NCBI GenBank assembly: GCA_025094145.1
Contig: JALLLS010000014.1
Coordinates: 248,001 to 312,000 of the forward strand
Direction of reading: 5' to 3'
Source of the DNA: Spinellus fusiger
Taxonomy: Eukaryota > Mucoromycota > Mucoromycetes > Mucorales > Phycomycetaceae
DNA length: 64,000 nt
The notes below the pieces were generated by a model that saw only the letters and a list, made by a program, of their open reading frames with translations, did not search any database and was not told the DNA's origin. The position numbers and the translations under genes were made by a program. Positions 1-64,000 of this stretch are shown here, piece by piece. The number at the start of each line of letters is the position of its first letter. The stretch's first letter is position 1.

Positions 1-555
1 TCCTGGTGTGGGTCCTGGTATAGGTCCTGATACAGGTCCTGTTGTTGGAAGAGGAGGAGTAGGAGCGGATATTGGTACTGCTGCTGGTGCTGCTGTTGGT
101 GCTGTTGGTGCTGGTGCTGGTGCTGGTGCTGGTGCTGCTACTGGTGTTGGAGAAGATGGTACTACTACTGGTGCTGCTACTGGTGCTGCCACTGGTGTTG
201 GAGAAGATGGTGCTGCTACTGGTGCTGCTACTGGTGCTGCTACTGGTGCTGCCGCTGGTGTTGGAGAAGATGGTGCTGCCACTGGTGCTACTACCGGTGC
301 TGCCACTGTTACTAGGGGTGCTACCATTGCTACTAGGGGTGCTGCCACTGGTGTTGGAGAAGCTGCTGCTGCCACTGGTGATGCCACTGTTACTAGGGGT
401 GCTGCTGATGGAACAACAAGAGGAAGTTGATTGGAAAAGTGCGAATAGTGGTCTTCTTCTTTCAAGGGGGATGCTTCCTCACTGTGGCTCTTGGGCGACT
501 GGACTTCACTGTCTATGAGTGACGTCTCTTTCTCTTTCTCTTCTCTACTGGCCAT
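1..555 (-). CDS. Ala/Pro/Val-rich protein, N-terminal part (partial at left edge)
   Basis: An open frame starts at the ATG at 555-553 and runs 185 codons to base 1 without a stop, so the gene continues beyond the window. The first ~50 residues are charged and Ser-rich (MASREEKEKETSLIDSEVQ...). After residue ~53 the protein becomes a long low-complexity tract of repeated PVAAP / SPTPVAAP units, then a GP-rich stretch at the window edge (SGPIPGPTPG). No catalytic domain, signal peptide or membrane segment is visible. The opposite strand also has long open frames here, but those are poly-Gly/Ala and poly-Leu shadows of the repeat. The ATG is preceded by a divergent intergenic region shared with TRM112. 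Function unknown; it could be a scaffold or a Pro-rich adaptor. The frame is convincing because it stays open through non-repetitive sequence at 430-555. Confidence 0.6.
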   Translation of the reverse strand, partial: MASREEKEKETSLIDSEVQSPKSHSEEASPLKEEDHYSHFSNQLPLVVPSAAPLVTVASPVAAAASPTPVAAPLVAMVAPLVTVAAPVVAPVAAPSSPTPAAAPVAAPVAAPVAAPSSPTPVAAPVAAPVVVPSSPTPVAAPAPAPAPAPTAPTAAPAAVPISAPTPPLPTTGPVSGPIPGPTPG

Positions 556-631
556 AACTCTTTCTTCTACAGAACAGAGGACAATTCACAGTGTTTATTA
601 TTGTGGGTAGGATATAGGAAAGAAAGAAGAA

Positions 632-728
632 GAAAAAGGAAGAAAAAGAAAAAGAAAGAGAAAGAAAAAGAAAAAGAAAAAGAAAAAGAAAAAGAAAAAG
701 AAAAAGAAAAAGAAAAAGAAAAAGAAAC
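632..728 (+). repeat. (GAAAAA)n purine microsatellite
   Basis: An almost uninterrupted run of GAAAAA/GAAAGA units lies between the divergent starts of the Ala/Pro-rich gene and TRM112. It abuts a short inverted copy of the Ala/Pro-rich gene's 5' coding sequence (about 729-762). The rest of 556-909 shows no gene. Confidence 0.8.
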
Positions 729-909
729 GTCACTCATAGACAGCAAAGACCAGTCGCCCGTCCCCTCCCCTCTCACCCACACAAATGCATTGACAGGAAT
801 TCATTCTTTCGCACTACCTAATATTTTTTCCACTTGCTATTTTTTGGGTGGCTTGTGAAAATGAAGAAGGTGGGCTTCTCTGCCTTTTCTCTTCTTTCAT
901 CCCTTCACT

Positions 910-1419
910 ATGAGACTCATTACCCACAATATGCTGCAGTGCCACGTAAAGAACTGCAACACCAACAACTTCCCCTTGCAGCTCCAGGATGTGCAGCTGG
1001 AACTGGTCGAGGCTGATGCTAACACTGAGTTTCTTATCAACATGCTCCCTAAACTAGAGTGGAAGGCTCTTTTTGACACTGCACAACAGGTATTCACTAG
1101 CATAACAGAGAGGAGGTGGCTGAGTGTCTGTGCAGTTGGGTGTAGCAGGTCTGCCAGAACAGGTCCCTGAGGATGCAGAGACCAACGAGGTCTTTTTACA
1201 GGCACTCCACAGTGTTCTCTTGGAAGTAAGTGACTTGTTTATTTGAGGCAACAACAGAGCCCACAAGGCAGACTGATATATATCTCTCTCTCTTTCTTTC
1301 TTTCTTCTATTCAATAGACACACGTCCAGCAGGGGAAAATGGTGTGTCCTGGCTGCGCTCACATCTATACCATCAAAGAAGGCATTCCCAATATGCTGTT
1401 GGCTGAGCATGAAATCTAG
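910..1419 (+). CDS. TRM112: TRM112: methyltransferase activator subunit
   Basis: Exons 910-1089, 1136-1225 and 1318-1419 join in phase 0 to give 123 residues, the usual size of Trm112. It is the zinc-binding partner that stabilises several methyltransferases (in yeast Trm9, Trm11, Mtq2 and Bud23), acting on tRNA, release factor and rRNA. The N-terminus MRLITHNML aligns with the family start. Cys11 and Cys16, with the C-terminal C-P-G-C (residues 100-103), form the four-cysteine zinc site of fungal members. The motif GIPNMLL before the end is the family's classic C-terminal signature. Introns of 46 and 92 bp have GT..AG borders; the second is pyrimidine-rich before AG. It is divergent from the gene at the left edge and followed by the peroxisomal carrier on the same strand. 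All family landmarks are present. Confidence 0.93.
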
Positions 1420-1848
1420 AAGAGAAAGAAAGAAAGGAAGAAAGGAAGAAAGGAAGAAAGGAAGGAACTTTATATATCTATAAAGATAAAAGAAAAACTA
1501 GGCGGACGTGTAGATGTATGGTTAGTAGTACACTGTCCTAATAACAATAGTAGTAATAAATATAAATATTTATATATGTATATATATATATAAAAGAAAG
1601 AAAAAAAAGAAAAAAAGACAGGGACACCACCCTCTGCTGTACAAAGAGAGCATGATCATTGGCTAGGCTAAACATCTTCATCAAGAGGCATGGACAGACC
1701 CTTTTGACAGTCACATGCAGATAGCGTTGAGTCAGCATATTCATAGTGTTTGCTGGTGGATCCTGACTAGTTTAGCCTCTTCTCTCCTGCCTCAACTTCT
1801 CCCTTTGCTCCTCCCTTTTTGTTCTTCCCACTCTTTGTTAAGTGTCCA
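1420..1848. other. intergenic: purine repeats and AT-rich promoter of the carrier gene
   Basis: Contains an (AAGAAAGG)n tract just after the TRM112 stop (1421-1465), a TA-rich block near 1555-1592 and an A/G tract near 1593-1618, then pyrimidine-rich sequence up to the carrier ATG. No gene seen. Confidence 0.6.
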
Positions 1849-2899
1849 ATGTCAAAAGAGACTCTTCCTCCCTTTGGCCATGCTGTGGCGGGTGCTGCTG
1901 GTGCCATGTTTGCTCTTGCTGTCGTCTATCCTCTTGATATGTAAGTGGGTGGGTGGGTGTTTTGTTGTGCCGTCCCAACTCACCTTTATAAACACAGTAT
2001 CAAAACAAGAATACAAGTCCAGGCAAAAAATGATAAGACACTGGCCATGGATGAACACTACTCTTCTGCCTTGGACGGTATCCTTAAGATAGTACAGAAA
2101 GAGGGACTCGGTGGTCTTTACACAGGTCTCGGTGGATCATTGATTGGCACAGCAACCACCAACTTCACCTACTTCTACTTTTACTCTTTACTAAGGGATC
2201 TCTACAACAAGCGTAGACAGAGCACAGCAACACCCTCCACCTCTTTTGAATTACTCCTGGGAGCAGCTGCAGGTGCTCTCACTACGCTTGTCACTACACC
2301 TGTCTCGGTCATCACCACTCGACAGCAGACACTCCCTGCCAATGAGCGAGAGAAACTCCTCAAAACTTTCCAGAGTGTATTAGAAGAAGAGGGCATGGCT
2401 GGACTATGGAGAGGTATTCGACCCTCTCTTGTTCTTTGTGTGAACCCAGCCATCACCTATGGCAGCTTTGAGCGGATCAAGGACATTGTTCTTGGTCTGC
2501 TGAAGACATCTTTATCCCCTGCCATTGCCTTTTGGGTGGGTGCATTGAGTAAAACACTAGCTACTGTGGTGACCTATCCCTACATTATGGCCAAGGTGCG
2601 TCTACAGTGGAAACCCTCCAAAGACATGAAGGAGCATACAGTGGCCTACCGAGGTGCCTTGGATGTGCTGGGGCGGGTGTTGAAAACAGACGGAGTGTTT
2701 GGGTGGTACAAGGTAACACGCGTGAATAGAAACAGTTGTCATAGAAATCAATGCTAATGAAGGTTATTTTGTGTAGGGTATGAGCACACAAATTACTAAG
2801 GCAGTGCTTTCCCAGGCCTTGTTATTTATGATGAAGGACATTTTTACAAAGTACACTGTAGTTCTTTATGTTCTTATAAGAGCCCATAGAATCAAATAA
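1849..2899 (+). CDS. peroxisomal adenine-nucleotide carrier (PMP34/ANT1, SLC25A17 type)
   Basis: Exons 1849-1940, 1998-2712 and 2777-2899 encode 309 residues, matching the ~300-residue mitochondrial carrier family. Three repeats of two membrane helices are visible. The carrier signature is clear in repeat 1 (PLDIIKTR, residues 28-35), is present as PVSVITTR in repeat 2, and as YPYIMAKVRLQ in repeat 3. A DEHYSSALDGILKIVQKEG segment and GLGGLYTGL follow repeat 1, which is characteristic of the peroxisomal PMP34/Ant1 branch. Those proteins import ATP (in exchange for AMP) or CoA/FAD-type nucleotides into peroxisomes for fatty-acid activation. The first intron (57 bp) falls inside the DII codons of the first signature; the second is 64 bp. 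The substrate is inferred from subfamily resemblance only; another SLC25 nucleotide carrier remains possible. Confidence 0.85.
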
Positions 2900-3201
2900 G
2901 GGCATTAATAATATATATAAATATAAATATAAATATAAAGAACGAATTACATATTTAGAGAAGAAAAGAATCTCTTGGTTAAAAAGAAAAAAAAAGAAAA
3001 GAAAAAGTGTCATGGAGACCCATTGGCATGCACAGTGCAACATTGTACATGAAACCATGGCATCCGGAGATGGAATGCATCTGAGTTGGAATAGCATCCT
3101 CTTTTGCTCATTCATTTTTGCTCTTATTTTCACTCTTTTATTCACTCTTTTTTTTTATTCCAGTAGTGGACCTCTTTCTTTTCTATTCTTCTTCTTCTTT
3201 C
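2900..3201. other. intergenic, AT-rich
   Basis: The 302 bases between the carrier stop and the DHHC start contain ATATAAATATAAA repeats (2908-2938), an A/G tract (2980-3007) and a pyrimidine-rich stretch from ~3120. An open frame begins at 3118 in the DHHC frame (MLLFSLFYS...), so a longer N-terminus is possible but looks like translated T-rich leader. Confidence 0.5.
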
Positions 3202-4936
3202 ATGTCTGTTCATGGCCCTTCCTTTGCCACGCCTGCCCTTGATGGAAACACCACTCCACCTGTAAGAGAACAAACACATTCAGACCACCTAATGTGTACT
3301 CTTTCCCATATGAAAAGTTATACAAAACCCCACACTACAGCCAAAACAACAGCAGACACCTCTACGGATGAATTCATGCTTAATACCACAATGGCCCATG
3401 GATCAGCCAATGCACAGTCACCTCAGTCTGTTAATACATTCCACCCAAACAATTCTCGGCACTCTTCTTCTGCTCGTCACCCCTCCTCACGTCCACCTCT
3501 TCATCCTATAAAGAACTATCGACTGTTCCAGGGAGGCAATGTGTTCTTCTGTGACGGCCGATTCATGACAAGTAGGGCCTTTTGGGCCTTCGGAATATCG
3601 CTTGTTCTCTTTCTATCCCCCTGTGTTCTCTTTGCTGTATTCATGTAAGTCGTGTTGTATAGGAATACAGTGTTGATGGGGGAGGGGTGGGGTAGATGTC
3701 CTTGGCTATGGGTGAATGTCCATCCAAGTGTGCCTATTATTTTTGGATATTTGTTTATGCTGTCTTTTGTGTCTATGATCAAAACATCATGGACAGATCC
3801 TGGGGTAGGATAAAAGAAGAAGAAAGTGGAGGAAGGAGTCATCCACTTATGATTGTACTGTGGACAGATACTTCCTCGTGGTTTGGATCCGACTCTTGTG
3901 TCTAATGGTGACGATTTGGACCCTACATGGTCTTCTGCACCCACTTCTGCACCCACTTCTGCATCCACTTCTGCACCCACTTCTGCACCCACTTCTGTAC
4001 CTACTTCTGTACCCACTTCTGCACAGAGCCATGCGTTTGGATTCCCTTATGGCTCCATGCACTTGCGCCAGACAATTCATAAACATGTTATTGTGAAAGG
4101 ACAGGAAATACAACTAAAGTACTGCGATACTTGCTGCATTTACAGACCACCACGATCAAGCCATTGCAAACAGTGCAATAACTGTGTAGGTAGGGCATCC
4201 TACACCAAGGAACAAACACACTAAGCCATCCGTCATAGAAAATGAAGATCATCACTGTATTTGGCTCAACAACTGCATTGGAAAGAGAAACTACCGGTCC
4301 TTCTTTGTGTTTATTGTGTCAAGTAGCTTCCTATCCCTTTACATTGTCGTCTTTAGTGTGGCACAACTTGTGTGTTTGTATCTCACCATCAGTCCTCCTT
4401 CATTTCTTACAGTAGTTGATAGTGCCCCTGTCAGTCTGCTAGTGGCTGTCTTGTGCTTTACACTGCTTGTGCCTATCAGTTGTTTAACAAGCTACCACTG
4501 TATTCTTTCTATGAAGGGAATGACTACTCATGAACAGGTAAAGTGTTTCTTTTATTCTATCAAGTGTGTGTGTGTGTGTGTATGGGTATCTATATCTATA
4601 TGGATAGAAATGGATAGAAATGGATAGAAATGTCTACAGCTATCAATCAATGTCTATCTATGTGTCCATGCATGTATCCACTTATTTTAAACAGCTGAGG
4701 GTGTCAATGAACATACATCTTTATGATGGAAGACCCTTTGACTTTGGTAGTCCTTGGTCAAATATGTTCCATGTCCTATGCAGGCCTCAGCCTAAAAGGT
4801 AATGCATCCTTCTTGTGTCTTTATATTATTATATTGAACTCTGCTGCCTTTCAGCTATCTTGCTAGACGTAAATATGCAAAAGAATCCCATGAGCCTGAG
4901 TGTACCTCTTCTACTCATCAGTCTGCACCTCCATAA
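3202..4936 (+). CDS. ERF2-like DHHC palmitoyltransferase
   Basis: Exons 3202-3644, 3696-3804, 3868-4189, 4239-4537, 4695-4798 and 4855-4936 give 452 residues. DHHC enzymes transfer palmitate to cysteines of membrane proteins; Erf2 with Erf4 acts on Ras at the ER. Order seen: a Ser/Thr/His-rich cytosolic N-terminus (~1-110), two membrane segments ([12 protein letters not shown] and [14 protein letters not shown]) ending in TDPGILPRG, a Thr/Ala/Pro repeat of ~10 units (12-bp minisatellite, ~3935-4025), and the Cys-rich domain ([15 protein letters not shown]). Then come D-H-H-C (residues 295-298) and [11 protein letters not shown]. Two more helices and a THEQ motif (in the place of the usual TTxE) follow. 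Intron 3 splits the codon three residues before DHHC. Acceptor 3695 was chosen because the extra segment [11 protein letters not shown] matches the loop of the family. Start 3202 is preferred over 3118. Confidence 0.9.
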
Positions 4937-5138
4937 CACCTGCTATATCAGAAAAATTCAACTTTTTCTTTTTTCTTTCTTTCTTTCCCAACCTTACTCC
5001 CATAGATCCACAGTCTCTTTAATATAATATAAACTACACACACCAAAAGTATGGCTGAAGATAGAAATGAAATAATAAATAAAGAAAAAAAAAAAAAGAA
5101 TCACTCTCTCATCCACCCAACAACCAGGCACAGAAATC

Positions 5139-6155
5139 ATGTCGGACTGGTTTCTGAGTTATTTCATTCCATCACCGACGTGTGTATTTATGGCTACACC
5201 CATCCACAGACGACACAAAGAAAACACCTCTGTTATGCCTCCACGTTCTCATCCCCCACAGGCACAGAGTCAGCGGCCACTGCACAATGAACTGTTTACT
5301 CTCCATAGACTTCTTAGCAAAGTAATAGAGGTGTCCATAAGCAACACTAATACTGAATACCGTGCAAAAGGACATTTTAGAACAATCTGCACGTATTCTA
5401 GATCACTTTGCCACAGTGCAAACAAGGTAACCTTGCCATGACAGATCATTAGAGACTTATACGAGTATGGCATTAGAACCTTGGATCCTGCATCAACAAC
5501 ACCCCCTCTTCTTCCTACTGCCAAACTGCTTGAGAAATGTGATCATTTTGAGGCAGTCTGTGATCAGATTTACTATAGTCTGGTAGGAAGCATATGCACA
5601 TGCACACACATGCACAGAGATGGATAGATAGATAGATATTTAATTGGTTGGTTGGTTGGTTGGTTGGAGGTGTTCTTTTGACTCATTGGAATGGGTCTTT
5701 AGGAGCAATCCAAACGAGTACTTCAACTTGACTGGCAGCAGAAGATGGCACTGCAGACAGAAAGCGAACAACAGCAACAACAGCAACAACAGGCACAACA
5801 ACAGGCACAACAACAACAGCAGCAGCATCAGCATCAACAGCATCAGCATCAGCAACAGAACTCTGATATGGACACTGACTATGCTATGGGATTTCCTTCT
5901 CAATCGGAATTATCTGTGGACATGATAGAAACAGACCTTACAGAGAATACAAAAGACTACTCTCATGTGCAGAATAGAATTAACCTGTCCCATTTGGCAG
6001 AGAGTGGACTTGAAGATGAAGACATGGAAGAATTACTGCTGCTGCAAAGAGACCGCTTGGATAAACTGAGAAAGGTGGTTGTGCTTGGCATGGAAGCAGA
6101 TAGTGTGAAAGGAAACCACCATGATGAAAGTGGAAAAGATGATTTATTATTTTAA
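5139..6155 (+). CDS. Gln-rich helical protein, possible Mediator tail subunit (MED29-like)
   Basis: Best model: exons 5139-5321, 5371-5426, 5477-5582 and 5703-6155, 265 residues. The second ATG at 5235 (MPPRSHPPQ) may be the true start, since the first 32 residues look like leader. The middle is helical (LLSKDILEQSARILDHF; CDHFEAVCDQIYYSLEQSK), followed by a poly-Gln/His tract (5755-5850) and an acidic helical C-terminus (EDEDMEELLLLQRDRLDKL). The pattern F-x4-CDQI-x2-L after a preceding helix resembles MED29/Med2-family Mediator tail subunits, which bridge activators to RNA polymerase II, but this is a weak resemblance. Introns are 49, 50 and 120 bp. The middle intron is uncertain: sequence just before acceptor 5476 is also open in the downstream frame (DLYEYGIRT), so that segment may be coding. 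It is convergent with the next gene. Confidence 0.45.
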
Positions 6156-6353
6156 ACATACAATGTATGGAGAAAGAGAAAGAAAAGGAGTATGTATTTT
6201 CTTCAATGTAAATAGGTAAAGATACCAAAGTGAATAAATAGAAAGAAAGAAAAAGAAAAAGGTATCTCATCCTATCTTTACATCCATGAGTGGTTATTGT
6301 ATGGACTCTTTGTATCTGCTGTATCTCTATTTTATTTTATAATGGGTCTTGGG

Positions 6354-7144
6354 CTAGGAAGATCTTTGGCTTGGTCGTATCTTACGAACGCCTCTTAATA
6401 CCAGGGATTTGAGTGGATCATAACACCATCGAGCAACAAAGGGTGTCATGGCAAAAGACACCATTAGACGAACAGGCATAAGGAGCTATTCAGAATAATA
6501 ATAATAAGAATAATAAGAATATAAATAAGAATATAAATAAGAATATAAATAAGAATAAGAATATAAATAATAAGAATAAGAATATAAATAATAAGAATAA
6601 GAATATAAATAATAAGAATAAGAATATAAATAATAAGAATAAGAATATAAATAATAATATAAATAATAATAATACACAAGCATAGAATATAAGTATAAAC
6701 TGAGCCTACATCTTATCTCTGCTGTCGACCACATCTTACCTTGAGAATAGCATAGGATGTTGCCAAATGCACCATGGCATGGTTATCCAAAGCTAAGGGT
6801 TCATACCCATAGTACTTTCTGATTTTATTGACAGCAGTGTTGCCTCCCTCTAAAGCTTCTTTTGGCAGTGGTATCTGCACATTGTATGCCTTGAGAGCAT
6901 AATAGACAAAGGGGAAAGGCACAAGCACCGTCAACTCATGTAAGACTGAGAACGTAACAATATAAGAAGCAGGGCTACCACGAAATTGGTCAACATAGCG
7001 TTTAAAGCGGGGCCACTTTATGAGTTCGTTGGGTGGTAGTGTGCTGTTGGTTATTGGACGAACATGTCTTGTCATGAGGTGGCCATGACTCAGAAGAGAG
7101 CGAGAGAACAACATGTGTAGGACGAATCGGGAAGTCTGTTCCAT
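6354..7144 (-). CDS. MRX11 / FLILHELTA-family mitochondrial membrane protein
   Basis: Exon 1 (7144-6740) and exon 2 (6485-6354) join in phase 0 to 178 residues. The N-terminus is basic and lacks acids apart from E2 (HMLFSRSLLSHGHLMTRH), consistent with a mitochondrial targeting sequence. Residues ~61-80 read YIVTFSVLHELTVLVPF, the signature of the fungal FLILHELTA family (Pfam name from its motif; yeast MRX11 of the mitochondrial expressosome). A second hydrophobic stretch lies across the junction (MVHLATSYAILK then LLMPVRLMVSFAMTPFVARW). The role is presumed to be in the inner membrane near mitoribosomes; no enzymatic motif is visible. The single intron (254 bp) is unusually long for this window because it is filled by a tandem AT-rich repeat. 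Confidence 0.82.
6494..6672 (+). repeat. intronic AT-rich minisatellite (~20-bp unit)
   Basis: Tandem units built from ATAAGAATAAGAATATAAAT occupy most of the intron of the MRX11-like gene; both repeat unit and phase are regular from ~6540 to 6660. Confidence 0.85.
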
Positions 7145-10078
7145 AGGATAGTATAGGATAATTGTATCTGTCTTTTACTAAGCTCATGGTGATTGGTCCA
7201 TCCATTAAGAATTGTTTATACTGTAGAAAGTGTTTTGTTTTTATGAAACAGATCTACCACTCATGTCTTTGTATCTATTAAAATCCCATGTATGTATCTA
7301 TGTATCTATGTAGTTTGCTTCTTTTTCTATCTTTCTTTTCTCTACTATTAGAGTGCCTTGTAGACACTCTCTCTTTATAGGCTCCATTGTCTTGGCAATC
7401 AAAGGCGTGCCATGTTCTAGGAGTCCAACAATTCAACACCATAAATAACAGAACATTATGGAATAAACTATAAGACATGCTAATATCCCAAGCACCATGT
7501 TGTATACAGTTATATAATCACTGATCACTCCATTTTTCCTTTCTTGTGAGTGGAGAAAAGAAAGAATAAAGAGGAACATTTCCCTTTCTTCTCCTTTCTC
7601 CTTTCTCCTTTCTCCTTCTTTGGCCATTTGCCCCTGACTTTTTAAAGGGTCAGTATTCTATTTCTAGAGAACAACAGTGCCTTGTTCTGCTACAAATGTA
7701 ATGTAAGTAACCATGAACAAAAACATTATCAAGAATATCTCTTCTTGTTGCTATGTAGCAATAAAGTTCTCTCAGTCAAGTGTCTCTTTTCTTTCCACCG
7801 ATGGCCATGACGGTATTGATTCTAGTATTGACTCCAGTGTCCTTTTGCCTTTCTATTGTGCAATAAAACAGATGTAGTGATAACTCTCATTGTATCATGT
7901 TTATAATTGAAGTCTTGAGGCACGTTCTTTACAATAACATACTTCTAATAAATATATAAATATATATGTATAGATGTATATGTATATATATATGTATAAA
8001 AAGAATGAAGCAAACCCTAATTAGCCATCTTCAGCTTTAAACTACTCCATGATTCTTAGGGCTCATGTTGAATTCTATAGGGACAAATAAAAATACATCG
8101 ATCTTTCATTATGATTAATATTGAACAAACAGTTAATTTATCATTTATATTCCTGCGATCTTAAATTTAATGTTATATTCAATCAATAAAGAAAAGAAAA
8201 CAATAGGAACCTACAGATCTCATCCTTGTAATGATGTTTCTTCTTTTCTCCATTCCCTATTCCCTATTCCCTATTCCCTATTCCCTATTCCTTATTCCTT
8301 ATTCCTCATTCCTCATTCCCCATTGTTTGGTTTATTGTCTTGAAAAGAAAAAGAAAAGAAGAAACAGTTAAGAAAACAAGACATATTTAAAATAGTGGCT
8401 CTACAGTCATAATCCAACAAACAACTTCTCATGCTCTAAATATATAGGTCGATGTATAAAAATTCTTATTCATATGAGTCAAATGACGATGGCAGACACC
8501 CTTCTCCCTGAAGAAAAAAAAGAAGAAAAAACTTAGTTTCTTATCGTGGGTTGTACTGACATCGGCAAACAGGTTTAGAAATACTTATTCAACACCACTG
8601 TAAGTACAGGATCCGACAGCACTGTTTCCCACTTTGTCTTGTTTTCTTCTAAAAAAGAAAAAAAGAAAAGAAAAAAGAAAAAGGGACACTACTGAGATCT
8701 TTGAATGATAAAGCGCCAATATTTTGATGGAGTAATAATAATAGCTGCTATAATAGCACATGCAACCATACTATTATATTCTTTGAGAAGATTGGATGTC
8801 TCACAAGGTGTTTCTTGCTAATGCTTGTACCTAGAGTTTATTTTAACAGTGCCTATAAGATACAGCTCCCTTGTAAATACACTCCAAGACCATTGCTCTG
8901 GGTTAGCTCATGGAAAAGTTCAATGGTTCTTGTGTGATTCAATGGTAGTGCATGGACACGTTGCATGGGTGGACTGGCATAGCAAAGACACCTATGCATA
9001 TTAGTAAGTTATTTATACTAAATGAATATTAAAGGGTGTTATGTGATGTTGAATGTATTTAGTCTACTTTTGAGGAATAGGACACTCACTTACGATCTCT
9101 ATTATTATTATTATTATTTTAAATAATAGATGGATCTCAAAACAGCGGGATCAAGTCTTTTTCTTTTTCCTCTTCTTATGAATGTCTGTGCACTTATAAT
9201 ATGAATAAGGTGTTTAAAAGAAGGAAAAATAATAATAGGGCACTGGGCTAGTTAAAAATGTTAAGACATTTGCATAAACTCATTAAACTTTTTGAACAAG
9301 AAAATGACACTGGAATAGAAGAGAGAGTAGAGAGTAGAGAGTAGAGAAAGACATCTTAGTCTATGGAGGACACTTTGGTGTAGGACAAGTTGTATTTGCC
9401 TATTTTCCTATTATTATTATTATTATTTTTTCTTTCAAGATCCATTGTTTCCTGTTCATCGTAAATGCATAAAAGTGGGTAATAAATTATTATTATTTGA
9501 TCGGTTAGGTGTATCCATGGATGCACATAGTATCAGCTACACCCTGTAAAAAAAAAAAAAAAGTAGTGTTATTATTGTCTCTTTTAATTTTCCTGTAAGT
9601 AATTATAGTACAGACCCATAGTAACAGGGTTACACAGTATCATAGTAGCAAGTACTGTGGCACGCTTGTGCATGTCATGTACATACACGCACATACTGCA
9701 CATACTTCATATCATGGACAAATAAGGCAATGTAGTATATACCTTTGTTCCTGAACACTTATTTCTAAAACGTACAAACTCTAAATGCTCTGACATTTAT
9801 TGGTACGATCTCAATGTTGTTGATTGAATATAGCCTACAGATATCTTTATTTATTTATATTTATTTAAGAGAGATCAACAAAGCAATTGTAGGAAGGAGG
9901 AAGGAAGGGAGGAAGGGAGGAAGAAGCAGAAAAAAGTAAATGTAGTTGGGAAGATGTAATAAAGTAGACGTAATAGGTAATAAGACAACAAGCGGGTATC
10001 AAAGAGAGAGAGAATTGCCTAGTAAACTAAGCACAAAACTACACTTCTCGAACTACTAAATAAAAGGTCAATAGCACA
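7145..10078. other. gene-poor intergenic region
   Basis: About 2.9 kb between two minus-strand genes, AT-rich with scattered simple repeats: TA-rich 7950-8000, ATTCCCT heptamers 8251-8325, ATT runs near 9100 and 9410, GAGTAGA near 9320, A/G tracts near 8640 and 9890. No open frame with recognisable protein content on either strand, no tRNA or rRNA seen. It probably holds the 5' region of the MRX11-like gene and the 3' UTR of the zinc-finger gene. Confidence 0.5.
8251..8325 (+). repeat. (ATTCCCT)n heptamer tandem repeat
   Basis: Ten or so consecutive heptamers, drifting from ATTCCCT to ATTCCTT/ATTCCTC at the right end. The length resembles a telomere unit, but the sequence is not the fungal CCCTAA. 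Confidence 0.85.
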
Positions 10079-11475
10079 TCAAGAGGAACAAATGGATGAC
10101 GATGAAGATGTGTTTGTCGAGTGTATCTTTGCATGTCTTCTTAAATTGCTCACAACTGAAAAGTGGCGTCCACATCCTTCAATTGGACACTTGAAAGGTT
10201 TCTGTAGAAATAGAAACAAATGAGGTTCAGTGTTAGTCAATGTACATTCTATACCCTTTTATATTCTCTCACACTCTCACTCTCACTCTTTATCCTATGA
10301 ATAAATTACCTCGCCTGTATGGCTATAGGTATGGGTTGTTAGGGAGCTTGGGCGTGTAAATTCTTTGGGACAATAGGCACACTTGTATCGCTTGGAAGAA
10401 CTCATAATCTTTGTATTGAATGATATTAAAAGATTTGACTTTCTTGGCATAGGGTCAGACACAGTAGTCATGGTATTGTTAGTGCTTGAAATGTTTGAAA
10501 TGTTTGAAGTGTTTGAAATGTTTGAAGTGTTTGAAGTGTTTGAAGTGTGTGCCGTGTGAGTGGAAGATGGGAATGAGTGTGAGGTAGACACAGAAGGGTT
10601 TCTTTGGCATTTGTAGAGCGTAGTGGATGAATGGTCTTGGAGTGTAGAAAGGTAGGACGAAGAGGCTATTCCTGGTTTCTTTTGAGCATAGACCATAGAC
10701 CCAGAAGACGACATTTGAGGATGAATGGGTTCTAAACATAGACAAATAAGTTCATATCATTCTATATAAAATATTATTGGGAGGAAATCTACTATTCTAT
10801 AGATAACTTGCCATGGTATTGAGGAGCGGAATAAGGAAAATATCTGTCGTTTCTGTGGTAGAAAAGACTGCTGTTGATTGTGGCTGGACCTGCCAGCTGG
10901 GAAGTGTACAGCAAAGGGTCTTCGGAAGATAAATCGGTGTTGTGCGGTGTTGAAACACGAGAGCAAGATGGGGTGGCATGATGACCTGAGCTGTCAACAG
11001 CTTTTGGGTGGTTAATATAGGGCCATTGTTGGAGAATCTGTTCTTCTGTTGATAAAGGAACAGGAGAGAGACGGGGACTCTGAGATGTATTGAGTGGATA
11101 GGCAGTAGATAATGGATAGTCTAACTGTGTTTGGAAAGAACAGCTGGAGGCAGTATTCACTCTTGATGCTCTTGAGGAAGGAGTGAATTGCATTGGATAG
11201 GGCGAATAGTATCTTTTAGAGCTGGTTGGACCTGTTGGTACCACATTTACTTTAAATGCATCGTTGGGTAAGGAATCAAGTAATGGAATATGCATGTCTA
11301 GATCTGTTTGTACAGGCAAACTGCCTAGACTATAGTTTGGAGTGATCGAAAAGGGGCGAAACTCAGTATTGATTTGGTTATTGTAGTGATTGCTTGAAAT
11401 AGTTTTTCCTCGGGACAAGCCGACAGACAAGGGGAAGTTGGTTTCCAGACTCATTCCAGGGTATATTGATATCAT
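10079..11475 (-). CDS. C2H2 zinc-finger transcription factor (two fingers)
   Basis: Exons 11475-10812, 10731-10310 and 10201-10079 encode 402 residues. The first ~335 residues are Ser/Thr/Pro/Asn-rich and probably regulatory, including a HTSNTSNISNTSN tract from a 9-bp repeat (10486-10550). Two fingers sit at the C-terminus: YKCAYCPKEFTRPSSLTTHTYSH and FKCPIEGCGRHFSVVSNLRRHAKIH, joined by the canonical TGEKPF linker. The second intron (108 bp) falls inside that linker (TGE|KPF). It is a nuclear DNA-binding regulator by family; target genes unknown. The first intron has a GC donor (GCAAGT) rather than GT; only this choice keeps the frame across the junction. The tail after the fingers is short (STNTSSSSSICSS). 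Confidence 0.85.
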
Positions 11476-14254
11476 TCAAGGCTATTAACAAGAGAGTAGG
11501 GATGAGAATGAAATGATTCGAGCACAATGAAAATATCCAGCAGGCCGGCAACAATCAAAGGGTGTTAATCAGAAAAAGGGAAAAATAAAAAAAGACAAGG
11601 AAAAGAGAAACCGGCAAGCCGTGAATAGAAATAGAAACAAAACAAAAAGGACCTTACAAAGATCAACTTTTGAAGTTTAAGTTAAAAAGAACGAAAAGAA
11701 CGAAAAGAGAGTGAAAAGAGAGTGAAAAGAAAGAGAAAGAGAGAAAGAGAGACTATTAGCAATGGTAACCAATAGGAATAGCTCTATTTAAATGTAAGAT
11801 GCGGCCTTTCAGTTATCTTCAGGGGGCCAAAATAAAGAGTAAAGAGGAGGCGAAATGTGCATGAGGTCATATTAGGATACCAAGACGCGAACGGGGGAGA
11901 AAGAGAGAAGGAAGGGGAGTGAGGGAGCAAATGACTAAACACGAGGATTGAAAAGACCATTTTAGTAACTGTCTCGATCAACCTTTAAGCTAGACTAAAG
12001 AAGAAAACCCGAGTCTATACCAAACCAGGCTTGATGTCTTCGATAACCAGAGCCTTGGTACAATGAATCATGATTGTGCTGTACATTAAACAAAAAACGT
12101 TTACAACAATTGTACCATTGATTCAATAGCCAAATTACTTGTGGCTATTCGTTACACAACAATGGATACTGTTGTATTTCCATTCATTAAAATCTAAACT
12201 ATAAACCTACTTATCGATCTACTTTTCTATATCGCTCATGATGATGTTCCTTTTGTTTAATGGGTATGGTATCTCTATAGAATTGAATATTCGTATCTAG
12301 TTCCTTAATAAGAAAACATGAGCATTTTAAGATAAGGAATATACCATTTTGAAATTTAAATGCTCAATGAAACATTCCAACTTTAACCAATCATTTTCAT
12401 ATATTTTACATATCCTTAAGTAAGATACCACTTATAATACACAGCTTATAATGAAGATGTCCTTATAAATTAAGGGGACGTTTATGAAAGTTAAAAAAAA
12501 CACCATCAAAGTGATTTGAAAGAGTTAGAAGGGAAGGAGAGGAAAAGGTAAAAGAACAAATGACTGGACAAATAGATGTAAAGGCTAGAATTGAGCTTAA
12601 GAAGAAAAAAAGATATGTTACTTAGGGGAAAGTCACAAAAATGAGAAAGAGAAAAAAAAGAGAGTTTTGAGATAAATGTTATCGATGAAGCATAGAAACT
12701 GTTTTCTGTATACTAAGAAAAGTAACTATCTTTTTTATGCATATTACCCCAGTCAAACAAACAAAAAATCTAGAAAGAGTATTATAGGAAATGTGTATTC
12801 TATGTATTAAAGATTGGTTTTATTGGCATTATTTTCCATGCATATAAAAAGAAATTCTTATGTACAAAGATAGGACGAGATATTAAAGTAGGAGCTGAAA
12901 CACTTTTTAGCTCATTGACATAAATGAATATAATAACATTCATTACTATTTTCATGTATGCCTCTTTCTTTCTATTATCCACTAGTCTTCTCTAGTATTT
13001 ACATAGCTTCTAGTATAGACTTATGAACATATCTTTGTCATCTTTACTTATTTGTTAGTTATGTTCTGAAATATTTACTTCTACTAGTATTGCTATTTTT
13101 GTTTTATGTTTGTCTGGTATACAGGGTACGTTCATTTACTATCAACAACTATAATAATAAATTTAAAGAGAGTATGGAATGCCTGTAGAATAATTCATAG
13201 AGAATAGAGTGCAATGGTTTATGAGGATGAGGATGAAAATATAGTTTATCAATGGGAGGATTGTATCTCTATTTATTATTTATTTATCAAAATTTACAAG
13301 TCATGATAAGAATCTATATCTTTTTGATGGTATTCTACAAGCCAAATACTATTCACGTACTTTTCTATCAGCTAATAACTGTCCAAGTACGTTTGGTATC
13401 AATAACAACTAGTTTCAATACGAATTTTGCCAATATATGTATTTAACTTTTGCTATTCTCCTTATTTATTTCTACTTTGTTTATTTTGCCCCTCTTTCTG
13501 TTTCAATATAGACTTCAAGTTTATTGATATAATTAATAGAACCATAGTGACCTTTTTTCTATATGAAAAAAAAGGACAACAAGAAATGTAACTTGTAGGG
13601 ATATTACTATACAAATAACCATCTTTATTATTAATCATCTGTAGGAGTTTACTATTAGTGTTTCATTTAAACACCACAATAAGTTTCAAAGATACATTGT
13701 TAATAAAGATCCTTGATTTCTCAAAATCCTATCATTTAATTGTCAAATTGTTATCTCACTTCTTTATGAATATAATATATGGAATTTTTGTAGGGCTTTA
13801 AATTATCAGTGGTAAAGAAAAGAGTATTTGAAAGACAAAATCATATTACCTAATATCAGTGGTTTAGTCCATCTTTGGCATCTCCGTTTAATATTGATAA
13901 TAAAGATAAAGGTAAAATACAAAGCAATCTTCCTACATTCTTGTACCAAAGCATCGTGTAACTATTTTTTTATTCATATAGAGGATATCTTCTGGGACAT
14001 TCCAAGTAGACCTAGATACATATAGACGGTTATAAATCATTATTTCACAGTGTCTGTAAAATAAAACCTTTGATTCATTCAATAAATTAGGAATTATATT
14101 TGATATAGCTTTATTTTACTTGATAAAGTTAATAAAGGTCTCTGCGGTTCAGTGAAAAATATAAATATAAAGGCTCAGGGCAGTATGTCCAAAATATTAA
14201 TGGCTCTGTCGGCATTTAAATTGCCTGTAGCTATACACATACTCCATACCTTTA
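11476..14254. other. 5' region of the zinc-finger gene, then AT-rich desert
   Basis: 11476-12000 is purine-rich (GAACGAAAA and GAGTGAAAAGA units near 11690-11750) and is the likely leader/promoter. From ~12000 to 14254 the base composition drops to strongly AT-rich, with only short non-convincing frames. No gene or RNA recognised; decayed repeats are likely but unidentifiable by eye. Confidence 0.5.
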
Positions 14255-15476
14255 CACACCAGGAGATTTTTCTGGCCTTTAAGCGGTGATATATCCTTCC
14301 TTTTACGTCACAATAAAAAAGTTCCCTTTTATAAAAAAATGATTAAAATCAAAAGGTTTGCAAGTATCTAAATTATTATTTCTTTTTGTGGATACCTCAA
14401 TATCAAATTGTACTATCAATAGAATATATTGTTTATGAATAAAATTGTTTATTGTAATAGTACAGATAATACCATATTATGACTATAGCTACTGCCCAAG
14501 TGCATTCCCTCATAGCAATAGAATCTATACCCTAAAAGCTTTGTGCTTTATCCTTGGGAGGTAGATAACTATGCTCAGGAGTATACTCTAGAGACCCTAG
14601 ATAGTACAGAAGACCACCTGAGACTGACTTGAAAGGAGTCTTTACTTGCCTAATAACAATACATTGAGTGTCTTGTGGAATACAATGAGATCAAGCCCAG
14701 ATGAAGACACTGCTTACCTTCTTATCTCAAGAATAGCCTTTGGTAGTGTCTAACACTTCTTTCTATTGTTTTTCTTTGTTAATAATAGCACGCTACCTTG
14801 CTTAGTTATGCTCATCTCAACAAGTGCTTAAATATTAAGTTGTATAGACAGTGTTGGAAATAACAAAAGGAGGGGATTATCAAAACAGATAATAGTTTTT
14901 CTTTCTCTATTCTGATGTATTACACTTTAACCTCTTCATTCCTACAATCAAGTCAAACAATTCACACTCTATTTGCCTTGGGCCTAAAGCCCAGTATTAG
15001 AAACAATACTTTGTAATCATTAAGCATCACTGTTAATACCAGTTACAATGAGATAATTGAGGTGATTATGGATATTGAGTCAATAAATGACTATAAAGTT
15101 CTCAACACAAGTAGTTTTTCTTCTCTTCTATGGACAATGACCACTAGAGTTAATTCTGTGTGAGTCCTATAATAAATATTTTCTTAAGCAGTGTTATGCT
15201 GCAAATACTGTGGGCTTATAGTTAACACATGTTAAACAATAAATTCAGTGACTGAGTTGTAATATTGGGGTGATTCTTGTTCTATTTCTTGTCTTTACAG
15301 CCAATTCTATACTTTTTAATTACAAAGTCAGTAGCCATTGCTAAAACAGGCAAGTAGAGTTTGAAATAGCTCATTTAGACAGCGAAAAAGCATTTTAAAA
15401 CACATTAGCCAATCATATGAATATTGCAATTTTATTTAAGATATTTCTTTATATATCCCAAAAATCTCCTGATGTG
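14255..15476 (+). mobile_element. 1222-bp TIR element, copy 1 (CACACCAGGAGA family)
   Basis: Bounded by terminal inverted repeats starting CACACCAGGAGATTTTT on the left and ending AAAAATCTCCTGATGTG on the right, with TA on each outer side (14253-14254, 15477-15478), as expected for TA-targeting Tc1/mariner-like transposition. The interior has no intact frame; short stretches look like decayed protein. A nearly identical, equally long copy lies inverted at 24480-25701. Confidence 0.8.
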
Positions 15477-18400
15477 TACCACTAAGACAACTCCATGTCG
15501 CACTGTTAACATCTTTTTTTTTTTTTAATATCAGTAATAATGAACACTGATCTATTCTATATTATATCATCAAATCCTTTTTTTTTATTACTACCTAATA
15601 GTTAGACCCTCAACTTATGTTACCCCACAATAGAACATCCTTCTTTGTGAATTCAGGTATTTATGAAACCTATAATTCTTAGTGAGAGAAGGTTGATTGA
15701 GTATATTAAAAAAAAGGTCAGCTAATAAAAAGGGCTACAGTTAGCAAAGATATTTAATCCTATTTTCACAAAGAATGGTTTTTGGTGAAAGGAGATTATC
15801 CTAGATCTCAGAGCTTTGTATCAAATTACTAAATAAGCTATTTAGTTTTAACTATGTGGCTTTACAGATATTAGCATGCTGTAGCACCAGCTATCAATGG
15901 TACCAATTGCAGAAATGTCCATGTTCAACATGTGAAACAACTAAGGGGTTGAGATATAATGATAATTTTGAAAAATAAAATAAAAACCGGAAGTTAAAAG
16001 ACGGATATGCTTTTAGAAATTACCATACATTTACTAAGTATTCGTGCTTATGGAAACAAAAATATACATTTACACCACTTTCAATTAAATGATAGCTTAC
16101 TCTAGATAGCACTTCTGTAAATAAAGTATAGCGTTTGCCCAATTGACAGTAATTTTTTATACTATAAGTAATCAAATGATATCAATTACTCTCAACAGAC
16201 AATAATATAGTGGTATGATCATTCTTAAATATCAAATCATAATAATATTGATAAATAGATTCTTATATTTGCAAACTATATTTTTTGATTACATTTTTTG
16301 TAATAATATAAAACAGGTACTAATAACTATTTTCTTTAGTAAACTCATATCCTTATTATTGTGTAAAACCAGTTGTATTAATTCCTTATGCTATTATCAG
16401 TTTTCATAAAGTTATACATTCATATAGTTTTCAGGTGTTCATTTCTACATTTATCATACAAATAGACTATACTGAGAGAGAAGATATGTCAAAACATATT
16501 AATATACGCGTTGTGTTTTAGATACAGCAATGGTTTCAACAATATGCTGCTCAGTACCTTCAAAAGCTCTGCTCCATTCTCTTGGTATTCCCTAAATGTA
16601 TATAGATATGATAGCTTGGGCTTTCTAGAGATGGCCTTTAAATATTTTACCATAAGCAAAAGGGGTACTTATTGGCTATAAGATGAATTTATTGCTAAGA
16701 TATTCAACAAAATGGTTAGAAAAATACTATAAAATTTAACTTCTGATTCTATTTCACGTTTACATAATTTTTAATTATCACCACATCAACTTATTAGCAA
16801 TAGCACTGGAATTTTTTGTACATTGAAATTGAATAGTAATTTTATTTATTAAATGTCTAGGGTCTTTCTATAAGGTTCATAGGGTGGTAGTAGTTTTAAT
16901 CCAGAGTATAAAAAGCTGAATAGGGGCGGAGTAAGGAACTAGACACTAAAAATAGGGTAGTGTTTTAGTCACTTCATAAAACAGTTTATCGGTGGAAATG
17001 TTATCCAGCTAATAAATTTTCTTTCATTTATTGATTTAAGGCCTGAAATATGAATATAGGAAGTCCGTAAATCTGGGCCATGCAAACATGAAGAATTCTA
17101 AACAGTTAAACTCTTTCAATACAGTTTATTTAATCTGTTTTCTATTCTCTCTCTCAAAATCAGTATAAGAAATTAATTATTTAGCCTATTATATTTATAA
17201 AAGAGCATCTCTCAATCATTATTTATTAAATTAGATTTATCTTATTTAAATAGAGGATAGTGGTCTTGTTAGCTTCAAAGGATTTTAATACTAAACATTG
17301 TAAAGTAATAGCATATTGGTTGCCCTTTCTAAATAATTAGAAATAAAGATTGTGCCTCTACTTTATAACAATGACACGTCAATATGCTAGTTATTGTGTA
17401 TCTTTATTAGTGAATAACTATCTTTTAATTATTATTTCATTATTTCATTATAAGTAGTATATTGTAAAAAATAAATAATATCAGCAACCCCTAGAATACA
17501 CCGACAAAGCTTTATTGGTGTCTGTTTTTTTTAAGGTAAATGAATAACAAACAAACAAAGAGATTTAAGGCAATATGTATGTGTAATAGAGGTACAAAAT
17601 AATGAATAGAAGTTGTTTGTGTTCAAGGTTTTAGTGTTTGGCAGTACCATTCTTGTTTTCCACTAAGGCTTTTAATCTCAAGCATATAATTTCAATAAAG
17701 TTATTAGTTATTTAAATGTTTGTCCGAGCTCAGTCTCCTTTACATAAAAAAATTTAAATATTTGTTTTTTCTCTAACACCCATAACTTTGGTTTAAGATT
17801 TTGAATATTACAGAGTACACATAAGACTTGTCTAAATTTAAAAGCAAATCACTGTAGCTTGAATATCTTCAATGCATTTAACGAGGTCAGTGATACGACT
17901 TTGTGAGAAATAATCTATCAATATGACTATACAGCTCTATTTTTTTTCATTTCTTAATTAGTTTATTAGTATATCATGGAGCATTCTTTAATTATAAATA
18001 TTACCAAAAAATACATTATATCTTAGAGCAAGATGCTTTTTTGACTCATCAATGTATTATGTATGATCTTTATTACTTATCAACACTTTCACTAGGGAAT
18101 GAACCCCGCATAATCATACTAATACCACTAAATTCAAATGGAGTTTGCATTATCATTTATTAGTAATACTTCACAGATTATTTACCATTAGTATATTATG
18201 TCTGCTATGGATACTATACAAGTATTTTTAAAATAATAATACGTCACTAGTTTAAGAATAACAATAAGTTTTTAATACATAAATTCTCGGGCTGTATTGT
18301 ATTTTTTTTTAAATAAAAAAAAGAATATAATATTTTGTACTTTATAAATTCTCTGGATTCTCTGGATTTTTTCATGTAGTTATTATGAATAAAAAATAAT

Positions 18401-19094
18401 AATATTAATCCCAAGCCTAAATCATATAAAATCTTTATATTCAGACTATTAATTTTATTGAGGCTGTTATCAGTATTGAAAATCTATAAGAAAGACCAGG
18501 TCCTAACCATATTACACTGAAATTTTGAAAAAATAAATAAATACATTTTCAAACTTAGAAGATTTCTTGAATGCATCACCTCACTTTTACATCACTATAA
18601 ACTTAGGAAATGTCGTAAGACCATCTTCCAAAAATGGATATTCATCAGTTGTAGTTCAGGACAACCAAAAGGAGAAAGTTATCATGGACGCCAGTTACAC
18701 GCAAGAGATATTATATTATCAACATACACTCATTATATAATAGTTACAATAGATACTTATTAGTAGAAAATATTATAAAAGGTCTACGATCAGTGGAATA
18801 GAACTTAGAGTTTAAACACACGTTAACTGTTCTGATCTCTTTGATGTTAAGATCAAAGACGACAGAATACATGAAATTTATAGTTTAAAATACAAATAAA
18901 GAAATGAGTGGTTCTTAAATTAAAAATAGTTTTATTATGCAAATTAAATAGTACTTTGCATGTCCAACTTTAGTAATTATTATAGTCTGATCTCAAACAA
19001 TTCTAAACCTTAGTGCTCGTAAGTTTAATTGAACTGGTGTCACCAATTAAGTTATTTTTTGTATTCTTAGGTCTCACCAAGTAACTCTCATCTT
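15477..19094. other. AT-rich desert
   Basis: 3.6 kb of very AT-rich sequence without a recognisable gene, RNA or terminal repeat on either strand. Only short frames such as 16215-16409 occur, which are Ile/Phe/Leu-rich and look random. Confidence 0.5.
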
Positions 19095-20259
19095 CACACC
19101 AGGAGATTTTTCTGGCTCTTAAACAGTGACGCACTTACCCTGTTACGTCCATCCCAGAATCACACCTTTCATGTAACAATGATTAAAATCAAAAGGTTTA
19201 CAGATATCCAAATGTTTATGTCGATTAATCACTTGCCAGAGATAGAGATATCAATCATCCCAGTCAATAGAAACATAGACTACCTAAACGGGACCACACA
19301 ATAGAAGAAGGGTTAATAGCAAGGTGTATATTTAAGGGATGATACTCTATCAAGAGGGGGATTTCCATAGCTTTTATTAGTGGATGGTATCAATTAGAAA
19401 AGTATGAAAGAAGTGTGAAAGACCGATCAATAAATATCAGACTTTGTTTACTCTTTGAACTGTCTGGATTTCCTTTGGTTAAACCCAAAGACGACAAGTA
19501 AAATAAATTGTTTATGAATAAAATTGTTTATTATAATAACATAGCTAATACTATATTATTAATATAGCTATTGCCTTAGTACATTCACTCATAGCAATAG
19601 AATATACACCCTAAAAGTCTTGTGCTTTATCCTTGGGAGATAGATAACTATGCTCAGGAGTATACCCTAGAGACCCTAGACAGTATAGAAGACTACTTGG
19701 AACTGACTTGAAAGGAGTCTTTACTTGTCTAGTAAAAGTGCAATGAATGTCTTGTGGAATACAATGAGATCAAGCCCAGATGAAGACACTGCTTACCTTT
19801 TTGCCTCCAGAATAGAATTTGGCAGTATCTATCACTTATTTTTATTTTTATTTTTATTGTTTTGTTTGATTAGTATTAGTATGTTACCTTGCTCTGTTAT
19901 GCTCATCTTGACAAGTAATCAACTATTAAGTTGTATGTGCAGTATAGGAAATAGAAAGAAAGAAAAAGAGAGAGAACTAACAAAACAAATAATGATTCCT
20001 CTTTCTATATTCTGGTAATGTATACACTAGCCTCCACTCATAAAATTCACAAGTCAAATCTACAACTCAAACAGTTCACACTCTATTTGCTTTGGACCTA
20101 AAGGGCAGTATTAGAAATAATATATTGTTCTCATTAAGTACTACCGTTAATACCAGTTACAATGAGACAGTTGAAGTGATTATGAATATTGATTCAATGA
20201 ATATCTATACTGTTCTTAATATAAGTAAGTTTAGTTCTATTCTATGGACAATGACCACT
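19095..20259 (+). mobile_element. TIR element, related copy truncated on the right
   Basis: Begins with the same terminus CACACCAGGAGATTTTTCTGG as the 1222-bp element and shares internal landmarks with it (for example GATTAAAATCAAAAGGTTT and the block TTATCCTTGGGAG). It then stops at 20259-20273, where a LINE fragment is inserted. The right TIR is not seen beyond the later insertions. Left flank is TT rather than TA. Confidence 0.65.
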
Positions 20260-20273
20260 AGAGTTGATTCAGT

Positions 20274-20767
20274 TACCTCCAGCTCTTATCTCTTGTGCAA
20301 CCGCCCTGTTGAAGATCCTCTCCACTTCTTATTCCAATGCCTACTCAAGTGGCAGGTCTGGTTTGATGTGTGGTCATCTCAATTTGGACATGCACCCACC
20401 TTTGTAACAATTTCTGACGCTCTTTTTGCACTGTCTTTTTCCTACGAAAAACGTATATGAGTCTATGTACTCTTGCCAAATTATCAGTTCGATATTATTA
20501 GCCATTTGGAGAGCACATTGGAGACTTGTTTTTGATAAAAAAATCCTTTTATAACCACTGTGGTAGCCCAACATACAGCCTCTTTGGTGACTATTCTGGC
20601 AGAAGAGTAAGAGCTCGACAATGATCTGTAGTAGTTTTTTGTTTTCTTTTATTTTTTTTCTTCCTTTTATTTTGCCCTTCTAAAGATATATCTTTTCTCT
20701 CGCCTTCCTCCTTCCTTCTGATAGGTTGTGTATGTAAATAAAACTGGTCACTGACTTCCATAAAAAA
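20274..20767 (+). mobile_element. 5'-truncated LINE (non-LTR) insert with target-site duplication
   Basis: Flanked by a 14-bp duplication AGAGTT(G/A)ATTCAGT (20260-20273 and 20768-20781) and ending in an A-rich tail (CATAAAAAAAG). The plus strand encodes the C-terminal zinc-binding part of a LINE reverse-transcriptase protein: LLCNRPVEDPLHFLFQC followed by KWQVWFDVWSSQF, then frameshifted sequence including LLAIWRAHW. Only the last ~160 codons survive. Confidence 0.7.
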
Positions 20768-20789
20768 AGAGTTAATTCAGTGTGTTCTA

Positions 20790-22152
20790 CACTATTTTCA
20801 GAAAGTATTTGCACAACCTAAGAGAAAAATCACACTTTTTCTTTCATTTTTCACACAGCTGATGTTTTATAATTTTGTCATCTTTGATCTTAGGTATCAA
20901 AGGAATCCGGTCAGTTAACTTATGGTTAAAAACCTCTTTATTCATTCAATTGTAAATCTCTTTCATACTTATTTTCTACTACTAATCTACTGCTATAGGC
21001 TATGATATTGGATATGCATTTGATGGTGTAATGCACCGTATTACTTGCGCGTTCCTAAAGTATGTAGTAACCTTTCTTTTTTTTTTTTTTTTTGAAAATA
21101 GCCTTACGACAATCTGCACAATTCTGTAAATATTTTTTGTATAAAGTGTGAAAAACTTATCAAAGAGGATTTTTATTTAAACATGTTTCACATTTGGAAG
21201 AAGAGTAATAAAAAAATCCTTTAAGATAACTGATAAGAACATTGCTATGCTTCAGTAATCCCTATGTTTAACGTCTCACTTTCTAATAGCTTTTCTCTTC
21301 CAAGTTCACTCTTAACAGACCAAAATTGTTCGATGAGATTAAGCTCAAGAGATTACAGCGGAAGAAATAAATATCGGCAGCCGCGACTTACAATAAGTCT
21401 ACCAATTCTCTTAATGAAAGTATGCTTTATTAAATAACGTCACACTTTTCTGTCATAGAGTTGTAGCCTTTTTGGTGGCTTTTAAGTCTTTGAACTGCTC
21501 AGTGAGACTGACTATTGCCTGACCTAAATTTGCAGAAGGGTGATCCAAAGACTTTTTAGAGAAACATTTCTTATTATCTTTATTTAATAATGCTGGTTGA
21601 TCCGTTTTTGGGAGTCTCTACAGGCCTAATTTCGAGATCGTCCATATTTTGCATAATTTATTCCTTATCTCTTTTAAGCCAGTCGTATGTGGTTCAACAG
21701 GCAATACCCAACTGCTTAGCTTTTTTGCCTTTAATCATAGCTAGCCCATAAACCAGATTAAAAAAGTGACATTTAATATCATCACTATGTTTCTTGTAGT
21801 AGGATGCAGGTGTTGAAGTAGAGGTTATACTTTTTTGGTGGCTTTAGGGTTTGACTGAGACTTCTAAGGTGGTTTCGAGTTCAACTAAGTACTGTAGTTT
21901 ACAATGTTTTGAAGATGGAGACATTCTTTATCTACAGATATTAATAGGGGTTCATTGCCCAATTCGTCGATATAATCCTCCTGTCCATCTTCATAGTAAA
22001 TATGTAAGCTCATTGTTGAAGAAATAGTATTTCGAAAAATGTGCAAAAAATACTTATAGAATTGTGCAGATTATTAAATATAAACTGTGCGGAAAATGAA
22101 AGAAGTGTGCGATCTTTCTCTTAGGTTGTGCGAATACTTTCTGAAAATAGTG
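20790..22152 (-). mobile_element. decayed Tc1/pogo-like DNA transposon (1363 bp)
   Basis: Terminal inverted repeats of ~45 bp begin CACTATTTTCAGAAAGTATT on the left and end with its complement on the right, each flanked by TA (20788-20789, 22153-22154). The minus strand retains a DDE-transposase C-terminus near 21400-21100 (SLELNLIEQFWSVKSELGR), where the final catalytic acid region SPELNPIEQFW is recognisable, but stops and shifts disrupt the rest. Confidence 0.75.
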
Positions 22153-22967
22153 TATGTAATATTGATTTTCTGTGTTATTGGAAGAACATCCTCCCACGTG
22201 TCAATAGAGATAAGATATACTCAAATACATATACTATAAAACATCTATCATTTCAAAGGATTCATTTTGATTTTTCAAAAATATTTTGCTCAAAAAATTC
22301 TTTTTTTAGTAGACTAAGCTAAAGTTTATTAAATGATAGCTTACATATGACAATGCATCTTAAATAATCATTTGCTTTTATTTATTATTTATTTTTACAT
22401 TTTATAATTCTTGTTTTTTAAGGGTTTATACTATTTTAACTTTCATTAGACAGCTAACACAATCAATACACCAAAAATGAGCGAGTTAAAACTCATAAAG
22501 TACAATATCAGCTATCTACCACGAAGGTCAGTCATCATAGACATGGAATATCTATATAATTTATCAAATGACTAAAGAGACAAGGAATAGCTAGAATGAA
22601 TAAAAAAGGATCTCATATAGATATGTACTACCAAGATCAAGCACCTGAACCTAGGATTAACATCTCAACAATATCCAACCAAGTTAGGGAACTTGTCACG
22701 TTATAAACCCTTTAACTTATTCTTTCTTATCATTAGTCTATATCAACCACTTAATAATCACCCATAGACTGAGACTGTTTTATTTTACTTTAATACTTTT
22801 AGTAAATTTTGGAAAAAGACGCTTAAAAGAAATTAACAAAGAAAGATGAAATATATTATGTCTTAAAATTTAGATACGTCTTTACATTTGACTATGCTCT
22901 CATTTTTCTGAACACTTAATTTTCCCAAGAATAAATAAAAATAAACTATATAATCTTTTAAACTATA
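22153..22967. other. AT-rich spacer between elements
   Basis: About 0.8 kb, AT-rich, with no gene or terminal repeat recognised. Confidence 0.45.
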
Positions 22968-24310
22968 CAGCCACGCACCATTGAATTTAATACTTTTGAA
23001 AATAAATTTCAGGACGAAATATTTAGGACATGTTCAATATTAGATAAAACACCACATTTGATATAGAAGCTTCAAACTTCCACAAAATAAAGCTCAGCAT
23101 ATTTAATTATAGAAAATAAAATAATAATAATATAATTAATGTTTTGTATGGCCTCTTTTGGTATCAATGACAGCCTGGCATCTATCTGTCATACTCAGAA
23201 CTAATCGTTATGCAAGTTCAACACCAACCCTCTCCCACTCCTCTGCAAGTAGAGCCTTCAAACTTTCAACATTGGTAATAGATACCCTTCTTTCCTCAAT
23301 TCGTCTTTCCAAGGCCCACCAGACATGTTCAATTGGGTTTAAGTCAGGACTTTGTGCGGGCCAGTACTCAAAGCCCCTAATTTGATGCGTCTCTTTCCAC
23401 CATCTGGCATAGGCCCCAGTATGACAACTAGCACCATCTTCTTGTAACAGAAACTCCCTATCCTCTTTCTGATGCAATTACATGAACCAAGGATGGAACT
23501 CACCAGCCGAAATCTTGATATATTCGTCTTGGTTTACAGTGCCATCAACAAAAACTAGTGGGCCAAATCCGCCCGCTCAAAAACAGCTCCAAAGCATGAC
23601 CCCTCCGCCACCAAACTTTGTTGTTGGAACAATATGATTATGATCATACCTTTCTCCAACTTTTCTGATGACACGGGCACCTCCATTGTTCCTTTTCACG
23701 GTGTACCTGGACTCATCAGACCAGACAACGCCTTTCCACTGGTCGTTCGTCCAATTGACATGTTCTTTAGCCCAACGAAGTCGTTTCTCTTTGTGTTTTT
23801 CAGTTAAGGCTGGCTTGTAAGCTGGAGAAAAAGATCCGAACCCTGGCTAATTACAGCAACTGATAATGGTGTTTCTACATACATCAACCTGAATCTTCAA
23901 CATTTCCAATTTCAACTGATTATATGAGGCAAACGGGTCCTCTCTAATGACCTTTTCTAGGTGTCTGAGGCCCCTCTCACTGGCTTTTTTTTATGTTTTC
24001 CATGACTCTTTAAACGCAATGGTGACCCACGTTCTTTGATGTTTCTGATAATATTTTGAACTGTGGGCTTTTTCATCTCAATTACGTTTGCGATGATAGT
24101 CAATTTTAATCCAGCCTTCAACAGGTAATAAATGCCCCATAGCTTTTTATCTTTTGCTTTATCATATTCTCCACAAGTGTGTGTTTCTGAAAATGTATCT
24201 GACATGTTGTGTTGGTTTAATAATATTTGGAAAGAAGAGTTTTATGCAAAAAAAAAAAAGTTTTTTTTATTAAAATTTAGGCAAGTATTAAATTCAATTG
24301 TATGTGACTG
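22968..24310 (-). mobile_element. Tc1/mariner-like element (1343 bp), defective
   Basis: TIRs begin CAGCCACGCACCATTGAATT on the left and end with AATTGTATGTGACTG on the right; both are flanked by TA. About 30 bp of the ends match with a few mismatches. The minus strand carries a broken Tc1 transposase. Total length is typical for Tc1-type elements. Confidence 0.85.
23208..24205 (-). pseudogene. Tc1-like transposase, frameshifted
   Basis: The N-terminal helix-turn-helix part (24205-23957: LLKAGLKLTIIANVIEMKKPTVQ) and the C-terminal catalytic part (23477-23208: QEDGASCHTGAYARWW, then WPAQSPDLNPIEHVWW) are in different frames, with additional shifts in the middle around 23480-23950. The catalytic Asp (EDG) and Glu (NPIE) are still present. 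It lies inside the TIR-bounded element at 22968-24310. Confidence 0.85.
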
Positions 24311-24479
24311 TACTTTGAAAAATCGCTCTGAGCTTTAATAAAAAGAAGATAAAGCACATTTATTCCTATTTTGTTTCCGACGGTCTAAATAGACAATAAA
24401 TAGAGTATCCATGTTCATAAGTCTAATAAAGGCAAATACTTATCACAGCTCTATTATCACGTGTCTCTTAGTCAGTATA
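24311..24479. other. short AT-rich spacer
   Basis: Short stretch between two TA-flanked elements; nothing recognised. Confidence 0.4.
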
Positions 24480-25701
24480 CACACCAGGAGATTTTTGGGA
24501 TATATAAAGAAATATCTTAAATAAAATTGCAATATTCATATGATTGGCTAATGTGTTTTAAAATGCTTTTTCGCTGTCTAAATGAGCTATTTCAAACTCT
24601 ACTTGCCTGTTTTAGCAATGGCTACTGACTTTGTAATTAAAAAGTATAGAATTGGCTGTAAAGACAAGAAATAGAACAAGAATCACCCCAATATTACAAC
24701 TCAGTCACTGAATTTATTGTTTAACATGTGTTAACTATAAGCCCACAGTATTTGCAGCATAACACTGCTTAAGAAAATATTTATTATAGGACTCACACAG
24801 AATTAACTCTAGTGGTCATTGTCCATAGAAGAGAAGAAAAACTACTTGTGTTGAGAACTTTATAGTCATTTATTGACTCAATATCCATAATCACCTCAAT
24901 TATCTCATTGTAACTGGTATTAACAGTGATGCTTAATGATTACAAAGTATTGTTTCTAATACTGGGCTTTAGGCCCAAGGCAAATAGAGTGTGAATTGTT
25001 TGACTTGATTGTAGGAATGAAGAGGTTAAAGTGTAATACATCAGAATAGAGAAAGAAAAACTATTATCTGTTTTGATAATCCCCTCCTTTTGTTATTTCC
25101 AACACTGTCTATACAACTTAATATTTAAGCACTTGTTGAGATGAGCATAACTAAGCAAGGTAGCGTGCTATTATTAACAAAGAAAAACAATAGAAAGAAG
25201 TGTTAGACACTACCAAAGGCTATTCTTGAGATAAGAAGGTAAGCAGTGTCTTCATCTGGGCTTGATCTCATTGTATTCCACAAGACACTCAATGTATTGT
25301 TATTAGGCAAGTAAAGACTCCTTTCAAGTCAGTCTCAGGTGGTCTTCTGTACTATCTAGGGTCTCTAGAGTATACTCCTGAGCATAGTTATCTACCTCCC
25401 AAGGATAAAGCACAAAGCTTTTAGGGTATAGATTCTATTGCTATGAGGGAATGCACTTGGGCAGTAGCTATAGTCATAATATGGTATTATCTGTACTATT
25501 ACAATAAACAATTTTATTCATAAACAATATATTCTATTGATAGTACAATTTGATATTGAGGTATCCACAAAAAGAAATAATAATTTAGATACTTGCAAAC
25601 CTTTTGATTTTAATCATTTTTTTATAAAAGGGAACTTTTTTATTGTGACGTAAAAGGAAGGATATATCACCGCTTAAAGGCCAGAAAAATCTCCCGGTGT
25701 G
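24480..25701 (-). mobile_element. 1222-bp TIR element, copy 2 (inverted relative to copy 1)
   Basis: Reverse complement of the element at 14255-15476: same length, and near-identical wherever compared (for example both ends and the middle around 24880-25000 versus 14960-15080). TIRs CACACCAGGAGATTTTTGGG and CTCCCGGTGTG are flanked by TA (24478-24479, 25702-25703). It is inserted at the left edge of another family member, which continues at 25704. Confidence 0.85.
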
Positions 25702-26996
25702 TAGAGATATCAATCATCTTAGTCAATAGAAACATAGACTACCTAAACGGGACCACACAATAGAAGAAGGGTTAATAGCAAGGTGTATATTTAAGGGATG
25801 ATACTCTATCAAGAGGGGGATTTCCATAGCTTTTATTAGTGGATGGTATCAATTAGAAAAGTATGAAAGAAGTGTGAAAGACCGATCAATAAATATCAGA
25901 CTTTGTTTACTCTTTGAACTGTCTGGATTTCCTTTGGTTAAACCCAAAGACGACAAGTAAAATAAATTGTTTATGAATAAAATTGTTTATTATAATAACA
26001 TAGCTAATACTATATTATTAATATAGCTATTGCCTTAGTACATTCACTCATAGCAATAGAATATACACCCTAAAAGTCTTGTGCTTTATCCTTGGGAGAT
26101 AGATAACTATGCTCAGGAGTATACCCTAGAGACCCTAGACAGTATAGAAGACTACTTGGAACTGACTTGAAAGGAGTCTTTACTTGTCTAGTAAAAGTGC
26201 AATGAATGTCTTGTGGAATACAATGAGATCAAGCCCAGATGAAGACACTGCTTACCTTTTTGCCTCCAGAATAGAATTTGGCAGTATCTATCACTTATTT
26301 TTATTTTTATTTTTATTGTTTTGTTTGATTAGTATTAGTATGTTACCTTGCTCTGTTATGCTCATCTTGACAAGTAATCAACTATTAAGTTGTATGTGCA
26401 GTATAGGAAATAGAAAGAAAGAAAAAGAGAGAGAACTAACAAAACAAATAATGATTCCTCTTTCTATATTCTGGTAATGTATACACTAGCCTCCACTCAT
26501 AAAATTCACAAGTCAAATCTACAACTCAAACAGTTCACACTCTATTTGCTTTGGACCTAAAGGACAGTATTAGAAATAATATATTGTTCTCATTAAGTAC
26601 TACCGTTAATACCAGTTACAATGAGATAATTGAGGTGATTATGGATATTGAGTCAATAAATGACTATAAAGTTCTCAACACAAGTGAGTTTGGTTATATT
26701 TTATGAATAATGACCACTAGAGTTAATTCCGTGTGAGTCCTACAATAAATCTTTCTCAAGCAGTGTCATACTGCAAAAAGTATGGGCTTATGGATAGCAC
26801 ATGTTAAACATTAAATGCAGTGATTAAGTTGCAATGTCAGGTTTGCTTCTTCCTTTTATCCAACTTTATAGTGTTTAATTACACAGTCCATAGTCAATGC
26901 TAAGACAGACAGGCAGTGAAAAGGTTCTTTTCAAACACATTAGCCAACCAAAGAAATAATATGATTTCATTGTTCATGTATTTCCTTATATATCCC
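25702..26996 (+). mobile_element. TIR-element relative, both ends missing
   Basis: 25704-26625 is nearly identical to 19245-20166 (offset close to 6459; single differences such as GGGCAG/GGACAG at 20105/26565). From ~26625 it resembles the 3' half of the 1222-bp element (for example GAGATAATTGAGGTGATTAT). It stops at ATATATCCCAAAAAT without the final TIR bases. The left end is cut by the copy at 24480-25701. Confidence 0.7.
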
Positions 26997-27889
26997 AAAA
27001 ATATTATGTTGCTATGAGACAAGAGACACACAGGACCTCTTAAGGCTGGTTACTCATACGGAGATTGACAGAAAAGAGAAGGGTATGGAGTGACAGAAGG
27101 CAAACTGGTGGTTGTAATAATAATGGCACCCTATGAGAATACAGAAAGAAAACAAGTCGAGAACAAGAAACAGTTAGCTGTCCAAGTCCTTAAAGCCTAT
27201 TTTGTTTATACTCTAGGAAGCTATTTAGATTAAAGTCTATTTTATTAAAGATGTAGACAACTAAAGATTTATACTATTTTACTATTTCTTTCTTTTACTA
27301 TGAATTTGAATATTCTGCTGTTCTCAAGCAATAGATATGGTCTTCATAGAACATTCAAGAAGACTGGGAAGGATAACTGTCCTGCCCTATAGTATGTATA
27401 ATCTTGGTCCTGTATTTCAAGGCTATAAAATTCCAGAAAGTGATTTTGTTTTAAATAAGGTTTATCTCTTCCCTGAAATATATAGGACAAGGAGATGGAT
27501 TTCATTTCTGAATTTACTGAGATGTTATTATCGTATAGCTTTGATCATCATAGCTTAGAATATAAATATATAAAAGTAGCCTCAAGATCTATACCATGTA
27601 ACTTTGTAAAATATATCTTTTATTCTGCAATAAAAGGCACTGTGGTTATCAACAAGACCACTAGAGAGATAAATGTATAGATATTGGGTCTCTAGCAGTG
27701 AAGACAAAATAGAGTATTAGTACAAAGGCTAGTCTAGGGAAGTCAAAGAGGGTACATGAACAGGAACACAATACACGATTTGATCACAACGGGTAACTAG
27801 GCAACTGTTTTTTAAGGAGTTCTTTTCTTTCTAGAATGTTGTTGTAGTCTGCATTACTTTGGTGGTTCTGATTAAGTAAATGACTTGTG
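26997..27889. other. AT-rich region upstream of Fanzor remnant
   Basis: Two short frames (27337-27558, 27495-27680) may be decayed coding sequence of the same element as the downstream Fanzor remnant, but no motif can be assigned. Confidence 0.35.
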
Positions 27890-28684
27890 CAATTTCGATT
27901 TGTTCTCTTCTGCTCGAATATAAATAACTGCCAACCACTGTCTGTTGTTCTTCATAACTTCTACCCTCTTTAACTTGTTTGCCTTTGTCTGGCATATAAA
28001 CCAACAGTTGTGATCTGGTGAGTGTTTGTGCATGTTTATTATGTCTGACATATTAGTCAGTTTCTATTGTATATTCTTTTACTATAATAAACCCAGTGAA
28101 TCCATTACAAAGGCAAAGGCAAGAAAAAGGTGCCAGTGCAAGGGTAATACGACACACACACAGAGTACATTAATACATCTCGAACTAATTATTCTTACTA
28201 CTGTTTTATTAGTGAAGAAAGGGTATTGGCACCTAAAAGGATTAGAGTATGACCCTGCCAAACTGCCTGTAATTGCTTATGGTACAAGAATGAAAGGAAA
28301 AGATACTGCCAAATTTAAAGGCCATTGTGTTGGTTTGATGAGAATTTTATATCAATCATTGAAAAAAAAGAGACAAAAAGATGGAGATCTTATGGTTGAT
28401 GTTGATAAGTTTCAAATATCAAGAGTAAACATGATTGACCTCTCACCCAATATGAAAAGCTTTTCTAACAGTTCCTCTGTTTTATTTTTGTTCTCAAGAT
28501 CTGCCACACTTATAACACAAATAACCTCACCGAAGTATTAGTGAATTTCAACAATATCCACGCTTGCCAAGGTTGTGGAATTGTTTGGAACAGAGATGTG
28601 AATACATCAAAGAATATCTATACAATTGCAGAAGAGTGTTCAAAAGGTCGCCACCGACCAGCTCCATTCTGTAGAAAAGAATAG
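27890..28684 (+). pseudogene. Fanzor (eukaryotic TnpB-like RNA-guided nuclease) C-terminal remnant
   Basis: Likely exon pieces ending near 28145, then 28212-28424 and 28499-28684. The last junction (intron 28425-28498, GTAAAC...CTAAC...TCAAG) restores one frame: LPVIAYGTRMKGKDTAKFKG, later VDKFQISR, then ICHTYNTNNL, HACQGCGIVWNRDVNTSKNI and RHRPAPFC. The block C-x2-C-x4-WNRDVNxxxN is the zinc-finger/RuvC-III signature of TnpB and Fanzor proteins, and its Asp is present. The first zinc-finger pair reads CHTY instead of the usual C-x2-C, so one zinc ligand is lost. The N-terminal half and the earlier RuvC acids are not recognisable. Fanzors are RNA-guided DNA endonucleases carried by diverse eukaryotic transposons. 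Start coordinate is approximate. Confidence 0.7.
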
Positions 28685-28875
28685 ATATTCTTTGATGCAT
28701 TTATATTATATATCGCCACATCGAAAGTGGTTTCCTTTGGGATTCAGATATTTACAGTTAAATCTACATAGTCTTTATTTGTTTAAAATCTAACATGAAT
28801 ACATCTTAATTTATTTTTGCTCCTTTTCAAATCGATGTGTCATTTCTTAAACAATTGTGTAATGTTGGGCAAATG

Positions 28876-29247
28876 TCCTAATGGACCTCTGACTAACAGT
28901 CAAGTCTATGGAGCAATTCTACAGGCAATTTGGCATGGTTATTGGGCCAGCCACTTTCACAATTCTCTTTTCCTTTCTTCCACCGTCACTGAACGTTCTC
29001 AATCCCTACTCACCAACTTTATCCGCGAAAAAGAAGACATGTCTTAGTCTAGTGTACATTTACCTTTATGTCCTTTTCTCTTATTTTTCTTTTCTCTTTT
29101 AGCTAGTTCTGTTTTCTTTTTCTGTTTTTCTCCAATTTTTCTGTAAGTGACTTGTGTCCACTATGTTTTCCCAGTCAGACCTCTCAGTGCGACGTGTGAC
29201 TGCATAAAAAGATGCTTAATAAAAAAAAGTGTATTATACAAAAAAAA
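28876..29247 (+). mobile_element. second 5'-truncated LINE insert
   Basis: Flanked by a 12-bp duplication GTTGGGCAAATG (28864-28875 and 29248-29259) with an A-rich 3' end. The insert encodes the extreme C-terminus of a LINE protein (GAILQAIWHGYWASHFHN ... EKEDMS), comparable to the segment LLAIWRAHW in the LINE fragment at 20274-20767. It lies immediately downstream of the Fanzor remnant. Confidence 0.65.
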
Positions 29248-29259
29248 GTTGGGCAAATG

Positions 29260-29778
29260 GGATCTTGTAGAAGCGCGTAGGTCTCTGATATGAAGGCTAC
29301 TAACACACGATGAACACCACAGTGACCGGATTTGGGAGTAGGATAGGTAGCTCAGTAGGACAGAGACTTAATAAAGTCAGTAATTGACGATCACCAGCAA
29401 TTCGCAGCGACAATGACAGGGAAATGTATATCGACCAGATATACACGGAAAAAACACAAAGAAACCAAGGAACAGAAACGGGCAGAACAGAACGAGAGAA
29501 GAACCAAAACCAGACTTGTACGATAACTTAGATAGCCGAGCTATTAAGAGCAGTACACAGCAAACAGATAGGAAGAACTTCGATGATTTATTGAAGGATG
29601 AAAAAGAAGGGTTTTTATACTAATTATTGAGTGCTATGGTAACTGCTTTACCCTTTATTCCCATGAGAGTTTTAGTTTTTTTATGAGAACAGTTTCTCAA
29701 GAGAGTCAGGAGAACCTGGCTTCTCTTACAATTGTATTTCGACTATTTTCTTTTATATCCTAAAGATCTCCTGGTGTG
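29260..29778 (+). mobile_element. distal part of a TIR element ending in CTCCTGGTGTG
   Basis: The segment ends at 29778 with ATATCCTAAAGATCTCCTGGTGTG followed by TA, the right terminus of the CACACCAGGAGA family. The matching left terminus is missing, so this is the only surviving end of the element that may have held the Fanzor gene. A box-A-like string (TAGCTCAGTAGG at ~29347) also occurs here. Confidence 0.45.
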
Positions 29779-29780
29779 TA

Positions 29781-30239
29781 AATGCATTAGGATCACGTCA
29801 AGGACCAGGCCAATAATCTCCAAGGTTGGCTATCTCAACCCCAATACTTTTAAATTCCGTAGTCTATTTTATCACTAGGCTTCATTTACTCAATGAATCT
29901 TACTGAAGGGGTTTTTTTTGGTGATAGATAGTTTACACTTCATGGATAAAATAAGAGAATATATCAGCCATAGAATGGGCTTATCATTTGTTTTTTAGTG
30001 GTGTGGTCGAGAGTAAAGAACTGCTTGAACTTTCTTTTATTCACAATTCGTTATTTCTTGTCTATCTTTTTCATAGAACCCTTATTCTGTTAACCTATTA
30101 GAATTGTCGATTCAAATCAGTACCACATTAGATTAGGCCACCTTTTTTTTACTCACTGAGAGTGCAGGGTTTTTACCTATGGATTGTATGTGTTAATAAT
30201 TCTTGAACAAATGGTGTGCTGTTTAAATTTAATAGAATA
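29781..30239. other. AT-rich spacer
   Basis: No gene or repeat recognised. Confidence 0.4.
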
Positions 30240-30520
30240 CATTTCAAAGTATTTTATTTTTTATTTTTGGGTGCGATTTGCTAATTGCATATTGGGCATA
30301 TTAGCCACTCTATAAGATCTTTATGAAAAATAAAATTAAGATAAACATATAAAGACTCTAAGTACTTAACTGTATAGAATAGGAAACAGAAAGATATATG
30401 AATACACATTCTCAAATGAAGAGAAATGAGAGATGTTGGTGAATGACAATGCAGAAATAGACATCCACCTAGAAAGGTATAAGGTGTTATCATATTCTAT
30501 TTTTTTGATCTACCGACCAA
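30240..30520 (+). repeat. diverged relative of the palindrome-arm inner end
   Basis: Shares a long, gapped match with 42955-43190: TTTTTGGGTGYGRTTTGCTA, ATTGGGCATWTTAGCCAC, AAACATATAAA and an AAATGAGRGG-like end appear in the same order. It is more decayed than the palindrome arms. Confidence 0.6.
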
Positions 30521-30802
30521 GAAGGTTTTATTTTTCATTTTTTAAGTAAAATGCAATAATAATACTAATAATAATAAAAGAAAGGGGTCGTATCATATGT
30601 CCAAGGCTAAAGAAACCCTCAGTTTATGATATACTACTATCCTTTTCCTTGTTTTGCTGTCCATAGAGTGGCCTGCTTACAACTGCATGGAAGAGAAGAC
30701 TAAGAGCATTAAAAAGCAGTCCCAAAAACAAGAAAGAGCAAATAGACTGTCTCCAATGCCAGGCTTCCTCTTTAATTTTTTCTTCTCCCCTTCTTCCCTG
30801 TC

Positions 30803-31640
30803 ATGCACATTCTACAGCCTAATCAAGTCGTTCTTCCTGGGGATATTATTCCAGTGTCAACACACACCTCGACCTCAGACGACACATTGGTTCTTGGGCC
30901 TGGATTAAGACAGGAGGGAGACACTATTGTTGCTATCAAGGCAGGTCTATTGCGCCATTTGGAGGCAGGTAATCGGTGGTGGATCGAAAGCAATCAAAAG
31001 AGAGTGAGTCCCTTCTATCAACATGGAGCATAGAAAAGACAGTGTTGGCTGATATACAGCATAGTATATTGCAGCAGCAGGAGAATCTGTCCTTGGTACA
31101 GTCACAGCCCGCTTAGCTGAGTTCTACAGAGTGGACATTGGCACTGCCCATGCTGCTGTTCTGCCTGTGTTGGCATTTGAAGGGGCTACCAAACGCAACA
31201 AACCTAATGTGAATGTGCGATCACTGGTCTATTGTCGTGTCGCCATGGCCAACCCAGACATGGAGGCTGAACTTGAGTGTATCAATCCAACCACAGCAAA
31301 AGCAGATGGATTTGGAGAAGTCAGAGGAGGCTATGTATTTACCTGTTCTCTAGGCCTGTGTCGAAGGTAATAAGAATTAAAAGAAAAAAAGAAAAAAGAA
31401 AAAAGAAAAAAAAGAGAATAACTTATGGATTCTACTAGACTGTTAAATCCCAAAACACCCATTCTCGCTCTTTTGGGTGAAGAAATACCCTTTGAACTGG
31501 CTGTGGGCATGAATGGCCGTGTATGGGTCAATGCAAACACAGTCAAAGAAACAATTCTTGTCTCTAATGCGATACAGAACTCTGAATATTTGAGTGAGGA
31601 TGAACTTCACTCTATGGTGCAACAATTGATGCAAGGATAA
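30803..31640 (+). CDS. RRP40: RRP40 (EXOSC3): RNA exosome cap subunit
   Basis: Exons 30803-31003, 31065-31366 and 31439-31640 give 234 residues, close to yeast Rrp40 (240). Rrp40 is one of three S1/KH cap proteins that thread RNA into the exosome for 3'-5' processing and decay in nucleus and cytoplasm. Visible landmarks: PGDIIPV then LGPGLRQ and KAGLLRH in the N-terminal domain; NQKR/YIAAAGESVLGTVTARL starting the S1 domain; LAFEGATKRNKPNV; the YCRVAMANPDMEAELECI block; and the KH-like end LLGEEIPFELAVGMNGRVWV, with GMNGRVW the conserved motif of the family. Introns are 61 and 72 bp; the second is filled with an A/G tract. It is convergent with the SNF5-like gene. Confidence 0.93.
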
Positions 31641-31954
31641 ACAGTAGAACTCAACAGAGAATAAACAGAGCCAAAGATACACAGCAAAATAAAGACATGG
31701 CCAACCATTGTAAATACTACTACAAATACCACTTTATGTTTCTTTTCCCTTGTATGGATTTTAGACACATCCTGTGCCTATAGAAGGTGGAGAGTAAAGA
31801 GACAGAAGCAAAGAGATATTTTTCTTTTTCTTTTCTTGTCAGAGATATCTATCTGCTCTCATGTTTGCCTTTCTTTTTTATATTATCTTTCTTTTTTTAA
31901 ATTAACCATCTAGAGAGTGTTTGGATCAACATGCCTTGTTATGAAGCCCCTTTG
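31641..31954. other. convergent 3' intergenic region
   Basis: Between RRP40 and the SNF5-like gene. T-rich stretches (31820-31900) and an AATAAA at 31688 suitable for 3'-end formation; no gene seen. Confidence 0.5.
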
Positions 31955-32971
31955 TCATGAAGACTTACTCAGATGAGGCCGTGGGGTGTCTGTGGGGGCC
32001 TTATTAATAGAATGAAGGGCAATGACACTCTGCATGCTCTGACCAGGATGAGGTGGCTGGTTGCCTGCTGCTTCTGCTGCAGTGTTCATACGGGCACGAA
32101 GAGCACTACGTCTCTGTGAATGCATCGTCATGTCGTAACCAGGAGCACGGGCAGTCGTGTGGATACTTGTCATGAACTGATCATCTGTCATCTCTTGAAA
32201 CCATTCAGATTCCAGGTAAATGTATCTCTTAGCTTATAGCCATCCATATCCAAATCAATGCGAATAGGTACAAGCGTATCTTCCTTGTCGGCTTGTTCTA
32301 TAACCTCTTCTAAAGTATTATAGGGAGAGGTCTGTTTGAATAGGCGCTGCATATAACATACACTTACAATCTAAATTCACGCGCATGTCGCATTCGTTTA
32401 CGTTGTTGTGGATAGACGATTCTTGTCTGGAGGCCTGTTGTACTATTGCCATAGCCACTGTATCCTGGTCCAAAGCTAATCAATGGGCCATGTTGGGATC
32501 TCGCTCTTCTTTCTCCGCCTGTTAGTTCAAGATCTCTCTTCTTTTCTTGGGCCAAGTGGATATGTCGTTTGTGCTGAATGTTGAGGGTCTCTTGGTAGGC
32601 CTTGTCTCTGTCCTGATACATAGTCAGGTTCTGTCGTTGGCCAGGTGTATTGACTTGGGTAGTTTCTACATGCGGTACAGCAGCAGGCACAGATCGTGCT
32701 GCTCCTGGTGGTGTGGAGAAGGTTTGTCCTAGGCGTGGTGCAGGGTTGGGTGAGGGCTGGTCTGTGAGTCGAAATGAAGGGACACGGGTGGAGGCTGCAC
32801 GGCTAGGGTCTGTCCAACTGGCAGAATCAGGTGGGTTGGGTGTCATGCCTGGCGTCATGCCTGGTGCTGGAAGGACGTAGGCTGAAGACGACCCGAGGAC
32901 TGCATTGCATACATGGCCATACGTTGTTGTTGGAGCTGCTGAAGCTGGAGTGGCGTCATGTTCTTCTGCAT
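31955..32971 (-). pseudogene. SNF5/INI1 (SMARCB1/SFH1)-like gene, frame-disrupted or unresolved
   Basis: Exon 1 (32971-32923: MQKNMTPLQLQQLQQQ), a 41-bp intron, then exon 2 (32881 to ~32366) with a Pro/Ser/Thr-rich region, LNIQHKRHIHLAQEKKRD, and IVYPQQRKRMRHAREFR, the block that precedes the SNF5 domain. Downstream, TLVPIRIDLDMDGYKLRDTF and TWNLN (32290-32210) are unmistakably repeat 1 of the SNF5 domain of SWI/SNF- or RSC-type remodellers. However, no GT..AG pairing joins exon 2 to this frame without losing REFR. The next segment (EWFQEMTDDQFM, to 31955) is in another frame, overlapping NLN. The second SNF5 repeat is not found. Either two small frameshifts/sequence errors or a decayed gene. 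The alternative intron 32376-32307 (donor GTGAAT) keeps frame but deletes REFRL. Confidence 0.6.
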
Positions 32972-33207
32972 TGTAGCTGAAAAAAGAAAGAGCAGCAGCA
33001 GCAGGGAGAAAGAAGGACTTGTCACTTAAGAGAGGAGTGACTGGTTTTAGAGACCAATAGGATCCAACATGGAAGAAAGAGGCATTCTTACTTCTCTACT
33101 TTTCTTTTCTTTTTTTTTACTACGTTCATTTCTTATAAGGCTATACTACTTTATAGACACACCTTGCCAGTGACAACAACAACAACAACAATGAAAAGAG
33201 AGAGAAT

Positions 33208-35814
33208 TCAGTGGGTGATAAGTGGACAGAATAGGTCCTGGGGTGTGTAGGCAAGGGATTGACGTGGACAAGAAGACACTGTTTGATGCCACTGAGCTGC
33301 TTCTTCATCCATGTGCTTATGAGACACACGTTGGCCCCAGAGTGTAAACACAGGCAATGTCTCATAATCTGGCAAACGCTGGTCTGGTAGTTGCTCTAAT
33401 AAGACATCCTTTACCATCAGTGGAACATTGAAAGAGTCAACCGCACCTTGGCTTGGAGGGTTTCGAATATGTGTACCCATTTGAAGATGGTTTGTAGAAA
33501 AGGATTCAAACTCTTTAAAGTTAGGATAAAGCATAACATAGGCCCTCGCATACACAAGTTCAATAAAGTACTTCTTCCATGACCTTTTCCATCGGTTGGA
33601 TCGACTGTTAGGCACGGCTCTGTCCAATCGGCTTATGGGAAGGGCCAGGTCATCAAGACGTGTTTTTAGATAGTCGTGGAATTCACGCCAATGTTCTGGA
33701 AAATAGAGCGCACCCCAACTGCACGGAACCTGACTCAAGTAGGGCGTGTTGGCTGGAGACTCTGCTAAGAGTGGACCAAGAACAAAGTCACGACGGCCTT
33801 CTGGAAGAAGCTCAAGTGTGCGTGGAGCATAAAGACTAATACCAAACAAGTGTGGGTGGCTTTGTTCGTACCTGTATTTTAGGAGGGTGTATTTGGCCCA
33901 GCAATAGAAAAGAGGGGACACTTCAACATCATCCTCCAGTAAGACGGCATAGTTGTGGTTGTTGTTTGGATACCAAGATTCCACAACAGCAGCCATAAGT
34001 CCTCCCTTTTGTATTCGATGGCGAAGTATCTTGGATCCTTGTCGCCACTGATAATGGTCTACCAGACGCAATGTTGCTTGATCTGCTGTCTGTTCTGTAT
34101 GAAGAACAAGGTCAACACTATCCCCTAGAAAGTAAGCTGTGTTGGCAGACTCGAGAAGACGTAGCAAAGAGTCAGGTCGACGGTCAGTAATAACTATAAG
34201 ATCCATATCAATAGTGTGCCATTCTATAGAAAAGTAGCATCAGTCACACGATAGGCAAAAGGGCTAATGAATGAATAACCATTTTCTTACGCTGTAAAGC
34301 ATGAATTGAAAGATCAGCTACCCATAAAGCATGTTGAATTTCCAATATAGGAAGGTGGATGACAGTAGTAGTATCTATACGCCTCATCATAGATAGGTGT
34401 TCGTCAAATACACTGTCTTGAACATGAATCACAATGCATGGTCGCAATTGAGATATGAAAAAAGTGAATCGAGGTGTACGATCTATAGGCAGTTCATCCT
34501 TCAAGCCTATACTCAAGTCATAGACGGGAGCAAAACAGTCTTGGGCCTTGAGAGCCTCTGACACTTCTTCTTCTGTCAAGTGGCCTGACTCACTAGTAAT
34601 TGCAATATGAACAGTATAAGGAAAGCGGCAAATCAGAGACTCGAGTGCTTTGGCTTGAATAGGTCCATCGATGAGTATAAGCACTATCTCCCGAGTATGG
34701 TAATCTAGTAAATGTGTACGCTGTTGAACATTTGTTTTCCATTGCGTATAATAGTTATAATTTGTTTGTAGTGTACTGCATGTTTTATAAAGATTCATAG
34801 TATGGTACGGATCTGGTAAAACAATCGATGGGATAGAATTACTTTGTAAGAGCAGCTGGCTGATATGATAACCAAAAGGTAATCCCAATGTATCTGTAGA
34901 AATACTATTCTTTATAGTAATTAGCCATTCACGACGTAAAAGCCAAGGTCCATGAAGCATATCCACAGCCTGTGTACGATCTATGGATCGAGAGTCTTGG
35001 GGTATGCATGAGAGAGAAGAATGTTTATCGTTCTTCAAAGGCATGAGACTACCCTGTAAGCCCAATAATGCATCTTTATACATTTCGGTTTGTGAGACAG
35101 TGTAGACCCATTCAAGTGCTCTTTTGTCGAGACAGTTCTCTTGCTGAACTATCCATACGTAAGTGGTTGTAATGTAGGGAAAATTGAGAAGCCAGGAGAA
35201 ACTATCCATACTTTCATAAGGAGATTGAGGGCTATGGAGGTTATAAAAGACAGTGATGTTAGGCCAAGAAGATAGCTCTATTTGTTTCTTCACAGCAGAG
35301 TAGATTGATCGAGATGAAACTATCCATATCTGCTGCACTGGAGTTGTTTGTGAAAAAATGCATTCAATTTTGGTAGAGAGTGCTAAAGTGGCATTGACAA
35401 TAAGAACAGCTGTGATTGAAGACTGTATAGTAGGTGTATGGGCTGTAAGGTTAAAAAGAAAAGAAACACTGTGTCCCTGAAGAGTAGAAGTCTGGAGTGC
35501 TTGAAGGAGTGGCGGTTGGGTATCGTTTTCTAAAATGATTCCTTGCACATCATCTGTATTTCAACAAGAGATGAATATTTAGCAAACAGGCCAAACATAC
35601 ACTGAAATCATTAAATAGTGAAAGAATTACCTTTTAATTGAAGATCAAGGTAAGGCTTGAGAATCTCATTTGAGTTGCCTGGTAAATGATTGATCAAATC
35701 ACCATATTCAGTGTGATTAGAATGAAATAGAATATAGAGTGTCCATAGAGCAATCGTACAGCAGATGAATGCAAAGATGTTAGCATGCTTATAATATTGA
35801 GACAAACAAGGCAT
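33208..35814 (-). CDS. type II membrane glycosyltransferase-like protein
   Basis: Exons 35814-35631, 35553-34291 and 34223-33208 join in frame to 820 residues. A short cytosolic tail is followed by one membrane segment (IFAFICCTIALWTLYILF, residues ~13-30), typical of a Golgi type II enzyme. The C-terminal half starts with DLIVITDRRPDSLLRLLESA and contains NYAVLLEDDVEVSPLFYCW, a GT-A nucleotide-sugar site with the metal-binding D-D-x-E-like acids. Then follow PCSWGALYFPEHW and MLYPNF. This pattern matches the eukaryotic glycosyltransferase-2-like proteins annotated as transferring glycosyl groups. The N-terminal half (residues ~60-470) may be a second, degenerate GT-like domain. Donor sugar and acceptor are unknown; a role in wall or glycoprotein synthesis is inference. 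Introns 77 and 67 bp. Confidence 0.8.
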
Positions 35815-36383
35815 AATAATTCGTGGTAGATTTTTTTACACACAGGTGCTCAGATAAAGACACTTTTAAAGATCGTGGTTCATTATGTAGAGACATTGTA
35901 TAGAATAAACAAGATGAGATGAGTTATTTTTTAATAGTGTTTTTATTCTATTGATCCAATATTGATCCAATATCACTTAAAAAAAGCTTGTACATTTCAG
36001 GAATTAGTCTGAAGATTGAGGGGTACAATTCTGAATTGACAAACATTATCAAGTTTTTCACTACTGTGAACAATGGTAATACAAATGAGATGATAATAAA
36101 TATTGAATTATAATGATAATATTATAAGATATGGTTCTATGAATACTAATGTTTCTTTGGTATGATACAATCTAATGGCTACTTATATTTTATTTTAACA
36201 AGACTTGAGCAAGTGTAATATTACATATACTCTATAAATTTAAAAAGCGTAGAGATATGGATTGTCTATTTCAATAAGCATTATTGTACATAAAATAGTC
36301 CACGTGAGCTTAATATTTTGGGGCTAATGACTTAGTTTTTATTTACATTACTAGTACCAGATTTATTGTTTGATCTATCATCT
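35815..36383. other. AT-rich intergenic region
   Basis: Promoter side of the glycosyltransferase gene, bordering the DIRS element; no gene recognised. Confidence 0.45.
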
Positions 36384-36405
36384 TTACTTACATAGCTTGG
36401 CAGTA

Positions 36406-37587
36406 TTAGAAAAGAGTTTGATTCGGATGAAGATAGTTACATAGAGAATCTTCTGTGATACTGTTAAATGATAGAAGACTAGATTGTATGTTGTTCCTAA
36501 TACAATCACTGTTGCCTCCGCTTCGGAATTCGGTGGCATTGTTTTCTGTTGGAGAAGAAATGAGGTTTTGTATCTGTGTGCTAGCATGCTGTTGTAATGT
36601 TGGTTTATAGTAATAGCGTTCAAATGTGTTGGAGTTGATGCTCCAATTGGCATGTGTCTTGACACTATTGATTCCATTGCCTATCATTATTGCCTTTGTA
36701 CTAGATGCTGATCCTATAGAATGGGCACTGAATACTCCTGGAATCCCTGCTCTCTTCATATGGATTTTAACCCAGTAAGCCACCATTGCTGTACCGATAT
36801 TTCCTATATTGAATGTTTCATGGTCAAGGTTCTTGAGGAAAAAATCATAGTCTTCCAGCAATGCGTTTCTCATGTCTTTGGTTTGTTCCATGAAAATGGC
36901 TAGTGCTCTGACTGCACAAAGCTCCTAACTTTCTCTATCTCTGAGAAGTCCTAGCTTCGAGGTCTTTTGTTGTGCTTCCTTCGGCTCTCGTGCATGGATA
37001 ATTACTCCAATCACCATACTGGACTCGCCTTCCATAATTAATTGTGTATCTCTGTACTGTAAGTCCTTTATATCGCTTCCTGGCCTCCACATGGTGTGGA
37101 TGCACAATAACAGAATCACCTTCTGCTGCAGATTGTAGATGGATAGCTCTCCATTTAGTGACAGATGTTGTTTAATGTAGTTGGTCAAAATATCCAGATC
37201 CCATGTCTACAATTGGTATACGGTAGGCATATTCACTTCTGAGCGTTTCTTTGATTTGAAAAAATCCACAATATCTTGATTGTCTGCCAGTAGTAGCTCA
37301 TTTGGATGCAGAACATTGTATACAGAAGCAATTGTTGATCGGTATCCATTCAATGTTGAGCATTGTAGACTAACTCAGGATATCAAGAACTCTAAAACAT
37401 TCTGAATATTGTATATTTCATGATCTAAATTCCTTGTCAAACACCATTCTGTAAAGTTCTTCCATGAATTATCGTAAGCTTTGCCTGTACTTGTACGTCG
37501 AGCCTGTGATAGATGTTGTATTAATGTACTGCTTAGGCCATTGGCCTGCCTCTTTTTGTTGATAATCGCGATGCGATCAAGCTCCAT
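36406..37587 (-). pseudogene. DIRS tyrosine recombinase, broken, catalytic Arg lost
   Basis: Three pieces: SSTLIQHLSQARRTSTGKAY (SAM-like N-terminal DNA-binding part, 37587-37375), TMWRPGSDIKDLQYRD (R-box with the first catalytic Arg, 37188-36925), and AHSIGSASSTKAI ... THANWSINSNTFERYYYKP (36891-36406). The last holds the His and the nucleophile Tyr, but Gly stands where the second catalytic Arg (H-x-x-R) is expected. These enzymes integrate circular cDNA. Multiple frame breaks separate the pieces. Confidence 0.8.
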
Positions 37588-37892
37588 CTACTATTTATGT
37601 CCCATATGAGTGGGATGGAAATGTGCTTCATGCAAAGTATCATTGGGAACCAATACTGGCTGGGCCAATTTGGTGTCACTAGAACTGCCTCTGTTGTCTT
37701 ATCCTTCTGCATCTTCTTGAGCATTTGGGGAATCAGCTTCCATGGTGGGAACATGTATAAATCCTGTCTTTTCCACGACTGCTGGAATGAATCCACCTGT
37801 TGGTCAAAGGAGTCCTCCCGGATACTCCAATAAGTAGGCAGTTGTTGGTTATGTTGAACCGCAAAAGTGTTCACCTTCAAGTTCATCAATTT

Positions 37893-39056
37893 TCATTTCT
37901 TCTGTATTTTCTTGAAGAATTTTGGAGGAACAGTACTCTCGTATATCGGTCTCTTCGATCTGCTTAAGGCATCTGCATTGATGTTCTGTATGCCCGGCAC
38001 ATGTTGGTAGTGGATTGTCAACCGGTAAGTGTTGCACAAATCCTGTATTTTGACTGCTAGACCCTGAAGTATTGGTGATGATGTTCCACCTGCCTTTGTC
38101 ACATACTTTAGTGCTGTGATGTTGTCTGTGAATATCCTTAATACTGTAGATTGTGGCTGTTTGGAATACCTCAAGATGACAAAGTATATTGTTTTGAGTT
38201 CCCTCACATTGATTGAGGTCTCTTGTTTCCTCTTGCTCCAGTATCCTGCTGTCTTGACTGGATTAAAGTAAACTCCCCATCATGTTTCTGATGCGTCCAC
38301 ATATATTGTGGCCGATGGTGTTGGAAACTGTAGCTGTTATATTGGTAAGCCATTCTTCTTTACTAACCATTCTTTTCACCACTGGATCTCCAAAATTGAG
38401 CATTCTGTTAGGTGGAAATCCTTGCCCCATCGGCTCTGGTTCTGGTGTAAGCTCCTGGACATATCTCTCTGTAGATATCGTATATGAAGAAGTGCTTCCC
38501 CAATGGCTGGTATTACTGAGGTCATCTTCCCTATGAGGCCTACTATCCACCGACATGATCTCTGTGTAGGAGCCTTGGCTTGGTGTAATCTATGTAACAG
38601 TTTTGTTATCTTAGTCTGAGGAAGTTTACTTTTCATCGTCTTGGTATTGAAAGAGAAGTCTAGGTACTCTTGGCATCTGTTGGGAATTATTTTGCCCTTT
38701 TCCTTGTTGATCATGAAGCCCAATGTTTCCAAGTGGTGTAAAACCTTGGCTACTACTGACTTCATCTTCTCTTCTGGATTCTCTAGAATGTAAATATCGT
38801 CGAGGTAATATACTAGATATATTCTCTTTGCTCTCAAAGGCTCTACTGCATATCTCATTAATTTCGAGAAAATCCTGGGTGCTACACTCAATCCAAAATC
38901 TAGGGTGTAACTGTATACTATTCCTCTGTTCTCAAAATTAATAAATATCTGAGAGTCCTTGTGTATTTTTAATAATACATATGTGTCTTTGAGGTCCAAT
39001 TTGCATATGTAATTGTTCTTTTCTATGATCTGCCTCAATGCTGGGACACCTTCCAT
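37893..39056 (-). pseudogene. DIRS reverse transcriptase and RNase H
   Basis: RT core 39056-38376: LKDTYVLLKIHKDSQIF, FGLSVAPRIFSKLM and LVYYLDDIYIL with the catalytic Y-x-D-D. RNase H region 38207-37893: LRIFTDNITALKYV (catalytic Asp) and HVPGIQNINADALSR (final Asp), the pattern of DIRS/Ngaro RNase H. The next frame on the left (37889-37533: LPTYWSIREDSFDQQ, LYMFPPWKLIPQ) is the usual connector before the recombinase. Frames are interrupted between 38376 and 38207. Confidence 0.85.
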
Positions 39057-39498
39057 CTTGAAATGTTGGATTTACAGAAAGCGACTCAAGTGAGTGTAAT
39101 ATAATATTGGTCTCCGCTTTGTCGCCTCTTGTACTTTAAATAGATTGGACAAAAGCTATTTGTATTGAGTGGGTGATAACTGGATACTGCCTGCCATTAG
39201 GAGCCTTTGTACTACTACATCTACTACCTCTTTATCCTCTAAAAATATTAATGGCGTTATACTCCATGGTGATGGTGTGTGAATGTAAATTGTAGTTTGT
39301 AGCTGTCTTTGACTACTGATAAGGGCCAACTGTGTGGAATCATTTTGTTCCAGTTGTCTTTGAAATGCTTTAAATGTCTACCTGGTAACATCTCATCCAT
39401 TGTTACTAAATAATTCATTTGTAGTGTCTCTTTTAGACACTTTACCACTGGTGGCGTCGACGGTATTACTGTTGATTTTGGGATTCGTGGTTGGATGA

Positions 39499-40163
39499 TT
39501 AGGTGAATTGTGGCTGTGGGTATGGCTGACCCCCGTTTTGGGAAAGGAATCCTTGGCCCCTCCCTCTTTGGGATAAAAAAAGATCATTATCTGTTGAAAG
39601 ACAGATTACCTCTTCCTCGATCTCCATTGATGTGAAATTTGTTTCTGGAGGAATTGAAGTGTCTATAGTCACTGGTGATCCGTTGTTTGAACTTCTCATC
39701 GTAGAATTACTCCACAAAGTCTTGGTCAAAGGCATACTTTTTTTCTTCTGTAGTTGAGGTCTCTATGTGTTTGAGACTGTTAGGAAGCCTGAGAGCCGTG
39801 GTGGTGAGTTCTTTGGCTTCTTGTTCTTGTTGTTTGGCAGAACCCAGTCTGTAGACTGCGAGGCACCTAGTTCTTTCCATGGTCTGAGCCAGTAACTTTG
39901 CATATTCCTTGGGGATTTTCTCTCGCTTGGATGAGCTTGAGCTGTTCATAGACTTCTGCTGCAGCCCTTTCTTATGTTTTTGTGATTTTGGTAGCCTTGT
40001 AAATGAAGTTGATCATTTTCAGGGCGTCCACTTTCCGCTGCTTGAAGTTATGGATGAATTTTGGATTGATGGCTTCTGAAGTGAGCCACTCTTCATTGTG
40101 GTACTTGTGTAATGTACGCTTATATTTCTGGAAAAGTCTTTGCAGGTCGTACTGAGTCTGCAT
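39499..40163 (-). pseudogene. DIRS gag-like region
   Basis: Frames 40163-39972, 39949-39707 and 39735-39499 read a charged helical protein (LQRLFQKYKRTLHKYHNEEW; KEYAKLLAQTMERTRCLAVYRLG) ending in FLSQRGRGQGFLSQ, typical of the region before DIRS reverse transcriptases. Broken by stops. Confidence 0.6.
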
Positions 40164-40637
40164 ATTCAGTTTGGTGCAGATCTCTTTGAGTAACTATGAC
40201 CCTTGTACTCTTTGTTTTTGTTTCTGAATTTGGGTTGCTCTGACCCTCCATGTGACCTCTTCACGATAGCGTTGATTTACTCCTAGGTAAATGTGGGTCC
40301 AATTGCATTTTTATTTTCTGTTAATTGTTGATTAGTTTGATCGGCCCTATAGTTACTTCACGATGCATGGCTTAGAAAGATCTAGAGAAGAAAAGATATT
40401 TTTGATTAGTTTATATGAAAATAAAGCGCTGCTCAGAGAGATTATACCCCTTCTTCCTTCGCTTCGGCAGCTTTTTGATTTTTGATTGTCAGTAGAAATG
40501 TTTGATCTTCAGTAGACACATGACAAAACCAAAGACAAAAACAAAAACAAAAACAAAACAAAAACAAAAACAAAAACAAAACAAAAACAAAAACAAAACC
40601 TATAGTTCTAACAAAAACAAATTGATTAATTATAAAC

Positions 40638-40992
40638 TTATGTTTTTTCCATAGTCATACACTTTGTAAATAATCCTTGTGAGTGACGGATCCAACCTTG
40701 ACAGTCTTCAGGTGTAACTTTCTTGACAGTCTTTTCAACTCTGTCAGAAATCATTTCGTTCTTCCCAAAAGGTATATTACGTATCTCACCTTTAATTATT
40801 GACCAGCACCCTTCCATTGGATTCAAAAGAGTCGAGTAAGGCAGTAAAAAAGAGTGGTGTATGTCCATGGTCACGGATTGTTATGAGAACTTCCGGTGTA
40901 TTATGTATTGTGGCATTGTCCATAATAATAAACATATTACTCAATCCAAGCTTGTTCAAAACTGATGCCATTTCTACCATAAATAATAACAA
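40638..40992 (-). pseudogene. IS630/Tc1-type DDE transposase fragment (left arm)
   Basis: Two overlapping frames read SNMFIIMDNATIHNTPEV (second catalytic Asp) and LLPYSTLLNPMEGCWSIIKGE (last catalytic Glu), then CQGWIRHSQGLFTKC. A frameshift separates them and the N-terminal part is missing. An identical copy lies on the plus strand at 46698-47052. Confidence 0.8.
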
Positions 40993-41546
40993 GTATGATG
41001 AGTTAGATTAGGCATTCTGAGAACTCTTGGGATATCAAATTCATGTGTGTGCTTCTGTACATAAAATATATTTGTTGGTTTAGGCCAACTTAAGTTGTCG
41101 AGAACAATAAGCTAAATCGCCACTGCAGATTCTTGAAGCAATTTCTATCTTTATTACCTTCATGAGATATACGTTATGAATAAAGATCCTTAACGAATCA
41201 AATCAAATTATGGCTGCTCTATTATGATACATACAGTAAATACAGTACATACACAACACACGCAACACACGCAGTACGATAAAACTGCTGTTAGAATATG
41301 ACTTTTGGCTTTTCATTTTATTATAACTCTTAATTTTAAAAAACAACCTCTTAGTGAACTTTTATTTATTTTTATTTTTATCATATACATGGAATGATCT
41401 TTTAAAGACTACTTGTATTTATAATATATAAAGAAATAGATGGATTATCATTAAAAGATGTTCTTATGAAATGCATCTTTCAATGTTAAGGGTGACTTGT
41501 AGCGTTTGAACAAATTTTGAATTCCTCCTTCTCTATAACACCCATC

Positions 41547-42770
41547 CTATGAAAATTTTCCTGGTTCTTCCCGTAGCTTAATCACAAAATAACTGTCTGC
41601 AGTGATTACTTTTTCAATAGATGTGGTCGTCCCAGATTCATTCTCTTCATCTTCTTTAACCATTTTGATTTTCTTATTTGTATAATCGAAACCGCCTTCA
41701 GCATATCGCTTGATTTTTCTAAGAATGATATCAAGGTCTCTGCTCTTTTGAAATTCATCTACACATTTTGAATTTTTTTTTTGAAATTGATTGCTTGTGT
41801 TTTTCATCACATCCATTATATGTTGGTAGTTTTCCTCTTCCTTTGTTGTATATGGTTCAAATGATTTTGCAGCGATTTGGTATATATGCCTTAACTCAGG
41901 ATCTTCACTTTTTTCAAGACCAAATAAACATTTCTTCTGGTTGCAAAGGAAGTATGTTAATGCAACTATTGGCTTCATATTGTTTTCACGCATTACGTCT
42001 GCTGAGATACTATTGTTGGAAAACCCAAAAAACAATAGGTGTGTTTGTTTGAATCAAAGGATACATTTCTCAAGGATTCATTTTATGAATCTTGGTCTGC
42101 TTATATACATATTTTTTCTATGCTACAAAGGTCCAAGTTATACAGTAATAGCTTCTCAGTAAATTCAGGGATGTTTTTCCCTCCCTTGTCCTATATGTGT
42201 TTCAGGGGAGGAAAACCTTCACATTTACAACACTATCAAGGGAGTAAAATCGACAGGTTTTAGCCCAAAGGTATCTTTTGATAGTATAGTATGACTTGTT
42301 CTGTGATTGATTAAAATTATTTTCGATAAAAGCCTTGGACGAGAATCTTTGAATCACAAAGACCATTACTACAGCTTCTACTTTAGTTAGGTCGTGAATG
42401 TTTAAACAATATCGCGTCAAGCGTTTCAAAAACTGCATATCGACTTTTTGTTGGATCTCAACCAAAACTGGTGGTATGGCCGATGTGTATTTTCCTCCTG
42501 GTATTCAATAAACAACATTGCTTTCTCGGCCATCTTTGAACTCTTTTTTGACCTATATCATATGCAATACCATTCACTTCCCCATCTGGAGTTGAAAGAT
42601 CAAAAATATGTAAATATGATAAAGCAAATTAAAAACATACCTGTTATTTCATTGATACCTATTTCCTTGATTTCTGCCTCATCAAACAGCATCTTGCTCG
42701 ATAGATCAGTCCCAGGACATGTTGGAAGGGTAGTAAGGATAGGATCATCAACCGATTCTGTTACTACAAA
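41547..42770 (-). pseudogene. PD-(D/E)XK nuclease-like TE gene (left arm)
   Basis: Mirror image, base for base in its open frames, of the gene at 44920-46143; see that entry for the reading. It has the same stop and frameshift. Confidence 0.6.
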
Positions 42771-43195
42771 TTACTGTTAGTGATTTATTTTTTACTGTTT
42801 CAATAAGACGAATTTACTTGACATGGACAAAGATTTAAAGCACGATACAATAAAACACAACACTGACAAAATGAAAACGAGAGTATTTATATTCGCACGG
42901 GAAAAAATATTTGTGTGAAGGACAGCCTTTTCCTTTTGATTTGTACAGTTCAAAGTATTTTATCTTTATTTTTGGGTGTGGTTTGCTATTCGTCCATTGG
43001 GCATTTTAGCCACCCAATGAGAACTTGATGGAAAACTAAGAATAAACATATAAACACTTCAAATAAAAAAGTAGAAAAAATAAATGCAAGGAAAAAGAAA
43101 CAGAAGGATAAAAGTACATAAAACCTCGAAATGAGGGGAAAATGAAAAGAAATGGAAGGTGATGGCAAAATGATTACTTATCTTGATTCTATATA

Positions 43196-44538
43196 CAGTG
43201 GCTTGCGAAAATCTTAGGTATATTTTTCATTTCCCGATATGATTATTGTATGGAGAAATACTTATTCTCTGTCATAACAATATACATTAAACACATAGTA
43301 AAGACTTAAAAATTGGATGAAGTATAAAAAGGTCAATTGAATAATATATGCAAGTTTACTTGGTAAAAGCCCTCAATATTTGGTGTTGCTACTCTTTGTT
43401 TCTATAACAGCTTAATATCTTCAATGCATGCTGTTAATGAGGTTGTCTGTAGTGTCCTTGAGAATTTTCTCCTATTCATCCAACAACAGCACCTCCAAAT
43501 CTTAGAGACTAACTCTAGGTGAATTTTTTTTACGAATTATTCTATCAAGTTTCTCCCATCTATGATCTATGGAGTTTAGATCGGGGCTTTGTGAGGACCA
43601 CTCTACCATAGCAACAATTCTCTCTTGTGCCTTCCACATCCTGGACTCTTTACTCTTATGATAGTTAGCATTTTTTTCTTGAATAACATAATTCACTTAT
43701 GGATTCAGTGCCTTGAGTCGAGCCAGCTCAGGGCAGTAGATTTCTTTTAATATCTCAATATATCTTCTACTGTCTATACTGCCCTTCACAGACAACAGTC
43801 TTCCAACATCTTTACTAAAGAAAAAACCTCACACCATCAAACTACCGCCATCAAAATTCCTGGTAGGCTTGACATTATTTGGGAGAAGTCATTCCTTTTT
43901 TCTTTGTACCACTCTGATATGATTATTGGTTCTCATTAACTGATGCTATGACTCATCGGACCGAATGACTGTCTTCCAGTCTTCTTCTATTCAGTAAAGG
44001 TGGGTCTTAGCCCAAGCGAGTCTCAACTTTTTGTGTTTATTGGTGAGAGAAGGTTTCTCTTTAACTACTCTGTAAGAAAATAAGTAAGGCTTCATCATTT
44101 TTCTGAAAGTGTTCATGTACACTTGGGTGATCATCTGCTTGCAAATCTGATCCATTATGTGGAATAAATTCCTTTCCATTTCGCGTGAAATATCTCTTTT
44201 GTCCCTCTCATTAATAATGGGTTTACTCTTGGTGTATCTTTTAGCCTTGAGGCATCCAGTTTCTTTGTATCTCTACAATACGGGAAGTAGACTAATTGCT
44301 GACTTCAAACCCAGCAGAAATAGCAACATGGGTGGTACTATTCCCAGTGTCTTTGTAAGCAATGAGACAATATGTGAAGTCTTCAATATTTATTTTCCTG
44401 TTTCCAAGAGGTCTTTTGGTTTGTTCAATGATATTAGATGAGGTAGATATAAGGGTGGAAAAGCGATAAATGAATAATTTTTAATGGTGAAACTATGGCC
44501 TGAATTTGAGATGTCTCTTGTTTTATAAAAAACCACTG
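43196..44538 (-). mobile_element. Tc1/mariner-like element in the palindrome loop (1343 bp), defective
   Basis: Ends CAGTGG...CCACTG flanked by TA (43194-43195, 44539-44540). The minus strand carries pieces of a Tc1 transposase: KMMKPYLFSYRVVKEKPSLTN (44179-43991), and IQEKNANYH, then VEWSSQSPDLNSIDHRWEKL (43696-43502), where the last catalytic Glu is replaced by Asp. Several stops. Confidence 0.8.
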
Positions 44539-44919
44539 TACAAATAAAATTTCCCTCATTTCGAGGTTTTATGTACTTTTATCCTTCTGTTTCTTTTTCC
44601 TTGCATTTATTTTTTCTACTTTTTTATTTGAAGTGTTTATATGTTTATTCTTAGTTTTCCATCAAGTTCTCATTGGGTGGCTAAAATGCCCAATGGACGA
44701 ATAGCAAACCACACCCAAAAATAAAGATAAAATACTTTGAACTGTACAAATCAAAAGGAAAAGGCTGTCCTTCACACAAATATTTTTTCCCGTGCGAATA
44801 TAAATACTCTCGTTTTCATTTTGTCAGTGTTGTGTTTTATTGTATCGTGCTTTAAATCTTTGTCCATGTCAAGTAAATTCGTCTTATTGAAACAGTAAAA
44901 AATAAATCACTAACAGTAA

Positions 44920-46143
44920 TTTGTAGTAACAGAATCGGTTGATGATCCTATCCTTACTACCCTTCCAACATGTCCTGGGACTGATCTATCGAGCAAGATG
45001 CTGTTTGATGAGGCAGAAATCAAGGAAATAGGTATCAATGAAATAACAGGTATGTTTTTAATTTGCTTTATCATATTTACATATTTTTGATCTTTCAACT
45101 CCAGATGGGGAAGTGAATGGTATTGCATATGATATAGGTCAAAAAAGAGTTCAAAGATGGCCGAGAAAGCAATGTTGTTTATTGAATACCAGGAGGAAAA
45201 TACACATCGGCCATACCACCAGTTTTGGTTGAGATCCAACAAAAAGTCGATATGCAGTTTTTGAAACGCTTGACGCGATATTGTTTAAACATTCACGACC
45301 TAACTAAAGTAGAAGCTGTAGTAATGGTCTTTGTGATTCAAAGATTCTCGTCCAAGGCTTTTATCGAAAATAATTTTAATCAATCACAGAACAAGTCATA
45401 CTATACTATCAAAAGATACCTTTGGGCTAAAACCTGTCGATTTTACTCCCTTGATAGTGTTGTAAATGTGAAGGTTTTCCTCCCCTGAAACACATATAGG
45501 ACAAGGGAGGGAAAAACATCCCTGAATTTACTGAGAAGCTATTACTGTATAACTTGGACCTTTGTAGCATAGAAAAAATATGTATATAAGCAGACCAAGA
45601 TTCATAAAATGAATCCTTGAGAAATGTATCCTTTGATTCAAACAAACACACCTATTGTTTTTTGGGTTTTCCAACAATAGTATCTCAGCAGACGTAATGC
45701 GTGAAAACAATATGAAGCCAATAGTTGCATTAACATACTTCCTTTGCAACCAGAAGAAATGTTTATTTGGTCTTGAAAAAAGTGAAGATCCTGAGTTAAG
45801 GCATATATACCAAATCGCTGCAAAATCATTTGAACCATATACAACAAAGGAAGAGGAAAACTACCAACATATAATGGATGTGATGAAAAACACAAGCAAT
45901 CAATTTCAAAAAAAAAATTCAAAATGTGTAGATGAATTTCAAAAGAGCAGAGACCTTGATATCATTCTTAGAAAAATCAAGCGATATGCTGAAGGCGGTT
46001 TCGATTATACAAATAAGAAAATCAAAATGGTTAAAGAAGATGAAGAGAATGAATCTGGGACGACCACATCTATTGAAAAAGTAATCACTGCAGACAGTTA
46101 TTTTGTGATTAAGCTACGGGAAGAACCAGGAAAATTTTCATAG
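44920..46143 (+). pseudogene. PD-(D/E)XK nuclease-like TE gene (right arm)
   Basis: Pieces in order: ESVDDPILTTLPTCPGTDLS up to NEIT, a probable 55-bp intron (45051-45105), DGEVNGIAYDIGQ, then after a shift FKDGRESNVVY with one TGA stop. Then PPVLVEIQQKVDMQFLKRLT, TRYCLNIHDLTKVEAVVMVF, LWAKTCRFYS and, in 45655-46143, a helical Lys/Glu-rich C-terminus (IVALTYFLCNQKKCLFGLEK; DLDIILRKIKRYAEGG). The order Asp...Val-Glu-Ile-Gln-x-Lys inside a strand-strand-helix context fits a PD-(D/E)XK nuclease fold that I recognise as multi-copy in Mucoromycota genomes. Substrate unknown. It precedes the transposase fragment on the same strand. Confidence 0.6.
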
Positions 46144-46697
46144 GATGGGTGTTATAGAGAAGGAGGAATTCAAAATTTGTTCAAACGCTACAAGTCACCC
46201 TTAACATTGAAAGATGCATTTCATAAGAACATCTTTTAATGATAATCCATCTATTTCTTTATATATTATAAATACAAGTAGTCTTTAAAAGATCATTCCA
46301 TGTATATGATAAAAATAAAAATAAATAAAAGTTCACTAAGAGGTTGTTTTTTAAAATTAAGAGTTATAATAAAATGAAAAGCCAAAAGTCATATTCTAAC
46401 AGCAGTTTTATCGTACTGCGTGTGTTGCGTGTGTTGTGTATGTACTGTATTTACTGTATGTATCATAATAGAGCAGCCATAATTTGATTTGATTCGTTAA
46501 GGATCTTTATTCATAACGTATATCTCATGAAGGTAATAAAGATAGAAATTGCTTCAAGAATCTGCAGTGGCGATTTAGCTTATTGTTCTCGACAACTTAA
46601 GTTGGCCTAAACCAACAAATATATTTTATGTACAGAAGCACACACATGAATTTGATATCCCAAGAGTTCTCAGAATGCCTAATCTAACTCATCATAC

Positions 46698-47052
46698 TTG
46701 TTATTATTTATGGTAGAAATGGCATCAGTTTTGAACAAGCTTGGATTGAGTAATATGTTTATTATTATGGACAATGCCACAATACATAATACACCGGAAG
46801 TTCTCATAACAATCCGTGACCATGGACATACACCACTCTTTTTTACTGCCTTACTCGACTCTTTTGAATCCAATGGAAGGGTGCTGGTCAATAATTAAAG
46901 GTGAGATACGTAATATACCTTTTGGGAAGAACGAAATGATTTCTGACAGAGTTGAAAAGACTGTCAAGAAAGTTACACCTGAAGACTGTCAAGGTTGGAT
47001 CCGTCACTCACAAGGATTATTTACAAAGTGTATGACTATGGAAAAAACATAA
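46698..47052 (+). pseudogene. IS630/Tc1-type DDE transposase fragment (right arm)
   Basis: Identical mirror copy of 40638-40992: MDNATIHNTPEV and LLNPMEGCWSIIKGE in two frames, ending at the (GTTTTT)n tract. Confidence 0.8.
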
Positions 47053-47091
47053 GTTTATAATTAATCAATTTGTTTTTGTTAGAACTATAGG

Positions 47092-47165
47092 TTTTGTTTT
47101 TGTTTTTGTTTTTGTTTTTGTTTTTGTTTTTGTTTTTGTTTTTGTTTTTGTCTTTGTCTTTGTCT
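47092..47165 (+). repeat. (GTTTTT)n microsatellite
   Basis: Ten or more GTTTTT units grading into GTCTTT; the mirror tract at 40535-40605 has interruptions (CAAAAC units). Confidence 0.9.
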
Positions 47166-47252
47166 TTGGTTTTGTCATGTGTCTACTGAAGATCAAACAT
47201 TTCTACTGACAATCAAAAATCAAAAAGTTGCCGAAGCGAAGAAAGAAGGGGT

Positions 47253-47809
47253 ATTTGCCCGCCCTTGGTATAAACGTCTTTTGGGGTAAATTATCGAAAG
47301 AACCCACCTAAGATATCATTGAGAAAGGAAAAAAAAAGGAAGTAGAATAAGTAAACTTGGCCTGGATGATCTAGAGAAGAGAAGTTATTTTATTTTATAT
47401 GAAAATAAAGCGTAGCTCAGAGAGCATATACCATTTCTTCTTCCTTCGCTTCGGCAACTTCTTGATTGTTAAAACTCACTGAATGTCTTTTTTTCTTTTT
47501 GGTATTGAAAAATCTTGAGAAATGAACATCGTATGTTTGTTTATATTTTTAAGCTATATAGCTAAATAACCTGTATATATTGAAAATTATAATAAGGATA
47601 AACGTCTATTCTTTTGAAAAATAACTGTATCTAAATAGAATATAAAATGACCAAAAAAATCCGGATATTTTAAATGTAGATTTTCTTTTCTATCTGTATT
47701 TCACTTAATAGTACTAACCTTCATGAATTCCTTAAATATAGACATAAAGTCTCTGATAAATAAAGAGAATAGTGTTTATAATAAATAACAGTGGTTTTTA
47801 TTACAAGGC
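47253..47809. other. AT-rich flank with direct repeat of the DIRS-side border
   Basis: 47370-47465 repeats, in the same orientation, the sequence left of the palindrome (40380-40475): GATCTAGAGAAG, ATGAAAATAAAGCG, GCTCAGAGAG and CTTCCTTCGCTTCGGCA occur in order in both. The remainder is AT-rich without a gene. Confidence 0.55.
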
Positions 47810-48450
47810 TGCTTATTAACCACCATCAGTCTTTGTTACCTATTACAGCCTGGCATCTTCACCCCGTGCTGGCAATGAGTGTGGATATTACTTTTGATAT
47901 TTTACTCTATTCCAGCATCAGGGTTGCTTCCAACTATTGTTTGGTGAAATACACTATCTTGTTCATGCTAATATTTTTTTGAGGTGGGCCCACAGATACC
48001 CAGTTGGATTGAAATCAGGGAGTTATGAGGATCAGTGAAGACCAATAATTATACCGTTTACTACCTTCCACTCTCGAGTTATTTTAATTTTATTGGGTGT
48101 ATTACTGCTCCTCTGTATACAACCACTGACTTCAGGGTTTAGGAGAGAGATGTTTGAGTTCATAGTAGTACATTTCTTCCAAGATATCAATATAATTCTT
48201 TAATGTCTTATCTGGAACCTTGATGGCCGTGTCTACCTTGATGGCTTCTTTTAGTCTGTTGGGAGTTTCTCATAACTGTTCTTCTCAACCATCTTAGAGC
48301 CCTGTCGTCTAGTTTTCTCTTTCAGCCAATCTGGGGCAAAGGTGTCACCGAGCCTGTCTTCTTGTAGTGTCTTACTATGTTTCTCATAGTAGAAATTCAA
48401 GTGGACCTCTACAAACCGGCTGCCTTGGGATGGCATGAGTGGTAACCAAA
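47810..48450 (-). pseudogene. Tc1-like transposase fragment, heavily decayed
   Basis: The minus strand near 48050-47960 reads PDFNPTGYLWAHLKK-like sequence, matching the SPDLNPIEHLW region of Tc1 transposases. 48436-48251 is an open Lys/Glu-rich piece possibly from the middle of the same protein. No terminal repeats recognised. Confidence 0.4.
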
Positions 48451-48830
48451 TGTAATGGGAAAAAGACCTGTAAAAGAAGCTAAGCTAGATATAAAATGGC
48501 TTATGGATCTCAGTAGCTTTTAGTCTTTTCGTAAATATTTAAAGGAAACTTCTATGACCATTCAATATGAGTCAAGAACCGTAGTTCAGCAAGAGATACA
48601 CCGATTTCTGCTTTTCTGGACATTACATCAATTACTATTTCTTGTTTTCATAAGCATCTTGTTCGATATGTACCACCCACTCTTAATAAGTTGGATAAAA
48701 TCATAGCTGCGAAAACATCTGAGAGTACTTTGAATGAATGAAGAAAGATTGGATTAGAGTGAATGAATGATAAATGAATGGATTGGTCTGACAACCGTGT
48801 TATTATTAATGAAGCAAGACTCCATATGTA

Positions 48831-50161
48831 CAGTGGGGTAGCAAAAAAATTGGCAATTTAAAAAAATCCGATTGATTTCATATCATCAATACAGTGTTTT
48901 TCTTGTATCAAGAGAAATAAAACGTATTTTCTACTTTAATAAAGCTAATATTATGTTAAAGAAAGGCTCTAGAATACTTATATGTAATTTATATTTAAAT
49001 TTACTTATAAAAAATTATTACAAATGTAGTTTTAGTAATGGGTACTCCCGCCCTTGTTCTTGATGACTTCTTGCATTCGTGCTGGCATTATCTCAATCAA
49101 AGAATTCCATGTTTTTGGCTCAAAGGAATCCCAGACTTCTTGTATAATAGTTTTGAACTTGTCTATCTTAACAGAACCATTGCATCTTTCCTGGACCTTG
49201 TCTTTCATTTGCATCCAAAGGTTTTCAATGGGGTTCAGATCGGGTGATTGAGCAGGCCACTCCACACTATCAATTCCTCTCTCCATTTTTCCAATCACTT
49301 GCTATAATACTTTTATGAGTGGGTGCTCCATCTTCCATCAATATTAGGTGGCACTCTGGACCCCAGAAACGTAGCAATGCCTCTTCATAGACTTTCTTGA
49401 CAAAATCAACAGCCTTTCGTTCATTCTTCTCAAGCATCACTAGTTCTGACTTTTCACCATGACGAATATCTCCCCAAACCATGACTGAAGATCTTTCACT
49501 CTTGAATGTGGGAGCAAGACAATCTTTTTTATAGGCTTCTCCATCCTTATGCCAAACGTGAACCACTCGACTGTTTTTGCCGATTTCGAAACTACTTTCG
49601 TCAGTCTATATAACTTTTTTCTACATGTCAATGGTCCAGTGGAGATGTTCTTTGGCAAACTTGAATCTTCTTTCTTTATGTTTTTCATTCAAAAAAGGCT
49701 TCTTCTTTACCACTCGGCTAAATATACCCTCTTCATGCAGTACACGTCTAACAGTGTGCCTGCTGCATTCTTCGGGTATTGCTGCAACTATCTCACTTAA
49801 AGTCAATCGTCTGTTCTTGCCAACAACGTCCAGAAGGTGTCTTATTCCTCTTTCATTGAATATTTTGGGTCTTCCTGAACCTTCTTGGCGTTTGGTAGTT
49901 CCTCTTGTCTTTTGTTGATTTAGAACATTGTAGATTGTTCGCAGCTTTACTTCAGTTCTTTCAGCTATTTCTTTTACTTTCATATTTGCTTGTCAAAAAT
50001 TAACAATGGTAAGCTTTTGATCATCTGTTAGTTTCATTTTAAATTAAATATGGATATACTTTTATTAAAAAGAAAGGAAGAAAACTGTTACAAGTGTCTC
50101 ATGTAAGATATGAAATATATCGGATCTCTAAAAAAATGCCAATTTTTTTGCTAGCCCACTA
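48831..50161 (-). mobile_element. Tc1/mariner-like element (1331 bp) nested in a transposase gene
   Basis: TIRs CAGTGGGGTAGCAAAAAAAT (left) and its partner on the right (TTTTTTTGCTAGCCCACTA) extend over ~50 bp, including ATCCGAT...TTTCATATC. TA is present on both sides (48829-48830, 50162-50163). Encodes one transposase on the minus strand with few disruptions, so it is the youngest-looking DNA transposon in the window. Confidence 0.9.
49032..49983 (-). pseudogene. Tc1-like transposase with two amber stops and one frameshift
   Basis: From ATG 49983: MKVKEIAERTEVKLRTIYNV (first helix-turn-helix), GSGRPKIFNERG, HTVRRVLHEEGIF, then WTIDM-stop-KKVI-stop-TDESSFEIG (first Asp), VMVWGDIRHGEK, HLILMEDGAPTHK (second Asp), a +1 shift near 49300, and WPAQSPDLNPIENLWMQ (third acid is Glu, DD34E-like). 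It ends at 49032. Both stops (49623-49621 and 49608-49606) are TAG at positions where relatives have Trp, so each needs only one G-to-A change. Confidence 0.85.
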
Positions 50162-51007
50162 TACATGAGACGAAATTTTGGGAGATCCAAGCGGGGATTA
50201 CTTACTAAAACTGTGTTTCCTACAAATAGAGGCATCTCTATTACTATTATCGGTGCAATATGTGAAAAGAAAGTTTTATTGATTTATCTTTGAGCAAACC
50301 AAAGATTGTTTTGAATTTTCAGAAGGCAGAGGTAAAGGGTGTGTTTGGCAAAATAGAAAGTATATTCTTCAACTTGTAAATGCTTAATTCTATGCTTACT
50401 TATATACTTTTTTATCCTCACGTTATCTATCTATTTTCTCATGGCTATTCAGAGGCATGTGTAGCCATCCTGTTTCTCTAGTCTTTATATTATATATGCT
50501 AGGGTGTGGTAGGTCTTTTAGGCTTCAGAGAAGCACCAGTATATTTCCGACAAGAAGAAAAATACTCCCACTAAGAAGAAAAAGAGAGATAACAGCGAGG
50601 CAGTTGAAGTACCTGAAGTAAATGAAATAATTGTTATACAGAGTGAGCATTCTATACAGCTCATCAGTGGTGTTATGGACACACTTGATACACATAAAAT
50701 ATTTGGTCATCACCTTATCTTGGATAACACATTCATACACAAGGTCGATTCTGTCCAGGAATTCATCGAGAGTTGTGGATATAAGGCTGTTTACTTGTCT
50801 CTGTACTCTTCATTTCTAAATCCAATAGAACTCCTTTGGTCAAAAGTTAAAGCTGGAGTAGAGAGAGACTGTCTCATTGTAACTGATAACATAAGTGCTA
50901 GAATTGTTGAGTTAGCAAAGCAAGTGAGCGTAGAAGATTGTTACAACTGGATCAATCATTCTGCTTTATCATTCACTAGATGTTTAGACCTTGAGCCAAT
51001 GCTATAA

Positions 51008-51732
51008 TAAACCTCATTATGAATAAAATTCAATCATTGGTAGAAATAGTAAGATTGTCTTGTCTTGTATTTTATGCTATGCTATGTACAAAAGTAAATC
51101 AGATGTGAATATCGTTCGGGAAATAACCAATAAAGTAGGGTTTTGTATTATAAAGTGAAATCTTGTATGTTTTGTTGGCATCAGCATAGTGTCTATCTTG
51201 GCACATGTAGATTGCAGTGCATTACAGAATAGTGCTGTTCCTCAAGTCAGAACTTGGCATTCTGGAGCTGGGACCTAAAATAGAACCATTTCAAGCTCTA
51301 GTCCCTTGTTTTCCTAGTATAAATGGCATCATTTAATAAAACAAATATCAACACAAATACAACGTGAAAATAGCCACATGGCAAGACAATGGACAGACCA
51401 ATGAGGCAAGATGCCATGGAGACAATACCACTTAATGATGTATCTCCACCTTGTATACTTTATATAGGCATAGTTAAGAGTGGGATGAGGATAAAGTTAT
51501 CTATCAGTGACTAGAAGAAATATATCATCAATAAGTACAGAAATGAGACGTAAATAAGTGATAGATCCACTGTCCATAAGAAGAAAATCAATGGAAATTC
51601 AATGGAAAATCAATGGAAATTCAATGGAAATTCAATTGAGAATTCAATACAATTTCACCATTGACACTCACTCTTCAATATCCGCCAGTAGATAAAGAGC
51701 CATACTCAGAGTGGCATTCCTATTCATCTTCT
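51008..51732. other. intergenic, upstream of the MAPKK gene
   Basis: No gene seen in 51008-51600. At 51590-51645 there is a short tandem repeat of TCAATGGAAAT. From 51661 the MAPKK frame is already open (51661-51732) but begins without ATG; an upstream exon cannot be excluded. Confidence 0.5.
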
Positions 51733-53364
51733 ATGCAGGCCATACGCAAAAAACGCAACTTTAAGAATCTCGCACTCAACAACTCTCCTCTTGCTGCTGT
51801 TCCTTCACCACTCCCACTCAAGTCAGGTAGACAGGAAGAATACGATGAGCTGTACAAAGACCTATCTGATCTACAGATCGGACTGGAGCTTAGACTGTCC
51901 TTGCGTACAGAAGACCTAGAGACAATGGAGGAGCTGGGAGCTGGTAATGGAGGCATAGTGACAAAAGTTATGCATCTCCCTACCAAGACTGTCATGGCAA
52001 AAAAAGTAATGTCGTATTCTTGCGCATACTCACCCACTCACTCACCCACTCGCCCACCCACTCGCTCAAAGACACTGTATTCTCAGTCTCTGTTGGACTC
52101 TTCTGCCTTTGCAAAACGGTCATTGAACAGAACCACCGAGTCAGACAATCCAGAGGTAGGTGAAGTCTGCCCAGAGCCAAGGAAGAAGGTTCTATCTGTG
52201 CCTCTTACCATTGATTCACTCTCCAAAATTAGAGACCTGCAGATCGGCGTCTGATGGTGCGCCGTCAAATCATGCGAGAAATGCAGTTCTTGCATGACTG
52301 CAATTCAGAGCATATTGTTAGTTTCTATGGTGCATTTATGAATGGAGGGGATATTTCCATGTGTATGGAATACATGGACGTAGGGTAAATGGGGGATTTA
52401 GTTATACTAACAGAGGCTAAATTGAATTATGTCTTAGGTCATTGGAAAAGATCTACAAAGCCAGTGGACCTATTTCTAATCCAGTGCTTAAAAAGATCAC
52501 TTTTGCTGTAAGTGAGGTGTGCTGTGTACAAGTGACTGATAGAGTAGATTGTGGATGGTCTTATCTATCTCTATGACAGCCATCGTATTATTCACCGAGG
52601 CAAGTGTATAGAATCAAACTGTATAAGAGAGTAGAATCAGAATGTCATTACTACTGTATCTCTTCCCTTTTCATCCCCACCTACCCACTCACCTACTCAC
52701 CCACCCATTCACTAGACTTGAAGCCATGTAATGTCTTGGTAAACTCTGCTGGTCAGATCAAAATATGCGATTTCGGTGTCTCTGGGCAATTGATTGATTC
52801 TGTCGCCAATACTTTTGTGGGCACTAGTTCTTACATGAGCGTAGGTTCCTTGATGGAGCCACCACCACTCACTCCTCATCCTCACCACAGCCTGAGCGTA
52901 TCTTAGGCTCGCCTTATTCTGTAAAGTCAGATGTATGGTCCATTGGTATTACTATTATGGAGCTGGCTCTGGGCAAGTTCCCCTTTTCACCCGAGGACAC
53001 ACCTCTGGCTATATTTGAGTTATTGCAGTACATTGTGAATGAACCAGAACCCACTCTTCCTCCCAATGACTCGTATCCTGAGGATCTAAGGGACATACTT
53101 TCTCTTTGGTAAGAAGAAGAGTAGTTAAGACGATTAACTAAGAATACGGATCCCTATAATAGCCTAGTGAAGGATGTCAACAAGCGAGCCACGCCTGCAG
53201 ATCTTATGGTATGTTTTGTTTATTCTCTATTGTTTATTGCTCATTCTTTATTATTCATTCCCTACCATCCAATCTTTATCCTCTATGGCTAGAATACTGC
53301 CTACATCCAATCCGCCATGACACTCCAAGTCGATCTGGAGCAATGGGCAAAGAGTCACTTGTAA
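51733..53364 (+). CDS. MAP kinase kinase (MEK, STE7/MEK1-type)
   Basis: Exons 51733-52005, 52233-52384, 52438-52507, 52548-52599, 52716-52840, 52891-53108, 53163-53208 and 53293-53364 give 335 residues. Seen in order: basic N-terminus [21 protein letters not shown] glycine loop; catalytic Lys in VMAKK (residue 90); REMQFLHDC helix C; hinge MEYMDVGSL; HR-D-LKPCN with Asp183; ICDFGVSG (Asp201); activation loop [20 protein letters not shown], with Ser211 and Thr215 matching the two phospho-sites of MEK1; and [16 protein letters not shown]. It is a dual-specificity kinase activating a MAPK. Intron 4 (52600-52715) has a GC donor and splits the HRD Asp codon; intron 3 is only 40 bp. The junction at 52232/52233 is the least certain. 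Its stop lies 54 bp from the convergent DHS gene. Confidence 0.88.
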
Positions 53365-53418
53365 TAAGTTAACAATAAAAATAACAGTGTCTTTATATAA
53401 AAACAGAAGAATAAAGGT

Positions 53419-54627
53419 CTATGAGGAGGAAGTAGCATGGTCTTTGGCAAATGTCTCTGCTACAATCAATGGAAAAACAAGAGTCGCTTCTGCATACAAC
53501 TTCACAGATCGACTGTTCAGACGGATTTTACCCCAAGAAACAGCCTCATCTGGACGAGCACCTGCATCACTACCATCAAACTCCTGTGCAGTATTGATAT
53601 AGACAGCATAATCAGCACCGTTTCTCATCAGATTGGCATTACAGATGTGGTGTTTGATGATGCCACCTCCCAGAATAATCATGCCTGTCTTTTTAGCAAA
53701 CACAGCTTCATTATTCACACTACGAATATCAGCAGCAATGTCAATAATAAGACCAGGATTCCTATAAGAGTGGAAGTAGATCATGTCTCCCAAAGATCCG
53801 TCTGTAATGGCAGGACAGTAGACGGGGATGTTGTTTTTGGCACACCAGTAGTAAATGCTGGACTCATCATTGATCTCTTGGCCCAGACGATAGATCATAG
53901 TGCTAGGAGTCCATATTTTGTTCTGTAGAGAAGCCCAATGAGTGCCTAATCCTCCAACCCCCCAACCACCCAACCACCCAACCACCTGCCTTTGTCTTTT
54001 GCTCTTCCAACATCGCATCGAGAATAGGAACCACCCAATCTTCAAATTTACAGTAGTTGTTATTGGGCACAAGCAGATTGCCAATGCGATTCAGACCCTT
54101 TTGACGAAGATCACCGCCCTTTAAATCAAATGCACCGAGATAGGTAGGAGCAAGACATTTGATAAAGTCTTCTTCCACACCGCCACCTGTCGTCACCACC
54201 ACATCCACCATCTTATGCTGCACTAAGAACCGAATAATCTCCCTCATACCAGAAGAGACAAGGTTGGAGGTGTAGCCTAGGAATATCTTGCACTTGGTGT
54301 TCTTGCGCACATCGGGATCCCTGTAGTCTTCTCCTTCTTCAGCTGTGATAGGGTCGTCTGATAAACGCCACCGTCTCTGTTCATAAGAGATCTGGGTTCT
54401 TTGCAGTGACCTACCATATCATTGATTATGTCAATAGCCTCAGCCAAACTACTGGCCTGGAAGCCCATGGTCTTGTAACTGCTCATTAGTTGTGACAAGG
54501 ACAATGACTGGTTGAATTCAGGGCCCTGGATAAGCACGGCATTGTCAGGCATAGCCACAGACTGCACAAACACAGCCTGCTGTGCTTCTGTAGGCTTCAG
54601 TGTTGGTTGTGGGTTGTTATTGTCCAT
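53419..54627 (-). CDS. DYS1: deoxyhypusine synthase
   Basis: Exons 54627-54415, 54376-53990 and 53922-53419 give 367 residues (human DHS 369). It catalyses the NAD-dependent transfer of a butylamine group from spermidine to one Lys of eIF5A, the first step of hypusine formation. Family blocks: [11 protein letters not shown] after intron 1, [101 protein letters not shown], and [13 protein letters not shown] with the active-site Lys at ~341. Intron 1 is only 38 bp. Intron 2 (53989-53923) is best read with a GC donor, which gives exactly the human loop length; a GT donor further in would add four residues. The intron carries a GGTTGGGT repeat. Confidence 0.93.
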
Positions 54628-54834
54628 AACAAGAGTCACGAACCACGGAGCACCAAAAACTCAAAGGTAACCTCTTTTTTTTTTTTACACCAGCAAATGG
54701 ACAAGAAAAGGAAGCTCCGTTTAATGCGCCCCAAGCTGCCCTTTTTTTCTTGTTCTTTTCTTGTTATTCATTATCTTATTATAAATATAAAACAATACAT
54801 AATATATATATATATAAATATAAATATATAAAAT
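54628..54834. promoter_or_regulatory. divergent promoter region of DHS and the MDM1-like gene
   Basis: 207 bp between opposing ATGs. It has a poly-T tract (54677-54688) and a TATATATA/ATATAAATATAAATAT block (54800-54833) directly before the plus-strand start. No other signal can be assigned. Confidence 0.4.
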
Positions 54835-57800
54835 ATGTCTTGGACAGTAATGATGGCCCAAAGACCTCTCTTGGCCTGTCTGTGCTTAGCCACAGTCCTT
54901 GTTCTTCTACCACTAAGCTATACTCTCCACTCACTTCTTTATCTTCTCCAGCTCGTCTTTGTGAGTCTGTCTGTTGTCTCTATCCTCAGTCTGTTTGTTC
55001 TTTACATGTACACACAATATGTCGTTCCACGCGATACATTCAGAGATACTCCCTTTGAGTTTCCTGCCTTATCATTCACAGCACCAGCACAGTGGGCAAA
55101 GACACAGGCCCATCGCCACTTTTCGCCACCTCCACCCCTCACCCCTTTGACAGACGCCACAGACATCGACCAAGCCATGGAACAGCTCTTTCATTATATT
55201 CTGCGTGACTTTATCCAGGTGTGGTTTGTCCATGTCTCTGGTTCATTGACCGAAGCCGCCTTCCCCAGTGCAGTGGATCGTCTCCTGCGCACCATGGTCT
55301 TTCAACTCCAGCAGCGACTGACACAGATAGACCTGACCAGTGTGGTGGTGAACCGTCTTTTGCCCAAAGTCACCACCCACATGTCGGATTTCAGGGCAGC
55401 AGAAATTGTCCTGCACGGGCGTTCCTTGGAGCGATCGGTGACTCAGTCCGACGAACTTGATCTGCTACTGGCCTCCCAGTTCAGGGGGGGCAAGCTGCAT
55501 CCTGCCCTTACGACGGCGGCCATGACCACCAAGCCTACAGAGACAGTGTACCTGCGCCAGGTGTTTGAGCGGGTGCTGCCGTGTTTGTTGGACAGCCAAG
55601 ATAGAGACAGCGGGCCTGTGCGTGTTTTGGTGAGAGAAATTGCGGCGTGTGCTGTGATGCAGCCGGTGGTGGAGATGCTGACGGATCCTGATTTTTGGAA
55701 TCAAACCATTGACAGTTATGTAAGCACACTGCTCTTTCTTTCTTTCTTTCTTTCTTTCTCTTTATATATCTATAGATAAGTAGATAAGTAGACAAGTAAA
55801 TAGGTAGAAAGACACAGGAATGAACTAACAGAGAGAGATACATATACATATATGCACATACACATACACATACACATGCACATGCACATACACAGCTGGG
55901 TATTGCCATACGTGAACAGTAAGCGATCCATTAAAAAAGAACCAACCCTTGTTCTAACCGTCTAGAAACATGGTACGGAAACTACGGGAGGTGCTGAACC
56001 GACACTCGAATGAAATGGACGATCCTACCGAAGACGCCTTTCTCTCCGACCAGCATCGCCCTACACGATCCTCTTCCAGCAGCTCAAAGCATTCTCATGA
56101 TAAGATGGGGCCTAGAAATCAGTTTTCTGCTGCATTTCTAGGCACTGGATTGGATGAAGCATGGGAGGAACAAGGAGAGGCAGAGGGACAGCGTATCTTT
56201 GGATTTGGCAGTGTGAAGATGGAACGGAGGAATTATCAGGACTTTTTGAAGATGATTGACGAGGAGAAGAATCTACTGGATCTTAAACGAGTGAGAAATG
56301 CACTTGTCACTCAGTTGAGGAAGAAAAAGGCGTTGATATGTAAGGAATGCATTGATTTGAAGAAACTCACCTCCTATGCCTGTCTGTAGTAGAAAGAGAT
56401 CCTGAAGAAGTGGTAGATGGAGAAAAGGTGGGAGAGGTGATTGTTTATATCACTCGTCTGGAAGGAGCAAAGAAAAGAGTCGATAGGCGTATAGAGACAC
56501 TTTCAGGTGTACGTTATAATGTAAGTCCATGGGTCTATATTTAAAAGAAAGGAAAAAAGATACCCTTTTTTTTGTTTTTGTTTTTATATTGACGGACAAG
56601 ACTCTATCCATTGAGCAGAAAGCATCACATTTATTTGCAAGTCGTAAACAAAGCACATCTCTCTCTTCCTCACCAGGCTACACTCTTCATGAAATTCTTA
56701 CCAACACTGCTGGTCTTTCCTACTTTATGGAATTCATGGATCGTCGTGGGGACATGGTGAAGCTCCAGTTCTGGCTGATTGTCGAGGGATTCAAGAACTC
56801 GGACACATCCGATACAAAACACAAGAGAGACGACCAGACCTTCTTACAAGATGTTAAAATGGTCCATGACATGTATTTTGCAGAGACAGCACCCCACTGT
56901 CTTAATATTTCTGAGCAGCTGAACAAGGACTTGCGGGATGCCATCCAGCGTGCCCACCTTACATCCCAAGACCCGTCTTTCCCAGAAGTCGTCCAGGACA
57001 TGCGACAACGGCTGTACAGAATCCAGCAAAGTATCTTTTGGCAGATTGATAAAGAACACTTTAGTTACTTTAAGCGGTCTGACTTGTACTTCAAGTATCT
57101 TGCCACGTCTCCTAGTTCTGTACCCGATACCTTGCCCGAGAGACGCAGTCTGGATGAAAGTATGTTATATAGAAAGAAAAAGAAAAAGAAAAAGAAAAAG
57201 AAAAAGAAATAATAATAATAACACGATGGGATGGGCTAGGAACAACAGCAGCCCAATTGTCTCCGTCTGTTCCTCTTGAACGTACCAGTTCAGCACGGGC
57301 GGCCTCTAGTCTAAAGGCATGGGAGCAGCAGGTGGCGTCCAAGGCAGAGTCCGATACAGAGGTCGAGACCCATAAACTACAAAGATCCCAGCGACCGAGA
57401 CCTGTGTCGGATACACTGGCACCTCCTTCCATGGCCCCTCACTATCCCAGAGCACGAGGCCATGTCCGTGCTAAATCAGAAATGGCCACGACAAGTGCCT
57501 CCAAGTTCCTATCTCTTGGTAATGTGTTTGTTTCTGCCAACGAGTGGTGGAGGGGGAATGACATGCCCATGGAGACCAAACGTGCCTCTTCCATGACAGA
57601 AGAACCAACACAGCAGCCTTCTCAGGAAGAAGAGCAAGTGCAAGAGCAAGAGCAAGTGCAAGAGCAAGAGCAAGTGGTCGGAGAACAGGACAAGGAGGGA
57701 GCAGAGTCAAGTCCTTCTGTTTCTACAGGCACAACAACACCTGCTGGGTTCTCTCCTCGCAAAGCATTAGTGAGAAGCAATACATTGGATGCAGTAGAAG

Positions 57801-60282
57801 CAGAGCTACAGTCTATTATTGATGGTGTAGGAGAGAGAGAAAGAAGCCATCACGACACACGACAGACACCTCTCACACCTACGTCTCCTACAACACCCAA
57901 TGTCAAGGAGCGCACTGTCCTATTGGAAGCCAAACACAGCCCTGTCAAACGACCTTCCCCCTTGATGCTCTATGGCACACGAGGGATCAAATCCTCCATG
58001 GCCATGCCAGTCCACAATGACTATGCCTTGCCCTCCTGGAAATCCTCTGGAGGCACCAACACTATCTCTGAAATCGAACACAACCAACTGGAGCCGCTGA
58101 CTCCCAAGGGATCCATGACCTCCCAAGAGTATCCGCTGGAGGAGGATCCATTGACAGCATCAGATAATGGCGTGCCGTTCTTTCCTTCCTCTTCTTCCTC
58201 TTCTTCCTATCTGGACCAAAGCACTGCCAATGTCCATCTAGCCCCTCCTGGCGATCTTCTTCTTGCGACCAAAGTAGAGAAGCTGTCAGAAGATGTGAAT
58301 AAGCTTATGCAGCAAGAGGCCATTGTGGATGCCTTGATTAAAAAAGCAGAAGCAAAGAATAAGGTGGAAGAATTGCGCATTTTGAAAAAGAGCAAAAGTA
58401 TGTTCCAGCAAGAAGTACAGCAAATACAGTATCAGAAGAGTCAATATGAACTCCAAGAATCTGAGAATGTTCTTAGACCAGAAAGTAGACGTTCCATTCA
58501 TGATTATAGAAAAAGAAAAAAAGAGAAAAAAGGAAAAAAGAAGAAAGAAAAAGAAGAAAGAAAAAGAAAACGCAGTTTATGTTCGTTTTGACTTATTTCT
58601 TCTATTAGGAGCGTACCAAGGTGAGCATTACCAGTGCTACGATTGGATCCGACCAACAAGGCGAGTTTGCTCTGTATATCATTGAGATCCAACAATTGGG
58701 ATACGATGGTAATTATGCCTCGGGTTGGATTGTAGCACGTCGGTACAGCGAGTTTTTTGCTCTTCATCAACGACTCAAGGACCACTATGTTGCTGTCAAG
58801 ACATTGGATTTTCCTGGGAAATGGCCTCTTTTGAAGCTACAAAAGTCACTTGTAGAAACACGGCGGATGAGTCTAGAGCGGTATTTGCAGAGTCTGCTCA
58901 AGGACAAGCTGATTTGCAAGAGTGAGGAGCTGCTCAAGTTTCTATCGCAGCAGAACATCTATGTGCTTGGACCTACACAGCCCATGATGGAGACAGAGAC
59001 TTATACAGAAGAAGAGAGCATAGGTAAGGCATTAGCAACTCTCTTTCTATAGTCTCTATTGGCAGACAGCATGCCTGGTCAAGAAACACATTTCATCTTG
59101 GTGTGTAATAGATCCCCTGTCTACCCTTTACAAAAGATCAAGAAGTGGGTCTGTAGAAACAGAGGCAGCCCGCATGTTACTAGCTACCACCTCCCACACC
59201 CTGTCTGGCACAAGCGCTAGTTCTCTTGGCACGCCTGCTTTCCCCTCTCCCTCTATGCAAAACCTACAAAGATCCATCCAATCCACCCATGCACACACTC
59301 ACCTTTCATCTCTGCCCCACCTCCACAACGAACATGGACTGCACAGAAAACCCTCTTCTGGATTCATGAAGCATATCTACAAGACAGTAGCAGCAGGCAT
59401 TGATGATATGTTCATTGGTCCTTCCATGCTGGACCTGATTACACAGCGCCTGGGTGAACAGGTCATGGAGTTTTCTAATGAAAGTGATGCGCGTGAGGAG
59501 GAGTCAATGTCTCCTACTCATACAAAGTCAAAGCAGGCACTGATGGAGACTTTGGAGGGGTCTTTGGAGGGATCCACAGGGGCTCTTCAGTCGGGTGAAT
59601 TGGCTACTGAGGGACTTAAGCATGGAGAGACAGAAACACTGACACGATTGACAGAGCCTTTGTGTGATTTGTTCATTGAGATGTTTGAGCTAAAAGAAAA
59701 AAACAACTGGTTGCGGCGACAGGCGATTGTGATTATTCTTCAACAGATCCTAGGAGGCACCATTGAAAGGTAAAGTAGAACTGTTTTATATATATATATC
59801 TCTACATGCAAAGATGAAGGAGAGAGGGTGGAGAAGACTGAACGGAGAGAACATGGGTGTTTGTTTAGGAAAATACGAGAGTCGCTGCGTTACTTGGAAT
59901 CAGAGTCCATGATTGTGTTTTATATTCGACGCCTTACAGATAGTATATGGCCTGAAGGGGTGTTTATGACCTACAAGACACCTAGACGGCCCGATGAGAA
60001 GCAACATACAAGAGAAGAGGCTAACCGAAAGTTGTCTTCTTGGTTTCCAGGTAAATGGGTGTTATTGGAGACATGGAAGGCGGAATTGGATGACTGACAT
60101 GGTGATGTGGTGCTATGGGGAGGGTAGATATGCTGGGGAGCATGGTAGGAAGACAGAATGCAAGAAGAGGAGCAAGGCGTCTTTTTAGTGTTTTACAAAA
60201 CAAGCGTCTGAACCAGGATCTTGTCTATACTCTTATTGATGAGATGTTGGATGTACTGTTTCCTGAACTCACTCATGAGTAA
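54835..60282 (+). CDS. MDM1/SNX25-type sorting nexin (PXA-RGS-PX-nexin C)
   Basis: Exons 54835-55719, 55896-55918, 55966-56339, 56390-56520, 56601-57159, 57249-~58468, 58609-59023, 59112-59769, 59869-60050 and 60128-60282; ~1533 residues. Two N-terminal hydrophobic segments (~10-60), as in ER-anchored Mdm1. PXA domain (~115-345, IDQAMEQLFHYILRDFIQVWF ... IREQNMVRKLREVL). RGS-like domain (~498-640, YTLHEILTNTAGLSYFMEFM; LQFWLIVEGFKN). A long Ser/Pro/Gln-rich linker. PX domain (~1065-1180, GEFALYIIEIQQ; RRYSEFFALHQRL; FPGKWPLLKLQKSLVETRR). Nexin-C domain (~1395-1530, NNWLRRQAIVIILQQILGG; LNQDLVYTLIDEMLDVLFPE). The family tethers ER to vacuole/lipid droplets and binds phosphoinositides through PX. 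Exon 2 is a 23-nt micro-exon. The donor of intron 6 is unresolved; AAT|GTTCTT at 58468 keeps frame. Confidence 0.9.
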
Positions 60283-60648
60283 CCATGGCTACAGTAGTTG
60301 CTTCTCCTATGCCCAGCCCACTGTAATGATTCTAATAGCCCATAAGAAGGAAGAGCCACCCCACCCCTCATTCCATTCTTTGTTGATAGTGTCCACCCAA
60401 CCACCTCCACTCCATAGTCTATAGTCTATAGAACCTATCTATAGGTCTGTTTATTTATTTATTTATTTATACATAAAAGAGAGAAGAGAAAGATGGAAAA
60501 TAAGCCTGTATAAATAGCAGGGTGTTTTAGTTGGTTGGTTGGTTTATTTTATTTATTTATTTATTCATTTATATACATATACAAACATACAGTTGTTATT
60601 CTTTTCTTTTTCTTTTTAAAATGTAAATGTCATACTACACACATAACA
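60283..60648. other. convergent 3' intergenic region
   Basis: Lies between the MDM1-like and FRAY-kinase stops. Contains (TTTA)n at 60450-60470 and 60545-60570 and an AT-rich block; no gene seen. Confidence 0.5.
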
Positions 60649-63600
60649 TCATGCCTTTTGACGCAATTTCTCAATGTCTCTTTTAAGCTCTTCATTCTCC
60701 TTGACCAGCTTCTCCTTGTCCCTAGTAGAAACAAGCAGCAAATGCTGAAGATTTTCCTATTATCATTATTATTATTATTATTATTTTTGAAAAAAAGAAA
60801 AAAAAAGAAAAAAGAGAGAGATGAGCTGACGTGTAGATCAACAAGCACATCACCATTGAACTTACAATGGTAGTGGACATATCAGGCAGCATGGATGTGT
60901 ATTTAGAATGAGAATCTGATCCACCCATGTCCATGATCTGTCGTGTTTCTGAAGGGGCTCTTCCTCTTGCAAAGGGAGCAGAATGAGAGGAAGAGGGGCC
61001 CCAATGGCTTATTACTTCTTGCAACAAGGTACGTTGATGGTCTGTCTGTCTTAACATCTCCTCCATTTGTAACTTGAGTGCATTTGATTTTGCTGTTTCT
61101 AGTGGACTGGATTGGCCATGAAGGAGAGAAGCACTGGGTGAATAGGCAGGAGAGACGACACCAGAAAAGGATTCTAAAAAAGAAAAAAGACAAAATAAAA
61201 TAAAATAAAATAAACTATGAAGCCTCCCCTCCCATACAATCTCGTTTGATCCTCTTTTTTTCTTTTTTTCTTTTTTTCTTTTTTCTTTTTCTTCTTCTAA
61301 ATATAAATATAAAAATAAAACTCATTTGTTACCTTCTTTATACACATTGAGGGCTGTATCAATGTTGGGTGAATTCGTCTGGCCTCCTGTCAACTCAAAC
61401 CGACCCTTTTTACGGCACTCGGGCAAGACCACCACTGGACTTCCCACCATGTCACTGGGTGTGCTTGCTCCTCCTCCTCCCTCTTTTTCTTTTGACATTT
61501 CCTTTTCGACTGAAAATCGACTCACTTTGGTGCCATTGACATCACGAGAACCAGAGAGAACTGACGAATGAGAACTCTCGCGTGAGATGGGAATAGACTC
61601 AAATCGAGCCATGAGTTTTTCACCTGGAGGCAAGGAGGATCCCAGAGAGGGTTTTTCAAAAGAGTCATCCTTTTCACTCTTGGACAGGTGGTGGGGCTGT
61701 GGCGGTGAGTGAGAGGGTGTGTGTGGGTGAGAATGAGAATGAGAGAGGGACAGGGAGTGCGAGTGCGAGTGCGAGTGGGAATGAGGAGGATGGACGTGGG
61801 AGAGAGAGTGCGAGTGGGAATGCGAGTGCGAGTGGGGCATGGGTTGGTTGACGCTGAATCTTCCTTTACGCATCTTCATTTCTTGAGGCATAGCTTGAGG
61901 GGAAATGCCAAGACCCACTGTGAGTGGTGTTGAAGGGTTTTTGTTGGTGTCTGGCATAACAATAGGAGTGGATTGTGCGGAAGAGGTGGGTGTGAGAGTA
62001 GAGGGTGTCCATCCTGGTAATGTCCAACTAGCATGTGTCCATGTCTGAAGTTGTTGCTGTTGCTGCTGTTGCTGCTGTTGCTGCAGTGAAGACAGGGACA
62101 GAGAAGAAGAAGCAGTGTGCAGAGGGGGAGAGCGTGGCAGATGGGGAGTCTTTGGATCCACTGTAGATGTCTCCTGCCCATTCACCAGTCCATCATGAAG
62201 GAGAGCAGCATGGCTACTGCTGCGACTGCGACTGGCATGACCGCTGCTATTGGCACTGCTCTTGTCCTTTTCCAAAGGCCTCTCATACAGTAGTTCATCC
62301 TGAGGCAATCCTGTATAAGAGCCATCCTGCATGTGTTCATACTTGTCACTGCCAACCCCATAGACGGGGACTGGGTCTGTTGAGAAATGCGTCTTTTTTG
62401 TCGCTGGCTTTGTGATGGGAGGTGTCTCTACAGAGGAGGGGCGTCCATCTCCAGTGGTGGGTGTGTCTGAGAATGTAATGTGCTTACGAGGTGCTTCTGG
62501 AGGAGAGGCATAGGTAGCAGAAGATGGAGGAACAGAAGCAGCAGGAACAGGAGGAGGATTGTCGGTGGAGTGTTGGGACTTGTCACTGTAGCCCTCGGAA
62601 TCAGAGGGTGGATCAAAATCCCACTGTTCTGTCGTCTGAAATGAAATATGCTTTAGTGGGATTTTCTTATGGGGTCTTTGGTCCAAGGGAGTGACATGCA
62701 CCAAGACAGACTTGGTAAGATAATCCTTCTTTTTGGCCTGCTTAAAAAAGGGATGTTGAAGGAGTTTCTCTGCTGTAGGTCTATCCTATGCATCAGCCAT
62801 CTTTTTCTTTTTCATGCAGAGAGAAGCATCTATACCTTTTGGTGGGATCCTTCTGCAGACACATGTCAATCATCTCCTTGAATACTTTGGTGTATTTATG
62901 GCGGGTGGTGTCTCGGTTGAGGGTGGGGGATTCTTTGTTAATCGTCATCATCAACACCTACACCATGAGTCTCTTTTTTTGAATACACACTGTGCCCTTA
63001 CCTTGAGAGGAGGGAACTTGGAAAAGGGAGCATGTCCAGTGGCCAGTTCAATGCAGGTAATGCCAAAACTCCATATGTCTGCCTTGTAATCATAGCCACT
63101 GGAGGTCTGCTCCATGACTTCAGGTGCCATCCAACAGGGTGTGCCTACAAATGTTCTTCTTTTGTCTCCATTGGCACTTAATGAGCTGGACACACCAAAA
63201 TCAGCCAACATCACTGTGCCATGCTCATCCATCAACAGGTTCCCACATTTAACATCCCGATGAATGTGTCCATTTTTATGCAGATAAACAATTCCTTCCA
63301 GGGTTTGCTTTAGAATGGTGGCAATAGTAATTTCCTCAAATCCATCAGCAAAAGACGTCTTCATGATATCAAGACACGACCCTACAATAGATCATCATTA
63401 TCATTATCATTATCATAGAAAAGAGATTCCCTTTTTTCTTTTTTTGTTAGCTCCTCCCATCATACGTCCTCTTCTCTCTCACACACAAAAAGAAAGAAGG
63501 AATAGAGTGGAGTTCTCTTGTGATTTTACCTGCCGATAGATACGGTGTGACAATGTAAAGCTTAGACCCACTCACAAAAGAGCCATGCACTCGTAATACA

Positions 63601-64000
63601 TTTGGGTGTTTTGACAGTGCCATCAATGCAGTTTCTCTCTAGAAGAGACATGAGATGAGTTGGTTCCATTGCATCTGCCATGGAATACATAACAAGGACA
63701 TTTACCCTGAGTTCATCAATTTGGTGGCGTTCAAACATATCAAGGTCAAGAAGCTTAATTGCCACCCGTTGTTGGGTTGGCTTGCAGATGGCCTCATAGA
63801 CAACAGCAGAGGAACCATAGCCTTGAACAACACCATTAAGTAATAAAGAAGAAAGTATAAAGAAAACAGGTGAGCTGGATGGACACACCCTCCCTCTGTC
63901 TCTGTAGACAGGTGGCAGATGGATTACCTATAGGATGCTTCAACTCAAAATCCTCAATGCGGTGGGCCCAGTTGTTCTCAGACACATGCACACCAGGCAG
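60649..64000 (-). CDS. STE20-family FRAY/OSR1-SPAK-like kinase (partial at right edge)
   Basis: Exons 64000-63928, 63821-63706, 63638-63530, 63381-63002, 62957-62836, 62780-61333, 61173-60866 and 60744-60649 give 883 residues; only a short N-terminus is missing. Kinase domain: [30 protein letters not shown], helix-[68 protein letters not shown]. The [12 protein letters not shown] and [13 protein letters not shown] blocks point to the OSR1/SPAK (FRAY) branch, which signals osmotic and ion stress in animals. The C-terminal half is Ser/Pro-rich with poly-Gln (62050-62085), a His-Ser repeat (61690-61840), and three KGRF/SRF motifs ([18 protein letters not shown]). It ends in a coiled coil ([19 protein letters not shown]). 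Acceptor 60745 was chosen because it alone keeps the coiled coil in frame. Introns range from 44 to 159 bp. Confidence 0.9.
61690..61840 (-). repeat. His-Ser coding repeat in the FRAY-like kinase
   Basis: GAGTGC/GAGTGG hexamers (plus-strand view) encode HSHSHSHS runs broken by LSHVHPP; they lie in the linker of the kinase and stay in frame. Confidence 0.85.

Follow-up and report, generated by a model that had tools for sequence, protein, structure and literature searches.

A spaced palindrome around a decayed Tc1/mariner-like element in Spinellus fusiger and its probable origin by inverted repair copying

Arms and core of the palindrome

The window analysed here is a 64,000-nucleotide stretch of a Spinellus fusiger contig (C46). 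BLAST of the window against itself revealed an inverted pair of arms at 40444-43141 and, on the minus strand, 44550-47254, with 99.59% identity over 2,706 aligned columns, two mismatches and five gap openings. The arms lie about 1,408 bp apart, and the spacer is single-copy. Such likeness cannot be due to chance, and the palindrome is confirmed as genuine in the assembly. It is located mid-contig (C46:288444-295254 of 576642); the mirror arm does not reach the contig end, and to the right of the palindrome the sequence turns into something different. The first-pass annotation had placed the two arms back to back. The mirrored arms are present in the assembly, but the single-copy spacer of ~1.41 kb had been missed, and the arms do not adjoin because a Tc1-type core sits between them. 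The open reading frames of both arms do mirror each other with identical translations, as it had reported.

Global alignment of the arms showed zero differences over the 2,538 bp of 40600-43137. The outermost 37 bp contain two substitutions (40456/47242 and 40470/47228), and the innermost edge contains one (43138/44552), at the third base. Within an (ACAAAA)n microsatellite (40523..40598, + strand), unequal in length and sequence, the arms differ by two A/G substitutions and 8 inserted bases, the latter corresponding to about one 6-bp unit plus two A's. Of 2,618 eligible bp, the outermost 37 thus hold both substitutions that lie outside the microsatellite and the inner edge; a post hoc test gives this a probability of about 2e-4 under a uniform distribution.

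The palindrome axis is occupied by a Tc1/mariner-like element with long terminal inverted repeats (TIRs) at 42946..44744, whose transposase remains are on the minus strand; domain matches, family copies and a TA directly on both sides, read as TA/CAGT in the sequence, identify it. Its left TIR (42946..43140, +) forms the inner end of the left arm and its right TIR (44550..44744, −) that of the right arm, as defined by self-BLAST, alignment and the termini of relatives, which start at the equivalent of 42944. The TIRs are 195 bp or longer and differ at 1 of 195 positions. Family comparison delimits a single-copy core (43193..44540, −) that makes up most of the spacer. The element carries an HTH_Tnp_Tc3_2 match just above threshold (32.1 bits, cut-off 31.5) and a DDE_3 match under its cut-off (E 4e-5). 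A genome search with the core listed 1,112 candidates; of the 40 that were scored, 39 were places other than this one. The centre of the palindrome is a decayed Tc1/mariner-like element of a large family.

The longest frame of the window copy, in any frame, is 96 aa, the shortest among 15 copies compared (105-369 aa in the others, with one member keeping a 369-aa frame). An inverted TIR pair was seen at 7 of 17 other family sites compared; the pairs span about 0.13-0.7 kb, with 83-94.5% identity in 6 of the 7. The remaining copy, on contig C165, carries TIRs of 710 bp at 99.86% around a broken core whose longest frame is 126 aa, and its flank is not duplicated, so high TIR identity alone is no proof of a duplication event. 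In all six other copies with both ends in view, the inverted repeat ends within 11 bp of the element end. Since the inverted repeat of these measurable copies stops there, the 2.46 kb of flank would have been added at the present locus. The window copy is the only flank-duplicating one seen, most sites having been viewed with little flank.

The duplicated flank and its outer limits

The duplicated flank, X, is the 2.46 kb outside the central element (40481..42945, +), which recurs inverted as X' (44745..47217, −), as delimited by self-BLAST, arm alignment and genome search. It holds three kinds of sequence. A frame-broken IS630/DDE_3 transposase relic (left copy 40638..40992, −) was scored on the mirror ORFs at 46698-47052, which matched Pfam DDE_3 with E-values of 6e-4 and 0.034 and NCBIfam IS630 with 1.5e-5 and 0.085, the best scores of both being under the curated cut-offs. 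The DDE transposase fragment predicted for each arm is supported by these matches (IS630 1.5e-5, DDE_3 6e-4, both sub-threshold). The remains of a Mucorales hypothetical-protein gene (left copy 41547..42465, −) were recognised by protein matches; its mirror ORF matched seven proteins including the window's own, the named ones being from Mucor saturninus, Pilaira anomala, Rhizopus microsporus, Benjaminiella poitrasii and Phycomyces nitens. This gene is split by a high-copy, MITE-like repeat of ~230 bp (left copy 42006..42243, unstranded). The genome search, in which 40 of 175 candidates were scored, placed this repeat at 38 other sites at 85-94%. The broken gene and the frame-broken relic are in the same state in both arms.

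The arm gene had been labelled as a PD-(D/E)XK nuclease. No nuclease match was obtained in profile searches of Pfam (window ORFs and P0003-P0005), NCBIfam (P0004-P0005) or PDB sequences, and an AlphaFold model of the arm protein from five sequences was too poor for use (mean pLDDT 36), so that this label found no support. Nor do the arms form the proposed unit of nuclease plus transposase: their coding content is flanking debris, and a distinct Tc1-like element lies at the mirror axis.

The palindrome is bounded on each side by a proper terminus of the same repeat family, a 3'-type end on the left and, mirroring it, a 5'-type end on the right. On the right, a complete TIR repeat of ~250 bp (47218..47467, +), recognised by its TIRs and by full-length relatives on C138, C153 and C135 (three; 72-81%), begins with the 5' terminus (47218-47254) that limits the right arm. 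On the left, the arm is limited by a flanking repeat terminus (40444..40480, +), which matches 47218-47254 in inverted orientation at 35 of 37 bp and lines up with the two ends of further members of the family. Two bases of these outer 37 bp are common to both arms and absent in the compared relatives. When the outer ends were examined for a target-site duplication, they were found to coincide with the termini of the neighbouring repeats. With proper repeat termini at both borders, there is no ground for reading the right border at 47254 as a broken repeat and the left arm as the original.

A foldback-type element or macro-transposon built of two arms, each with nuclease and transposase, would account for long, near-identical arms that each carry a DDE relic and for outer limits formed by termini of one repeat family. 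The arm genes are decayed, however, one being split by another repeat, and the outer termini face the wrong way for macro-transposon ends, as X is situated outside both outer repeats. The genome search for single-arm and double-arm copies proposed in the first-pass annotation also speaks against it: with X minus the ~230-bp repeat, the two candidate places in the 38-Mb genome were the two arms themselves. No family of single or double arms was thus seen, and the dimeric transposition product that had been suggested fails on the same search. Both are rejected for lack of any further arm copy. The search instead shows a local inverted duplication, the outcome which the first-pass annotation had itself named as refuting its reading, and we regard a macro-transposon as extremely improbable.

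The inverted copy and the assembly

X' may exist in the assembly only, produced by a chimeric read folded back on itself, by a chimera from whole-genome amplification or by a misjoin via the TIR and the outer repeat end. Amplification can make artificial palindromes in long reads (PMC6218980), and fold-back artefacts are a general long-read occurrence (PMC12870357). Two other near-perfect spaced palindromes of the same assembly extend to contig ends, on C154 (777202-793397/794215-810443, arms of 16.2 kb, 98.97%, spacer 817) and on C185 (3-1926/2673-4595, 99.84%, spacer 746). Moreover, the borders of X' are both within repeats, which are sites of misjoins, and the single A's in the microsatellite difference could be consensus errors.

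Against this, the window palindrome is mid-contig and runs into different sequence on the right, so an artefact would need two faults. The arms also differ, by 8 bases and two A/G changes in the microsatellite and at two sites in the outer 37 bp, and for a long-read misjoin, homologous stretches of 195 and 37 bp would be short. Contig ends were searched for a near-identical opposite-strand partner on their own contig, using both ends of 10 larger contigs of known length chosen non-randomly (of C1, the left end) and 40 scored candidates per search, an arrangement that detects only palindromes reaching the terminal ~190 bp. None of the 19 scored ends had such a partner, which lessens the worry about artefacts without removing it. 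Overall, we consider an artefact unlikely.

Origin of the palindrome and related cases

At this locus the inner limit of the arms falls at a TIR and the outer limit at related repeat termini, and X was found nowhere else. Such an anatomy is probably best explained by fold-back or ectopic inverted repair copying that was primed by the TIR and completed through the homology of the outer repeat ends, a reading to which the hairpin-resolution by-product suggested in the first-pass annotation comes close. The starting point would be an old, decayed Tc1-like element with TIRs of 195 bp or longer, surrounded by many repeats. If a double-strand break occurred or a fork collapsed to one side of it, a single strand ending in one TIR would be left, which could anneal to the other, inverted TIR, either by folding back in cis or by annealing to or invading the sister. 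The annealed TIR would then prime outward synthesis, and the 2.46 kb of X would be copied backwards until copying stopped at a repeat terminus also present, mirrored, on the broken side. A join closed by homology of about 37 bp would give the order repeat end, X, TIR, core, TIR', X', repeat. Either arm may have been the template.

Several details are in line with such repair copying. The window copy has the shortest longest frame of those compared, yet its TIRs are near-identical. TIR pairs exist in other family copies that have no flank duplication, so the inverted homology at the spacer edge presumably predates the event, and this copy would have had its TIR pair beforehand. The lone inner mismatch, at the third base from the edge, lies where a primer remnant would lie. 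Substitutions in the outermost 37 bp are expected if this stretch is a homology join of two repeat copies and not a plain copy; the outer repeat termini would then have done the joining. On the other side, the two bases shared by both arms fit uninterrupted copying up to 40444 as well as a join. On the best reading, the duplication would be recent or recently homogenised.

Homogenisation could also have acted on an older palindrome of the same origin, its arms being kept alike by arm-to-arm gene conversion. Human Y palindromes are reportedly a precedent, and the edges of converting palindromes may escape conversion. This would suit the 2,538 interior bp without difference beside a differing outer edge and microsatellite, and the near-identical TIRs of the C165 copy hint at inverted-repeat conversion in the same genome. 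However, a recent event closed by edge homology gives the same pattern, and arms with broken genes are under no evident selection for likeness. We hold long-term conversion to be unlikely.

A variant of repair copying with a named trigger is faulty repair of the gap left when the Tc1-like element was excised, in which a transposase break would be followed by synthesis on the sister and a switch to the opposite TIR, making the palindrome a transposition by-product. The element ends are placed symmetrically around the axis and have a TA on either side, and a family member with a 369-aa frame exists, so transposase action in trans is possible. TIR elements acquire nearby sequence by template switching during gap filling (PMC8277862). 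In that study, most single-copy cases are independent of transposition, which counts against excision as the trigger; the window copy is also badly decayed, and no excision footprint is present in the sequence. We regard an excision trigger as unlikely.

Like the fold-back inversions of yeast (PMC7467729, PMC10622511) and human (PMC3907307), the locus has neighbouring DNA copied in inverted orientation, a spacer present once and inverted homology at the edge of that spacer; PMC3907307 describes the last two for human inverted duplications. Those inversions close at a homologous repeat, and the locus has related repeat termini at both outer limits, which would have served for joining. Unlike them, the window case is interstitial, only 2.46 kb long and presumably seeded by Tc1-like TIRs; it was seen in a Mucorales genome, and its duplication event was not itself observed. 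With Tc1/mariner-like long-TIR elements the centre shares the flanking TA, a Tc3-type HTH, DDE_3 remains and many copies. It differs from the six other measurable family copies in having a mirrored flank, besides being decayed. Pack-TIR and gap-filling duplications (PMC8277862) likewise copy nearby DNA via a template switch at a TIR element, but Pack-TIR copies DNA into the element, whereas the window copy lies outside it in mirror orientation. Galileo (PMC4168063) likewise has inverted repeats of variable length that are able to take in non-TIR sequence; its extended TIRs belong to the element, whereas the window arm reaches beyond the element termini and was found once. Among the top-ranked literature matches on palindromes or inverted duplications in Mucorales or Mucoromycota, none reported such a structure, which is weak evidence.

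The locus looks like a known kind of repair accident rather than a novel mobile element. Provided that it is real, nature here offers a fresh product of fold-back-type repair in a Mucorales fungus, almost free of mutations, in which both switch points can be read: the inner one at a transposon TIR, the outer one at a repeat terminus. It suggests that decayed long-TIR transposons too can cause inverted duplications. A bolder generalisation, which we think improbable, is that long palindromes arise here again and again from transposon ends in inverted pairs and are capped by the next transposon terminus outward. Transposons would then set the axis and length of inverted duplications in Spinellus fusiger, and the palindromes on C154, C185 and C180 would be further cases; on C154, the inner ends of the arms lie at the border of a dispersed repeat that surrounds a tRNA gene. 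Until reads back them, palindromes of this assembly should not be counted as biological.

Spaced palindrome and duplicated flank

The palindrome in the window is a spaced one, with arms at 40444-43141 and 44550-47254 (99.59% identity over 2,706 aligned columns) and a spacer of about 1,408 bp. The arm alignment showed that the differences were confined to the edges and one microsatellite. Two substitutions fall within 37 bp of the outer ends. The (ACAAAA)n microsatellite (~40523-40598) accounts for two A/G substitutions and 8 inserted bases, and a further substitution lies at the inner edge, third base in. The arms do not differ at all across 40600-43137, which sets a 95% upper bound of 0.12% on their divergence (0 differences in 2,538 bp). 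The palindrome is best read as a local inverted duplication, either recent or recently homogenised.

The duplicated flank, X (40481-42945), and its inverted copy, X' (44745-47217), both contain a frame-broken IS630/DDE_3 relic and pieces of a gene. The named relatives of these pieces are hypothetical proteins, and relatives of the X gene were found in Mucor saturninus, Pilaira anomala, Rhizopus microsporus, Benjaminiella poitrasii and Phycomyces nitens. By these homologues, the source fungus belongs in or close to the Mucorales. The same decay is common to both arms, as expected of copied debris. Inside the X gene lies a ~230-bp repeat; of its 175 candidate places in the genome 40 were scored, and 38 of these are further copies at 85-94%. 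When X was queried without this repeat, each of two genome searches returned the two arms alone (2 of 2 candidates). No family of single- or double-arm copies was thus seen in the genome for the foldback-type element considered in the first-pass annotation. The palindrome looks like a known kind of event with a clean anatomy, and not like a new mobile element.

The Tc1-like element at the axis

The axis of the palindrome is a decayed Tc1-like transposon with long terminal inverted repeats (TIRs). The minus strand of the spacer carries remains of a Tc1-type transposase (HTH_Tnp_Tc3_2 at 32.1 bits, just over the 31.5-bit cut-off, and DDE_3 at E 4e-5, which falls short of its cut-off), and the element core was found at 39 further places at 75-78% (40 scored of 1,112 candidates). 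Because the outer terminal sequence of the relatives starts at the equivalent of 42944, where direct reading of the window gave TA then CAGT, mirrored by ACTG and TA at 44741-44746, the element was delimited to 42946-44744. The TIRs of the element occupy the innermost 195 bp of each arm, with 1 mismatch between them.

Seventeen other family sites were examined as loci. An inverted TIR pair of at least 100 bp was detected in 7 (identities 91.7, 90.6, 88.2, 85.6, 83.2, 94.5 and 99.86%), and none of this length in the remaining 10. The inverted repeat ended within 11 bp of the terminus in 6 of the 7 pairs, namely those showing both termini; the seventh was cut by the end of its locus, so that both termini were not in view. 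Among the copies measured, most of them compared with a limited flank of ~1.5 kb past the core, the inverted repeat extended beyond the element (2.46 kb) in the window copy only. The copy on contig C165 (C165:175281-178239, L055:1782-4740) has 710-bp TIRs of 99.86% identity, a broken core and no duplicated flank. Its TIRs were apparently homogenised without flank duplication. This copy counts against the proposed event, since it shows that near-identity of TIRs can arise or persist in the absence of such a duplication.

At one of the 10 sites without a TIR pair, on contig C180, an inverted repeat of another kind lies next to the core. This mid-contig repeat (C180:84998-86914; L059, L043) has 750-bp arms of 99.87% identity and a 417-bp spacer, and stops 6 bp short of the core of that other Tc1-like family copy, for which no left terminal repeat was seen.

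Outer borders and route of duplication

On the right, the border coincides with the 5' end of a complete ~250-bp repeat (47218-47467), whose full-length relatives at 72-81% lie on contigs C138, C153 and C135 (three). On the left, it is a 3'-type end of a repeat of this kind. Over the 37 bp common to both borders, 35 positions match and two differ, and two bases common to both borders are not in the compared relatives. We infer that this patchwork reflects annealing and mismatch repair over the 37 bp: the copied strand would anneal to an existing repeat end, and mismatches would be repaired either way. Two late mutations might instead account for the differences, but their landing in the outer 37 bp by chance is unlikely (p about 2e-4, post hoc). 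Judged by the borders, either arm may have been the template.

The duplication was most likely seeded by the Tc1-like TIRs and closed at the repeat terminus. Fold-back inversions have inverted homology at the spacer edge and a repeat at the far end, and the window palindrome has both. In human inverted duplications, 21 of 21 sequenced junctions are reported to contain single-copy spacers, which range from 766 to 70,466 bp, and three of these junctions have inverted Alu or LINE copies (~300 bp) at the spacer edge (PMC3907307). In yeast without Sae2 or Mre11, breaks near inverted repeats are described as giving inverted duplications via fold-back priming (PMC10622511), and further homology-mediated rearrangements are reported to accompany fold-back products almost always (PMC7467729). 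With a 1-kb spacer, intermolecular annealing was reported to be favoured over cis folding (PMC6103520); therefore, either route could apply to the window.

Assembly artefact and other palindromes

We consider it rather unlikely that the palindrome is an assembly or read artefact. Near-perfect spaced palindromes reaching contig ends were met on contigs C154 and C185, among loci taken for other reasons, and structures of this appearance could be left in an assembly by chimeric fold-back reads or by amplification chimeras (cf. the accounts in PMC6218980 and PMC12870357). Unlike them, the window palindrome is mid-contig with unrelated flanks. Its arms also differ from each other, although consensus error may explain some of the microsatellite difference. 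In a contig-end test on 10 chosen contigs, no partner was found for the 19 ends scored out of 20.

The C154 palindrome (C154:777202-810443; L062, L058, L054, L060, L061) has 16.2-kb arms of 98.97% identity and reaches the contig end, and its 817-bp spacer contains a tRNA-Leu(CAG) gene. On the inner side, its arms stop at the border of a dispersed repeat also present in L018 and L019. A MAFFT alignment of the arms contained 40 gaps and 130 substitutions; 125 of the substitutions fell within a single 1-kb bin. The C185 palindrome (C185:3-4595; L063) reaches the contig start, with 1.92-kb arms (99.84%) and a 746-bp spacer; the arms contain a repeat also present on C159 (L024).

Other elements were observed in the window. 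Reverse-transcriptase remains (RVT_1, E 7e-15) lie a short way left of the palindrome on the minus strand (38376-39056). A 1,233-bp element is present as two copies in opposite orientation (14246-15478 and 24478-25710; 99.7% identical), the ends of both resembling ACACACCAGGAGATTTTT, and related stretches (80-98%) lie around 19243-20273 and 25702-26835.
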